The position numbers were made by a program, and so were the translations under genes. Of a stretch of DNA of 46,708 bases, positions 1 to 46,708 are shown in pieces; position 1 is the first letter of the stretch; every line of letters starts with the position of its first letter. The notes beneath the pieces are model-generated. The model had not been told where the DNA came from. It was given only the letters and a program-made list of their open reading frames with translations, and did not search any database. The DNA comes from Deltaproteobacteria bacterium RIFCSPHIGHO2_02_FULL_44_16 (GTDB lineage Bacteria; UBA10199; 2-02-FULL-44-16): NCBI GenBank assembly GCA_001798185.1, contig MGRM01000010.1, forward strand, positions 1 to 46,708, written 5' to 3'.

Positions 1-45
1 AAACTCACCTCTACCAGGTTCGGAACCGCTTTTCTTTATCCAATT

Positions 46-1080
46 TCAACTAGCTTTGGCACATTCCCATATTCCTTCTTGTATTCCTCCTCCGTAAGTA
101 TCAAAAAAGTCTTGTTCCAGTTTCTCTGCATCACTATTTCGATTTGCTTTTGCAGCGAGTACCCTTTCAAGGAAGTTAATGGCGTGTTGCATTTTTGTAT
201 GAAATTGTTTCGCATTTTTTGTACCTAAGAGAGCTTTGTCCCCGAGTTCTTTGCGAATCTTGTGAAATGGTTCTCCTTTTTCACTGTGGAGTAACACCCA
301 ATGGCCATATTTTTGAGCGAGATGTGCATCGAGAGAGTTCGATATCCGAAGCCGGGCTGTATTTGTAATCGTCATCGTGGTTACCGGTCGGGGTGGTATT
401 GGATCTTGGGTGATAAACGTCACAAAACCGATCGCAACAAGGTTTTGAAATCGCAAGCGTAAAAGCGCGGCTAGATTTTCTGTAAGATATTTTTCAAGAT
501 CAGCTTTGAACTGTGCTTTTTTCGGCTCCTCAAGAACGAAGTTATCAATATTAATATCAGCGGTGATTTTTACAAATTGATGTTCCGATCGGAATGGTCG
601 ACCTGCTGATTTTCGAATTGCAGCGGAGAGATGTTCAGCAGCCGTTGTGATCAAATGGACATATGTTGCTTGTCCATCACTTCCCAGTTGTTCGATAATA
701 AACCAACCATCGGCATGAGTGTCTATGTCTTTCAGTGTTTTAAAAATCGCAAGATCAATGGCGTCCTGCGACTGTTCGACAACACTTTTTCGGATGTCAT
801 GAAAACGGCGATGAATCCGCGAAGAAGCATTCGGATAATTGATCAGATACTGTGCCTCGAGGTTTGTTCGTTCTGAAAATGTTCGGAGAGCGTCTTCAAA
901 AGAGAGGCGCATTGCAGTGCGATGATCATAATAAATATCGGTATTATCAGGAACATCAAACGCGCCCGCTTCTGTATCCAGAACTTCGATGCCAGTATTT
1001 CGTAAGAACTCATCATTCTTGATGATTTTGCCATCGAGGCCAATCGCAGAGAGTGCTCTTTTTTGAAACCCGTGTGTCAT
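46..1080 (-). CDS. hypothetical protein, 344 aa
   Basis: A complete minus-strand reading frame with an ATG start and a TAG stop. I do not recognise the family. The protein is soluble-looking: there is no signal peptide or hydrophobic segment. A stretch near residues 85-115 is rich in Arg, His and Asp, and a hydrophobic beta-like stretch around residues 215-225 precedes a Pro-rich turn (IPPRP). It lies downstream of lolA on the same strand, separated by about 50 bp, so it could be read through from the ftsK-lolA unit. No Shine-Dalgarno is obvious ahead of the ATG. Function is unknown; I am confident only that the length and codon use fit a real gene. Confidence 0.7.
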   Translation of the reverse strand: MTHGFQKRALSAIGLDGKIIKNDEFLRNTGIEVLDTEAGAFDVPDNTDIYYDHRTAMRLSFEDALRTFSERTNLEAQYLINYPNASSRIHRRFHDIRKSVVEQSQDAIDLAIFKTLKDIDTHADGWFIIEQLGSDGQATYVHLITTAAEHLSAAIRKSAGRPFRSEHQFVKITADINIDNFVLEEPKKAQFKADLEKYLTENLAALLRLRFQNLVAIGFVTFITQDPIPPRPVTTMTITNTARLRISNSLDAHLAQKYGHWVLLHSEKGEPFHKIRKELGDKALLGTKNAKQFHTKMQHAINFLERVLAAKANRNSDAEKLEQDFFDTYGGGIQEGIWECAKAS

Positions 1081-1132
1081 ATGTTTTTATTATCGGCACA
1101 ATGGGAAAGAAGTTGTGCGACGTGAACAGGCT

Positions 1133-1756
1133 CTACGGACGTGAAAAGAATGTTTCATCCAACTTTTTATTCGTCACGATATTTGAAAAAAAATAAACAG
1201 TTTTATTTCCTGATTTATTGTTCAAGATAAGCTGTTTCATCAGACCTTCATCCGTGAAAAGAGCATCAAGCGAATGATAAGGACTTTTCTTTGAGTGTGG
1301 CGTCAAATGCAGAGCAAATCTTCCTGGTTCTTTCAGTTGATTCTTGAACTCAGAAGAGAGCGCAGCCCGAAATTCTTTGGTCAGTTTTCCAAAACCCCCA
1401 AGGAATGAAAGTGCCTCTTTGGGAACGATGTCATCAGAGAGTTCTTGCTCCATGAGGCTCTCAGGTTCTCCTGGAACATAGACCCAAAGCATATTACCGG
1501 ACGTAATATAGATTTTGGGAGAAGGAGAAAAATATTCGATGCGGATTTTGCCATCTTTCTTGTAGTCGAGTTTTCCTTTGCGTTCGATTGTTTTTTCCAA
1601 AAGCTCAACATAAGTTTGTTGCGTGAAATGAGCAGAGAGCGAAGTAATACTTTGATAGCGTTGTTCAACCGTTTGAATCTTTTCTTTGAGTGTATTGGCA
1701 GATGCGGAAGAAACAAGAAGAAAGAAAAAGAGAAAATTTTTTAGAATATTTTGCAT
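1133..1756 (-). CDS. lolA: outer-membrane lipoprotein carrier protein LolA
   Basis: Periplasmic chaperone that takes lipoproteins from the LolCDE transporter and delivers them to LolB or the outer membrane. The 207-aa product has a cleavable signal peptide in its first 20 residues (hydrophobic core ending in SASA). The typical LolA fold sequence follows: an early SLSAHFTQ segment, then KGKLDYKKDGKIRIEY and a Trp-containing strand (MLWVYVPG), and a C-terminal beta strand region. Length matches the family. It sits just downstream of ftsK on the same strand, an order also common in gammaproteobacteria. A REP-like palindrome separates the two genes. The assignment rests on this motif order and on the ftsK context. 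Confidence 0.88.
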   Translation of the reverse strand: MQNILKNFLFFFLLVSSASANTLKEKIQTVEQRYQSITSLSAHFTQQTYVELLEKTIERKGKLDYKKDGKIRIEYFSPSPKIYITSGNMLWVYVPGEPESLMEQELSDDIVPKEALSFLGGFGKLTKEFRAALSSEFKNQLKEPGRFALHLTPHSKKSPYHSLDALFTDEGLMKQLILNNKSGNKTVYFFSNIVTNKKLDETFFSRP

Positions 1757-1765
1757 ATGCTTTTT

Positions 1766-1835
1766 GTCATTCCCGCGAAGGCGGGAATCCAGAAAAGCTC
1801 ATAAAAAGCTGGATTCCTGCTTTCGCAGGAATGAC
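1766..1835. repeat. REP-like palindromic repeat (copy 1)
   Basis: Two facing arms, each a small palindrome of the type GTCATTCCCGCG-aaggcGGGAATCC, form a hairpin of about 70 bp between ftsK and lolA. The same family recurs at 4434-4500, 8873-8926 (inside lnt) and 17953-18015. It could act as a transcript-stabilising or attenuating hairpin between the two genes. Confidence 0.85.
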
Positions 1836-1858
1836 ATTCTCGTCAACGTCTGCTGCCA

Positions 1859-4354
1859 TTACTTTTCCATTCTTTGACCAATGACTTCGCGAGGCTTACT
1901 GCCATCGGGCGGGCCGACGATTCCTTCTGATTGCATCCGCTCGATCATGCGCGCAGCTCGATTATATCCAATGCGCATTCGCCGTTGGATCATGGAAATC
2001 GAAGCCTGACGCGTGTCAGTGACGATTTGTACGGCGCGATCATAGAGTTCGTCATCTTCTTCGGTGAATTCTTCGTCTTCGATTTCCTTTTGACGATCAG
2101 CGTAGGTGAGAATCGATTCGTCATATATCGGTTTTCCTTGCTGCTTCAGATGCGTCACTACACGCGCGATTTCACTCTCGGTAACCAAACAACCATGATG
2201 GCGCGTAATGGTTCCTCCCGTCGGGGACATAAAAAGCATGTCGCCAGCGCCAAGTAACTGCTCTGCTCCCATGGAGTCGAGAATCGTGCGCGAGTCGTGG
2301 CGAGCCGTCACTTTAAACGCCATGCGCGCAGGAAAGTTTGCTTTGATAAGACCCGTGACCACATCCACCGAAGGGCGCTGTGTTGCCAAAATTAAATGAA
2401 TACCGGCAGCGCGCGCCATCTGTGCAAGGCGAGTGATGGTCTCTTCCATCTCTTGCGATGAAGTCATCATAAGATCTGCAAGCTCATCAATAATAATCAC
2501 AATATAAGGAATGACGCCGGTGTGAGCAATGGCTTCAGGATCAATGCTTGTCAGTTCTTCAGCTTTTTCAAGAGAGACGATCTTGATCTGTTTCTTTTTC
2601 ATCTTTTCATTATAACCGGCGATGTTGCGTGTGCCAGAGTCAGCCATCAAGCGATAACGACGCTCCATCTCTTTCGTAGCCCAACGCATGGCAGAGATCG
2701 CTTGTTTTGGTTTGGTCACGACAGGAAGGAGGAGATGTGGAATTCCTTCGTAGACTGAAAGCTCTAACATTTTCGGATCAATCAGCAAAAGACGGCAATC
2801 TTCAGGACTCATTTTATAGAGAAGACTCATGATCATCGTGTTGATGGCAACACTTTTCCCAGCCCCCGTAGCGCCAGCGATAAGAATATGGGGCATGCGA
2901 GTGAGATCCAACACTACCGGTTTTCCTTCGGTGTTGGTTCCAAGCGCCAAAGGAATTTTGTTAGAGGATCGTTGAAAAAAGGTTGAGGCAATAATATTTT
3001 TGAGCCAGACAATTTCACGTTCGTGGTTGGGAACTTCGATGCCGACAGCAGCTTTTCCCGGAAGATGAGGAATAATACGAACACTTCGCCCACCAAGAGC
3101 GAGCGAAAGATCATCTTCGAGATTGACCACTTTATTTACTTTCATGCCCGGAGCCGGTTCAAATTCATACATCGTAATCACAGGGCCTGGATGAATGGCC
3201 GTCACCCGACCGCGGACTTCAAAGTCGGTTAATTTTTTTTCTAAAAGAAGAGAATTTTTTTTAAGCGATGTCTCATCGATTTCCGCTTTGGGTCCCTCTT
3301 TGGTGTCGAGCAGCGACAGAGGTGGAGGATCATATCCCTCCATGTTCATCTGCAAAAATTTAAGTTGGCTATCAGAAATAATTTTCTTTTTCAGGTCAGG
3401 GCGCTTTGAAATTTTTGGACCGCCTGCTTGATGTTCATCGTTATGATCTTTCCCATTCCCTTCGGTTTCATCATCTTCCTCTTCATCGAGATCTTCATCC
3501 TCTTCTTCATTGTCCTCTTCCTCGTCGTCATCTTCATCGAGATCTTCATCCTCTTCGTCATCATCTGGTTCTTCATCCTCTTCCAGCCCATGATGTGTCG
3601 GTCGCTCAATGCGCACCGGCGTGTGAGCTCCATCTTCTTCGTCTTCATCCATCGGCGCATGACGGCCAATGAGATCGATCAAGCCTTGAAAGGGAATCAT
3701 GGCAAGCGTTCCGGTTCGGCGAAGACCTTGAACGGCGATTCTTCCTATGTCTGGAAGATGATCGCCAAGAGTGACGAGTCCATGCCAAAGACCAACGGTG
3801 CACCAGAGAAGCGCTCGATGAAGATTGAGAAATAAGGCGCTGATCGTGAGTTGAGTGGTGAGAAGAAAAAAGAGAAGAATAAGAGCGCTGGAAACAATAT
3901 ACGCGCCTGGGCGATTTACATACGAAATGAGAGTTTGCCCCAGAAGCCCGCCAACAATGCCTCCGCCGGCAATGGCATACCTCCCCATATTGATGGTTTC
4001 AAATCGCAAATGGAAAAACGTGCTGACAAAAGCGATCAGCAGCGAAGCAAAAAGAATATCGCGCAGCCGAAAAGAGATCGTCTTTCCAAAAAATTGAAGA
4101 AAGGAAAGGAGAAAGAAAAGAGCTGCGGTGATGTAACTACTGACGCCGATAAGTGTCAGGAGAATATCGGCAACATACGCTCCGATAATGCCACAGAGGT
4201 TCCCAATCTGTTCTACATTTGTTGCAGAGTTGAGTGCGGGATCGGTCGGACTATACGAAGCAAGGCTCAGGGTAAAAAAAAGACCGAGAGCAAGAAACAA
4301 AATGCCCCAGATCTCACGAGCAAAATCAAATCCATTGCGATCATTTCGGGCCAT
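1859..4354 (-). CDS. ftsK: DNA translocase FtsK/SpoIIIE
   Basis: Septum-located ATPase that pumps chromosomal DNA and helps resolve dimers at XerCD/dif during division. The N-terminal 190 residues hold four or five membrane segments. An extremely acidic linker follows, nearly all Asp/Glu from about residue 258 to 298. The motor then has Walker A GATGAGKS near residue 495, Walker B IIIDELADL and the LILATQRPS motif. A C-terminal winged-helix gamma domain (about 60 residues) contains the QRRMRIGYNRAARMIE DNA-reading helix. I chose the ATG giving MARNDRNGF; an in-frame ATG 48 bp upstream (4402) is also possible and neither has a clear Shine-Dalgarno. The linker is shorter and much more acidic than the Pro/Gln-rich linker of E. 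coli. Confidence 0.95.
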   Translation of the reverse strand: MARNDRNGFDFAREIWGILFLALGLFFTLSLASYSPTDPALNSATNVEQIGNLCGIIGAYVADILLTLIGVSSYITAALFFLLSFLQFFGKTISFRLRDILFASLLIAFVSTFFHLRFETINMGRYAIAGGGIVGGLLGQTLISYVNRPGAYIVSSALILLFFLLTTQLTISALFLNLHRALLWCTVGLWHGLVTLGDHLPDIGRIAVQGLRRTGTLAMIPFQGLIDLIGRHAPMDEDEEDGAHTPVRIERPTHHGLEEDEEPDDDEEDEDLDEDDDEEEDNEEEDEDLDEEEDDETEGNGKDHNDEHQAGGPKISKRPDLKKKIISDSQLKFLQMNMEGYDPPPLSLLDTKEGPKAEIDETSLKKNSLLLEKKLTDFEVRGRVTAIHPGPVITMYEFEPAPGMKVNKVVNLEDDLSLALGGRSVRIIPHLPGKAAVGIEVPNHEREIVWLKNIIASTFFQRSSNKIPLALGTNTEGKPVVLDLTRMPHILIAGATGAGKSVAINTMIMSLLYKMSPEDCRLLLIDPKMLELSVYEGIPHLLLPVVTKPKQAISAMRWATKEMERRYRLMADSGTRNIAGYNEKMKKKQIKIVSLEKAEELTSIDPEAIAHTGVIPYIVIIIDELADLMMTSSQEMEETITRLAQMARAAGIHLILATQRPSVDVVTGLIKANFPARMAFKVTARHDSRTILDSMGAEQLLGAGDMLFMSPTGGTITRHHGCLVTESEIARVVTHLKQQGKPIYDESILTYADRQKEIEDEEFTEEDDELYDRAVQIVTDTRQASISMIQRRMRIGYNRAARMIERMQSEGIVGPPDGSKPREVIGQRMEK

Positions 4355-4433
4355 AGAATAAAAAAGTACGTTAGTTTCACCGTAAGTGTCAATCAAATGC
4401 ATCTATAGTAAATTAACTTTTAATAAGTACGAT

Positions 4434-4500
4434 GTCATTCCTGCGAAAGCAGGAATCCAGATATTTAGCCTTTCTGGATCCCCGCCTGCGCGGGGATGAC
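4434..4500. repeat. REP-like palindromic repeat (copy 2)
   Basis: Same family as 1766-1835: GTCATTCCTGCG-aaagcAGGAATCC facing GGATCCCCGCC-tgcgCGGGGATGAC across a short spacer. It lies between the HD-GYP gene and ftsK, both on the minus strand. Confidence 0.85.
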
Positions 4501-4530
4501 AATATCCTCGTTGAAAGTTAAACGGCTCTA

Positions 4531-6057
4531 TTACTCTCCTGTGATGAGCGTTTGAAAGACTCCCGCGAGTTCAGGATCAAATTGTGTTCCACTTCCCTGA
4601 GAGAGCTCTTCAAGCGCTTTATCCAGACTTAGAGGTGTTTCGCGGTAAGGTTGAGGAGAGGTCATGGCATCCCAGCTTTCGGCAATGGCAAGAATGCGTG
4701 CACTTTTCGGAATTTCATCTCCATGGAGAGAATCTGGATAGCCATTTCCATCAAATCGTTCATGATGATGTTTAATCGCTTCCCGTTCTTTTTCCAAAAA
4801 GGGAATATCTTGAAGAATTTCTGCTGCAAAGAGTGGGTGCTGATGAAGAAGCTGTCGTTCTGCAGAACTAATCGGATCTTTTTTTGCAATGAGGTCTGAA
4901 CTTAAAAGAAGTTTGCCGATATCATGCAAGAGACCAGCGCGATGAATCACTCCAAGCTCTTGAGGAGAGACCCCAATTTTTGCGGCAAGACGTTCTGCAA
5001 AGAAAGAGACACGTTCTGCATGTGCCACGAGAAGTTGGCGCTGAAGAGGAATTTCGCTTAAAGCCGTGATCAGCGCATGAAAATATTTTTGCATGGCTTC
5101 TTGGCTTATTTTTTGAGCCTCCTCTTTGAGCGAAGAGAGGAGTTGACGGTTTTCGGAGAGCGTTTTTTGACACTGAAGAAGATCGCTGAGGGTGCACAAT
5201 GAATGAGTTTGATCGCGTCGGGCAATTTTTAAAGCCTCTGTGGATTTCGCAATCAGTTCTTCAATCGTCTCTTTTTGTCCGAGTTCGGCAACACCAATGC
5301 TGATCACGAGATGCGCTTCGCCCGAAAATGCAGCGATAATTCGTTTCGATGCGCGAACAGCGGCCTCTTCATCGGATTCAGGGAAAATAACGGCAAAGAG
5401 ATGATCGCTATAACGAGAGAGAGTGTCGACATCTCGCACCGTTTTTTCAAGGAGCTGCGCTCCTTTCCTCAGAAGTTCTTCACTTTGGTGATGCCCCAGT
5501 TTCTTTTTCACTTCTTCAAAGTGTTTGAGTTCAATCATTGCTATTGAAAGGGGACGACGATATCGATTCGCTTTTTTAACTTCTTGCTGCAAGATATCAT
5601 GAAAATGACGATGATTGAGAAGATGCGTCAGTTCATCTCGAATCGACATTTCTTTCATCCGATGCGCTGTTTTGATGAGTTGCTCATGAAGTTGTTGACG
5701 TTCGACGAGATGGTGGATGGCATTCATCATGGCCATAGAACCGAGGTCCTCGACCGTGATCATTTCTCGCCTGCCCGTGATGAACTCGCGATAGGGATGA
5801 CTTGCCGCAAGGGAAGGGACAATGAGAAGCACCGGCATTTCTGCAAGAAGATCCAAAAGATGTTCCAAGTGTCCGTTGGGAGATGCGAGCGTGTCGATCA
5901 GATAGACATCACTTTTTTCCACTTGAAATTCTTCCGCTTTTCCCATGACTTTGAGAGAACTTTGGGGGTACATGTGCTGGAGTGTTTTTCGTATTCCTTC
6001 AGCGAGTTCAGGACGTTGGGTGTAAAAGCAAAGATCGGGATTTTTTTGAAATGTCAT
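4531..6057 (-). CDS. HD-GYP domain protein with degenerate GGDEF domain
   Basis: A 508-aa cyclic-di-GMP signalling protein. Residues 1-125 look like a receiver-type alpha/beta domain without an obvious conserved phospho-acceptor set. Residues about 135-290 form a GGDEF domain (RDELTHLLNHRHF at its start), but the catalytic loop reads RYSDHLF in place of RxGGDEF, so cyclase activity is unlikely. A coiled linker precedes an HD-GYP domain (about 330-508) with HDIGK, HHHERFDGNGYP and the DAMTSPQPYR segment intact, which predicts c-di-GMP phosphodiesterase activity. The degenerate GGDEF may bind GTP as an effector, as in other such pairs; that is inference. It is transcribed away from the TPR gene at 6.1 kb. 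Confidence 0.88.
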   Translation of the reverse strand: MTFQKNPDLCFYTQRPELAEGIRKTLQHMYPQSSLKVMGKAEEFQVEKSDVYLIDTLASPNGHLEHLLDLLAEMPVLLIVPSLAASHPYREFITGRREMITVEDLGSMAMMNAIHHLVERQQLHEQLIKTAHRMKEMSIRDELTHLLNHRHFHDILQQEVKKANRYRRPLSIAMIELKHFEEVKKKLGHHQSEELLRKGAQLLEKTVRDVDTLSRYSDHLFAVIFPESDEEAAVRASKRIIAAFSGEAHLVISIGVAELGQKETIEELIAKSTEALKIARRDQTHSLCTLSDLLQCQKTLSENRQLLSSLKEEAQKISQEAMQKYFHALITALSEIPLQRQLLVAHAERVSFFAERLAAKIGVSPQELGVIHRAGLLHDIGKLLLSSDLIAKKDPISSAERQLLHQHPLFAAEILQDIPFLEKEREAIKHHHERFDGNGYPDSLHGDEIPKSARILAIAESWDAMTSPQPYRETPLSLDKALEELSQGSGTQFDPELAGVFQTLITGE

Positions 6058-6102
6058 GGGGTTTCTTAAATATGTTTATAAAGAAAAATCCCTTCAATTG
6101 CA

Positions 6103-7218
6103 ATGAGAAAGAATAAAATAATGAGATCTTTCTTTAAGTTTATCCCTCTCCTTTTGTTCGTTGCTCTCCCCCGACCAGTTCAGTCCATTTCCGATAAGAG
6201 GGATAAGGTCATTGTGGACCAACTTCTCAAAGGGCAAGAATATCTTTTGCGACGACACTATGATGATGCTCTCCGCATTTTTGCATCCCTCAAAAAAGAA
6301 TTCCCAAATTCTCCTGCAGGATATTTTGGAGAAATGGCTTCTTTTCAAATCAAAATGTTGGAAACAGAAAGTTTTGAACTTGAAGAAGCTTTTAAAGTTG
6401 TATCTAAGCAGGGGGAGAAAGCAGTCGCGTTTGTCATGCAACGTTATCAACCTTCTGCTCAGGAGCTTATGCTTGCAGCATCTTTTTATGGACTTCTTGG
6501 ATTTGCGCAGGCGCGACATGAACGATGGATCTCTGCTTACTTTCTCGGAACAAAATCCCAACAAATTTTTCGTCGCTTGAAACGTGAGTATCCAAATTTT
6601 CACGATGCTGATTTTGGAATCGGAATGTACCTCTATTGGAAAAGTGTTTTTGCGGATCGTCTTCCGTTCATCCCATTTATTTCAGATCGACGGAAGGAAG
6701 GAGAAGCGCTTGTCCAGAATGCGCAGAACAAGGGATGGATGACGAGAGAGCTTGCGGGCATTAATCTTGGAACGATTGCTCTTGAAGAGAAACGATATCC
6801 AGAAGCGGTGAAAATTTTTTCAGACTTTCTCACACAATATCCTCACAATCTTCTCCTTCGTTCTTTTTTGGGGAGAACCTCTTTGGCGATGCAACAGTAT
6901 AAAAAAGCTGAAGAGGAATTTCGTAAAACACTTGTCGTCGATGCTTCGTATGCAAAAGGGATCTATTTTGTGGCGATCAGTCTTCTCTTTCAGGAGAAGC
7001 CGGCGCTTCTTTCTGAAGCTGAACAGCATCTTCGTCATTTTTTAGAATTGAGAGCGACCGATGAATGGAAATCTTTTGCGCATTATTGGCTCGGAGTCAT
7101 TGAAGAAAAAAGAGGGGACATGGGAAAAGCAAAAGATGAATATGAAAGGGCGTTAGCCCTGAATCCAAAATTGAAACAGGCAACCTTTCGGATCAGAGGT
7201 TTAGGAGGAGGATTGTAA
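6103..7218 (+). CDS. TPR-repeat periplasmic protein
   Basis: The 371-aa product begins with a signal-peptide-like segment (basic start, then FIPLLLFVALP). Helical repeats of TPR type follow from about residue 40, with the clearest TPR signatures at 225-260 (RYPEAVKIFSDFL), 265-300 and 345-371 (YERALALNPKLKQA). TPRs normally act as protein-interaction scaffolds; the partner is unknown. The stop codon abuts the GTG start of the patatin gene, so the TPR gene, the lipase and lnt probably form one operon concerned with the envelope. ATG 6121 is an alternative start and neither start has a strong Shine-Dalgarno. Confidence 0.8.
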   Translation: MRKNKIMRSFFKFIPLLLFVALPRPVQSISDKRDKVIVDQLLKGQEYLLRRHYDDALRIFASLKKEFPNSPAGYFGEMASFQIKMLETESFELEEAFKVVSKQGEKAVAFVMQRYQPSAQELMLAASFYGLLGFAQARHERWISAYFLGTKSQQIFRRLKREYPNFHDADFGIGMYLYWKSVFADRLPFIPFISDRRKEGEALVQNAQNKGWMTRELAGINLGTIALEEKRYPEAVKIFSDFLTQYPHNLLLRSFLGRTSLAMQQYKKAEEEFRKTLVVDASYAKGIYFVAISLLFQEKPALLSEAEQHLRHFLELRATDEWKSFAHYWLGVIEEKRGDMGKAKDEYERALALNPKLKQATFRIRGLGGGL

Positions 7219-8532
7219 GTGGGAATTACGATTGTCCAAAAAAGTGATCTGCAAAAAAAGAAACCGAAAGCAACCAAGGCGCTTATTCTTGCTGGTGGAG
7301 CTGTTACGGGTGGCTCGTTTAAAGCGGGTGGGCTTAAAGCATTGAATGATTATCTGGTTGGATTTCAAGTGACCGATTTCGATCTGTATGTCGGCATCAG
7401 TTCCGGAAGTCTTTTAGCAGCGCCGCTGATGGGCGGGATCCCGCCGCATTCGATTCTGCGAAGTCTCGATGGGACGTCAAAACATTTCACGCAGTTGAGA
7501 GGATGGCACTATTATCGTCCGAATATAGATGAATTTATCGGTCGTCCCATTCGCTTTTTTCTCAAAGCAGCGAGTTGGATTCCGACACGAATGTTGCGGG
7601 TCCTGCAACATCCTTCTCTTGTGACAGCCTTCCCAAAAAATTTGCTGCTGTTTCTTCAAGCTCCTTCCCTTCAAAGGTACGATGATATGCTCAGTCCTTT
7701 ATCGGACGTGCTCGGTCCCTTGAGTCTGACGTCATTTGTCGATCTTTTGCCTTCGGGACTTTTTGATAATCGTCCCATTGAACACTACATACGCACGAAC
7801 ATCGAACGAAATGGTCTGACCAATGATTTTAATGTTGCCGCTCAGATGACAGGGAAGCGTCTCTATATTTGTGCCATGACGCTCGATGGAGCGAAGCGCG
7901 TCATTTTTGGTCCTGGTGAAAATACCTCTGCCACGATTTCTGAAGCGGTGATGGCGTCAACTGCTATGCCGGGATTTTATCGTCCTGCCTCGATTCGTGG
8001 GATAGATTATGTTGACGGCGGAGTTCAAGAGACAGCAGATATCGACATTGCGATCAGAAAAGGAGCGCAGCTTCTCGTTTGTTACAATCCGTTTCGACCT
8101 TATGAACGCGAGCAATTTGTCGATGCGCATAAGCGACGAACTTACAAAGGAGATCTCGCTGCAGGGGGAATTTTCGGTGTGCTCAATCAAATCTTTCGCG
8201 CCGCTTTTCATGCGCGGCTTCGCATGGCGTTGAAACAGTTTGAACGCGACCCCTCTTTTAAGGGAGATATCATTCTCATCGAACCGCGACCAGATGACGT
8301 CGATTTTTTTATGCTCAATCCTTTTTCGTTACGACATTCTGTCAAAGCCGCGCAGCTCGGATTTACTTCAGTTCGCAATTCGATCGAAGAAAAATTTGAA
8401 GAGGTGAAAAAAATATTTGCGTCGTATGGCATTAAGATGAGCCGCGCGCGCGTGAATCGAGAATATGATCTGTTGAAAAGCAGATCAGCTGACGATGACA
8501 AAGTGCGAAAAGTATTAGAAGAAAGAAAATGA
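7219..8532 (+). CDS. patatin-like phospholipase family protein
   Basis: A 437-aa serine lipase of the patatin fold. The oxyanion-hole glycine run (LILAGGAVTGGSFKAGG) is at about residues 23-39, the nucleophile elbow GISSGS at about 60-65, and the catalytic Asp in YVDGG at about 262-266 (DGG in place of DGA/DGG, which is normal). There is no signal peptide, so it is probably cytosolic or peripheral to the membrane. The GTG start is used directly after the TPR gene stop codon, and the 3' end overlaps the lnt start (ATGA). Substrate is unknown; lipid acyl ester hydrolysis is the family role. Confidence 0.88.
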   Translation: MGITIVQKSDLQKKKPKATKALILAGGAVTGGSFKAGGLKALNDYLVGFQVTDFDLYVGISSGSLLAAPLMGGIPPHSILRSLDGTSKHFTQLRGWHYYRPNIDEFIGRPIRFFLKAASWIPTRMLRVLQHPSLVTAFPKNLLLFLQAPSLQRYDDMLSPLSDVLGPLSLTSFVDLLPSGLFDNRPIEHYIRTNIERNGLTNDFNVAAQMTGKRLYICAMTLDGAKRVIFGPGENTSATISEAVMASTAMPGFYRPASIRGIDYVDGGVQETADIDIAIRKGAQLLVCYNPFRPYEREQFVDAHKRRTYKGDLAAGGIFGVLNQIFRAAFHARLRMALKQFERDPSFKGDIILIEPRPDDVDFFMLNPFSLRHSVKAAQLGFTSVRNSIEEKFEEVKKIFASYGIKMSRARVNREYDLLKSRSADDDKVRKVLEERK

Positions 8533-10097
8533 TGAAGTCATACATGCTTGCCATTGCTTCCGGAATTCTGTTCTGGCTCGGATTTGCCGGTTTTCTTCAT
8601 CCTGCTCTTTCATGGTTTGCTCTGGTTCCACTGCTTTTTGCACTCGAAAAGAAAACTCCCAAAACATCTCTTCTTCTGGGTTGGCTTGCGGGTCTCACAG
8701 CGCACATGATTGCGTATTACTGGATTCTCCACACCTTACGCGTTTTTGGCGAATTGAATCTCGCGGCCTCGTCTTTTGTGCATCTTCTTCTCTGTCTTGA
8801 GCAATCTCTTCAATTCGGGGCTTTCGCCCTCTTCTTGTCGTGGATGAGACGACATTCTACAAAGCCTGATATGTCATCCCTGCGCAGGCAGGGATCTCAT
8901 GAGATTCCCGCTTTCGCGGGAATGACTCAACAGTCATTACTTTTTTTAGTACCGGTTGCATGGGTTGCTTCAGAATTTTTGTGGCCGCAACTTTTCCCTT
9001 CATATTTTGGGAACTCGCAGTTTGAATGGATCCCTTTCATTCAGATTGCTGATATTACCGGCATCCTCGGTTTGTCCGCGGTTCTGGCGCTGGTAAATGC
9101 AGCGATCTTTCTTTTTCTTCAACATTTTTTTCGTACGAAAAAATTTCTGTGGAAACCTCTTGTCATCGCGTTTGGAATCGTAAGCGTTGTTCTTGGTTAT
9201 GGTTATTTTCGCCTTCCCATGATTCAGAAAGAGATTGCAGCAGCTCCAACATTATCAGTGGGGATGGCGCAAACGAACATCGGCATGAAAGAACGGTTCG
9301 ATGATCCGCAAGGCGCGTATCATCGTTATCTGTCGATGTCGCATCATTTGCAGGAGAGAGGCGTAAGCCTCATGGTTTGGCCTGAGACAGCACTGCTCGA
9401 TCCTTCACTTCGTGAAGAAGAGAAAAAAATTCCAGAAGGACTTTTTGAAGGCATTCAGACGCCGCTTCTTTTTGGCGCCCACGTGGAGCGCCAGACAAAA
9501 GTGAAGCATCATGAATATAATGCAGCGGTTTTGATGAATGCTGATCGTTCCATTGCAGGTATCTATCGCAAACAAAAATTGCTGGCCTTTGGGGATTACA
9601 TTCCATTGGGGACTCGTTTCCCGATTCTCTATGAGTGGATTCCGAATACAGGACGCTTTGAACCAGGTGATTCTGATATGCCGATTGTCTGGAACGGCAT
9701 TTCGTTTGGAATGAGTATTTGTTACGAAGACATTCTTCCGCGTCTCGTTCGACGTGGAATGAAATATGCACCAGATCTGTTTGTGAATCTCACCAATGAC
9801 AGTTGGTTTGGAGATACGCGCGAACCGATGATTCATTTAGCGCTTGCGACCTTTCGATCGGTGGAACAGCGGCGAGCGCTTGTGCGATCGACCAATACGG
9901 GCATTAGTGCGTTTGTCGATCCGACCGGAAAAATCGTTGCGCGTACAGAACAGTATCAGCCTGCATTGCTCATTCATCGCGTTCCGCTTCTCAAAGGAAA
10001 GACATTCTATATGATGTTTGGAGATTGGATCGGTTATCTCTCGCTTGCTCTCTTCGTTTATTTTCTTATCCGACGTAAACGCAGTTCTTACCAATAA
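8529..10097 (+). CDS. lnt: apolipoprotein N-acyltransferase
   Basis: Inner-membrane enzyme that adds the third acyl chain to lipoproteins, upstream of Lol sorting. The 522-aa protein has N-terminal membrane helices, a periplasmic nitrilase-type domain and a last membrane helix. The catalytic triad is visible: Glu in WPETALLD, Lys in YRKQKLLAFGDYIPLG and Cys in SICYEDI. The start ATG overlaps the patatin stop. Between the third membrane segment and PVAWVASEF, residues about 116-133 (SSLRRQGSHEIPAFAGM and flank) are encoded by a REP-like palindrome at 8873-8926, read in frame. The enzyme is otherwise complete, so this extra cytosolic or periplasmic loop may be tolerated. Confidence 0.93.
   Translation: MMKSYMLAIASGILFWLGFAGFLHPALSWFALVPLLFALEKKTPKTSLLLGWLAGLTAHMIAYYWILHTLRVFGELNLAASSFVHLLLCLEQSLQFGAFALFLSWMRRHSTKPDMSSLRRQGSHEIPAFAGMTQQSLLFLVPVAWVASEFLWPQLFPSYFGNSQFEWIPFIQIADITGILGLSAVLALVNAAIFLFLQHFFRTKKFLWKPLVIAFGIVSVVLGYGYFRLPMIQKEIAAAPTLSVGMAQTNIGMKERFDDPQGAYHRYLSMSHHLQERGVSLMVWPETALLDPSLREEEKKIPEGLFEGIQTPLLFGAHVERQTKVKHHEYNAAVLMNADRSIAGIYRKQKLLAFGDYIPLGTRFPILYEWIPNTGRFEPGDSDMPIVWNGISFGMSICYEDILPRLVRRGMKYAPDLFVNLTNDSWFGDTREPMIHLALATFRSVEQRRALVRSTNTGISAFVDPTGKIVARTEQYQPALLIHRVPLLKGKTFYMMFGDWIGYLSLALFVYFLIRRKRSSYQ
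8873..8926. repeat. REP-like palindromic repeat inside lnt (copy 3)
   Basis: GTCATCCCTGCG-caggCAGGGATC faces GATTCCCGC-tttcGCGGGAATGAC, the same family as copies 1, 2 and 4. Its length, 54 bp, is exactly 18 codons, and it is translated within lnt without a stop codon. Confidence 0.88.
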
Positions 10098-10172
10098 CTG
10101 ACAGTTAGTTATTGGTAATGCTGCACTGCGGCTTGTGTTGGACTGATCTCTTTTTTAGAAAATATCATAAAT

Positions 10173-10232
10173 GTCATCCTGAGTGTAACGAAGGATCCCG
10201 TGCACGAGATCCTTCACTTCGTTCAGGATGAT
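10173..10232. repeat. second REP-like family (CATCCTGAG type)
   Basis: Inverted arms GTCATCCTGAGTGTAACGAA-GGATC and GATCC-TTCACTTCGTTCAGGATGA. A single related arm lies at 32365-32390 (GTCATCCTGAGCTTGTCGAA). This repeat sits in the gap between lnt and the next gene, and a false upstream start of that gene (10200) falls inside it. Confidence 0.75.
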
Positions 10233-10241
10233 ATCTCAATT

Positions 10242-11453
10242 ATGACACTGGGACACTGCACAACATTTCTTGCTTCAGTGCTGCTAAACGAAACTCCATC
10301 AACAACAGAGGACGTTCTTCTTGCGCATGTTGGACCAACAACTTCACCAGAAAACACACGTCCTCCCCCAGATGTGAACTGTTCTATTTACGGAGACACC
10401 TATAGCTGCACGGTAGACGATCACCAGCTCGCACGTATTCAAGAAAAAGCATTTGATCCCATTCAATGGGGAGTCGAGAGAAGTTTTTTCATGCTGTTTA
10501 TTCGCAGTGAACAATTTCGCAATGATCTTGTCCGCTTGCTTCTGACATCTGAAAACATTGAACATGCGGTTGCTATCAGTATTCCAAATCTGCAATGTAA
10601 GTCAGGTTCTGAGAGAAGTACATATGGAGGAGCACGTGCAGATCATGAAGCACTTCGTAAAGAAGCTCGAGGTGAAGAGTTGACGGCAGCGCAGGCAAGA
10701 AAATTTGGTTTGATCGCCATCAATGAAGGGATTAAGGCCCATCCGCTTCCAAAACAGTTTGAGAATATAGAACAGAATCCATTCTATCTTTATATTCTCA
10801 ATCGTTCCGAGTTCTATGATATCGCCGATAAAGGAAGCCCTGCCACATTTTTATTTGCTCTTGATGCACATGCGGCCGAGACATATGCGCTGATTCAGAA
10901 TTTACAGTTGATTGAGAGTTTTACTGATCTTGATGGTGATGAATCTATTCCATGTAGCGTCGTAGATCAGAATATTTGTTCTTCTGGACGCGCTGCCTAT
11001 CAAGAAGTGGACGTTGCCTTCAATTATGATCCGCAATCGGTCAGTTGCAATGCTTCGATTCAAAATATTGTTTCTGCAAATTATATGCTGCGAACATGTA
11101 CCGTCCTTGGAAAGGATCATAAATTTACAACTTATCACAGTGCAAATTATAAATTTAACTCTGATTTTCGTGCTTTGGTGGATGTCACGGTTGATATTCA
11201 ATCCGAAGCAGGTGTCGTTCGCGCGACGCAGACAATCGTGATCGGCGCTATTGCAGCGCAACTTGGTGGTTCCGTTGATGGCAAGATTGATAATGCAACT
11301 GGTCGTAAGATGGTCCACGGGGGAGAATCTGCACGAAGAAATGTCTATGCGCGTGAGAGAGCTGTGGTCCGCGCATCTGAAGCTGATCGCCAGCGAACTC
11401 CACGCTGTCGTCCCTTGACCCAAGAGTCGAAACCTGAAATGGTTTCGCAGTGA
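10242..11453 (+). CDS. hypothetical protein, 403 aa
   Basis: Starts at the ATG just after the repeat at 10173-10232 and ends in a TGA that overlaps the GTG start of xseA. I do not recognise the family. The N-terminal 40 residues are Thr/Pro-rich with a weakly hydrophobic segment (TTFLASVLL). Cysteine pairs recur (NCSIYGDTYSC, PCSVVDQNIC, SCNAS..RTC), which suggests an exported disulfide-bonded protein, although no convincing signal peptide is seen. The C-terminus is basic. No Shine-Dalgarno is clear. The Cys pattern hints at a relation to the envelope; function is unknown. Confidence 0.6.
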   Translation: MTLGHCTTFLASVLLNETPSTTEDVLLAHVGPTTSPENTRPPPDVNCSIYGDTYSCTVDDHQLARIQEKAFDPIQWGVERSFFMLFIRSEQFRNDLVRLLLTSENIEHAVAISIPNLQCKSGSERSTYGGARADHEALRKEARGEELTAAQARKFGLIAINEGIKAHPLPKQFENIEQNPFYLYILNRSEFYDIADKGSPATFLFALDAHAAETYALIQNLQLIESFTDLDGDESIPCSVVDQNICSSGRAAYQEVDVAFNYDPQSVSCNASIQNIVSANYMLRTCTVLGKDHKFTTYHSANYKFNSDFRALVDVTVDIQSEAGVVRATQTIVIGAIAAQLGGSVDGKIDNATGRKMVHGGESARRNVYARERAVVRASEADRQRTPRCRPLTQESKPEMVSQ

Positions 11454-12745
11454 CTGCCGAACAAAATACGTTCAATTTTGATATCCAATCTGAAGAAAGT
11501 AGGGGCGAACGGCGTTCGCCCTTGGGCGCACAGCCGTGCGCCCCTACAAAACAGTCGCCACCAATTCTCAGCATTACAGAACTCACCACAAACATTCGCG
11601 AAATTCTCGAAGGGACATTTACCGATATTTGGATTGTTGGAGAAGTGACAAACTTTCGCAATAATCGCACGAGTCGTCACTGGTATTTTGGATTGAAAGA
11701 TGAAGGAAGCCAAATCAATGCGATCATGTTTAACGCTTCCAGTTTGAAACTGACGTTTCAGCTCGAAGATGGACTCGAAGTGATTTGTCATGGACGAGTC
11801 AATGTCTATCCTCCGCGCGGAAGTTATTCGATCATTATTGATCAGATTGAACCTAAAGGAGTTGGTGCGCTTCAGCTTGCGTTTGAGCAGCTGAAGAAAA
11901 AATTGCACGAAGAAGGACTCTTTGCCAAAGAGCGTAAAAAACCGATTCCTTTTCTTCCGAAAAAAGTCGGGGTGATCACCTCACCAACCGGCGCTGCGAT
12001 TCGCGACATCATCCATGTGATGACACGACGCTTCCCAGGTATCAGTATTTTACTCTCTCCTGTCAAAGTTCAAGGAGAGGGTGCAGCGTTAGAGATTGCG
12101 CAGGCAATTCATCGGATGAATCAGCGTGATGATCTTGATGTCCTTATCGTCGGCCGCGGTGGTGGATCGCTTGAAGACTTGTGGGCCTTTAATGAAGAGC
12201 CAGTAGCGCGTGCGATTTTTGCTTCTCGCATTCCGATTATTTCCGCGGTCGGTCACGAAATCGATTTTACGATTGCGGACTTTGTGGCGGATGTCCGAGC
12301 TGCAACTCCATCCGCTGCAGCAGAGATGATTGTTCCGGTGAAAGCAGAGTTACAGGGACTTCTCATCGAACGGAAACGTCAACTGATGCTGGCATTACAA
12401 CAAACACTCACGAGTCGTTTGAAGTCTGTGCAGGAAATGCAACGAAGACTCAAGGATCCGTCTCAGCGCTTTCCCGATCTTCTTCTGCGTATTGATGGTT
12501 TTCGTAGCCGAGCATCATATGCCATGGAAAATAAAATGGATCGCTGTCGTCAACATTTTCTCAAACTTCTCTCGAACCTCAATCATCTCTCGCCACTTGC
12601 CGTCTTATCAAAAGGATATGCAGTTGTTCAGAAAAGAGGGAGCAAAGCTTCCGTAAAATCGACTCAAGAAGTAACGATCAACGAAGAGCTCGATATTTTA
12701 CTGCATGAGGGAAAGCTTGTTGCGGTGGTAAAGAGCACGAAGTAA
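11450..12745 (+). CDS. xseA: exodeoxyribonuclease VII large subunit
   Basis: Large subunit of exonuclease VII, which degrades single-stranded DNA to oligonucleotides together with XseB (13958). The OB-fold starts at ITELTTNIREIL. The catalytic region has GVITSPTGAAIRDI, VQGEGAALEI, DVLIVGRGGGSLEDLWAFNEE and SAVGHEIDFTIADFVADVRAATPSAAAE, all standard for XseA, and a coiled-coil C-terminus with LSKGYAVV follows. The GTG start overlaps the preceding stop. Residues about 17-33, before the OB-fold, come from a 48-bp palindromic repeat (11500-11547) translated in frame. xseB lies about 1.2 kb downstream instead of adjacent, separated by the minus-strand hicBA/pilZ insertion. Confidence 0.93.
   Translation: MTAEQNTFNFDIQSEESRGERRSPLGAQPCAPTKQSPPILSITELTTNIREILEGTFTDIWIVGEVTNFRNNRTSRHWYFGLKDEGSQINAIMFNASSLKLTFQLEDGLEVICHGRVNVYPPRGSYSIIIDQIEPKGVGALQLAFEQLKKKLHEEGLFAKERKKPIPFLPKKVGVITSPTGAAIRDIIHVMTRRFPGISILLSPVKVQGEGAALEIAQAIHRMNQRDDLDVLIVGRGGGSLEDLWAFNEEPVARAIFASRIPIISAVGHEIDFTIADFVADVRAATPSAAAEMIVPVKAELQGLLIERKRQLMLALQQTLTSRLKSVQEMQRRLKDPSQRFPDLLLRIDGFRSRASYAMENKMDRCRQHFLKLLSNLNHLSPLAVLSKGYAVVQKRGSKASVKSTQEVTINEELDILLHEGKLVAVVKSTK
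11500..11547. repeat. palindromic repeat inside xseA (GTAGGGGCG type)
   Basis: GTAGGGGCGAACGGCGTTCGCC and GGGCGCACAGCC-GTGCGCCCCTAC form facing palindromes. The length, 48 bp, equals 16 codons, and the repeat is read in frame near the N-terminus of XseA. The family differs from the CATTCCCGC repeats. Confidence 0.8.
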
Positions 12746-12757
12746 AACCACAAAAAA

Positions 12758-13173
12758 TTATTTTGTAAAAAAATACGATCGCAATTCTGCTTCAGAAATA
12801 TACCGACATGCTTGTCGAAAAATGGCTCGCAATGTTCCTGATGCGATTTCTTTGTGGTTCGGAATTGTTAAAGTTTGTTTCTCTTGCTGAGCAGTAACAC
12901 GTCGTAACTTGATATGACTTCCTTTTTGAGAATAGACCTCTTGCGTAACCCTGGGTGACACTCGTTGTCATTGCGAGCCCGAAGGGCGTGGCAATCTCCT
13001 CTGTTTACTCGGGAGATCGCCACGCTTCGCTCGCGATGACATCCAAGTGTATCTCTTTGAAAACAAAAACTTTATAGGCTGGATTCTATTGAGGTTATGC
13101 AAGAAGTCTAATGGATTTCAAAATCAAATTTTTGAAAAATAGTGATAAGTTCTTTTGTAGAGACATGCTTCAA
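12758..13173 (-). pseudogene. hicA: hicA toxin gene split by a MITE
   Basis: HicA is a small mRNA-cleaving toxin with a dsRBD-like fold. On the minus strand the N-terminal part starts at a TTG (13173) next to the hicB stop and encodes KHVSTKELITIFQKFDFEI up to 13113. The C-terminal part resumes at 12930 with QKGSHIKLRR, containing the catalytic His of the GSH motif, then TIPNHKEIASGTLRAI, and ends at 12758. Between them lies the 176-bp MITE (12934-13109) with AAT duplications. Removing the MITE and one AAT rejoins the frame exactly and restores the usual spacing (FEIHSQKGSH). The toxin is therefore presumably inactive. An ATG within the MITE could give a 67-aa C-terminal fragment. Confidence 0.85.
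12931..13112. mobile_element. 176-bp MITE, copy 1, with AAT target duplications
   Basis: Ends are AGACCTCTTGCGTAACC and the inverted GGTTATGCAAGAAGTCT (14 of 17 match), flanked by AAT on each side. Inside is a long REP-like hairpin (GTCATTGCGAGC to GCTCGCGATGAC). Copy 2 at 44233-44414 has the same length and differs at one base that I can see, so transposition is recent. There is no coding capacity. A 3-bp ANT duplication is a trait of the ISL2 group of IS5-family elements, so a transposase of that kind may have moved it; none is in the window. Confidence 0.9.
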
Positions 13174-13174
13174 C

Positions 13175-13405
13175 TTAGGCGGCATGTGGGATTGGTTCCA
13201 GTTCGATGGTAACGAGGAGAGTTGGATGCGGCGCTAAATTAAATTCAGCCAGATTTTCACCTTCCAAATGAAGAGCAACCGCTTCTTGAAGATTTGAAAC
13301 CACTTCATCGATAGTTTTCCCTTGGGTGACCACCGCAATTTCATGGCATTCAGCAATATAATGTCCATTTTCACGATGAATAAAAGCTTTGATGGTTTGA
13401 TGCAT
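13175..13405 (-). CDS. hicB: HicB-family antitoxin
   Basis: The 76-aa antitoxin starts at the ATG preceded by GGAGG (13411-13415 on the plus strand as CCTCC). It has the HicB partial RNase-H fold: FIHRENGHYIAECHEI, then TQGKTIDEVVSNLQEAVALHLEGE. It would bind HicA and autoregulate the operon. A -10 like TATAAT (minus strand, 13425-13430) lies upstream. The gene order is hicB then hicA, the reverse of the E. coli order but common elsewhere. Its toxin partner is broken by a MITE, so this is probably an orphan antitoxin. Confidence 0.88.
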   Translation of the reverse strand: MHQTIKAFIHRENGHYIAECHEIAVVTQGKTIDEVVSNLQEAVALHLEGENLAEFNLAPHPTLLVTIELEPIPHAA

Positions 13406-13473
13406 AGTACCTCCAATTTGCATCATTATAGTAGCGGTTCTCAATAACTGAGGCAAATTCTATTTTATGAAGA

Positions 13474-13857
13474 TTAACCATTCATCGGTGAGGTCACCAT
13501 CTTTGCCATTTGATCAAACACGAACGACATGAATCTGCTTTTATCGCTGTTGGGCATTTCTTTAATCATCACTCCGGTTTCGTAACTGATGTTTGATATT
13601 TTTGTCTGCCACATCACTTCTGCTTCAGCGCGAATCGGAGGTTCGCCTTCTTTGAGTTCAATTTCGATTTCAAGCATGGTTCCGTTATCGAGAGGAGCCG
13701 GAGTCATAAGGCGCAGTCCGCCTAAACTGATGTCACTACTCATGGCAGCAATGGGATCGTCATCGTTGGTGTCTCTGGCTTTGCCGATGACGCGATAGCC
13801 GATGCCTAAAGCAAGGTCGAGCCGCGCATACTTTCGTCGTTCTGCTCCAGTAGTCAT
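13474..13857 (-). CDS. PilZ domain protein
   Basis: A 127-aa single-domain protein. The RRKYAR start segment (residues 6-11) matches the RxxxR c-di-GMP binding motif, and DISLGGLRL about 35 residues later matches the D/NxSxxG motif. Further beta strands and a C-terminal helix follow. It probably binds c-di-GMP and acts as a small effector, which links it functionally to the HD-GYP protein at 4.5 kb. The start ATG at 13857 has AAAGGA eight bases upstream. An upstream in-frame ATG (13899) lacks such a site. Confidence 0.88.
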   Translation of the reverse strand: MTTGAERRKYARLDLALGIGYRVIGKARDTNDDDPIAAMSSDISLGGLRLMTPAPLDNGTMLEIEIELKEGEPPIRAEAEVMWQTKISNISYETGVMIKEMPNSDKSRFMSFVFDQMAKMVTSPMNG

Positions 13858-13957
13858 ATCCGATCCTTTCGTTGAGGGTGTCATACATATGTGTCCCACT
13901 TTGTTTTATCAAGAAAATGCTTTTGACGGCCTCACGACCCTATAGTAGGGGGAGAGC

Positions 13958-14200
13958 ATGAGCGCCAAAAAAGAAAACACTCCCTTTGAACATTTACTGA
14001 CAGAGCTTGAAGGCATTGTACGAAAACTTGAGAGCGGAGAGTTGACTCTTGATGATTCGCTGGCTCACTTTGAAAAAGGGATTTCTCTTGCTCGCGCATG
14101 CGAAACCAAGCTCGAAGAAGCCAAAGGGACCATTGAGAAATTGATCGTCACCGCGTCAGGTGGAGAAAAAACGCTCCCTTTTGAATCTGAAAATGTTTGA
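13958..14200 (+). CDS. xseB: exodeoxyribonuclease VII small subunit
   Basis: An 80-aa all-helical subunit that coats the XseA coiled coil. The family signature is clear: FEHLLTELEGIVRKLESGELTLDDSLAHFEKGI, then CETKLEEAKGTIEKL. The ATG is preceded by GGGGGAG. The gene ends a few bases before ispA, and xseB-ispA coupling is classic in proteobacteria. xseA is upstream past hicBA and pilZ. Confidence 0.92.
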   Translation: MSAKKENTPFEHLLTELEGIVRKLESGELTLDDSLAHFEKGISLARACETKLEEAKGTIEKLIVTASGGEKTLPFESENV

Positions 14201-14207
14201 GTGCAAC

Positions 14208-15089
14208 ATGGATCTCACCTCCTATCTTCAAGAACGAAAATCATTGATTGAAGCTGAGCTTACTCGTTCCCTGAAAGATTCGGAAATCCCGAAAACTCTT
14301 CGTCAAGCTATGACCTATAGCCTTGAAGCTGGCGGAAAGCGTCTTCGTCCGATTCTGACGCTTGCGGGAGCTGAAGCGGTGGGAGGGAGTCTCGAAAATG
14401 TTTTACCGATCGCTGTTGCTCTCGAGATGATTCATACTTTTTCTCTTATTCATGATGATTTGCCGGCGATGGATGACGATGATCTTCGTCGTGGGAAACC
14501 GACCAATCACAAAGTTTTTGGTGAAGCGGTTGCAATCTTAGCGGGCGATGCACTTTTGGCGGAAGCTTTTTTGATGATGACGAAGAGAAAAGATTCCATT
14601 CCTGCAGATCGTTTTATGGAAGTCATTCACGATATCGCCATCGCATCAGGCGCGCGTGGGATGACCGGCGGTCAAGTGATCGACATGGAAGCCACAGGTC
14701 ACGAGATTTCTGAACAGAGTGTGGAAGCGATCCATCGTCATAAAACAGGAAAACTTTTAACGGTTTCTGTTGTTGTTGGCGCAAAACTTTCTGGCGCTTC
14801 GTCATTGCATCTCAATGCGCTTCAGAAATATGGCGAAGCCATTGGGCTCGCTTTTCAAATTGCGGATGACATTCTCGATCTCGAAGGGACTGAAGAAGAG
14901 ATTGGAAAAGATGTGAGAAGTGATGTGAGTAACGCAAAGGCGACGTATCCCTCTATTTTTGGTCTTGAAGGTGCACGCGCAAAAGCAAAAAAACTTGTAG
15001 ATGATGCAATCGGTGCTCTTGAAACTTTTGATGAGCGTGCAGAACCCCTCAGGCTTCTCGCACATTATATTATTGAGAGGCGTAAGTGA
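14208..15089 (+). CDS. ispA: polyprenyl (farnesyl/geranylgeranyl) diphosphate synthase
   Basis: Condenses isopentenyl diphosphate with allylic diphosphates in the isoprenoid pathway. The 293-aa protein has GGKRLRP, the first Asp-rich motif DDLPAMDDDDLRRG, the KTGKLL segment and the second Asp-rich motif FQIADDILD, followed by GKDVRSD. The start is the ATG eight bases after the xseB stop. A residue set for chain length cannot be read with certainty; ispA type (C15) is most likely from the xseB neighbourhood. Instead of dxs, the next gene is a RuBisCO-like protein preceded by a structured element. IspE at 20.2 kb acts in the same pathway. Confidence 0.92.
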   Translation: MDLTSYLQERKSLIEAELTRSLKDSEIPKTLRQAMTYSLEAGGKRLRPILTLAGAEAVGGSLENVLPIAVALEMIHTFSLIHDDLPAMDDDDLRRGKPTNHKVFGEAVAILAGDALLAEAFLMMTKRKDSIPADRFMEVIHDIAIASGARGMTGGQVIDMEATGHEISEQSVEAIHRHKTGKLLTVSVVVGAKLSGASSLHLNALQKYGEAIGLAFQIADDILDLEGTEEEIGKDVRSDVSNAKATYPSIFGLEGARAKAKKLVDDAIGALETFDERAEPLRLLAHYIIERRK

Positions 15090-15098
15090 ATCGAGACC

Positions 15099-15252
15099 GT
15101 GGACCAAACTGACAAGGATTTTCTCGCAGGGGGCCTTTGACTGAGGCGCGTCGATGCAAATCTAAAAGATCGCGCCGACGGAAACAGAAGACGCGAGGAG
15201 CAGAACCGCAGCGTCTGTACCCCGAGAGAAAATGCGAAGTCAGTTTGGTTCG
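15099..15252 (+). ncRNA. candidate structured RNA element ahead of RuBisCO-like gene
   Basis: The 174-bp gap between ispA and the RuBisCO-like gene folds strongly by eye. A closing stem pairs 15103-15113 (ACCAAACTGAC) perfectly with 15239-15249. A second stem pairs ATTTTCTC (15118-15125) with GAGAAAAT (15226-15233), continued by GGGG/CCCC. Two inner hairpins lie within: GGCGCG 15145-15150 with CGCGCC 15171-15176 (containing GAT-GCAA-ATC), and AGACGC 15189-15194 with GCGTCT 15211-15216. It ends about 12 bp before the next start codon, so it may be a cis-regulatory leader, a free RNA or a repeat. It matches no riboswitch class that I can recognise. Confidence 0.5.
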
Positions 15253-15263
15253 GAAATAAAAAC

Positions 15264-16598
15264 ATGACACCTGACGATATCAAAAGTTTTTTTGCCGACG
15301 AAGATGATCTTCACAAAGAAGACTATTTTTTTCTCACCTATTGGTTTGAAACAAAACTAGATCCTCAAATACAAGCAGCATCGCTCTGTGCGGAGATGTC
15401 GACCGCGCAGTGGACATGGAAGAATCAAAACCGCGATCTTCGATTAAAGCATGCTGCAAAAGTGGTGCACTTAGAGATCCTAGAAAAGGCCGCAGGCCCG
15501 TCGTTTCGGTCGTCGTTTTCAAAGGGAGATTCTTTTACGCGATGCCTTGTTCGCATTGCCTATCCTCGATTGAATTTTGAAGATGGACTTCCAAATCTTT
15601 TGACGGCAGTTGCAGGGGAAGGGCCGTTTTTTTGTTCTGGAATTACATCTTTGAAACTTCTCGATATTGAATTTCCAGAAAGTTATCTCCAACATTTTTC
15701 TGGGCCCCGTTTTGGGATTGATGGATTACGGGGCTTCCTTAATATTTATCACCGTCCTCTTTTTTTGGGAGTGGTGAAACCAAATATCGGTCTTACTCCC
15801 GAGGAATTTTCAGAGGTCGCTTATTCGTCGTGGCTTGGCGGTCTGGATATTGCCAAGGATGATGAAATGCTCGGCGATGCTGAGTGGTCTCCATTAGAGA
15901 CGCGTTGTCGTCTTGTGGGAAGAAAGCGGAAAGAAGCTGAGGAAAAAACAGGAACATCGAAGATGTATCTTGCCAATATCACAGACGAAGTTGATCGTCT
16001 CTGTAAGCTCCACGATATCGCAGTTCGAGAAGGAGCAAATGCTGTCATGGTGAACTGCATGACGATCGGACTCTCAGCTGTTCGCATGCTTGCTCGACAT
16101 GCGGCGGTCCCTGTCGTTGGCCACTTTGTCTTTACCGCTGCTTTCTCTCGTCTCCCGTTTTTTGGAGTGTCGAGTGTCGTGATCACAAAGCTTCAGAGGC
16201 TTTGCGGGTGCGATCTCATTATCATGCCTGGTTTTGGTGCGCGCATGTTTACGGAAGAGGAAGAGGTCTTAGATAATGTTGATGCGTGTGTTGAAAGCTT
16301 TGGTCATGTGAAACGTTCACTTCCAATGCCGGCAGGAAGTGATTGGGCGGGGACGCTTCAATCTGTCTCTGAAAAGATGCGCAATATCGATTTTGGGTTT
16401 GGATGTGGTCGCGGTGTTTTCGCGCATCCTTCAGGACCTGAAGCAGGAGCCCAAAGTTTGCATCAAGCGTGGGACGCTATTGTCGAAAAGATTCCACTGG
16501 AAGTCTATGCAGAGGATCACCGCGAACTCAAGGAAGCGATCGCTGCCTTTGGTCAGGAAAGGGCGCAGCCCCTGAAGCCATTTATTTCAAAAATTTAG
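15264..16598 (+). CDS. RuBisCO-like protein (form IV)
   Basis: A 444-aa member of the RuBisCO large-subunit fold. The N-terminal domain (AEMSTAQWTW) and TIM barrel are recognisable. KPNIGL keeps the first catalytic Lys, and GGLDIAKDDEML keeps the carbamylated Lys and the Asp-Glu metal ligands. Other ribulose-bisphosphate residues are replaced: loop 6 reads GFGARMFT without the GKLEGE lysine, His327 in the GDHIHSG region becomes Ile (CDLIIMPG), and the SGGIH serine region reads AGSDW. It is therefore not expected to fix CO2; known relatives act as enolases or isomerases in sulfur-sugar metabolism. No methionine-salvage neighbours are present, so the substrate is open. Confidence 0.85.
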   Translation: MTPDDIKSFFADEDDLHKEDYFFLTYWFETKLDPQIQAASLCAEMSTAQWTWKNQNRDLRLKHAAKVVHLEILEKAAGPSFRSSFSKGDSFTRCLVRIAYPRLNFEDGLPNLLTAVAGEGPFFCSGITSLKLLDIEFPESYLQHFSGPRFGIDGLRGFLNIYHRPLFLGVVKPNIGLTPEEFSEVAYSSWLGGLDIAKDDEMLGDAEWSPLETRCRLVGRKRKEAEEKTGTSKMYLANITDEVDRLCKLHDIAVREGANAVMVNCMTIGLSAVRMLARHAAVPVVGHFVFTAAFSRLPFFGVSSVVITKLQRLCGCDLIIMPGFGARMFTEEEEVLDNVDACVESFGHVKRSLPMPAGSDWAGTLQSVSEKMRNIDFGFGCGRGVFAHPSGPEAGAQSLHQAWDAIVEKIPLEVYAEDHRELKEAIAAFGQERAQPLKPFISKI

Positions 16599-16613
16599 AA
16601 CATCCTCAATTGT

Positions 16614-17936
16614 TTATGATGAAATAACAGGCTCAATGACAGACCGCAGAGTTGGCTCACCGATTTCTTCGATTTCATATCGCACCCGCAAACAAGGTTT
16701 TTTCAGTTTGATCACGCGCAGCAAATCGATCGGACTTCCGTTGAGCACCATGTCGCAAGGGGTATTGTTGATCGATGTTTCAAGATCGCGAAGTTGTTTC
16801 TCGTAGTACCCGAGCGCTGGAATTACTTTTTCGAGGTTTGGATATTTAATGTACGCCTCGCGAATAGAACCAACAGCATAGGTTCGTGGGTCGACGATTT
16901 CCGCAGCGCCGTAGCGACCAGCAGCAACAACCGCGGCGCCAAAGCCCATGCCGCCATGAGTGACGGTTGGACCATCTTCAATGCAGAGAACACGAGCGCC
17001 CCGAATTTCTTCGGGATCGTCGACTACGATTTTGGAATCCCCTTTGATCACCTTTGCGTCTGCATTGAATTGTTTGATATTGTTCATGACGAGATCAAGT
17101 TGTTCGACACTGGCTTCATGATATTTATTAATGACAATGACATCAGCCGTCAGAAAATTTGTTTCTCCTGGATGATACGTTCGCTCATGACCAGCACGAA
17201 GTGGATCCACGACCACAATTTCAAGATCTGAATTGAGAAACGGCGTGTCGTTATTCCCCCCATCCCACACCAGCACATCAGCCTCTTTTTCTGCTTCACG
17301 GGTGATCCGTTCGTAATCGATGCCAGCATAAATCACGAGTCCTTGATCAATATAGGGTTCAAACTCTTCTCGTTCTTCAATCGTGCAATCGTATTTATCG
17401 AGATCGCTGTAGAGCGCAAATCGTTGCATGGCCTGCTTTTCCAGATCGCCATAAGGCATGGGGTGACGAATCGCGACGACACGTTTCCCCATCTCTTTGA
17501 GAGTGGTGAGAACTTTACGCGATGTTTGGCTTTTGCCAGATCCGGTGCGAACGGCACAGACAGAAACGACGGGAATATGAGCTTTTACTTGCGTTTTTTG
17601 TGGAGCGATCAACGTAAAACTTGCACCTGCAGCGAGCACCTCTGAGCCTTTTTGCATGACATATTCATGAGAGACATCACTGTACGAAAAATAAACTTGG
17701 GCAACGCGGTGTTCTCGAATCAAACGTGAGAGATCTTTTTCTGGATAAATCGGAATCCCTTTTGGGTAGAGTGATCCTGCAAGCGAGGGGGGATAGACTC
17801 GATCCGCAATTTTGGGAATTTGGGTGGCGGTAAAAGCAACGACATTGTGTTTTTCACTGTTTCGAAAAAAAGTATTGAAATTGTGAAAGTCGCGTCCTGC
17901 GGCGCCCATGATGATGACCGGTTTTCGCTCTTGCAT
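16614..17936 (-). CDS. COG2403-type GTPase / cyclic 2,3-diphosphoglycerate synthetase-like
   Basis: The 440-aa protein starts at the ATG after AAAGGA; longer frames run through a REP repeat and are not credible. An N-terminal Rossmann-like domain (VIIMGAAGRDFHNFN) is followed by a P-loop (RTGSGKSQTSR, about residue 135), a second nucleotide-fold segment (VLVWDGGNND), a DPLRAGHE segment and VINKYHEA resembling an NKxD-type base-recognition motif. The pattern matches the predicted GTPase family COG2403, which includes archaeal cyclic 2,3-diphosphoglycerate synthetase. It is convergent with the RuBisCO-like gene with only 15 bp between them. The in vivo reaction in bacteria is not established. 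Confidence 0.75.
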   Translation of the reverse strand: MQERKPVIIMGAAGRDFHNFNTFFRNSEKHNVVAFTATQIPKIADRVYPPSLAGSLYPKGIPIYPEKDLSRLIREHRVAQVYFSYSDVSHEYVMQKGSEVLAAGASFTLIAPQKTQVKAHIPVVSVCAVRTGSGKSQTSRKVLTTLKEMGKRVVAIRHPMPYGDLEKQAMQRFALYSDLDKYDCTIEEREEFEPYIDQGLVIYAGIDYERITREAEKEADVLVWDGGNNDTPFLNSDLEIVVVDPLRAGHERTYHPGETNFLTADVIVINKYHEASVEQLDLVMNNIKQFNADAKVIKGDSKIVVDDPEEIRGARVLCIEDGPTVTHGGMGFGAAVVAAGRYGAAEIVDPRTYAVGSIREAYIKYPNLEKVIPALGYYEKQLRDLETSINNTPCDMVLNGSPIDLLRVIKLKKPCLRVRYEIEEIGEPTLRSVIEPVISS

Positions 17937-17952
17937 AGAGAATCCTTTGTTT

Positions 17953-18015
17953 GTCATCCTCGCGTAGGCGGGGATCTCTTGAATTTCATGGGATTCCCGC
18001 TTTCGCGGGAATGAC
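17953..18015. repeat. REP-like palindromic repeat (copy 4)
   Basis: GTCATCCTCGCG-taggCGGGGATC faces GATTCCCGC-tttcGCGGGAATGAC. It lies just upstream of the COG2403 gene in a divergent intergenic region. Confidence 0.85.
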
Positions 18016-18079
18016 ATAAGTTTTCTTCCTCTATCAGGGCAGCCGCAAGAGATCAAGTTGTGTGGATTTAAAAAAGTGC

Positions 18080-18137
18080 CGAACTTTTGAGAGGTTAGAG
18101 CTGAAATATATCTCGCAACCTTTTGAGGGAAAGTTCG
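18080..18137 (+). other. hairpin in the leader of the TSP3-repeat gene
   Basis: CGAACTTT (18080-18087) pairs with AAAGTTCG (18130-18137), and inside it AGGTT (18092-18096) pairs with AACCT (18117-18121). The hairpin sits about 65 bp before the start codon of the next gene and may be an untranslated-leader structure. Nothing ties it to a known regulator. Confidence 0.35.
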
Positions 18138-18203
18138 ATAAATCACTCAAAGCAGGTCTATACAAAGTTTTTTCCCCATGTTAGGCAAGTTTTCGGAGGT
18201 TTT

Positions 18204-20207
18204 ATGTTTGCAGTCGGTGATTCCGGTAAAGTGACCGTAAGTCATGTGAGAATTTTCATTCCTCTCCCATCTCAAAGCAATGCGGTTTCAAGAACTCCAT
18301 CATTAGAGGAAGAGCAACCAGGATTTTTTCAAAAAGCGGCAACATTGTTGAAACAAGGATTTGCAAATATTGGAAATGCCCATGTTGCTCAAGGAGAAGC
18401 ATTTGAAAATCCTGAGTTTCGACGAGCATATGCCAAAGGACTTCTTGCACCTTTTAAAATAGTAATAGGTGCGGGAACGGCAAGCACAGGATGTTCATGC
18501 GGTGATGAAATCGTTACTCCAGCTCCAGAATCACCCGATAGCGGAGTGTTTCCAGATGCAATGCCACCACCGCCACCAGATGCTGGTCAACCCGATGGCG
18601 GTGTTAACGCAGATGCTACTCCCGGTATGGATGCAGCTCCGGTTGATGGTGGCATCGAATGCGATCCTCGTCATTTTACAGACGCGGGAATGCTTCCTCG
18701 ACAATGTGATTTTGATCACGACGGTATTCTCAACCAAGAAGACAATTGTCCTCGTAACTGGAATGAGCGACAGATTGATACGAATGGAAATGGTTTGGGA
18801 GATCCTTGCGATCCGCAGCCAAATCTTCCCGGTATTATTGTTGATGCTTTTATTGTCGGGGATATCAATGACAAAAGTCGAGTTGCCGTCATGCTTTTTG
18901 TGCAAGGTGCTCTTCTCGTGGTTCGTGATAATCCGAGTAACGCTGTTCAAAAATGTGTCTCCACGGGAGGACGAGGAATATTGTGTTCCACACAAGGAGC
19001 ACGTATCCCTCCCGATCCTATTCGAAACGGAACACATGCACGGCCTCAGTCAGGGTTTTCATTCGATACGAATAATATATTTATTACAGAACCGACCAGA
19101 TGTGACCCTGGTCAACGTGTCCCAGCCTGTTTTGACCCAAATGATGTCGATGGAACCGGTCCAGCAAGAATTTTTATCACAGACAATGAGGCAAATGCGA
19201 TTCAAAATGGATCAATGCTTCAAGGTCAGCGCGCTGGAGAACCATTACCATCAGAAGTGACATTGCATATTTCCGGAGGTGGCCCAGCTCTTGAGCAAAA
19301 CTTAGCTGCTTGGGGTGGTTATGCTCTCTCTGGTGAACCTGGGGATCAAACGGGATGGATTCTTGCAAGTGGATTTTCAATGAGCGCTTTTCGGGGATCG
19401 GTTTTGATTCCATTCGGGATTTTGACGCCGGGACCGCGAGGGAATCCATCAGGAATTGACATGTATGACGTTCCCCCATTTACCCGTGGAGTTGGACCAA
19501 TAGCGCTTAGCTCACCGCAAAATCTTGAGCGCGATGGGTCCAGTATTCAAGTTCGGCCTCTTCCAGGAACAACGGAACAAAAGATGTATGTTCTGATGAG
19601 CAAAAAAGCAGTTCCAACCGGAGGATCAAGTCTTTTACGTGTCGATCCGCGGCAAGGAGTAGAACAACGTATTTCATTGCTTGGGACGTCTATTGATACT
19701 CCAAATGCTCTTCAGATGGATGCCGACGGAGATGTAGCGCTTGTGCCACTTGATGCGCAATCAAATAACAGCGTTCCAACGCTTTCACAGGTTCAATTTT
19801 CGGGAACCGGAACAACGACGACGTATGCTGTAAATCCAGTCTATCTTGCTGGTTCAGGGCTTGACGAAGAGCTTCGGGTTCAGGGAAAAATTCTGGATCA
19901 TATAATGTCATATGGAAATGATTTTTTAATTGAAAGCCAAGGAGAAGGTCAGAAAGTTCCTGGTTATGTCATTGCTCTGAATTTATCGACGTTGACGGCA
20001 ATGCTTCGTGAGAAGGTCGGTATCGATCCTCATCGTCTGGCAGTGGATTCTGCAACTGATATGATGGCAGTGGCGCATATGGGTTCAACATTGGATATTC
20101 GAACTTCAACGACTCCAGGACATTTGATCGGTCGTCCGCATGGAGATCTTTCTGATGGTATCCCAGGAGTCACGATCATCAATCCAGCAGATGCGCTGGG
20201 CCGTTAG
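18204..20207 (+). CDS. thrombospondin type-3 repeat protein
   Basis: A 667-aa protein starting at the ATG with CGGAGG five bases upstream. Residues 1-90 are of unknown type. Residues about 80-99 form a hydrophobic run ending in GCSCG, possibly an internal lipobox-like or metal site. Residues 105-150 are a Pro/Asp/Gly linker (PDAGQPDGG), and about 168-203 hold a Ca-binding thrombospondin type-3 repeat (DFDHDGILNQEDNCP, DTNGNGLGDPCD). The remainder is beta-rich, propeller-like and unrecognised. Such DAG/DGG linkers with TSP3 repeats are frequent in myxobacteria-type surface proteins. A standard signal peptide is not evident, so surface location is inferred. Confidence 0.75.
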   Translation: MFAVGDSGKVTVSHVRIFIPLPSQSNAVSRTPSLEEEQPGFFQKAATLLKQGFANIGNAHVAQGEAFENPEFRRAYAKGLLAPFKIVIGAGTASTGCSCGDEIVTPAPESPDSGVFPDAMPPPPPDAGQPDGGVNADATPGMDAAPVDGGIECDPRHFTDAGMLPRQCDFDHDGILNQEDNCPRNWNERQIDTNGNGLGDPCDPQPNLPGIIVDAFIVGDINDKSRVAVMLFVQGALLVVRDNPSNAVQKCVSTGGRGILCSTQGARIPPDPIRNGTHARPQSGFSFDTNNIFITEPTRCDPGQRVPACFDPNDVDGTGPARIFITDNEANAIQNGSMLQGQRAGEPLPSEVTLHISGGGPALEQNLAAWGGYALSGEPGDQTGWILASGFSMSAFRGSVLIPFGILTPGPRGNPSGIDMYDVPPFTRGVGPIALSSPQNLERDGSSIQVRPLPGTTEQKMYVLMSKKAVPTGGSSLLRVDPRQGVEQRISLLGTSIDTPNALQMDADGDVALVPLDAQSNNSVPTLSQVQFSGTGTTTTYAVNPVYLAGSGLDEELRVQGKILDHIMSYGNDFLIESQGEGQKVPGYVIALNLSTLTAMLREKVGIDPHRLAVDSATDMMAVAHMGSTLDIRTSTTPGHLIGRPHGDLSDGIPGVTIINPADALGR

Positions 20208-20249
20208 TTCAAACGTTGACATTCGTGAGCCACATGCTAGCTCGTGTGC

Positions 20250-21125
20250 ATGCAATCGCTGACACTTTCTGCTCCTGCAAAAATAAATACACATCTTCGA
20301 ATTGTTGGACAACGTGATGATGGTTACCATCTCTTGCAGATGGTGATGGTCAAACTTTCCTTGTCAGATCGCATTACGGTGAGCACAATTTCTCAAGGCA
20401 TTGAATTTGAAATTGAAGGATCTCAAGATGAAGGGATGAAGGGCGACAAAAATCTCGTCGTTCGTGCGGCCAAAGCATTTTGCGAAATGATAGGGACGAA
20501 GCAAGGTGTTCGCATTCATCTTCAGAAAAATATTCCTCTCGGTGCAGGTTTAGCGGGAGGCTCGAGTGATGCCGCAGCAATTCTCCGAGCTCTGAATCAA
20601 CTATGGAATGTCGGAATGATTTCCGATGAGCTTGCGCGGATTGGTGTTAAACTGGGCGCCGATGTCCCTTTTTTTTGCTATGAAGGAGCAGCTTTTGTGG
20701 AAGGAATTGGAGAGAAAGTGGACATCATTCAAAATTTTCCAAAACTTTTTCTCTTACTTTTAAATCCAGGTTTTTCCGTTTCAACTCACCGTATGTTTCA
20801 AGTCTTTGATGAAGGTGTAGCTTCGGGGCATTTCCAATTGACACCAAAATGGTCGAATGATAGGTTCCGGCGGCTTTTTAAAGGATTTGAAGAGGTTACA
20901 GCCTTTCTTCAGAACGATTTGGAGAAAGTGACCCTCACGGCTCATCCCGAAATCGAAACGATGAAATCGTATCTCGTCACATCTGGAGCAGAAGGGGTGT
21001 TGATGTCGGGAAGTGGGCCGACCGTTTTTGGACTTTTTTCTGATCGAAAACAGCGCGATCAGGTTGAAAAGAGGGCTTTGCAGGAACATCGCTGGCAGGT
21101 TTTTGCAACGGAAAGTGTTTCATGA
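20250..21125 (+). CDS. ispE: 4-diphosphocytidyl-2-C-methyl-D-erythritol kinase
   Basis: GHMP-family kinase of the MEP isoprenoid pathway. The 291-aa protein has the N-terminal SAPAKINTHLRIVGQRDDGYHLL segment, the ATP-binding PLGAGLAGGSSDAAA motif near residue 95, and the C-terminal MSGSGPTVFGLF glycine motif. The ATG at 20250 lies in frame 6 bp after an alternative GTG. Its stop overlaps the spoVG start (ATGA), so the two are translationally coupled. It opens a housekeeping run that continues to dnaB. Confidence 0.94.
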   Translation: MQSLTLSAPAKINTHLRIVGQRDDGYHLLQMVMVKLSLSDRITVSTISQGIEFEIEGSQDEGMKGDKNLVVRAAKAFCEMIGTKQGVRIHLQKNIPLGAGLAGGSSDAAAILRALNQLWNVGMISDELARIGVKLGADVPFFCYEGAAFVEGIGEKVDIIQNFPKLFLLLLNPGFSVSTHRMFQVFDEGVASGHFQLTPKWSNDRFRRLFKGFEEVTAFLQNDLEKVTLTAHPEIETMKSYLVTSGAEGVLMSGSGPTVFGLFSDRKQRDQVEKRALQEHRWQVFATESVS

Positions 21126-21379
21126 ACATTACCGATGTTCATATTTTTCCGGTGAATGAAGGAAAATTGAAAGCATTTGCAACGATTACGATTGATGGAT
21201 CGTTTGTGATTCGAGATGTAAAAGTCATTGAAGGGCATAAAGGATTATTTATTGCCATGCCCTCAAAACAACGCAAAGATGGCACGTTTCGCGACATTGT
21301 TCATCCGATTGATGATCGCATTCGCGACGCGATAACTGAAAAAATTTTGGCAGCTTATAAACAAACAGTGGTTACTTAA
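21122..21379 (+). CDS. spoVG: SpoVG family RNA/DNA-binding regulator
   Basis: The 85-aa protein closely follows the SpoVG pattern: ITDVHIFPV, then KLKAFATITIDGSFVIRDVKVIEG, LFIAMPSKQ and DIVHPID. SpoVG binds nucleic acid and affects division, exoprotein and virulence genes in Firmicutes and Borrelia. It is also conserved, without sporulation, beside ispE or prs in deltaproteobacteria. The start overlaps the ispE stop. Confidence 0.93.
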   Translation: MNITDVHIFPVNEGKLKAFATITIDGSFVIRDVKVIEGHKGLFIAMPSKQRKDGTFRDIVHPIDDRIRDAITEKILAAYKQTVVT

Positions 21380-21403
21380 AACTTGTGGAAGACTGGTGAG
21401 AAA

Positions 21404-21507
21404 GTGCTAGATCCGAGGCAGTCAGAGGAGACCAACCGAGACGTACTGAGAAGTACGTCGCAGGTTGTGTCGACGATGACAACGAAGGAGATAGCGCTTT
21501 ATCGCCA
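21404..21507 (+). other. structured purine-rich element ahead of tRNA-Gln
   Basis: Between spoVG and tRNA-Gln, AAGTGCTA (about 21404-21411) can pair with TAGCGCTT (ending about 21500). Inside, AACC-ga-GACGTACT-GAGA-AGTACGTC-gca-GGTT forms a strong hairpin capped by a GNRA loop. The GAGGAGACCAACCG stretch resembles GAGGAGCAGAACCG of the 15.1-kb element. It could be part of the tRNA precursor, a free RNA or a repeat; I cannot decide. Confidence 0.4.
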
Positions 21508-21517
21508 GCCGACAGAT

Positions 21518-21589
21518 TGGGGCGTCGACAAGCGGTAAGTCTCCAGGCTTTGGACCTGGCATTCGGAGGTTCGAATCCTCCCGCCCCAG
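21518..21589 (+). tRNA. tRNA-Gln (anticodon TTG)
   Basis: Acceptor stem TGGGGCG pairs with CGCCCCA. The anticodon stem CCAGG/CCTGG frames loop CTTTGGA with TTG at 21550-21552. The T-arm GGAGG-TTCGAAT-CCTCC is perfect and the discriminator base is G. CCA is not encoded. It lies between spoVG and prs and ends 20 bp before the prs start, so it is probably processed from a shared transcript. Confidence 0.97.
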
Positions 21590-21609
21590 CATAACGAAGA
21601 AGGAATATT

Positions 21610-22566
21610 ATGTCCCTTTTTGGAAGTAACACATCGTTGAAGTTGTTTTCAGGAAACGCAAATCGACCTCTTGCAGAGGCGATTGCCCGTTTTTTGAAGA
21701 TGCGTTTGTCGGAAGGAAAAGTTTCGCATTTTAGTGATGGCGAAACGTGGGTGGAGATTGATGATAATGTTCGCGGTGCCGACGTTTTTGTCATTCAGCC
21801 AACGTCTCCTCCGGTCAACGAACATTTGATGGAGCTTCTCATTATTATCGATGCGCTTCGACGAGCTTCTGCAGATCGTATTACTGCTGTCATTCCTTAT
21901 TATGGATATGCGCGCCAAGACCGAAAAGTAAGTCCACGGACACCGATTAGTTCCAAACTTGTTGCGGATCTCATTACAGCAGCCGGAGCTCATCGTGTGT
22001 TGACGATGGATCTTCATGCAGGGCAAATTCAAGGTTTCTTTAATATTCCAGTCGATCATCTTTTTGCAAAGCCAGTTTTGATTGATTATTTAAAGAAACA
22101 ATTTCCAGACAACTTTGTGGTGATTGCACCCGATGCTGGTGGTGCAGAGCGGGCGCGTTCGTTTGCAAAGATGCTCAACTCTCCCATGGCGCTCATTGAT
22201 AAACGTCGGGTGCGCCCAAATGAAAACGAAGTGATGAATATTATTGGCGAGGTGAAGGGGATGAAAGCGGTGATCGTCGATGATATTGTCGATACAGCCG
22301 GAACCATGATTAAAGCTGCAGAGGCTCTTTTGCAGAAGGGTGCGACAGAAATTCATGCATGCTGTGTGCATCCGGTTTTTTCTGGCCCAGCGATTCCTCG
22401 TTTGACAGAGTCACTGATCAAGTCGATGGTTGTGACCGATACGATTTTACTGCGCGACGATGCGCGTCACTGTGAAAAGATTCAGGTGTTATCAGTTGCC
22501 GAATTACTCGGCGAAGCGATTCGACGGATTCACAATGCTGATTCCGTTTCTTCGCTTTTTGTTTAA
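21610..22566 (+). CDS. prs: ribose-phosphate pyrophosphokinase
   Basis: Makes PRPP from ribose 5-phosphate and ATP for purine, pyrimidine, His, Trp and NAD synthesis. The 318-aa protein has [20 protein letters not shown], the metal-binding [12 protein letters not shown], the [12 protein letters not shown] segment and the PRPP loop [11 protein letters not shown], all canonical for class I enzymes. AAGGA precedes the ATG. It follows tRNA-Gln closely and is followed by rplY, a conserved order. Confidence 0.96.
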
Positions 22567-22584
22567 TTTTTTTTGGAGGTTTGT

Positions 22585-23274
22585 ATGGAACGTCTTGTCC
22601 TTGAAGCAACAACGCGTGCTGTTGGAAAAGGAGTGGCACGTAAAATCAGAGCGGCTGGCAATATTCCTGCTGTTCTTTATGGAAGAAAGAATGAACCGGT
22701 TGCTTTGTCGGTTCATGGTCGCGCTTTCGAAAAAGTGACTAAAGCTTCTCCAGATTTAACGGCGATCATTGATCTGACGATCGATGGAAAAGAGAAATTT
22801 TCCGCGCTGATTCGTGATTATCAAGCAGATGTGATTCGACGTCATTTTACGCATCTCGATTTTCAAGCGATTGATCTCACCGAGAAACTTGATCTTGAAG
22901 TTCCCGTTCATCTGATTGGCTTGCCTATTGGAGTCAAAGATGAAGGTGGTGTGCTTGAACAATTGCGACGTAAGATTCATATTCGAGTATTGCCCACGAA
23001 TATTCCAAAACACATTGAAGTTGATGTGAGCAATTTGAAAATTGGTCAGAGTGTTCATGCTGATGAAGTGAAGCTTCCTGAGGGAGTTGAGTTCCCTCAT
23101 GTGACTAATTACACCATTGCCGCGGTGGTTGCTCCTCAGAAAGAAGAAGTGGCTGCAGCGCCAGTCGCTGCTGTTGAAGGCGCTGCTGCAACTCCGGCTG
23201 AAGGCGCTGCTCCATCTGCTGAAGCTGAGAAGGGTGCCAAGGCTGGCGGTGAAAAGGCTGAGAAAAAAGGGTGA
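22585..23274 (+). CDS. rplY: 50S ribosomal protein bL25 / general stress protein Ctc
   Basis: Binds 5S rRNA. The 229-aa product is the long (Ctc/TL5) form: the N-terminal L25 domain (IRAAGNIPAVLYGRKN) is followed by the C-terminal beta domain (HFTHLDFQAIDL, DEGGVLEQL, LPEGVEFPH) and an Ala/Glu/Lys-rich tail that is low-complexity. GGAGG lies six bases before the ATG. The stop overlaps the GTG start of pth. Confidence 0.93.
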   Translation: MERLVLEATTRAVGKGVARKIRAAGNIPAVLYGRKNEPVALSVHGRAFEKVTKASPDLTAIIDLTIDGKEKFSALIRDYQADVIRRHFTHLDFQAIDLTEKLDLEVPVHLIGLPIGVKDEGGVLEQLRRKIHIRVLPTNIPKHIEVDVSNLKIGQSVHADEVKLPEGVEFPHVTNYTIAAVVAPQKEEVAAAPVAAVEGAAATPAEGAAPSAEAEKGAKAGGEKAEKKG

Positions 23275-23828
23275 AGCTCTTCGTTGGCCTTGGAAATCCA
23301 GGAAAGAAGTATGCATTGCAGCGTCACAATGTTGGATTTTGGATTCTCGATCAATTTGCTGCTGATCATGGAATGACGTTTCAGAAAAAAGATTTTAAGG
23401 GAAGAGTTGCAAAGGAGAAAATAGGAAAGGACGAAGTCCTTTTGTTAAAACCAGAAACATTTATGAATCTTTCTGGAGCGAGTGTTCGGGAAGCGGCTTC
23501 TTTTTATCGTGTTGCACTTCAGGATATTGTTGTTGTGCATGACGATTTAGATATTGAACGAGGCGTCATTCGATTTGCGACGAACCGTGGACCAGCGGGG
23601 AATAACGGTGTTGCCTCTATTATCGAGACTCTTGGGACCAAAGAATTTTGTAGACTCCGATTCGGAATTGGTCGACCAGGGAAAGAGTGGGACCCAGCAG
23701 ATTATGTTCTGAGCCCCTTTTTACCTGAGGAGCAGCCGGAAATTGAGGCAGGAGTAAAAAAAGCGAGTAAGGCCCTTGCAATGTTTCTTGAAAAGGGTTT
23801 AAGTTTTGTGCAACAAGAGTACCACTAA
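23271..23828 (+). CDS. pth: peptidyl-tRNA hydrolase
   Basis: Releases tRNA from dropped-off peptidyl-tRNA. The 185-aa protein starts with a GTG that overlaps the rplY stop. Family residues are present: GLGNPGKKY, RHNVGFWILD (catalytic His), KPETFMNLSG, the VVHDDLDI aspartate and NRGPAGNNGV. rplY-pth coupling is widespread. Confidence 0.95.
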   Translation: MKLFVGLGNPGKKYALQRHNVGFWILDQFAADHGMTFQKKDFKGRVAKEKIGKDEVLLLKPETFMNLSGASVREAASFYRVALQDIVVVHDDLDIERGVIRFATNRGPAGNNGVASIIETLGTKEFCRLRFGIGRPGKEWDPADYVLSPFLPEEQPEIEAGVKKASKALAMFLEKGLSFVQQEYH

Positions 23829-23880
23829 CTACTCCTTGGTTTCGGATAAGCCGAAGCCTTGATACCCATAAGGAGATTGT
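23829..23880 (+). promoter_or_regulatory. candidate S6 (rpsF) leader with sequestered ribosome site
   Basis: GGTTTCGG (about 23838-23845) pairs with CCGAAGCC (23851-23858) around a 5-nt loop. Outside it, CTCCTT (23832-23837) is complementary to the rpsF Shine-Dalgarno AAGGAG (23870-23875). The CCGAAG hairpin resembles the CCG-containing S6:S18 recognition motif described in other bacteria. Autoregulation by S6:S18 is therefore plausible but inferred. Confidence 0.5.
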
Positions 23881-24288
23881 ATGAGAGAGTACGAAACAGT
23901 TTATATTGCCAGTCCAGAACTTTCACAGACGCAAGTCGCGGCACTCAATCAACGGATTCACGACATCATTGAAAAACAGGGAGGCCGTCTCTTTTATGCT
24001 CGAGATATGGGGATGCGAACACTCGCCTATCCGATTCAAAAGTCAAAAAAGGGAATTTATACATGTCTCGATTATGCGGCTCAAGGAGATGTGGTGTCCC
24101 AAATTGAACGCGTGTTGCGACTCGATGAAACGATTTTACGTTTTTTAACGGTCTTGAAACAAGACGAGATTGACGTTGAAGCGCGTGCTGCTGAAATCAT
24201 TGCGCGTGGAGAAGGGGAGTCGGCACCGCAAACTTCGACCGATTTTCAATTTGAACCTGAATCTTCAATACCTGAGGAGGATGAATGA
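23881..24288 (+). CDS. rpsF: 30S ribosomal protein bS6
   Basis: A 135-aa protein with [33 protein letters not shown] and [15 protein letters not shown], typical of bS6, and an acidic tail ending in PEEDE that may be trimmed or glutamylated as in other bacteria. AAGGAG lies before the ATG within a possible regulatory hairpin. The stop overlaps the rpsR start. Confidence 0.95.
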
Positions 24289-24548
24289 ATAGTTTTCGAG
24301 GAAAAAAGAAAAAAACTCGCCTCATCACCAAGAAACGTCCCTGTCGTTTTTGCATCGATCGAAAAATACCGATTGATTATAAAGATGCCAAAGCGCTTTC
24401 TTCTTTTATGACGGAACGTGGACGACTCATTCCATGTCGCATTTCAGGAAATTGTGCGAAACACCAACGTGAAGTGACGTTTGCGGTGAAGCGAGCACGT
24501 ATCTTAGCGCTTATTCCATTTTCTGCGACACAGATCGAGACGAATTAA
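24285..24548 (+). CDS. rpsR: 30S ribosomal protein bS18
   Basis: An 87-aa basic protein. [43 protein letters not shown] and the C-terminal [11 protein letters not shown] match bS18. The Cys pairs (CxxC, CxxxxxC, H) indicate a zinc-binding form. ATG overlaps the rpsF stop (ATGA), so the S6:S18 heterodimer partners are coupled. Confidence 0.96.
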
Positions 24549-24552
24549 TCCT

Positions 24553-25524
24553 ATGAGTGTGAAGCTTCGAGCAGCCGCGATCTGGGGATTCCTGTCGGTC
24601 CTTTTTTACGTGAGCGGTCTTTTGACATTGCTTACGCCGCTTCCTCTTTTTTATGTTGCTCTCACCAAGGGAAAGGGGGCAGCAACTTCGGTTCTTCTCA
24701 GCGCACTTCTTTCCCTTTTTTCCCTTACGAACTTTGTTTTTCCTTTGCTTTCACATCACGACACTCCTCTCTCTTCTCTTTTTTTTGCGCTCGGACATTA
24801 TATCTTTTTTGCCACGATTGGAATTGTTCTCGCCTTTGGAGTTGAGCAGAAATATTCCCTGAGTCGTTGGATTGGAACTGCCTGTTTCTCTTCGATGATC
24901 GTTGCGATTGTTTTTGCAGCGCTCATGCATTTCTCAGGAATGGTTTCTCTTGTTGATGAGCTTCGAAGCGTTCTGTTTCAAGTTCTTGATCAACTTATTG
25001 CAGCCGGAAAAGTGTCAGGAAATAATGAAATCCAACTTCGTTATCTGGAGGAACGACGCGAAGAAATTGCGCAGTTTGTATTTTATATGGCTCCAGCTCT
25101 GCTTTTCGTCATTTCGATGCTCACGACGGTGATGAATGCATTACTGGGTCGCTCTTTTATGACCTCACGCCATCAGCAAATTGTGATTTTACGAGGTTTT
25201 TCTCGTTATCGCCTTCCAGATATCGCTATTTGGGGCATTATCGCTGGTGGGGTTGCTTTTTTTCTCGACACTTATATAGTTCACGCCACGTGGCTTCAAG
25301 TGATTGCTCTGAATGTGCTTTTATGTTTGTGCCTCCTTTTTTTTCTGCAAGGATTTTCAGTTGCCGTGTTTTTTGTGCAAGGTTTTCGGTTGCCGTTTTT
25401 ACGTACGATTTTTTATGTTGTTTTCATTTTATTTCTTCACACACTCGGGCTTCTTCTTCTAGGTTTAGGAATTGCTGATGTGTGGGGACATTTTCGAGAG
25501 AAGCGTCTGACACGTCCTAGTTAA
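24553..25524 (+). CDS. DUF2232 (YybS-like) membrane protein
   Basis: A 323-aa polytopic inner-membrane protein with about eight hydrophobic segments. It is positioned between rpsR and rplI, exactly where DUF2232 proteins sit in deltaproteobacteria and Firmicutes. Residues 145-180 form a charged loop (YLEERREEIAQFV) before the next membrane segment. Function is unknown; family assignment rests on topology, length and this context. Confidence 0.8.
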   Translation: MSVKLRAAAIWGFLSVLFYVSGLLTLLTPLPLFYVALTKGKGAATSVLLSALLSLFSLTNFVFPLLSHHDTPLSSLFFALGHYIFFATIGIVLAFGVEQKYSLSRWIGTACFSSMIVAIVFAALMHFSGMVSLVDELRSVLFQVLDQLIAAGKVSGNNEIQLRYLEERREEIAQFVFYMAPALLFVISMLTTVMNALLGRSFMTSRHQQIVILRGFSRYRLPDIAIWGIIAGGVAFFLDTYIVHATWLQVIALNVLLCLCLLFFLQGFSVAVFFVQGFRLPFLRTIFYVVFILFLHTLGLLLLGLGIADVWGHFREKRLTRPS

Positions 25525-25538
25525 AGAAGGAGGAAAAA

Positions 25539-25982
25539 ATGCAGGTTATTTTACAAGAAGATGTTCCAGATTTAGGGAAAGCAGGGGAAATTGTGACGGT
25601 CCGAAGTGGCTTTGGTCGTAATTTTCTGTTGCCGAAGAAAAAAGCATTACTTGCGAATTCAGAGAATGTGAAAGAACTTGAGCATCAAAAAAGAATTGCT
25701 TTGGCCAAGCGAGAAAAACAAAAGGAAGCTGCGCTTGGGCTTGCAAAAAAGATCGAAGCTCTCCCAGTGCAGTTAACTCGTGAAGTAGGCGAAGAAGAAA
25801 AGATGTTTGGTTCCGTCACGGTCAAAGATATTGCCGAGGCATTGAACGCGAAGGGAGTTGAGGTCGATCGCAGAAACCTTCAACTTCATGAACCGATTCG
25901 ACAGCTCGGAAATTTTGAAATTCCTTTGAAGATCCATACAGAAGTGACTGCCATCGTCAAAGTGTCTGTTCTAAAAAAATAG
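25539..25982 (+). CDS. rplI: 50S ribosomal protein bL9
   Basis: A 147-aa protein with the N-terminal rRNA-binding domain (VILQEDVPDLGKAGEIVTV, GFGRNFLLPKKKA), a long connecting helix and the C-terminal domain (MFGSVTVKDIAEAL). AGGAGG lies before the ATG. rplI followed by dnaB is a highly conserved order. Confidence 0.96.
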   Translation: MQVILQEDVPDLGKAGEIVTVRSGFGRNFLLPKKKALLANSENVKELEHQKRIALAKREKQKEAALGLAKKIEALPVQLTREVGEEEKMFGSVTVKDIAEALNAKGVEVDRRNLQLHEPIRQLGNFEIPLKIHTEVTAIVKVSVLKK

Positions 25983-26017
25983 ACATTCTACTGTAAGACA
26001 GCTCTTGGTGTACGAAC

Positions 26018-27421
26018 ATGTCAGATGTCGAGAAATTCAAAATTCCGCCTCAGAATATTGAGGCGGAACAGGCTGTGTTGGGGGCGATGCTTCTCGACAA
26101 TGAATCGATTCACAGAGCGATTGAACTTGTTCAACCACTTGACTTTTATCGCGAAACTCATCGTCATATCTATGAAGCTATTTTAAGTCTCTATCAGAGA
26201 AATGAACCCGCTGATCTGGTGACGCTTACAAGTGAACTCAAAAACAAAAAACTTTTAGAAAGCATTGGGGGCGCAACATTTATTGCAACTCTTGTCGATG
26301 CCGTGCCGACCGCAGCAAATATCGTTCCCTATTGTCGTATTATTCACGAAAAAGCGATTGTCAGACGCCTGATTGAAGGGGCAACCAAAATTGTTTCTCA
26401 GGGATATGATCATCACGGAGATACAGACGAATTTTTAGATCGTGCAGAGCAGATGATTTTTGATGTTGCGGAACGTCGTGCTAAACAAGGCTTTTCCCCG
26501 GTCAAAGAAATTGTGAAAGATAGTTTTAAAGCCATTGAGCAGCTGTATGAAAAAAGAGAACTGATTACGGGATTGCCCACGGGATTTAAAGAACTCGATC
26601 GTCTGACAGCAGGTTTTCAACGATCGGATTTAATCATTATCGCTGGTCGTCCTTCGATGGGAAAGACCGCTTTTGCTTTAAATATTGTGGAGTCTGCGGC
26701 CATTGATACTCATAAAATCTGCGCTGTTTTTTCTCTGGAAATGTCAAAAGAACAGCTGGTTCAGCGCATGCTTTGTTCGCGAGCTCTTGTCGATGCTTCA
26801 AAGCTCCGAGGTGGTTTTCTGGCTGAAAGCGATTGGCCGAAACTGACGCGAGCTGCAGGTCTTCTTTCAGAAGCTTCTATTTTTATTGATGATACACCGG
26901 CGCTCACGGTCCTCGAAGTGCGTGCAAAGGCAAGACGTCTCCAACGCGAACATGGCATCGACATGATCATCGTCGATTATTTGCAGTTAATGCGAGGAGT
27001 AGGACGAGTTGAAAGTCGTGAACGTGAAATTTCAGAAATTAGTCGTTCTTTGAAGGCGCTCGCAAAAGAGGTCAATGTTCCGGTGATTGCGCTTTCACAG
27101 CTCAATCGTGGTGTTGAATCCCGTCAAGATAAACGGCCGCAGCTCTCTGATCTTCGGGAGAGCGGTTCCATTGAGCAAGATGCTGATGTCGTTGCTTTTA
27201 TCTATCGAGACGAGATGTATAATCCTGATAGTCCCGATGCGGGGAAAGCAGAAATTATTATCGGCAAACAACGCAATGGCCCCACTGGTCGTGTCATGCT
27301 TGCATTCCGAAGTCACTTAACTCGATTTGATAATTTTGAACGAGGAGTGGATGCTCCTTCATCTCCTGCTCATTATCAGAAAGAGGATCTTTCCGCAGAA
27401 AGTGATCAACCACCGTTTTAA
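26018..27421 (+). CDS. dnaB: replicative DNA helicase DnaB
   Basis: Hexameric helicase at the replication fork. The 467-aa protein has the N-terminal helical domain (PPQNIEAEQAVLGAML), Walker A GRPSMGKTAFAL near residue 212, the CAVFSLEMSKEQLVQRM helix, Walker B IIVDYLQLM, the ALSQLNRGVESR motif and a C-terminal RecA-fold end (IIGKQRNGPTG). No intein or insertion is seen. It is the last gene of the ribosomal run and converges on a minus-strand envelope gene. Confidence 0.97.
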   Translation: MSDVEKFKIPPQNIEAEQAVLGAMLLDNESIHRAIELVQPLDFYRETHRHIYEAILSLYQRNEPADLVTLTSELKNKKLLESIGGATFIATLVDAVPTAANIVPYCRIIHEKAIVRRLIEGATKIVSQGYDHHGDTDEFLDRAEQMIFDVAERRAKQGFSPVKEIVKDSFKAIEQLYEKRELITGLPTGFKELDRLTAGFQRSDLIIIAGRPSMGKTAFALNIVESAAIDTHKICAVFSLEMSKEQLVQRMLCSRALVDASKLRGGFLAESDWPKLTRAAGLLSEASIFIDDTPALTVLEVRAKARRLQREHGIDMIIVDYLQLMRGVGRVESREREISEISRSLKALAKEVNVPVIALSQLNRGVESRQDKRPQLSDLRESGSIEQDADVVAFIYRDEMYNPDSPDAGKAEIIIGKQRNGPTGRVMLAFRSHLTRFDNFERGVDAPSSPAHYQKEDLSAESDQPPF

Positions 27422-27422
27422 G

Positions 27423-28571
27423 TTAGAAGCCGAAAGTGAGTTGGCTGTTAAGACGATAACTTCCTTTTGCGCGCGTCACTTCTCCCAGTTCTTCGCCATA
27501 GAAAGCCACATGAAGAGCGACGACCGGAAACTCAAGTGAACCGCCTGTCGCAAAGTATCCTTGGTTTGTGCCAAGTCGAAGAGACGATTTAATTTTTGCA
27601 AACTCTGGAAACTTGACTTCTGTGCCAGCATGAAGTTTTTTCAGAAAAGTTTGTTTTCGATTTGTTTCACGGACATCTGCTAAAACGGCAAATTCAAATT
27701 TTCCTACTTTTGGAAAAACTCCAGCGCCAGCAGAGACTGACATCGGAGAATTTGGCGCGCGTCCCGTGAAACGAGTATCCGCGACATCCTGAATTGTCAC
27801 TGCCACCGTTGGACGAAGCGATTCCTGCCAGATCGGCAGAACATATTTTGAACCGAAATCAATACCGACACCAAATCCTTTTTCCCAATTTGCATATTTA
27901 AAAGTTGTTCCTAAATTTTCCGTTAAGATATCGCTTTGAGTAATTTGTTCTTCAATGCCGACTTTGTAGAGAACTTTCAGGTTTGCTCCCACTTGCAATG
28001 TGTCATCGAAAAAAGAAGCGGCACTTCCACCAACAATGCCGACAACATTATCTGTTCGGGTTTCGAAGTTCGGGAAAGCTCGGTTGCGGAGTGAAAAGCT
28101 TCCGCGGCTGTCCATAATCAAGCCTGCTGAATAATATTTATGCCGGATATGAAAGAGAGGAAGTCCCACGCCAAAATGATGAAATTGACCTGCGTGCGAT
28201 TGTGTAAACGCATCAAAGGTATCAATTTTTTGAGAATCCGTTTTATCTTTGAGATCCTTATTCAGATCAAAAATATCTTGGATCATGCTATAGAAACCGG
28301 TGTTAAATTCAGCCTGTGGATTTACAAAAAGCATGTGATGTTTTTTTTCGTAATCATTGATGGCTGCGGGATTATAAAACTGAGCATTATAATCGGTTCC
28401 TGGCATAGCGAGGAAGGCATTCCCCATACCAAGAGGACGAGTTCCTCGCATGACGGTCGGAAATTCGGTGCCGATGCCAGTATCTTCAGCAAACACAGTT
28501 TCCGATATTCCGAGCAGCGATATCAAAAAAAGAGATAAACTGAATCGCAACAGAAACAAAGATGGTTTCAT
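27423..28571 (-). CDS. PorV/TraF-like outer-membrane protein
   Basis: The 382-aa protein has a signal peptide (hydrophobic core LFLISLLGI, end VFA) and the GTRPLGMGNAFLA plus AQFYNPAAIND pattern typical of FadL/PorV/TraF-like outer-membrane barrels. The rest alternates as beta strands and ends in an aromatic residue (QLTFGF), as expected for Bam-inserted barrels. I start at the ATG with GGGGG upstream. It follows the lipoprotein gene at 28.6 kb almost without a gap, so the two are co-transcribed. Confidence 0.75.
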   Translation of the reverse strand: MKPSLFLLRFSLSLFLISLLGISETVFAEDTGIGTEFPTVMRGTRPLGMGNAFLAMPGTDYNAQFYNPAAINDYEKKHHMLFVNPQAEFNTGFYSMIQDIFDLNKDLKDKTDSQKIDTFDAFTQSHAGQFHHFGVGLPLFHIRHKYYSAGLIMDSRGSFSLRNRAFPNFETRTDNVVGIVGGSAASFFDDTLQVGANLKVLYKVGIEEQITQSDILTENLGTTFKYANWEKGFGVGIDFGSKYVLPIWQESLRPTVAVTIQDVADTRFTGRAPNSPMSVSAGAGVFPKVGKFEFAVLADVRETNRKQTFLKKLHAGTEVKFPEFAKIKSSLRLGTNQGYFATGGSLEFPVVALHVAFYGEELGEVTRAKGSYRLNSQLTFGF

Positions 28572-28583
28572 AGATGCCCCCAC

Positions 28584-29384
28584 TTAGTTGGATGTAAGCG
28601 TTGTATCGGTTGCACTATTGCAAGATGAAAAATCGAAACTTGCGCAAGACGCAACCGTTCCTGATTGGAATGTGAGTCCCGTTGTCGAAGCGCTTAACTG
28701 ACAGAGGTTTAAATCCTGAAGCGCCGTAAGATCAATACCCGAAGCTGCTGCGGTTACATTTCGAAGGACACAATAGTTTTTACGTAAATTGGTGACCAGC
28801 ACGTCACCTGATTCCATCCCGCCATTGATCAAGTGATTGTCCACATTGATAAAATCTGTTTGGGTATCATCTCGATGCGTGGTTGTAATATCTGTGGTGG
28901 TAATCGTTCCATCAAGCGTTTGCTGAGCCGTCAATGAAGAAAGCGCAAAAGATTCAATGGCCTCAAGAATGCCGAGTTGAAACTGCTGATCCTTAAAGAG
29001 AACATGGGTGGTTGCTGGTTGCGTCAACGTGGTGCCAAGAGCGACGATAGCATTTCGCACATCAGTGAGGCCAGTTCCAGAGGTGATCGTATTTGCAAGA
29101 GCATCGTGAACGACGTTAAAAATACTTTCCGTATTTCCAGATTCAGAGATATCGGCCGAAATGGCAAGGATATTGACTCCTGCGCGCCCTGCATAGGCTG
29201 AAGAGAGAAGAAGAGCTGCTTCGACATTGGTTGCATCGGCAGTCAAGGCATCATTGGATTTGGTAATCGCCGTTGCCCAGTCACCCTTATCCAAAGCAAA
29301 TTGAGCCTCTTCAAGTTGTTCATCAGTTCCAGCAGCGCATGAAATGAGTGTTGCAAAAAGAACAATGTAAAGAAATTGTTTCAT
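28584..29384 (-). CDS. lipoprotein with TPR-like N-terminus
   Basis: A 266-aa protein. The leader ends with lipobox LISC (Cys 16), predicting lipidation by Lgt/Lsp and Lnt. Residues 20-70 (LEEAQFALDKGDWATAI, ALLLSSAYAG) form one or two TPR-type hairpins. The rest is Thr/Ser/Ala-rich with no motif I recognise. A good minus-strand promoter lies upstream (29431-29459). It is followed directly by the PorV-like gene, so a joint role in the outer membrane is likely. Confidence 0.75.
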   Translation of the reverse strand: MKQFLYIVLFATLISCAAGTDEQLEEAQFALDKGDWATAITKSNDALTADATNVEAALLLSSAYAGRAGVNILAISADISESGNTESIFNVVHDALANTITSGTGLTDVRNAIVALGTTLTQPATTHVLFKDQQFQLGILEAIESFALSSLTAQQTLDGTITTTDITTTHRDDTQTDFINVDNHLINGGMESGDVLVTNLRKNYCVLRNVTAAASGIDLTALQDLNLCQLSASTTGLTFQSGTVASCASFDFSSCNSATDTTLTSN

Positions 29385-29430
29385 GAAATCCCCCTCTTTA
29401 AGAATCTCAATTTAATTTTGAATAGATTCT

Positions 29431-29459
29431 TTTTTATGCCTCAAAAGAGAGAAGGTCAA
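29431..29459 (-). promoter_or_regulatory. sigma-70-like promoter for the lipoprotein/PorV operon
   Basis: On the minus strand TTGACC (29454-29459) and TAAAAA (29431-29436) are 17 bp apart, ahead of the ATG at 29384 by about 50 bp. The spacing is ideal and the -35 differs from consensus by one base. Confidence 0.5.
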
Positions 29460-29470
29460 TTCAATTCTGT

Positions 29471-30121
29471 TTAATAATGCACGCCGAAAAAAAACATGGC
29501 TGAAAAATTTGGTTGAAAACCTCCGTCATAAATAAGCTGATTGCTCAGAGATGGAGAAGCATTCTCCAAGTTTTGTCGCGCACTTTCTGCAAAGAGAAAA
29601 TCTTCTCGCAGATCGAGTCCAAAGGAGAGATATTTGTGGTAGAGAAACGAAACACCAGCAGTAAGAGAAGGACCAAAGGCAAACGTGCTCACGGTCTGAT
29701 CTTGAGACAACGTATTTCCGGGAAGAACAAGAATGCGATTTGTAGCTCCGACTTTGAGATGGGGCAAAATGTGAACATACTTAAAATCAGCCAGGGCATC
29801 AAAGATAAAACTGTACCGTCCATTCACCGTGGTCAGGACAATATGCTCTCTTCTGCCGACATTAAAATCGGTGGAATAAAGGCCCCCGAGTTCCATGGCG
29901 AATGGATCAGAGATGTTCCAACCAAAAAGAAAACCGAATGCCCCCTCAAAATCACGTCCCACATCATTTCCAGCTTGTTCGTCATGATCATTATTGGCCT
30001 GTAAAAGACCGGCTTCAAGAGCGAGATAAGGTCCTTTGTGAAAACCTTTCAGAGGCCTTGCAAAGGCAAGGAAGGGATGACAAAGGAACGTGACGAAAAG
30101 AAGAAAAAGAAATTTTTTCAT
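29471..30121 (-). CDS. outer-membrane beta-barrel protein
   Basis: A 216-aa protein with a clear signal peptide (KKFLFLLFVTFL, end AFA). After it the sequence alternates in strands of an OmpW/OmpA-like eight-stranded barrel (GPYLALEAGLLQ, FGFLFGWNI, FAMELGGLYS, FSAMFFFGVHY at the end). The C-terminal Tyr/aromatic signature fits Bam insertion. Ligand is unknown. It is separated by about 85 bp from the downstream lipoprotein gene. Confidence 0.75.
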   Translation of the reverse strand: MKKFLFLLFVTFLCHPFLAFARPLKGFHKGPYLALEAGLLQANNDHDEQAGNDVGRDFEGAFGFLFGWNISDPFAMELGGLYSTDFNVGRREHIVLTTVNGRYSFIFDALADFKYVHILPHLKVGATNRILVLPGNTLSQDQTVSTFAFGPSLTAGVSFLYHKYLSFGLDLREDFLFAESARQNLENASPSLSNQLIYDGGFQPNFSAMFFFGVHY

Positions 30122-30131
30122 AAGGTCATCT

Positions 30132-30216
30132 CAAAAGCGGCCTGTCTGCTTGACCATCACGCGCGCGGTCCAGTTGGTCCGTGCTGATGATGGTCTGCAC
30201 AGCGGCCGCTTTCAAA
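30132..30216. other. long imperfect hairpin between divergent genes
   Basis: AAAGCGGCC (30134-30142) pairs with GGCCGCTTT (30204-30212); inside, ACCATC (30153-30158) pairs with GATGGT (30189-30194) and CACG with CGTG. The whole 80-bp arm-and-loop sits between the start codons of a minus-strand barrel gene and plus-strand rdgB, where a terminator is not expected. It may be a leader structure or a mobile palindrome. Confidence 0.45.
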
Positions 30217-30232
30217 AGATGTTTTTGAACAC

Positions 30233-30826
30233 ATGAAACTTCTCATTGCAACGCGAAATCCAGGAAAGCTTCGGGAACTTCAGAAAGCATTTGGCGATCT
30301 TGAAATAGAAATTGTTTCGCTCGAGACATATCCAGATCTTCCTGATGTCGATGAAACAGAAGTCAGTTTTCTTGCGAATGCTCGCAAGAAAGCGGAACAT
30401 TTTCTTTCAACAGAATGTTTTGTCTTGGCCGATGACTCTGGCATTTGTGTCGATGTACTTGATGGTGCGCCTGGGGTCCATTCCGCACGATGGGCAAATG
30501 CGTATGGTGATCAGGATGCGAATAACCAAAAACTTCTCCAAGAACTTCGTGAACATCAAAATCGAAAAGCGCACTTCACCTGCGCTCTTGTCCTCATGGC
30601 ACCAGATGGAAGAGTTTGGGAAGTTGAAGGGAAATGCGAGGGGGAAATTGCTCATGAGGTGAAAGGGAAACACGGCTTTGGCTATGATCCGATTTTTTAT
30701 CTTCCGGATAAAGATTGCACCATGGCTGAATTGACGCCAGAGGAGAAATTTGAGGTGAGCCATCGGGGAGAGGCGATTCGGAAGATTCGTGAGATTTTGG
30801 TTGAGGTTTTGAAGCCCACCGATTAA
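30233..30826 (+). CDS. rdgB: RdgB/HAM1 non-canonical purine NTP pyrophosphatase
   Basis: Removes ITP, XTP and dITP from nucleotide pools. The 197-aa protein has the starting ATRNPGKLRELQ motif, ADDSGICVDVLDGAPGVHSARWA with the catalytic Asp, the FGYDPIFY loop and SHRGEAIRKI near the C-terminus. Length is typical. Confidence 0.95.
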   Translation: MKLLIATRNPGKLRELQKAFGDLEIEIVSLETYPDLPDVDETEVSFLANARKKAEHFLSTECFVLADDSGICVDVLDGAPGVHSARWANAYGDQDANNQKLLQELREHQNRKAHFTCALVLMAPDGRVWEVEGKCEGEIAHEVKGKHGFGYDPIFYLPDKDCTMAELTPEEKFEVSHRGEAIRKIREILVEVLKPTD

Positions 30827-30861
30827 GAACGGTTTTCCCGATATTCGATATACGAAGAACG

Positions 30862-30923
30862 AAATTTGGCGGCATCTTCGTTCACGTTTTTCGTTTTTCG
30901 GGAATTTGGCTGCCGCCAAATTT
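30862..30923. repeat. AAATTTGGCGGCA inverted repeat upstream of tRNA-Pro
   Basis: AAATTTGGCGGCA (30862-30874) and TGCCGCCAAATTT (30911-30923) are perfect 13-bp inverted copies. A second, smaller palindrome AATTTGGC-tgcc-GCCAAATT lies in the right arm. Related sequence follows the island repeats at 32.45, 33.67 and 41.98 kb. It ends one base before the tRNA-Pro. Confidence 0.65.
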
Positions 30924-30924
30924 T

Positions 30925-31002
30925 CGGGGTGTAGCTCAGCATGGCTAGAGCGCTGCGTTTGGGACGCAGAAGTCGCTGGTTCAAGTCCAGTCACCCCGAC
31001 CA
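30925..31002 (+). tRNA. tRNA-Pro (anticodon TGG)
   Basis: Acceptor CGGGGTG pairs with CACCCCG; anticodon stem CTGCG/CGCAG with loop TTTGGGA carries TGG (30960-30962). The T-arm contains GGTTCAAGTCC and the 3' end encodes ACCA. It lies 14 bp before the sugar-kinase start, so tRNA and kinase probably share a transcript. Confidence 0.96.
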
Positions 31003-31015
31003 AATTTTCAGCATC

Positions 31016-31912
31016 ATGACTCTTCTTCCGACCATCTGTGCGCTTGGCGAAATTCTGGTAGACTATTTCCCAGACGGAAAGCGACTCGGTGGCGCGCCGT
31101 TTAACTTTATCACGCACATGCAGCGACTCTCTTTCCCCACGATGTTCGTGACGCGTATCGGTCGCGATCACGATGCTGATGAGATTCTTCAATTTCTCAA
31201 AAAAATTGAAATGGATCTGACATGGATCCAGCAAGATGACGAACATCCCACAGGATCGGTCACGGTTCATTTTCGTGACGATGGCTCGCATTCGTTTACT
31301 GCGGCTGAGAATACAGCGCAGGATTATCTTGTGGCATCCGAGATTCCGGAACAGCAAACGCCGAAGGCGCTTTTTTTTGGAACGTTTGGCCAGCGTCATT
31401 CAGTGGCAGCAGCTGCTCATGACCAAATGCTGTCGCGAATGAAAGGAAGAACGAAACTCTTTTGCGATCTCAATATTCGTCCACCATTTTTTACAAAAGA
31501 AATTGTCGAACAATCGCTTCGTTTTTGCGATGTTTTAAAAATCAGTGAAGAGGATATTTCATTTCTGTATCGAATTTTTTTTCATCTTCCTCAAAACCCA
31601 TACGACGTGGTGCGAATGTTAATGGATAAGTACGATATTGAGCACGTGTATCTCACAAGAGGCTCGGAAGGGAGTCTGCTTTTTGAGGGGAATAAAAAGA
31701 TCGCAATCGATGCTGCAAAAGCGAACGTTGTGAATACGGTCGGAGCGGGAGATGCCTATTCTGCAATCGTTGTCGCTGGTATGGTTTTGAATTGGGAGTC
31801 GCAGATGATTTTAGAGCGAGCGTCAATTTTTTCCGCAGCGATCTGCGAGGAAGCAGCGGCTATTCCCGCCAAAGATGAATTTTACAATCGTTTTAAAGTA
31901 TGGTTTTCATGA
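31016..31912 (+). CDS. PfkB-family carbohydrate kinase (fructokinase-like)
   Basis: A 298-aa ribokinase-fold enzyme. ALGEILVDYFPDGKRLGGAPFNF fits the first PfkB signature (sugar binding). FCDLNIRPPF, LTRGSEGSLLF and NTVGAGDAYSA (GAGD with the catalytic Asp) form the ATP site. The sequence order is closest to fructokinases, but the sugar is not certain. I take the ATG right after tRNA-Pro; longer versions would start within the tRNA. No Shine-Dalgarno is visible. Confidence 0.9.
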   Translation: MTLLPTICALGEILVDYFPDGKRLGGAPFNFITHMQRLSFPTMFVTRIGRDHDADEILQFLKKIEMDLTWIQQDDEHPTGSVTVHFRDDGSHSFTAAENTAQDYLVASEIPEQQTPKALFFGTFGQRHSVAAAAHDQMLSRMKGRTKLFCDLNIRPPFFTKEIVEQSLRFCDVLKISEEDISFLYRIFFHLPQNPYDVVRMLMDKYDIEHVYLTRGSEGSLLFEGNKKIAIDAAKANVVNTVGAGDAYSAIVVAGMVLNWESQMILERASIFSAAICEEAAAIPAKDEFYNRFKVWFS

Positions 31913-31942
31913 ACGACTTTTGATCTTTTACAAAGCAATATT

Positions 31943-32259
31943 GCGCCCGTAGCTCATTTGGATAGAGCACAAGCCTTCAGATAGGAGCCCTGACTGAGAA
32001 AAAAATCAATCAGGTGGATGGTGCTATATGCGGGGACGCCCTTAAGAGCCTTTGGTACCGAAAGGTAACAATCCAAAGGATTGGGTAATCCGCAGGTAAC
32101 CTCGTTTTAATGAGGACACCTCAGAGGCCATACGCACCACGCCTGAAATGGCGAAGATATGGTCCAGCCTACAAACCGCGAAGTAAGAGAGCGGTGCTTG
32201 GGAAAGCCAAGTGTGGGATGCTAAGCTTGGGGTAGCAGGTTCGAATCCTGCCGGGCGCG
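31943..32259 (+). tRNA. tRNA-Arg (anticodon TCT), interrupted by a group I intron
   Basis: The 5' exon 31943-31977 (GCGCCCGTAGCTC..., ending ACAAGCCTT) and 3' exon 32221-32259 (CTAAGCTTGG..., ending CGGGCGCG) join to a normal 74-nt tRNA. Acceptor GCGCCCG/CGGGCGC, anticodon stem CAAGC/GCTTG with loop CTTCTAA and anticodon TCT, and T-arm GCAGG-TTCGAAT-CCTGC all pair. CCA is not encoded. The intron separates U34 from C35. A strong terminator follows at 32260. The 3' end of this gene is the apparent source of the repeats in the island that follows. Confidence 0.94.
31978..32220 (+). ncRNA. group I self-splicing intron, 243 nt, in tRNA-Arg(UCU)
   Basis: The 5' exon ends CUU and the intron contains GAG at 31985-31987, giving a 3-bp P1 with the U·G pair at the splice site. 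P2 is CCTGA/TCAGG (31989-31993 with 32010-32014). P3 is GGTGC 32020-32024 with GCACC 32134-32138. P7 is GGCCATA 32126-32132 with TATGGTC 32158-32164 (the typical AAGATATGGTCC), and P8 is CGCC/GGCG. The intron ends in G at 32220. The short CUU/GAG P1 and insertion between U34 and position 35 resemble the cyanobacterial tRNA-Leu(UAA) intron (IC3 type). There is no homing endonuclease frame. Confidence 0.93.
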
Positions 32260-32300
32260 CAAAGAAGAAGGATCGGGTTCACCGATCCTTCTTCTTTGCA
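32260..32300 (+). terminator. intrinsic terminator after tRNA-Arg
   Basis: GCAAAGAAGAAGGATCGG and its reverse complement (CCGATCCTTCTTCTTTGC) face each other across GTTCA, an 18-bp perfect stem whose 3' side is T-rich. It follows the tRNA immediately. Confidence 0.7.
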
Positions 32301-32583
32301 TGTTTTGCATGGATGAGAACCGCCCCCACGAATTATTGGGGGGCTGGTCGCGACCGAGGCGAGCGTCATCCTGAGCTTGTCGAAGGATGATCGCCGAGGA
32401 AGTGGTGGAGCCGTGAGGCGGAAACCAAATCTGCCGGGGGCGCAAAAATTTTGGCGTAGACAAATTTTCATTTGAAAATCTTGACTTTTTTTTTAAAAAA
32501 TTACCAAAGAAATCAAAGGCCAATACAATTTGAACGCCTTACCAAATCAAAAGACAAAGCTGGATATTATTGGGAGTATAAAA
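32300..32583. other. non-coding region at the island's left edge
   Basis: No credible gene lies between the tRNA-Arg terminator and the next start codon. The stretch holds one arm of the CATCCTGAG repeat (32365-32390) and the degenerate tRNA-Arg 3'-end copy at 32425-32469. Frames on the minus strand here are antisense to tRNA or repeat sequence and were not called. Confidence 0.6.
32425..32469 (+). repeat. tRNA-Arg 3'-end-like repeat R2
   Basis: AAATCTGCCGGGGGCGCAAAAA here matches GAATCCTGCCGGGCGCGCAAAGA at the tRNA-Arg 3' end (32243 onward) with few changes. It continues into ATTTTGGCGTAGACAAATTT, akin to the 30.9-kb inverted repeat. It marks the first scar of the island. Confidence 0.6.
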
Positions 32584-33603
32584 ATGAACCAGCAGAAATC
32601 CAAAAAAAGAAATCCATTAGTTGCTAGCCTGCTATGTCTAGTTGTTCCGGGCCTCGGTCAACTTTATAACGGCCAGTTGCATAAGGCCCTAATCTTCTTT
32701 GGATTAAAACTAATCATACTTATAAGTTTTGTGAGGGTTGTTAATGTTTTCACAATAGATATTGATTTTGATCGAGCCCTTCGTTTTATTTTGGTATATG
32801 TCGCTCTGGCGCTTACTTCAATGGTCGACGCCTTTTTACAAGCAAGGCGTATTCAGGAAATAGCTCTTAAGATCTATCAGAGGTGGTACGTTTATTTTGC
32901 CGTGTATATTATTAGTTTTTGTTTTATCAATTTTTACATTCTAAATAAATTTTCCCCTCCGTTAAAACAAGAAATGTTTGACCCAACATCGTGGGTTCGT
33001 AACCTGGAATCCTCTATTGCAGAAACTGAGCGATTTCATTCAGAATTGGAAGATGAATTAGAAATATTGGAGAAGTCAGCCAATGCAAAAGAAAGTCAGG
33101 GAAAATATTTAGATGCGATATCCGATTACAAGAAAATTATAGAGCTCGATGAAAAGATGTACGGAAAAAATGCTACAATTATTGCCCCCCTTCTTCAGAT
33201 AATCGCAGGACTTTATTATGATGCAGGAAAGTTTGATATGATCGATCCGTTCTATAATCGAGCTTTTGAAATCCAGAAAAGTGCGCGAGGCTTAGACGAC
33301 CCCAGGACAATGGGACTTATAAGAAAATGGTCCGATTACGGTTGGATGGCGGGAAAGCCTGATGAAGCATATTCACGTCTTCAGTGGGGAATGAAAGAGT
33401 ATGAGAAAGTCTTTGGTCCTACACATGAGCACATAGGTACTTTTCTTTATTGGATGGCGGAACTAAGAGAGTTTTACGAGGATAGTGCCAAAGCTGAATC
33501 ACTGTATCAGCAGGCACTTGAAATTTATAAAAAAACACTGGAACCCAAGGACAAAAAAATAACAGACGTTTATGAGAGCTTATCGCGTTTAAAAAAGAAA
33601 TAG
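32584..33603 (+). CDS. membrane protein with C-terminal TPR-like region
   Basis: A 339-aa protein starting at the ATG after GGGAG; an upstream TTG is possible. Residues 10-130 hold four hydrophobic segments. The first begins LVASLLCLVVPGLGQLYNGQ, a pattern shared by TM2/DUF5683-type small membrane domains. Residues about 165-339 are helical with TPR-like repeats (YLDAISDYKKIIELDEKMYG, AESLYQQALEIYKK). The tail may be cytosolic or periplasmic. It is the first gene of the island and is followed by repeat R3. Confidence 0.7.
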   Translation: MNQQKSKKRNPLVASLLCLVVPGLGQLYNGQLHKALIFFGLKLIILISFVRVVNVFTIDIDFDRALRFILVYVALALTSMVDAFLQARRIQEIALKIYQRWYVYFAVYIISFCFINFYILNKFSPPLKQEMFDPTSWVRNLESSIAETERFHSELEDELEILEKSANAKESQGKYLDAISDYKKIIELDEKMYGKNATIIAPLLQIIAGLYYDAGKFDMIDPFYNRAFEIQKSARGLDDPRTMGLIRKWSDYGWMAGKPDEAYSRLQWGMKEYEKVFGPTHEHIGTFLYWMAELREFYEDSAKAESLYQQALEIYKKTLEPKDKKITDVYESLSRLKKK

Positions 33604-33635
33604 AAAAGGCGATTCATCAGTGAATACCAACTTTG

Positions 33636-33696
33636 CTGCACGCAGTTCTAAAAACGTCCAGCCGGGGGCGAAAAAAATTTGCGGCAGCAAATTTTT
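33636..33696 (+). repeat. tRNA-Arg 3'-end-like repeat R3
   Basis: CTGCACGCAGTTCTAAAAACGT followed by CCAGCCGGGGGCGAAAAAAATTTG and GCGGCAGCAAATTTTT. The GTTCTAAA and CCGGGGGCG blocks correspond to the T-loop GTTCGAAT and acceptor CCGGGCGCG of tRNA-Arg. It begins about 32 bp after the preceding stop codon. Confidence 0.7.
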
Positions 33697-33795
33697 AAAC
33701 GACGAACGAAGAACGTCAACGAATTACGGAAGTTAAGTAGTTAAAGTTGGTTCGAATGCGCCAAATTGGTTCATGTTCTTTGGGAAGGGGAAAGT

Positions 33796-34131
33796 ATGGT
33801 CATGAACAGGGAGCAAGCTTTGGAAGGACTAATAGGATTTACAAAGCCAATTACCGATATTCGCAAGGATTTGCTGGCATTTCCTTGGGACTCTGAAAAA
33901 GAATTAGTGGTCTTGAGGGCCTCGCATTTGCGACAAATCTTACGAAGGTTTCTGGATGGAAACCTAAAAGCAGAAGATGTGGAAGAATGGGCGGATGCTA
34001 TTGAAGCAAGAGATGATATAGGTTTTGAAATTGATCTGCTGAAAGATTTTATTTTTGAATTCGCCAACGCCGCCTTAAATGGCTTGCTTGATCGAAATCG
34101 GGCAAGCGAGATACTTGAAAAAATTTCTTGA
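33796..34131 (+). CDS. small acidic hypothetical protein, immunity-like
   Basis: A 111-aa soluble acidic protein. The ATG has GGGAAGGGG upstream. It is predicted all-helical, with REQALEGLIGFTKPI, KELVVLRASHLRQILRRFL, AEDVEEWADAIEARDDIGFE and a closing helix. Small single-domain acidic proteins of this sort are common as orphan immunity proteins or neighbours of toxins, and I recall similar unnamed families, but I cannot name this one. It stands alone between repeats R3 and R4. Confidence 0.65.
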   Translation: MVMNREQALEGLIGFTKPITDIRKDLLAFPWDSEKELVVLRASHLRQILRRFLDGNLKAEDVEEWADAIEARDDIGFEIDLLKDFIFEFANAALNGLLDRNRASEILEKIS

Positions 34132-34177
34132 AATTGCCGCAAATCGAGATGAAAACAGTCAAGCAAGAGTTACATTT

Positions 34178-34216
34178 CAGCGCACGCAGTTCTAAAAGCG
34201 TTCAGCCAGGCGCGAA
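34178..34216 (+). repeat. tRNA-Arg 3'-end-like repeat R4
   Basis: CAGCGCACGCAGTTCTAAAAGC then GTTCAGCCAGGCGCGAAA. It shares CACGCAGTTCTAAAA with R3 and keeps GGCGCG as in the tRNA. It lies 46 bp after the preceding stop codon. Confidence 0.65.
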
Positions 34217-34304
34217 ATGTTTCGAGATAGATTGGGGGTGAGTTTTTCCGGAGAGGCCAACAAGAGTTAGAACTAAATTGAGGTTTGCCCTCCTCACCAA
34301 GCGC

Positions 34305-34994
34305 ATGAAAAAGAAACTTTACAATGATTCAGCGATTCAAATTTTCAAGGAAATGCTCGGTATTCCGATTCAGGCACTGCATTATAATGCTATAGAAGCA
34401 ATACTTTCTTTTCCGGATTTTTATATAAAACTTACCAATACGGACGACTTAGCATTATCGCAAAATCCAAGAGATGAAATTTGCTACACTGAAGTTCAAA
34501 AAATTGATGGGAAATACAATGAGACAATTTCAAACCAGCTGCAAATACCATGTTCAACCGTCACGGATATTTTGATTGCTGAAACGGTCCTTTATTTTAC
34601 AGATCATCAAACATTTAGCCTCTCGGGCAAGATTTTTAGACACGTACAATACTTTCTAAAAAAGCTATTTCACTGGGTTTGTTTCTCTTCAGATTCAATA
34701 GATCTCAAGCTTGAGAAAATTCTTGCGGGTACAATCGGTGGACATGAAGAGTGTGTTATCAATCCAATATCTAACCAACTGGATATGGTCGATATGCAGT
34801 ATGCAAACCATGTGGATGCGGGGATTGTCTTATTCTTTGAAGATAAATGTTTACCCTGTTTCTCCGCGCAGAATGGGTTCGGTTTTCCGAATAGTGGCAA
34901 GGGATCGCCCTACTTAACAAAAAATGAGCTGTTTACGGAATATCGAGAAGACTATAGATTTCGACGATTAGATGAAGCCGCGGTTCTCCTTTGA
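34305..34994 (+). CDS. hypothetical protein, 229 aa
   Basis: I do not recognise this protein. It starts at ATG 34305; a TTG at 34278 is an alternative and no clear Shine-Dalgarno is present. The sequence is mixed alpha/beta and soluble, with FSLSGKIFRHVQYFLKKLFHW near the middle and a Cys-containing strand (FFEDKCLPCFSAQNG). It is AT-rich compared with the housekeeping genes. It stands alone between repeats R4 and R5. Confidence 0.55.
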   Translation: MKKKLYNDSAIQIFKEMLGIPIQALHYNAIEAILSFPDFYIKLTNTDDLALSQNPRDEICYTEVQKIDGKYNETISNQLQIPCSTVTDILIAETVLYFTDHQTFSLSGKIFRHVQYFLKKLFHWVCFSSDSIDLKLEKILAGTIGGHEECVINPISNQLDMVDMQYANHVDAGIVLFFEDKCLPCFSAQNGFGFPNSGKGSPYLTKNELFTEYREDYRFRRLDEAAVLL

Positions 34995-35023
34995 TTTACT
35001 GATACACCGCATGTTTCATTTCG

Positions 35024-35073
35024 ATACACGCGGTTCTAAAATCGTCCAGCCGGGGGCGCAAAGAAAAATGGCC
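35024..35073 (+). repeat. tRNA-Arg 3'-end-like repeat R5
   Basis: CACGCGGTTCTAAAATCGT, then CCAGCCGGGGGCGCAAAG and AAAAATGG. The CCGGGnGCGCAAAGAAnAAnGG core follows the tRNA-Arg acceptor strand and the first bases of its terminator, so similarity extends past the tRNA end. It lies 29 bp after the preceding stop codon. Confidence 0.72.
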
Positions 35074-35120
35074 GACCGTAATGCTTACGAATTTGGTGAA
35101 GTCGGTGGAGGATTTAAGGA

Positions 35121-35516
35121 ATGAAAAGTAAATCATCGTTTATCCTTTCGGGATTATTTTTGTTGCTATCGGTTTTTTTAATTTTTAATATTTTTTCTTG
35201 TAAGGGAACGGCATCAAATTCTGAATTAAAACCTATAACAAGTGATCCTTATGTTTCATACGATGAAGCGGGAAGAGTGGCCGAAGAAGGGCAATATAAA
35301 AATGGTAAGCCGGACGGGTTATGGAAAATATATGATGGTGGAATTCTTTGGGCTGAAAAATCAATGAAAGAGGGCGTTGAGCATGAGGTTACAAAAATTT
35401 ATCATACAAACGGTACCCTTATGAAAGAAATACCTTACATGAATGGCGAAGTACGCGGCACTTATCGACAATACGATGAAAATGGTAAATTGCTTATGGA
35501 GAAGGTTTTTGAATAG
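35121..35516 (+). CDS. MORN-like (YwqK-type) lipoprotein
   Basis: A 131-aa protein. The leader with FNIFSC lipobox (Cys about 27) predicts an outer-membrane lipoprotein. The rest carries MORN-variant repeats: EEGQYKNGKPDGLWKIYDG, HTNGTLMKEIPYMNGEVRG and YDENGKLLMEK. These repeats occur in YwqK-type proteins, some annotated as toxin-neutralising. AAGGA lies before the ATG. It is the first gene of the long last segment of the island. Confidence 0.75.
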   Translation: MKSKSSFILSGLFLLLSVFLIFNIFSCKGTASNSELKPITSDPYVSYDEAGRVAEEGQYKNGKPDGLWKIYDGGILWAEKSMKEGVEHEVTKIYHTNGTLMKEIPYMNGEVRGTYRQYDENGKLLMEKVFE

Positions 35517-35567
35517 ATATAGCCTGGTTTTAGATTTCCCAGTCTGGGCCAGAATGAATTCGAAATC

Positions 35568-35966
35568 ATGATTGATTCACTTCTTAAAAATAAATTCGCA
35601 AACGATTTTTCCATTCATGAACATGGTTTTTGTAGCCTATCGTTAGAAGACGGCTATACCATATCGATTGAGACCTTGTGTCGCTTCATCAGCAATGATG
35701 GCAAGTTCATATCATCAAGTGATCACGGCCATCAATTTGGTCTGCCTGCGCCATTTAATGCGGCTCAAGCAATCAAAGAACAGATTCATAAAAAGAAGAT
35801 AATAAATATTGAAGTAAAGAACGACACCGGAGATTTGATTCTTTTTTTTGAAAACGGCCGCCTAGAAATCATTTGTTCTTCGTCGGGTTATGAATGTTAT
35901 CAACTTAACGGGCCTGATAATCTCATAATTGTCGGACGTGGAGGTCCAGCATCATTCGTTCCATAG
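35568..35966 (+). CDS. hypothetical protein, DUF6188/immunity-like
   Basis: A 132-aa beta-rich protein. The HQFGLPAPFNAAQAI segment and the later DLILFFENGRLEIICSSSGYECYQL strand hairpin recall DUF6188-type small proteins, often found among immunity genes. The match is from memory of the pattern, so the call is tentative. Its 3' end overlaps by 15 bp the convergent gene at 35952. Confidence 0.6.
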   Translation: MIDSLLKNKFANDFSIHEHGFCSLSLEDGYTISIETLCRFISNDGKFISSSDHGHQFGLPAPFNAAQAIKEQIHKKKIINIEVKNDTGDLILFFENGRLEIICSSSGYECYQLNGPDNLIIVGRGGPASFVP

Positions 35967-36431
35967 TTTCTCCGCTTTCAACGCCTGATGTAAACGCAAA
36001 CTCATTCCTTTTCCCATGCCGAGGACGTATTTTAAGTCCAAAAGGCTTTCCGATATTTGTTCCGACCTATTGCCTTTGGTCTCTGGTATGTGCGTGCGCA
36101 GATCCTTTGCAATGAGCTTCAGGCGATCCAGTAAAGCTTGCGCTTCTGGAATCAACAGAGCACGATTTTGACCTTTCATGGCGACCGAATAAGCCATGTC
36201 GAAGGATTTTTGGTTGATTTTGTCCAGTTCCAGAATCAACTTTTTTACTGCTGATTCTTTCCCAGTTTTCCGACAGGCGTTTTGTCGGGAGTGTTTTTGA
36301 TGGCTCATAGCTTTTCTTTCGGAGGAGGGATTGTTTGCCGAGGTTTTGTCCCGGACGTCCGGGACAACACTGACGGCGGCGAAATGGCTCAGCAACAAGA
36401 CAAAAATTGTAAGAGTTAATTTTTTCTTCAA
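35952..36431 (-). CDS. secreted helical hypothetical protein
   Basis: A 159-aa protein with a signal peptide (KKLTLTIFVLLLSHFAAVS), then a basic region (SHQKHSRQNACRK) and amphipathic helices (KLILELDKINQ, ALLDRLKLIAKDL, LHQALKAEKLW). It may form a small helical bundle in the periplasm. A palindrome TTGTCCCGGACGTCCGGGACAA lies inside the 5' part (about 36346-36367). The family is unknown. Confidence 0.55.
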   Translation of the reverse strand: MKKKLTLTIFVLLLSHFAAVSVVPDVRDKTSANNPSSERKAMSHQKHSRQNACRKTGKESAVKKLILELDKINQKSFDMAYSVAMKGQNRALLIPEAQALLDRLKLIAKDLRTHIPETKGNRSEQISESLLDLKYVLGMGKGMSLRLHQALKAEKLWNE

Positions 36432-36566
36432 GAGGAGACGTAATATAATGAACTTGGTCTCAATTGTCTCATAATTTTTACTTGACAGGGCGCAACCTTG
36501 ACATTCGTTCTTCAGACAGAGAGGCTAATAAAAATGAAAGGTTGGTCAGATAAAAGGGGCATAATT

Positions 36567-37349
36567 ATGTATGATTTTTTAAGGAAGGTTGCTTTTGGAA
36601 TATTCACTTTCTCCTGTATTTTGTTTGCACCGACCTTTCTTTATGCAGATTCACAAGTCCTGAGGGCCTGTGAGGTTACGGATCGACTCGCCTGGCGCGA
36701 TTACAGGTTCAATGTACTACGAAGGACGACCAGTAATAATTGGTACCGCTATGAAATCGAAACATGCAGGTTTTCGAAGTGTACGAAACATAGCTTTGAC
36801 GAAACAGTTGACAGGGATTCTCCTCGCTGGCCTGTGAGGCTCAACAATTTATTAATAGTCGGCAACGAAGTATGGTTAGGGAGCAGCATGGGAATTTATG
36901 TATTTGATGAAGAAAAGGGTTGGGCTAAACACAAGTTTTCCGGGAAGCTTCTTGATATTTCAAGCTTAACAAAGATTCAAGATGTGGTTGTAGCAACACG
37001 AGATGGAACCGCTGATGTTTGTGGGCTATATAGATGGAATGGGAAAGACAAAGCCTGGCGTAACATTCCAGAGTCAAGATGTAGTCCATCTGAAGGTAGT
37101 GCTGTTATTGGGCAAACGTTGTTTGTCCATGGTTCCTATTTATTAGTTGCTTATGATTCGAAAACATGGACTATCAGAGAAATTAAGCTGCCATTTACTG
37201 GTGAGGTAATAGACAGTATCTCTGCTGACGGTGACAAGCTGACAGTCATGACCCGGAAGGATAATTTTTTCAGGGGTTACACCTATCAAGACGTGAAAGG
37301 TGGATTGTGGAGTAAGCCGTTCAGTCCGAATACAGCTCAATGCCAATAG
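36567..37349 (+). CDS. secreted beta-propeller-like hypothetical protein
   Basis: A 260-aa protein starting at the ATG after AGGGGC; upstream ATG 36534 is possible. A signal peptide (IFTFSCILFAPTFLYA) leads into repeated beta strands with Trp and Gly turns (NEVWLGSSMGIYVFD, CGLYRWNGKDKAW, FVHGSYLLVAYDSKTW), resembling propeller blades. Four or more Cys suggest disulfides. Function is unknown. Confidence 0.6.
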   Translation: MYDFLRKVAFGIFTFSCILFAPTFLYADSQVLRACEVTDRLAWRDYRFNVLRRTTSNNWYRYEIETCRFSKCTKHSFDETVDRDSPRWPVRLNNLLIVGNEVWLGSSMGIYVFDEEKGWAKHKFSGKLLDISSLTKIQDVVVATRDGTADVCGLYRWNGKDKAWRNIPESRCSPSEGSAVIGQTLFVHGSYLLVAYDSKTWTIREIKLPFTGEVIDSISADGDKLTVMTRKDNFFRGYTYQDVKGGLWSKPFSPNTAQCQ

Positions 37350-37358
37350 AAAGCAGAT

Positions 37359-37378
37359 AGGGTCAAATCTTGGCCCTA
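37359..37378 (+). repeat. GGGTCAA-TTGGCCC hairpin (REP-like)
   Basis: AGGGTCAA-atc-TTGGCCCT is an 8-bp stem right after the preceding gene. A cousin lies at 46029-46056 (CATGGGGGCAA-gtc-TTGACCCCATG). It may act as terminator or as a REP of the GGGGTCAAG type. Confidence 0.5.
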
Positions 37379-37629
37379 AAAACGGAAAGAAGGGGCTGAT
37401 CGCTAGAGTACTAACCGCGTAGAGACTTTTTAGAGGTCTCTGGAGGGGAGTGGCAGGCCGCTTGAGGAGAAAAATAATGAGAGCTGTTAAAGAATTTCAA
37501 CTAAAAACGGGACATCATCTGAAAACACCTTTCCTCTTCTTTCTCTTTTTTGTTTTCAATATTGTCTGCTCCTGTTCAGGATGGGGAAAAGCGAATAAAA
37601 TAAGGTTGGGTATTCTTGAAGATGCAGTT

Positions 37630-39048
37630 GGCAGTGTGCTAAATCCAGTTGAAATTGGGTAGAAAAAGAACGGCTCCCCTGTGATAGGTTGCGATTTACA
37701 AGAAGGTAACCAACCACAAAAAAGGAGGAGCCGATGAAGCGAAAAGTAATTGCAATGAAGGGGAAAAGCAAGAAGGAAGTTCAGGAGGCGTTAAGAATGG
37801 CTGAAGAGATGGATGTTCGTGTGGAGTTGATTCAGGCGCTGATTCCGATCGGAATGGATGCGGTGAAGGATCTCTTGCATCAGGAAGTCCGGATGTTGGC
37901 TGGGAATTGGTATCAGAGAGATCGGTTGTTTCCCGGCGCTGTTCGATGGGGACGGCAGAGGAGTTCGGTTTATCTGGCCGATCAGAAAATTCCGGTGATT
38001 GCGCCCAGAGTCCGGGACCTTGTTGCCAATCAGGAGATTCCACTCAAAAGCCTGGAGCATTTACAGATTCCCCGCTCGATGGATGAGGGATTGTTTCTCA
38101 AGGTTTTAAAAGGATTGTCTTGTCGGGATTATCGGGAATGCGCGGAAGCGGTTCCGCAGGCTTTTGGATTATCTTCTTCGACCGTATCGCGCCGCTACAT
38201 CCGAGCCTCTGCGAAAAGGCTGAAAGAGTTTTTCAGTCGGCGGCTGGAGGGTTATGATTTTGTGGCGTTGGTACTGGACGGGAAACGATTTGCCGAAGAC
38301 GAGATGGTGATTTGCGTTGGGATCACGGCACAGGGAAAGAAAGTGATTTTGGGATTTGTGCAGACGGCCACTGAAAATGAAAAAGCCTGTTCTGATTTTT
38401 TGAGGGAGCTTGTTGGCCGAGGACTCCGATACGACGAGGGGATTTTGGCGATCATCGATGGATCGAAGGGACTCAGGAAATCGGTCGAGAGTGTGATGGG
38501 CGAGAGCGCCGTGATTCAGCGCTGTCAATGGCACAAGCGGGAAAACGTGGTGGCGTATCTCCCGAAGCAGGAGCAGGAGACCATGCGCCGAAAACTGCAA
38601 GCGGCTTATGAACAACCGACGTATGAATCTGCGAAGGGATCGTTGCTGAAAATCCGGGCCGAATTAAAGATGATGAATCTTTCTGCGGTCAAGAGTCTGG
38701 ACGAGGGTTTTGAGGAAACGCTGACGCTGCATCATTTGGGACTCTTCAAAGAATTGGGAACCAGTCTCAAGACCACGAACTTGATCGAATCGATCAATGC
38801 GGGACTGGGGCAAAAAACGGACAAAGTCGATTACTGGAAAAACTCGGAGCAGAAGCAGAGATGGGTGGCTTCCGCACTGCTCGACATCGAACCGAGACTC
38901 CGGAAGATTAAGGGATACAAACATCTTCCCCGTTTGAAAGAAATATTGAAAAACAGAATGGCAGAAAAAGAATTACAAAAAATAAGAAAGGCAGCCTGAT
39001 CAACATGAGAGCCGTTCAAACAATTTCAACTGAAAATGGGATTGACTC
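37630..39048 (+). mobile_element. IS256-family insertion sequence, 1419 bp
   Basis: It is flanked by 9-bp direct repeats GATGCAGTT (37621-37629, 39049-39057), the 8-9 bp duplication expected for IS256. Imperfect inverted ends share CAGTTGAAATTG and AACGGCTC (left 37646-37675, right 39009-39032). One transposase gene fills the element, so it may be active. Confidence 0.9.
37734..38999 (+). CDS. IS256-family (mutator type) transposase
   Basis: The 421-aa DDE transposase has an N-terminal DNA-binding part (RECAEAVPQAFGLSSSTVSRRYIR). Catalytic residues are in VLDGKRF (Asp), AIIDGSKGLRKS (Asp) and TTNLIESINAGL (Glu), and CQWHKRENV is the typical C/H motif between them. AGGAGG lies before the ATG. 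No frameshift or stop is present, so it is probably functional. Confidence 0.94.
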   Translation: MKRKVIAMKGKSKKEVQEALRMAEEMDVRVELIQALIPIGMDAVKDLLHQEVRMLAGNWYQRDRLFPGAVRWGRQRSSVYLADQKIPVIAPRVRDLVANQEIPLKSLEHLQIPRSMDEGLFLKVLKGLSCRDYRECAEAVPQAFGLSSSTVSRRYIRASAKRLKEFFSRRLEGYDFVALVLDGKRFAEDEMVICVGITAQGKKVILGFVQTATENEKACSDFLRELVGRGLRYDEGILAIIDGSKGLRKSVESVMGESAVIQRCQWHKRENVVAYLPKQEQETMRRKLQAAYEQPTYESAKGSLLKIRAELKMMNLSAVKSLDEGFEETLTLHHLGLFKELGTSLKTTNLIESINAGLGQKTDKVDYWKNSEQKQRWVASALLDIEPRLRKIKGYKHLPRLKEILKNRMAEKELQKIRKAA

Positions 39049-39875
39049 GATGCAGTTTTTTCAGATGCTGATACGAAACCTGTAGAATCTCGCCGCGAGT
39101 ATATACGGCCAATTTTTGAAAAAACAAGTGGCGCTTGGGCGCCGGCTTCATTAGTAACCAAACCCTCCCTATGGTTTATTGGATTCAATGGGAAAGAATT
39201 AGGGCAATTAAATACCACTCCTGCTGGTTCCTACTCCCGTATCGATGGGGTTTATGATTTCAATCTTCTGAAGGCAATCGATCTCTTGGAACAGATTCCT
39301 GTCATCAAGAATCCAAAAAAGGAATTTTCTTCATGGAGAGGTTTTTTTGTCAGCCGACCACTTGTAGCCGCATCTTCATCTCACTTCAAGGATCCCGAAG
39401 GTTGGAAAAGGATTAAAGTTTCTCAATTTACATTTTTGAAATCTTTCAAAACCGTTTTCCTCAAAACATTTCAAGGAGCTGTCGACTGCTATGTTCATGA
39501 CGTTGATGGCAATTCTATGATCCCTTGGAAGATAAAAGAATCGAATATTCAAATCTCTGAAGCGTTTCAATCGACAGATGGTCGATATTTTATTGAGGCT
39601 CAAACTGGTTCCCATGATTGTGTCCTGCACGACGACCCAGAGTCTTCTGTAAATGGACAATGGTTTTATATGGAGTCTGCGCATTCTTTTCAACACCTTA
39701 GGGGAGATATGAGCTTGGTGGATACAGGAGATTACGACAGCAACGAATTTTCAGAAGTGATTTTTCAAGTGCACGCGTACAATTACGACGGCTATGTTTT
39801 GTATACGAAGCGCTTTAAAGAAAAGGCAGAAATGGGGTGGGAGTACCATTGAGAATAGGGGTGTTTGGAAACCGG

Positions 39876-41228
39876 ATGCTCATCAGACTGTTTAATATTT
39901 TATTTTTGGCTTTTTATCTGGGCGTAAATTTTCTTTTTTTGCGTAGCCTCTATGTGCTTGTTTTCGGTATACCCCTCCTTGTATCGAGTCTGATCATCAT
40001 CATCAGTTTCTTTTCGTCCACCTTACAAAGGCCCATTCTATGGGCTCATGTTGTTTGGTGGGGTTTGACATCACTCTATGTGTTGTTGGTCTTCCCTGAT
40101 TTTAAATCAGTGATTTTTGACGGGACATTCTTCTTATTCCCCTATCTCGTCTCTCTTTTGTCGCTGGTTTTTCTTTTCTGGACCCAACCCAATAAGCTTA
40201 AAACCCCTATGAAGATTCTTGTGGTTGTTTTTCTTATGATACTTCCCGTCATTACCCTGACTTTTGGACGTAAAATAACCTATTTGTTCACTCGGATGAA
40301 CTACCTTAAAACGGATCTTGCGGCCCAGGAAAGGGAGGGAAAATGGTCCTTCCTCACACTGAGTACCGCCGACTTTGAATTGAGAAAGTGGCATCAGGGT
40401 AATTTTTCGAAGTCAATTCCTCTTGCCGTCGAAAAACATATTTGGAGCTCTTCATTTACTGCTGATTCCAATGGAGAGAAGATCGCTATCATCGGTCGAC
40501 ATAATGATAATACGGCCGCTGTCATTATTATCGATGGCACATCCGGGAACGTTCTTACTGAGTACCGTTTTTCGGAGGAAGGGATCTTATTTGGCTGTCC
40601 AAAATTTACTGCCAATGACGAATTAGTTTTCGTCAGGAGCAGATACTTGGGCGATGGAGAACTGATTCGGCTTAAAATTCCCTCAGAGAAATCTTCATCT
40701 CACGGTGTTCAAGCTGAACAGATTAAAATTCCAACAATGCTTCCAAGACCATCGATGAGCGAAGGAGACTGCCCTGCGATATCGAAGAATCAGTCATTAT
40801 TTGCGTGGGAAATACTCGGAGACGAAGATTTTGAGATCATTCTAGGGAAAAAGGACCGAGGCAATGCGGTTCAGATTCTTCGTCGAGGGATACCGAGCAA
40901 AGAAGGTGCCTCCTTAGATTATATAGGTTTCCCGACGCCGGGCGAAGAACACTTGATTCTTTTAGAAGGAGGACGAAGTGTTGAGCGGATTGAAGTGAGT
41001 ACGGGCATCAAATCAAAGATTCTTGAACTTCCCGGAAATTTTTTTCACGGTCACGATTTTTCTCCCAATGGCAAATGGTTTTTGGTCGAAGAAATAACTG
41101 GCAATTCTTGTATGAACAAATTCTTTGCTATCAACCTTGATGATGGAAGGATAGTTCGAGTGCCTATCTATGTGCCTTCTAAGTATTGTCCTGCGTATGG
41201 ATATTATATTCGTTGGATTTTCGAATAA
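39876..41228 (+). CDS. membrane protein with WD40-like propeller domain
   Basis: About 450 aa. Four N-terminal hydrophobic segments (about residues 4-135) are followed by a soluble domain from about 150 with repeated strands typical of TolB/WD40-like propellers (DSNGEKIAIIGRHND, DISP-like FSPNGKWFLVEE, FTANDELVFVRS). The soluble part is presumably periplasmic. A GTG at 39837 or TTG at 39849 overlapping the preceding stop are alternative starts. It is probably co-transcribed with the IS-split lipoprotein gene. Confidence 0.65.
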   Translation: MLIRLFNILFLAFYLGVNFLFLRSLYVLVFGIPLLVSSLIIIISFFSSTLQRPILWAHVVWWGLTSLYVLLVFPDFKSVIFDGTFFLFPYLVSLLSLVFLFWTQPNKLKTPMKILVVVFLMILPVITLTFGRKITYLFTRMNYLKTDLAAQEREGKWSFLTLSTADFELRKWHQGNFSKSIPLAVEKHIWSSSFTADSNGEKIAIIGRHNDNTAAVIIIDGTSGNVLTEYRFSEEGILFGCPKFTANDELVFVRSRYLGDGELIRLKIPSEKSSSHGVQAEQIKIPTMLPRPSMSEGDCPAISKNQSLFAWEILGDEDFEIILGKKDRGNAVQILRRGIPSKEGASLDYIGFPTPGEEHLILLEGGRSVERIEVSTGIKSKILELPGNFFHGHDFSPNGKWFLVEEITGNSCMNKFFAINLDDGRIVRVPIYVPSKYCPAYGYYIRWIFE

Positions 41229-41301
41229 CGAGGGAACGAGGTTGTTGAAGGCTAAAAGCGTTGTTGAAAATAGGGAAAATAACTTGATCTCAATTCGAGA
41301 T

Positions 41302-41868
41302 TTATATTCGCTGTTTCGTTCGACGGTAATCTTTCCGAAATGTTTTAACAATCGATCCAAAAAGCTCTTCCGTTGAAATCGGGCTTTGCCGAAAAGAGAC
41401 ATGTGTTACTCGAACGCCAAAATCTTTCATATAAAACTGAAGAAACGGATACTGAGAGGGGGGAGAAGAAAAGAGATCGTAAGTGACACCATGTGGATTC
41501 TTTTTTTGGCCTGGGGTAGGAATACCAACGCGACCATCTTTTTTTATCAAGGCAAGCCCCAAAAAAGGATCAACCGTGATACTCAAAAATATCTTTCTCG
41601 TCGGATGGCGGTCTTTTTGACGAAAAAAGATTTTACAATTTACATCATCACATTCCTGCTTTGTCACCTCCCATGTGTTCGGAATCGCATAGTGGAATGA
41701 AAAAGGATGATGAGGAGCCGTGAATATTACAATATTGTTCTTCGCCATATTTTTTCCCATATATTTTATTTTATTCTTGGCCACAGCATGCAGAGAAAGA
41801 AACGCTGTGGCTACAATAGCAATCAATACATACCAATTCATCTTCATCATGTTACGTATCATACTCAT
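41302..41868 (-). CDS. secreted hypothetical protein, 188 aa
   Basis: The minus-strand product has an N-terminal signal segment (WYVLIAIVATAFLSLHAVA) after a Met-rich start, so the exact ATG is uncertain (41868, 41850 or 41841). The mature part starts IVIFTAPHHPFSFHYAIPNTWEV, a pattern like PsbP/DUF1795-type domains that bind at membranes. Cys pair VNCK/ECDD may bridge. Function is unknown. It is the last gene before the right-hand repeat R6. Confidence 0.55.
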   Translation of the reverse strand: MSMIRNMMKMNWYVLIAIVATAFLSLHAVAKNKIKYMGKNMAKNNIVIFTAPHHPFSFHYAIPNTWEVTKQECDDVNCKIFFRQKDRHPTRKIFLSITVDPFLGLALIKKDGRVGIPTPGQKKNPHGVTYDLFSSPPSQYPFLQFYMKDFGVRVTHVSFRQSPISTEELFGSIVKTFRKDYRRTKQRI

Positions 41869-41950
41869 CTGTTCATCCTTCTGTCAAAGTATCAAGCATG
41901 GTTTCTTGACTCACAGTGGCGACATGATAGCTTAGCGCCTACAGCCAACT

Positions 41951-42004
41951 CAGCACACGCAGTTCGAAAAGTGTCCAGCCGGGGGCGAAAAAAATTTGGC
42001 GCAG
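41951..42004 (+). repeat. tRNA-Arg 3'-end-like repeat R6, right edge of island
   Basis: CAGCACACGCAGTTCGAAAAG, then TGTCCAGCCGGGGGCG and AAAAAAATTTGGCGCAG. The T-loop block GTTCGAAA is closer to tRNA-Arg than in R3-R5. It ends the stretch of repeats that begins at the tRNA. Confidence 0.7.
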
Positions 42005-42117
42005 AAAAAGCAACAAACGCCGGATGAGTTTTACATCGAGAAATTGCCGAGGTTGCATTGTGCAGCCTAGTATTGCGGAGTTGATTGATAACTAAACCTT
42101 CTTTTTGATAAGAGTTT

Positions 42118-42780
42118 ATGATGACGGAACCTGATGTTACTTTGACTGATTATGTTTTAACTCTCGAGTGTATATTTTTTGCTTGTTGTCTTTGGAAAGC
42201 ATCTCCTAAAAATGAAAAAATTTCTCTCTTCAGAAAATATGCAATCTCTTTCTTTTTATCAATCAGTATTGCTTCGTTAACAGGTGGGACTGTCCACGGT
42301 TTTTTCTTGGATGAATCCTCTTTCGGATATCGCATATTGTGGCCATCCACTTTGATCAGTATTGGTGCAGCTGCTTGGGCTTCGTGGTGTCTGAGTTTCT
42401 ATCTTTTGTTTCCTCCTCATATGTTTCAAACGATGAAGCTTCTCGCAACAGTTGGCTTTGCCCTCTACAGTTTTGTGATTCTTTTTATCACTCAAATCTT
42501 TTTTGTTGCCATCATCAACTATCTTCCTGCTGTTGTGTTTTTGTTTGTCGTATTATTGATTTTATACCACCGTTCCCGTGAACCTCGTCTGTGGTTTGGT
42601 TTAAGTGGACTGATTTTCCTGTTGGTAGCTCCTTTTGTTCAACAATTACAAATTTCTCTTCATCCGCTCTATTTTAATCATAATGCTTTTTATCATCTTC
42701 TTCAGGGGATTGCCTTCTTCCTCATTTATGTATGGTGTGTACGATGGTTCACTCTACCGCAAATGAAGGAGACTTTATGA
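42118..42780 (+). CDS. polytopic membrane protein, DUF6962-like
   Basis: A 220-aa inner-membrane protein with six or seven hydrophobic segments and short loops. It begins LTDYVLTLECIFFACCLW, and the GGTVHGFF segment in the second helix pair recalls DUF6962-type proteins. Function is unknown. The 3' end overlaps the start of the FAD oxidase gene (ATGA), so the two are coupled and may form a membrane redox pair. Confidence 0.7.
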   Translation: MMTEPDVTLTDYVLTLECIFFACCLWKASPKNEKISLFRKYAISFFLSISIASLTGGTVHGFFLDESSFGYRILWPSTLISIGAAAWASWCLSFYLLFPPHMFQTMKLLATVGFALYSFVILFITQIFFVAIINYLPAVVFLFVVLLILYHRSREPRLWFGLSGLIFLLVAPFVQQLQISLHPLYFNHNAFYHLLQGIAFFLIYVWCVRWFTLPQMKETL

Positions 42781-44237
42781 TTCGCCAACTCGTAAAGATC
42801 ATTCTCTGCTCTCTTCTTTTTTGTGCTGGTATTTTCCCTGCAAATGCTGAAGTTCGATTGAACGATATTCATTCTCAGCTGAATACAACGCAGGTAGATC
42901 ATGTCTTCACACCAAAAACAATTTCTGAAATTCAATCTCTTATCCGAAAAGCAAAAGAGAATGGGAAATCAATCAGCATTTCGGGTGGGAAACATTCCAT
43001 GGGTGGCCAACAGTTTGGCGCGGGAACAATTCATATCAATATGTCTTCTTTTGATAAGGTCATAGATCTTAATGCAGAAAAGGGAATTGTCGAAGTGCAG
43101 TCAGGAATTCAGTGGCCAGCGTTGATCGATTGGCTTTTAAAAAATCAAAAAGGACAAAAGCAGATATGGGGCATTCGTCAGAAACAAACTGGAGCTGATA
43201 GACTCAGTATTGGCGGAGCGCTCTCGTCCAATATCCATGGCCGCGGATTAAGGATGCGACCAGTCATCGATGATGTTGAATCATTCACGATCATTGATGC
43301 CAATGGCGAGGTGAAAGTATGCAGTCGAACAGAAAATGCAAATTTATTTCGGCTGACAATAGGAGGATATGGACTTTTTGGGGTGATTGGAAATGTCAGA
43401 CTTCGCTTAGCTCCGGTGACGACGCTTCAGCGAGTCGTTCAGCTCATTGATGTCAAAGATTTTATTCCGCTCGTGAGAGAGCGAGTGAAAGAAGGTTTCT
43501 TGTACGGTGACTTTCAGTTTGCAATTGACCCAACCTCAAATGAATTCATGAAACGCGGTATTTACTCTCTTTATAAACCGGTTCATGGTCACGTGAAAGG
43601 AGGTCATGAACAGAAGGAACTGAAAAAAGAGGATTGGAATATGCTGATGGAATTAGCGCATACCCATAAATCCAAGGCGTTTGATATGTACGCAAAATTT
43701 TATCTTTCTTCCAATGGTCAATTTTATAGATCTGACACCCATCAAATGGGAGTTTACATCGATAACTATCATCGTACATTTGATCCTAAAGCTTCAGAAA
43801 TGATCAGTGAGATTTATGTTCCTCGATTAAAATTGACTCTTCTTTTCGATCAATTGCGCAAGGATTTCAGAAAATATGATGTGAATGTGGTCTATGGAAC
43901 AGTCAGATTGATTGAGAAGGATGATGAAAGTTTTCTTGCATGGGCAAAACAGAACTATGCGTGCATTGTTTTTAATTTTCATGTCGATCACACTCCGGAA
44001 GGGATAGAGAAAGCAAAAAAACATTTTCAACTTCTTATTGATGGAGCGCTGAAACATGGAGGGAGTTACTTTTTGACCTATCATCGCTGGGCGAGAAAAG
44101 ATCAGGTGCTCAAAGCGTATCCTCAGTTTGTCGAGTTTTTGAAAATGAAAAAGAAATATGATCCTGATGAAGTTTTTCAGTCGGACTGGTATCGACACTA
44201 TCGAGAGATGTTTCGTCGAGAACTCGCATTACAATAG
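42777..44237 (+). CDS. secreted FAD-binding oxidoreductase (PCMH/VAO type)
   Basis: A 486-aa protein starting at the ATG that overlaps the preceding stop. A signal peptide (CSLLFCAGIFPANA) is followed by a PCMH-type FAD domain: KSISISGGKHSMGGQQFG, with the His usual for covalent flavin, and LSIGGALSSNIHGRG. The C-terminal domain ends VFQSDWYRHYREMF as in L-gulonolactone-oxidase-like relatives. The TAG stop is made of the AAT duplication and the first bases of MITE copy 2, so the original end may have been a few residues different. Substrate is unknown. Confidence 0.82.
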   Translation: MIRQLVKIILCSLLFCAGIFPANAEVRLNDIHSQLNTTQVDHVFTPKTISEIQSLIRKAKENGKSISISGGKHSMGGQQFGAGTIHINMSSFDKVIDLNAEKGIVEVQSGIQWPALIDWLLKNQKGQKQIWGIRQKQTGADRLSIGGALSSNIHGRGLRMRPVIDDVESFTIIDANGEVKVCSRTENANLFRLTIGGYGLFGVIGNVRLRLAPVTTLQRVVQLIDVKDFIPLVRERVKEGFLYGDFQFAIDPTSNEFMKRGIYSLYKPVHGHVKGGHEQKELKKEDWNMLMELAHTHKSKAFDMYAKFYLSSNGQFYRSDTHQMGVYIDNYHRTFDPKASEMISEIYVPRLKLTLLFDQLRKDFRKYDVNVVYGTVRLIEKDDESFLAWAKQNYACIVFNFHVDHTPEGIEKAKKHFQLLIDGALKHGGSYFLTYHRWARKDQVLKAYPQFVEFLKMKKKYDPDEVFQSDWYRHYREMFRRELALQ

Positions 44238-44414
44238 ACCTCTTGCGTAACCCTGGGTGACACTCGTTGTCATTGCGAGCCCGAAGGGCGTGGCAATCTC
44301 CTCTGTTTACTCGGGAGATCGCCACGCTTCGCTCGCGATGACATCCAAGTGTATCTCTTTGAAAACAAAAACTTTATAGGCTGGATTCTGTTGAGGTTAT
44401 GCAAGAAGTCTAAT
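44233..44414. mobile_element. 176-bp MITE, copy 2, with AAT target duplications
   Basis: The element 44236-44411 has the same ends (AGACCTCTTGCGTAACC and GGTTATGCAAGAAGTCT), AAT flanks and internal hairpin as copy 1 at 12934-13109. I see one difference, in ATTCTATTGAGG against ATTCTGTTGAGG. It separates the oxidase gene from the protease-like gene. Confidence 0.9.
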
Positions 44415-44419
44415 AGAAA

Positions 44420-46006
44420 ATGAAGAAAATTCTCTTTTCCATTTTTTTAACAATTTCATTACAGTTACCTTTCCCTGCTTATGCAAAAGCTGCTTTATTC
44501 GACGCTCTTGATAAGAATAAACTCTTTGATGATTTAATTGCGTATGTAGAACGCCTCGACGCCGAAATACTTACTATTCGCCGAAATCGTCCAGAGTCAT
44601 GGAAGCAAACTACGACGAGATTAAAACAACTCTTTCTCAACGCCAAAAATGATGAAGATGCCTATCTGGTTTTACAAATGTTGGATGCTACCTATCCTGG
44701 TTTGCACACGAAAATCTCAGTTCCACAAAATATAAACCCATCATTGAGTTTATTTCAAAAATTTCAATTACCGTTTACTTTTTATCCCAAAAGAAATGAT
44801 TTATCTATCACCTTTTTTGTTGGACAAGTTCTTGATGGCGTAAAAGATTTGCTCAAAGCTGACGATGAATTGTTGGCAATAGAAAATATTTCTCTTCAGG
44901 ATCTTTACCATGATGCGCTAATCTTTTGCGATTATGCTCAGCCGTATCAATGTGCCCAAGAACTTAGGAATAACTTTCATTTTGGTTTTTTGAGAATCAA
45001 TCTCAAAGATAGAAAAACTGTTCACATCACCATAAAGCGAAACAATGTTCAAAACAGTTTGGTTGTTCCGATTGTTTCGCAAGAAAAAACGAAAATGTTT
45101 TATACAAGCACAAAAAGTAGTTGCTTTGAGGAAAGCAAACGGTACTCCAACGCGAAACCTTTGTATTTGGGTTCAGAACTCTGTTTATACGAGGCTCGAC
45201 AAAATATTGGTATTTTACGGGTAAGTAGTTTTGCAACGCTGAAAAACAAAGGTGGTAAGGAGGTCTCTTTTCAAGAGGATCTTGAGCCATTTCTGGCTAT
45301 TTGGAAAAACAATTATAAAAAATGGAAAACTCTTATTTTAGATATCACAGGTAACGGTGGTGGAGATGTGCCTGTTCCGTTAACCGCATTATTGGTCACA
45401 CAACCTTTTCAAGACCAATGGGTGAGATTTAAAAACATCCCGGAATTTAAAGACCCATTATTTTTCAAACAACTCTATAATGCTGATGTTTTTGTAGCGA
45501 CACTCTCAAAAAATAAAAATTTGAAAGGTGATTTTTATCCACCGATACCCCAATTTCCTGTTTCTGGTGGGGAAATTACAGCTTTGTATGATCCGCATCC
45601 GAATGTTTTTTCAGGACGGATTGTGACAATGGTTGACCGCAACTGCATATCATCTTGCAGCGGATTTCTTTGGACATTACACCGTTATGATCAAGAGAGG
45701 TTGATAACAGTTGGTCAGCCGGATTCTGGGGATTCTACTTATGAAAGAATGAACATTGTTGTGTTTCAAGACCCATTACGTCCAGAAGGTTATCGAATTC
45801 ACGTTTTACCTACTAAGTTTGAAATTCGAGCTGGACGACAATCACTTTTCCACTGGAAAGTTTCAGTCGCATTAACAACAGACAAAAATGGAACTGTTTA
45901 TAGTATGAAGCCAGATCCTGTAGACTATTGGATTGACGATAAGACCTCCCACAGGGAATGGTTGTTACAAACGTATAAACAAGCTTATGCGATTGCAAAT
46001 CAGTGA
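44420..46006 (+). CDS. S41-family peptidase-like protein
   Basis: A 528-aa exported protein (signal peptide ILFSIFLTISLQLPFPAYA). A helical N-terminal part (about 25-110) is followed by a region that could hold a divergent PDZ domain (DELLAIENISLQDL, about 150). The C-terminal S41 core has LILDITGNGGGDVPVP and TMVDRNCISSCSGFLW, which fits the nucleophile Ser region. Family catalytic Lys/Glu cannot be placed with certainty. The gene is AT-rich, and its leader is the end of the MITE. Confidence 0.7.
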   Translation: MKKILFSIFLTISLQLPFPAYAKAALFDALDKNKLFDDLIAYVERLDAEILTIRRNRPESWKQTTTRLKQLFLNAKNDEDAYLVLQMLDATYPGLHTKISVPQNINPSLSLFQKFQLPFTFYPKRNDLSITFFVGQVLDGVKDLLKADDELLAIENISLQDLYHDALIFCDYAQPYQCAQELRNNFHFGFLRINLKDRKTVHITIKRNNVQNSLVVPIVSQEKTKMFYTSTKSSCFEESKRYSNAKPLYLGSELCLYEARQNIGILRVSSFATLKNKGGKEVSFQEDLEPFLAIWKNNYKKWKTLILDITGNGGGDVPVPLTALLVTQPFQDQWVRFKNIPEFKDPLFFKQLYNADVFVATLSKNKNLKGDFYPPIPQFPVSGGEITALYDPHPNVFSGRIVTMVDRNCISSCSGFLWTLHRYDQERLITVGQPDSGDSTYERMNIVVFQDPLRPEGYRIHVLPTKFEIRAGRQSLFHWKVSVALTTDKNGTVYSMKPDPVDYWIDDKTSHREWLLQTYKQAYAIANQ

Positions 46007-46028
46007 TTTTTAATTTGAGCCACCAGCG

Positions 46029-46056
46029 TCATGGGGGCAAGTCTTGACCCCATGAA
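46029..46056. repeat. GGGGCAAG-TTGACCCC palindrome
   Basis: CATGGGGGCAA-gtc-TTGACCCCATG, an 11-bp stem with one mismatch, after the S41 gene. It belongs to the widespread GGGGTCAAG-type REP palindromes; see also 37359-37378. Confidence 0.6.
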
Positions 46057-46071
46057 ATCTGGATTAAATGT

Positions 46072-46107
46072 TTGACCTTTGTTGTTGCATAAGTACAATG
46101 TACGTAT
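46072..46107 (+). promoter_or_regulatory. brnTA promoter with palindromic operator
   Basis: TTGACC (46072-46077) and TACAAT (46094-46099) are 16 bp apart. A 19-bp palindrome with one mismatched pair, ATAAGTACAATGTACGTAT (46089-46107), covers the -10 box and the start codon. This fits repression by BrnA or the BrnTA complex. The predicted transcription start falls close to the ATG, implying a leaderless or near-leaderless mRNA. Confidence 0.6.
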
Positions 46108-46390
46108 GAATCAGCTCAGTTTTGTTTGGGATGAAAAGAAAAACAAAGCGAATCAACGAAAACATGGTATTTCTTTTGAAGAAGCGCAAAGTGTGTTTCT
46201 AGATGAAAGCGCGATTGTCTATTTTGACCCGGATCATTCTGATGATGAAGACCGCTTTATCTTGCTTGGTATGAGCTTTAAGCTCCGGATGCTTGTGGTC
46301 TGCCACTGCTATCGTGATAAAAAGCATGTGATTAGGATCATTTCGGCAAGAAAAGCAGATAAGCATGAACAAACAGATTATGGGAGGTGA
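46106..46390 (+). CDS. brnT: BrnT-family ribonuclease toxin
   Basis: A 94-aa toxin of the RelE-like BrnT (DUF497) family that inhibits translation by RNA cleavage. FVWDEKKNKANQRKHGISFEEA is the family hallmark, followed by LDESAIVYFDPDHS, ILLGMS and the C-terminal IRIISARKADKHEQTDYGR with the conserved ISAR region. It starts at the ATG directly downstream of the promoter. The stop overlaps the brnA ribosome site. Confidence 0.9.
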   Translation: MNQLSFVWDEKKNKANQRKHGISFEEAQSVFLDESAIVYFDPDHSDDEDRFILLGMSFKLRMLVVCHCYRDKKHVIRIISARKADKHEQTDYGR

Positions 46391-46392
46391 AT

Positions 46393-46611
46393 ATGAGAAG
46401 CCACTATGATTTTTCCAAAATGAAGGGGAAAAAAAATCCCTATGTCAAAATGTTGAAACAACCTGTGACGATTCGGTTAGATAAGGAGACTGTTGCCTAT
46501 TTTAGGGCTATGGCGACTAAAACAGGACTTCCTTACCAACACCTCATCAATCTCTATTTGCGAGACTGTGCCCTACAACATAGGGAATTACAAATGCGTT
46601 GGGCGTCATGA
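46393..46611 (+). CDS. brnA: BrnA-family antitoxin
   Basis: A 72-aa ribbon-helix-helix-type antitoxin: PVTIRLDKETVAYFRAMATKTGLPYQHLINLYLRDCA. It neutralises BrnT and represses the operon. GGGAGG lies six bases before the ATG, which is three bases past the brnT stop; a GTG six bases upstream is an alternative. Confidence 0.9.
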   Translation: MRSHYDFSKMKGKKNPYVKMLKQPVTIRLDKETVAYFRAMATKTGLPYQHLINLYLRDCALQHRELQMRWAS

Positions 46612-46708
46612 TCATGGGTCAATCCCAATCTTAGTTGGAATTTGAAAAGCGGTTCGTGGTGACATCTATGCTGCCTCCTTCAAGCCTTGCCTGTCGAGTT
46701 TCAGATCC

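Follow-up and report, generated by a model that had tools for sequence, protein, structure and literature searches.

A small group I intron interrupting the tRNA-Arg(UCU) anticodon loop and its relatives at the same site in other bacterial phyla

Results

The analyzed DNA, referred to as the window, is a 46,708-nucleotide stretch from Deltaproteobacteria bacterium RIFCSPHIGHO2_02_FULL_44_16. On its forward strand a tRNA-Arg(UCU) gene occupies positions 31943-32259 and contains, between U34 and C35, an insert of 243 nt (31978-32220); the insertion point in the anticodon loop reads CUU^CUAA. The 5' exon (31943-31977) extends from the acceptor 5' strand to U34, and the 3' exon (32221-32259) from C35 to the discriminator G, with no encoded CCA. 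Joined, the exons form a clean, complete tRNA with anticodon UCU, and its body shares 97% identity with the uninterrupted tRNA-Arg(UCU) of a member of the same class (genome G015, locus L198). The boundaries of the insert were set by exon structure and by the rule that a U precedes the intron and a G ends it; on this reading the terminal (omega) G is position 32220. The locus folds more stably than its shuffled counterparts (MFE z-score -3.8). The initial annotation of this DNA gave the same coordinates, length and U34/C35 site, and the elements it named, P1 (CUU/GAG), P2, P3, P7, P8 and the terminal G, are all present. Its claim that the exons join to an intact tRNA-Arg(UCU) agrees with the near-identity to the intronless relative.

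A terminator-like hairpin with an 18-pair stem and a 5-nt loop lies directly 3' of the tRNA (32259-32299). The gene order from 30925 to 32299 is tRNA-Pro(UGG), a putative sugar-kinase-like ORF (read from the sequence), the split tRNA-Arg and the hairpin. The stop codon of the ORF and the split tRNA are only some 30 nt apart, and no promoter-like site was found in this interval. Directly past the terminator, at 32360-32400, we noted GTCATCCTGAGCTTGTCGAAGGATGATCG, which we take to resemble a common dispersed repeat of uncultured bacteria.

In a search at an E-value threshold, the Rfam group I intron model (RF00028) matched positions 31967-32182 over the whole model, with 48.6 bits and E = 1.9e-11. 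The covariance-model search proposed as a check in the initial annotation thus returned a hit, though 1.4 bits under the gathering score of 50, and an Rfam scan at gathering thresholds, the default, did not report the intron.

To examine the fold, a 71-pair model of P1 to P10 was drawn from the window and its pairs were scored in the window intron aligned to 13 further Arg(UCU) introns (n = 14). Pairing was present in 91.8% of cells, compared to 79.5% after shuffling and at most 51% with the partners slid, the latter control being somewhat in the model's favour because the structure was derived from the window itself. Changes on both sides of a pair were seen in 36 of the 71 pairs (18.9 in shuffled alignments), and P2, P3, P4, P6, P8 and P9 are the covarying helices. 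P1 is invariant and P7 nearly so across the 14 introns, which is expected and in itself no evidence for the fold.

In P1 (31975-31987) the exon CUU (31975-31977) pairs with the internal guide GAG (31985-31987), with a U.G pair at the 5' splice site, in 14 of 14 introns. The P10 strand UAG (31982-31984) faces CUA of the 3' exon (32221-32223) and is paired in 81% of cells. The guide UAG-GAG fits both exons of the site, UAG in P10 and GAG in P1; among the matches listed, 80 of 118 Arg(UCU) introns have UAGGAG in their guide. Both-side changes occur in seven of eight pairs of the P2 hairpin (31989-32014) and in four of the five pairs of P3, whose 5' strand (32020-32024) is paired with 32134-32138 in 100% of cells. 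The fold model continues at 32029-32094 with P4 (32029-32034/32089-32094), P5 (32038-32041/32083-32086) and a P5 extension closed by a GAAA loop (32049-32079). P6 and P6a follow (32095-32120; both-side changes in 5/7 pairs). P7 (32124-32130/32160-32165, spanning 32124-32165) carries a bulged A32125, encloses the 3' strand of P3 (32134-32138), and is 100% paired with one double change. P8 (32140-32153) has both-side changes in three of four pairs. P9 with P9a and P9b occupies 32168-32217; P9 shows both-side changes in three of five pairs, while conservation does not extend to P9a and P9b in the form drawn. By analogy with G264-C311 of Tetrahymena, we take G32126-C32164 to be the candidate guanosine-binding pair and A32125 the P7 bulge. 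The RF00028 match, the pseudoknotted P3-P7 core with P4-P6 and P8, the splice-site U.G and the terminal G confirm that the insert is a group I intron with a complete core from P1 to P10.

Bulge-helix-bulge introns are known from archaea, and an insert located in the anticodon loop might likewise be removed by a protein tRNA-splicing endonuclease of that kind. However, the length, the conserved core, the U.G pair and the terminal G are all those of a group I intron, and we give such a mode of removal practically no credence.

We then considered whether the host depends on splicing of this group I intron. The genome assembly comprises 1.98 Mb in 29 contigs and is 97.5% complete. Among the 43 distinct uninterrupted tRNAs that ARAGORN identified in it, none has the anticodon UCU, and an uninterrupted tRNA-Asn(GUU) is also absent. 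When the genome was searched with the joined tRNA, the only 100% matches were the two halves in the window, all others being 75-82% identical. AGA codons are in use (86 of 12,604 codons in the long ORFs of the window). With no intronless tRNA-Arg(UCU) found in a genome of this completeness, the intron most likely has to be spliced out. The only tRNA-Asn(GUU) is interrupted at U35/U36 by a second group I intron (C22:10064-10309, L001, minus strand; 87.7 bits), which differs from the window intron and has an IC3-like core. Since the only Arg(UCU) and Asn(GUU) copies are split, both would depend on splicing unless intact copies lie in the missing 2.5%. A third RF00028 match (C29:22295, 22.9 bits) lies between ordinary genes without tRNA halves and was taken as chance.

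Were the intron a decayed relic incapable of splicing, the gene would be a pseudogene and AGA would have to be read by another tRNA. The slightly sub-threshold RF00028 score and the long branch of the window intron in the core tree (below) could be read this way, but all core helices and the guanosine-site features of P7 are intact, the exons form a clean tRNA, and the genome search yielded no other UCU tRNA. In addition, the cut-off is missed by close relatives of the same type as well, which makes the RF00028 model, and not decay, the reason for the low score of the window intron. We therefore consider a dead intron highly improbable.

The gathering score was reached by none of 21 Arg-type introns tested from other genomes, and ordinary annotation consequently misses introns of this kind; the only tested Arg(UCU) intron that reaches it is a mosaic from Aeromonas (below). 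ARAGORN in default mode did not report the split tRNA-Arg(UCU), and with introns allowed it miscalled the locus as tRNA-Pro(UGG). Its intron mode was dropped for anticodon calls because of wrong boundaries (Pro for Arg; several Asn as Thr).

A pattern scan over 84,980 named genomes yielded at least 119 loci; as the pattern was designed to find such introns, these are counts and not frequencies. An independent parser recognized a tRNA-Arg(UCU) split at the same U34/C35 site in 113 of the matches listed. Among those listed, 42 are from Bacillota, 22 from Acidobacteriota, 18 from Bacteroidota, 17 from Pseudomonadota, nine from Chloroflexota, three from Thermodesulfobacteriota, and one each from Schekmaniibacteriota and Mycoplasmatota. 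In the 46 genomes of the window's class (a phylum-wide survey covered the same 46), four others carry an Arg(UCU) intron (G003, G018, G022 and G032), and about 20 have an uninterrupted tRNA-Arg(UCU). The window intron thus belongs to a family of tRNA-Arg(UCU) introns with the same site and, as the tree below also indicates, a homologous core in other species. The initial annotation considered Arg(UCU) a less usual host, a view that does not hold with at least 113 intron-bearing loci at this site in at least eight phyla, besides the four genomes of the same class: tRNA-Arg(UCU) is a common, overlooked group I intron host in many bacterial phyla. Relatives in the class (L034-L062, L182-L187) also carry group I introns in tRNA-Lys(CUU), Leu(UAA) and Met(CAU), each after U33, and in Asn(GUU) after U35.

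The window intron contains no ORF of 60 or more amino acids and hence, as initially noted, no gene for a homing endonuclease. The accompanying conclusion, that splicing must for this reason be self- or host-assisted, is not justified: in group I splicing the RNA is the catalyst with or without an endonuclease, and presence of an endonuclease bears on mobility and not on splicing. Among the matches listed, 29 of 117 other Arg(UCU) introns are at least 560 nt long (range 560-670 nt), and 24 of these 29 have an intact ORF of at least 125 amino acids. Three endonuclease families are represented, PD-(D/E)XK, LAGLIDADG and an HNH-like protein encoded on the opposite strand, which was assigned by motif and has no Pfam hit. 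Several introns of 310-420 nt keep fragments of a PD-(D/E)XK gene. A search of the window genome found no endonuclease of a matching family, and the same search gave no match in the control either.

Introns of Acidobacteriota, Chloroflexota and Schekmaniibacteriota have the same P4-P5 type as the window intron. Tree inference on 107 cores placed the window intron with the Acidobacteriota/Chloroflexota Arg(UCU) set (support 100/88); the tree is based on 189 columns and has many weak nodes, a long window branch (0.73) and a bootstrap that had not settled. Compared with the tRNAs that host the closest Acidobacteriota introns, the body of the window tRNA has an identity of only 78-82%. With the intron near those of Acidobacteriota and Chloroflexota and the tRNA near a gene of its own class, different histories seem likely, as homing would give. 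This incongruence of intron and exons, together with patchy presence alongside intronless alleles, is the pattern of a mobile intron, and suggests that the intron moved without the tRNA.

Vertical inheritance of intron and tRNA together from a class ancestor would account for the intron at the same site in four other class members, one of them in the same family. These introns, however, have the other core type, and forcing them into a clade with the window intron costs 55 log-likelihood units and is rejected (AU p = 0.018); moreover, the roughly 20 class members with an uninterrupted gene do not favour common descent. We consider it unlikely that the intron was inherited in this way, and cross-phylum transfer of the window intron is moderately supported by these sequence comparisons.

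The mosaic mentioned above, from Aeromonas veronii CECT 4257 (L109), matches Arg(UCU) introns at both ends (at most 89% at the 3' end) and Asn/Lys-type introns in its middle, which points to recombination of different intron families at a single site. Viral contigs of IMG/VR (L258-L271, e.g. L270, L259, L262 and L267) also carry tRNA-Arg(UCU) split at the same site. In several of them the split gene lies within a tRNA array and the intron holds an HNH_3 or PD-(D/E)XK gene, and L270 encodes in addition phage primase/helicase and ribonucleotide reductase. In DNA similarity searches of isolate-phage records, neither the window nor L259 had a match in a split tRNA-Arg.

Discussion

Taken together, the data very strongly favour a compact, endonuclease-less group I intron in a single-copy tRNA-Arg(UCU) gene, which is predicted to be spliced and to have been acquired by transfer of the intron alone. 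According to the proposed mechanism, the pre-tRNA would fold and an exogenous GTP, bound at P7, would attack the 5' splice site held by P1 (CUU/GAG with its U.G). P10 (UAG/CUA) would then align the 3' exon for attack by the freed U34 behind the terminal G, and the resulting uninterrupted tRNA-Arg(UCU) would go on to RNase P processing and addition of CCA. Horizontal transfer from a source lineage now found in Acidobacteriota and Chloroflexota is the most likely way in which the intron came to the window tRNA, probably by homing at a time when it or a relative carried an endonuclease.

The usual hosts of bacterial tRNA introns also include tRNA-Arg(CCU). Reviews place tRNA group I introns in cyanobacteria and alpha- and betaproteobacteria, in tRNA-Leu, fMet, Ile and a few others (PMC4033280, PMC3984707, PMC8450103), and the open-access literature yielded no mention of tRNA-Arg(UCU) among their hosts. 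The window intron is one more case of a known intron type; of greater interest are how widely the Arg(UCU) family is spread and that default annotation does not show it. Genomes with a split tRNA-Arg(UCU) will seem to be without the essential tRNA that reads AGA, and inferences on completeness or codon usage that build on their tRNAs will go wrong. The Arg(UCU) set also offers a natural allele series (empty, endonuclease-bearing, with decaying endonuclease, compact) in which the homing cycle can be tested.

All phage introns known in 2014 were in protein genes (PMC3984707); the phage copies described here suggest a vector. On balance we lean towards the view that a large group I family missed by default annotation uses position 34/35 of tRNA-Arg(UCU) as a landing site across phyla. 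This family would have gained at least three endonuclease families, swapped parts of its core with other tRNA introns, and been carried in phages' own tRNA-Arg(UCU), possibly being ferried between phyla.

Among known systems, the tRNA-Leu intron likewise interrupts the anticodon loop behind U34. The likeness to it drawn in the initial annotation stands for the position, but not as a special kinship: the tRNA-Leu intron resides in a different tRNA, no IC3-like intron in the set matched the window intron significantly, and by core similarity the window intron falls outside the IC3 tRNA-Leu(UAA) type, with matches to Arg introns only (best non-Arg E = 0.65). The cyanobacterial initiator tRNA intron, which encodes I-Ssp6803I, is found in another tRNA and at another site, and differs from the window intron also in having an endonuclease gene. 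I-Ssp6803I is a distant relative of the PD-(D/E)XK endonucleases that Arg(UCU) introns encode (PDB 2OST, E = 4e-4; Pfam PDDEXK_5); the Met introns of class relatives encode close relatives of I-Ssp6803I (2OST, E = 2e-49). The mainstream Arg(UCU) introns of Bacillota, Pseudomonadota, Bacteroidota and the class members L196 and L244-L246 share tRNA, site and guide logic with the window intron, but have the P4-P5 type AUCGGUGAA, and some encode PD-(D/E)XK, LAGLIDADG or HNH endonucleases. The Arg(UCU) introns of Pyrinomonadaceae and Chloracidobacterium (L075, L090, L092, L097, L122, L127, L139 and L141), although from another host phylum, lie like the window intron between U34 and C35 and share its core type, UAUGCGGG(G/A)ACGCCCU(U/G)AGAGCC, with 66-70% core identity.
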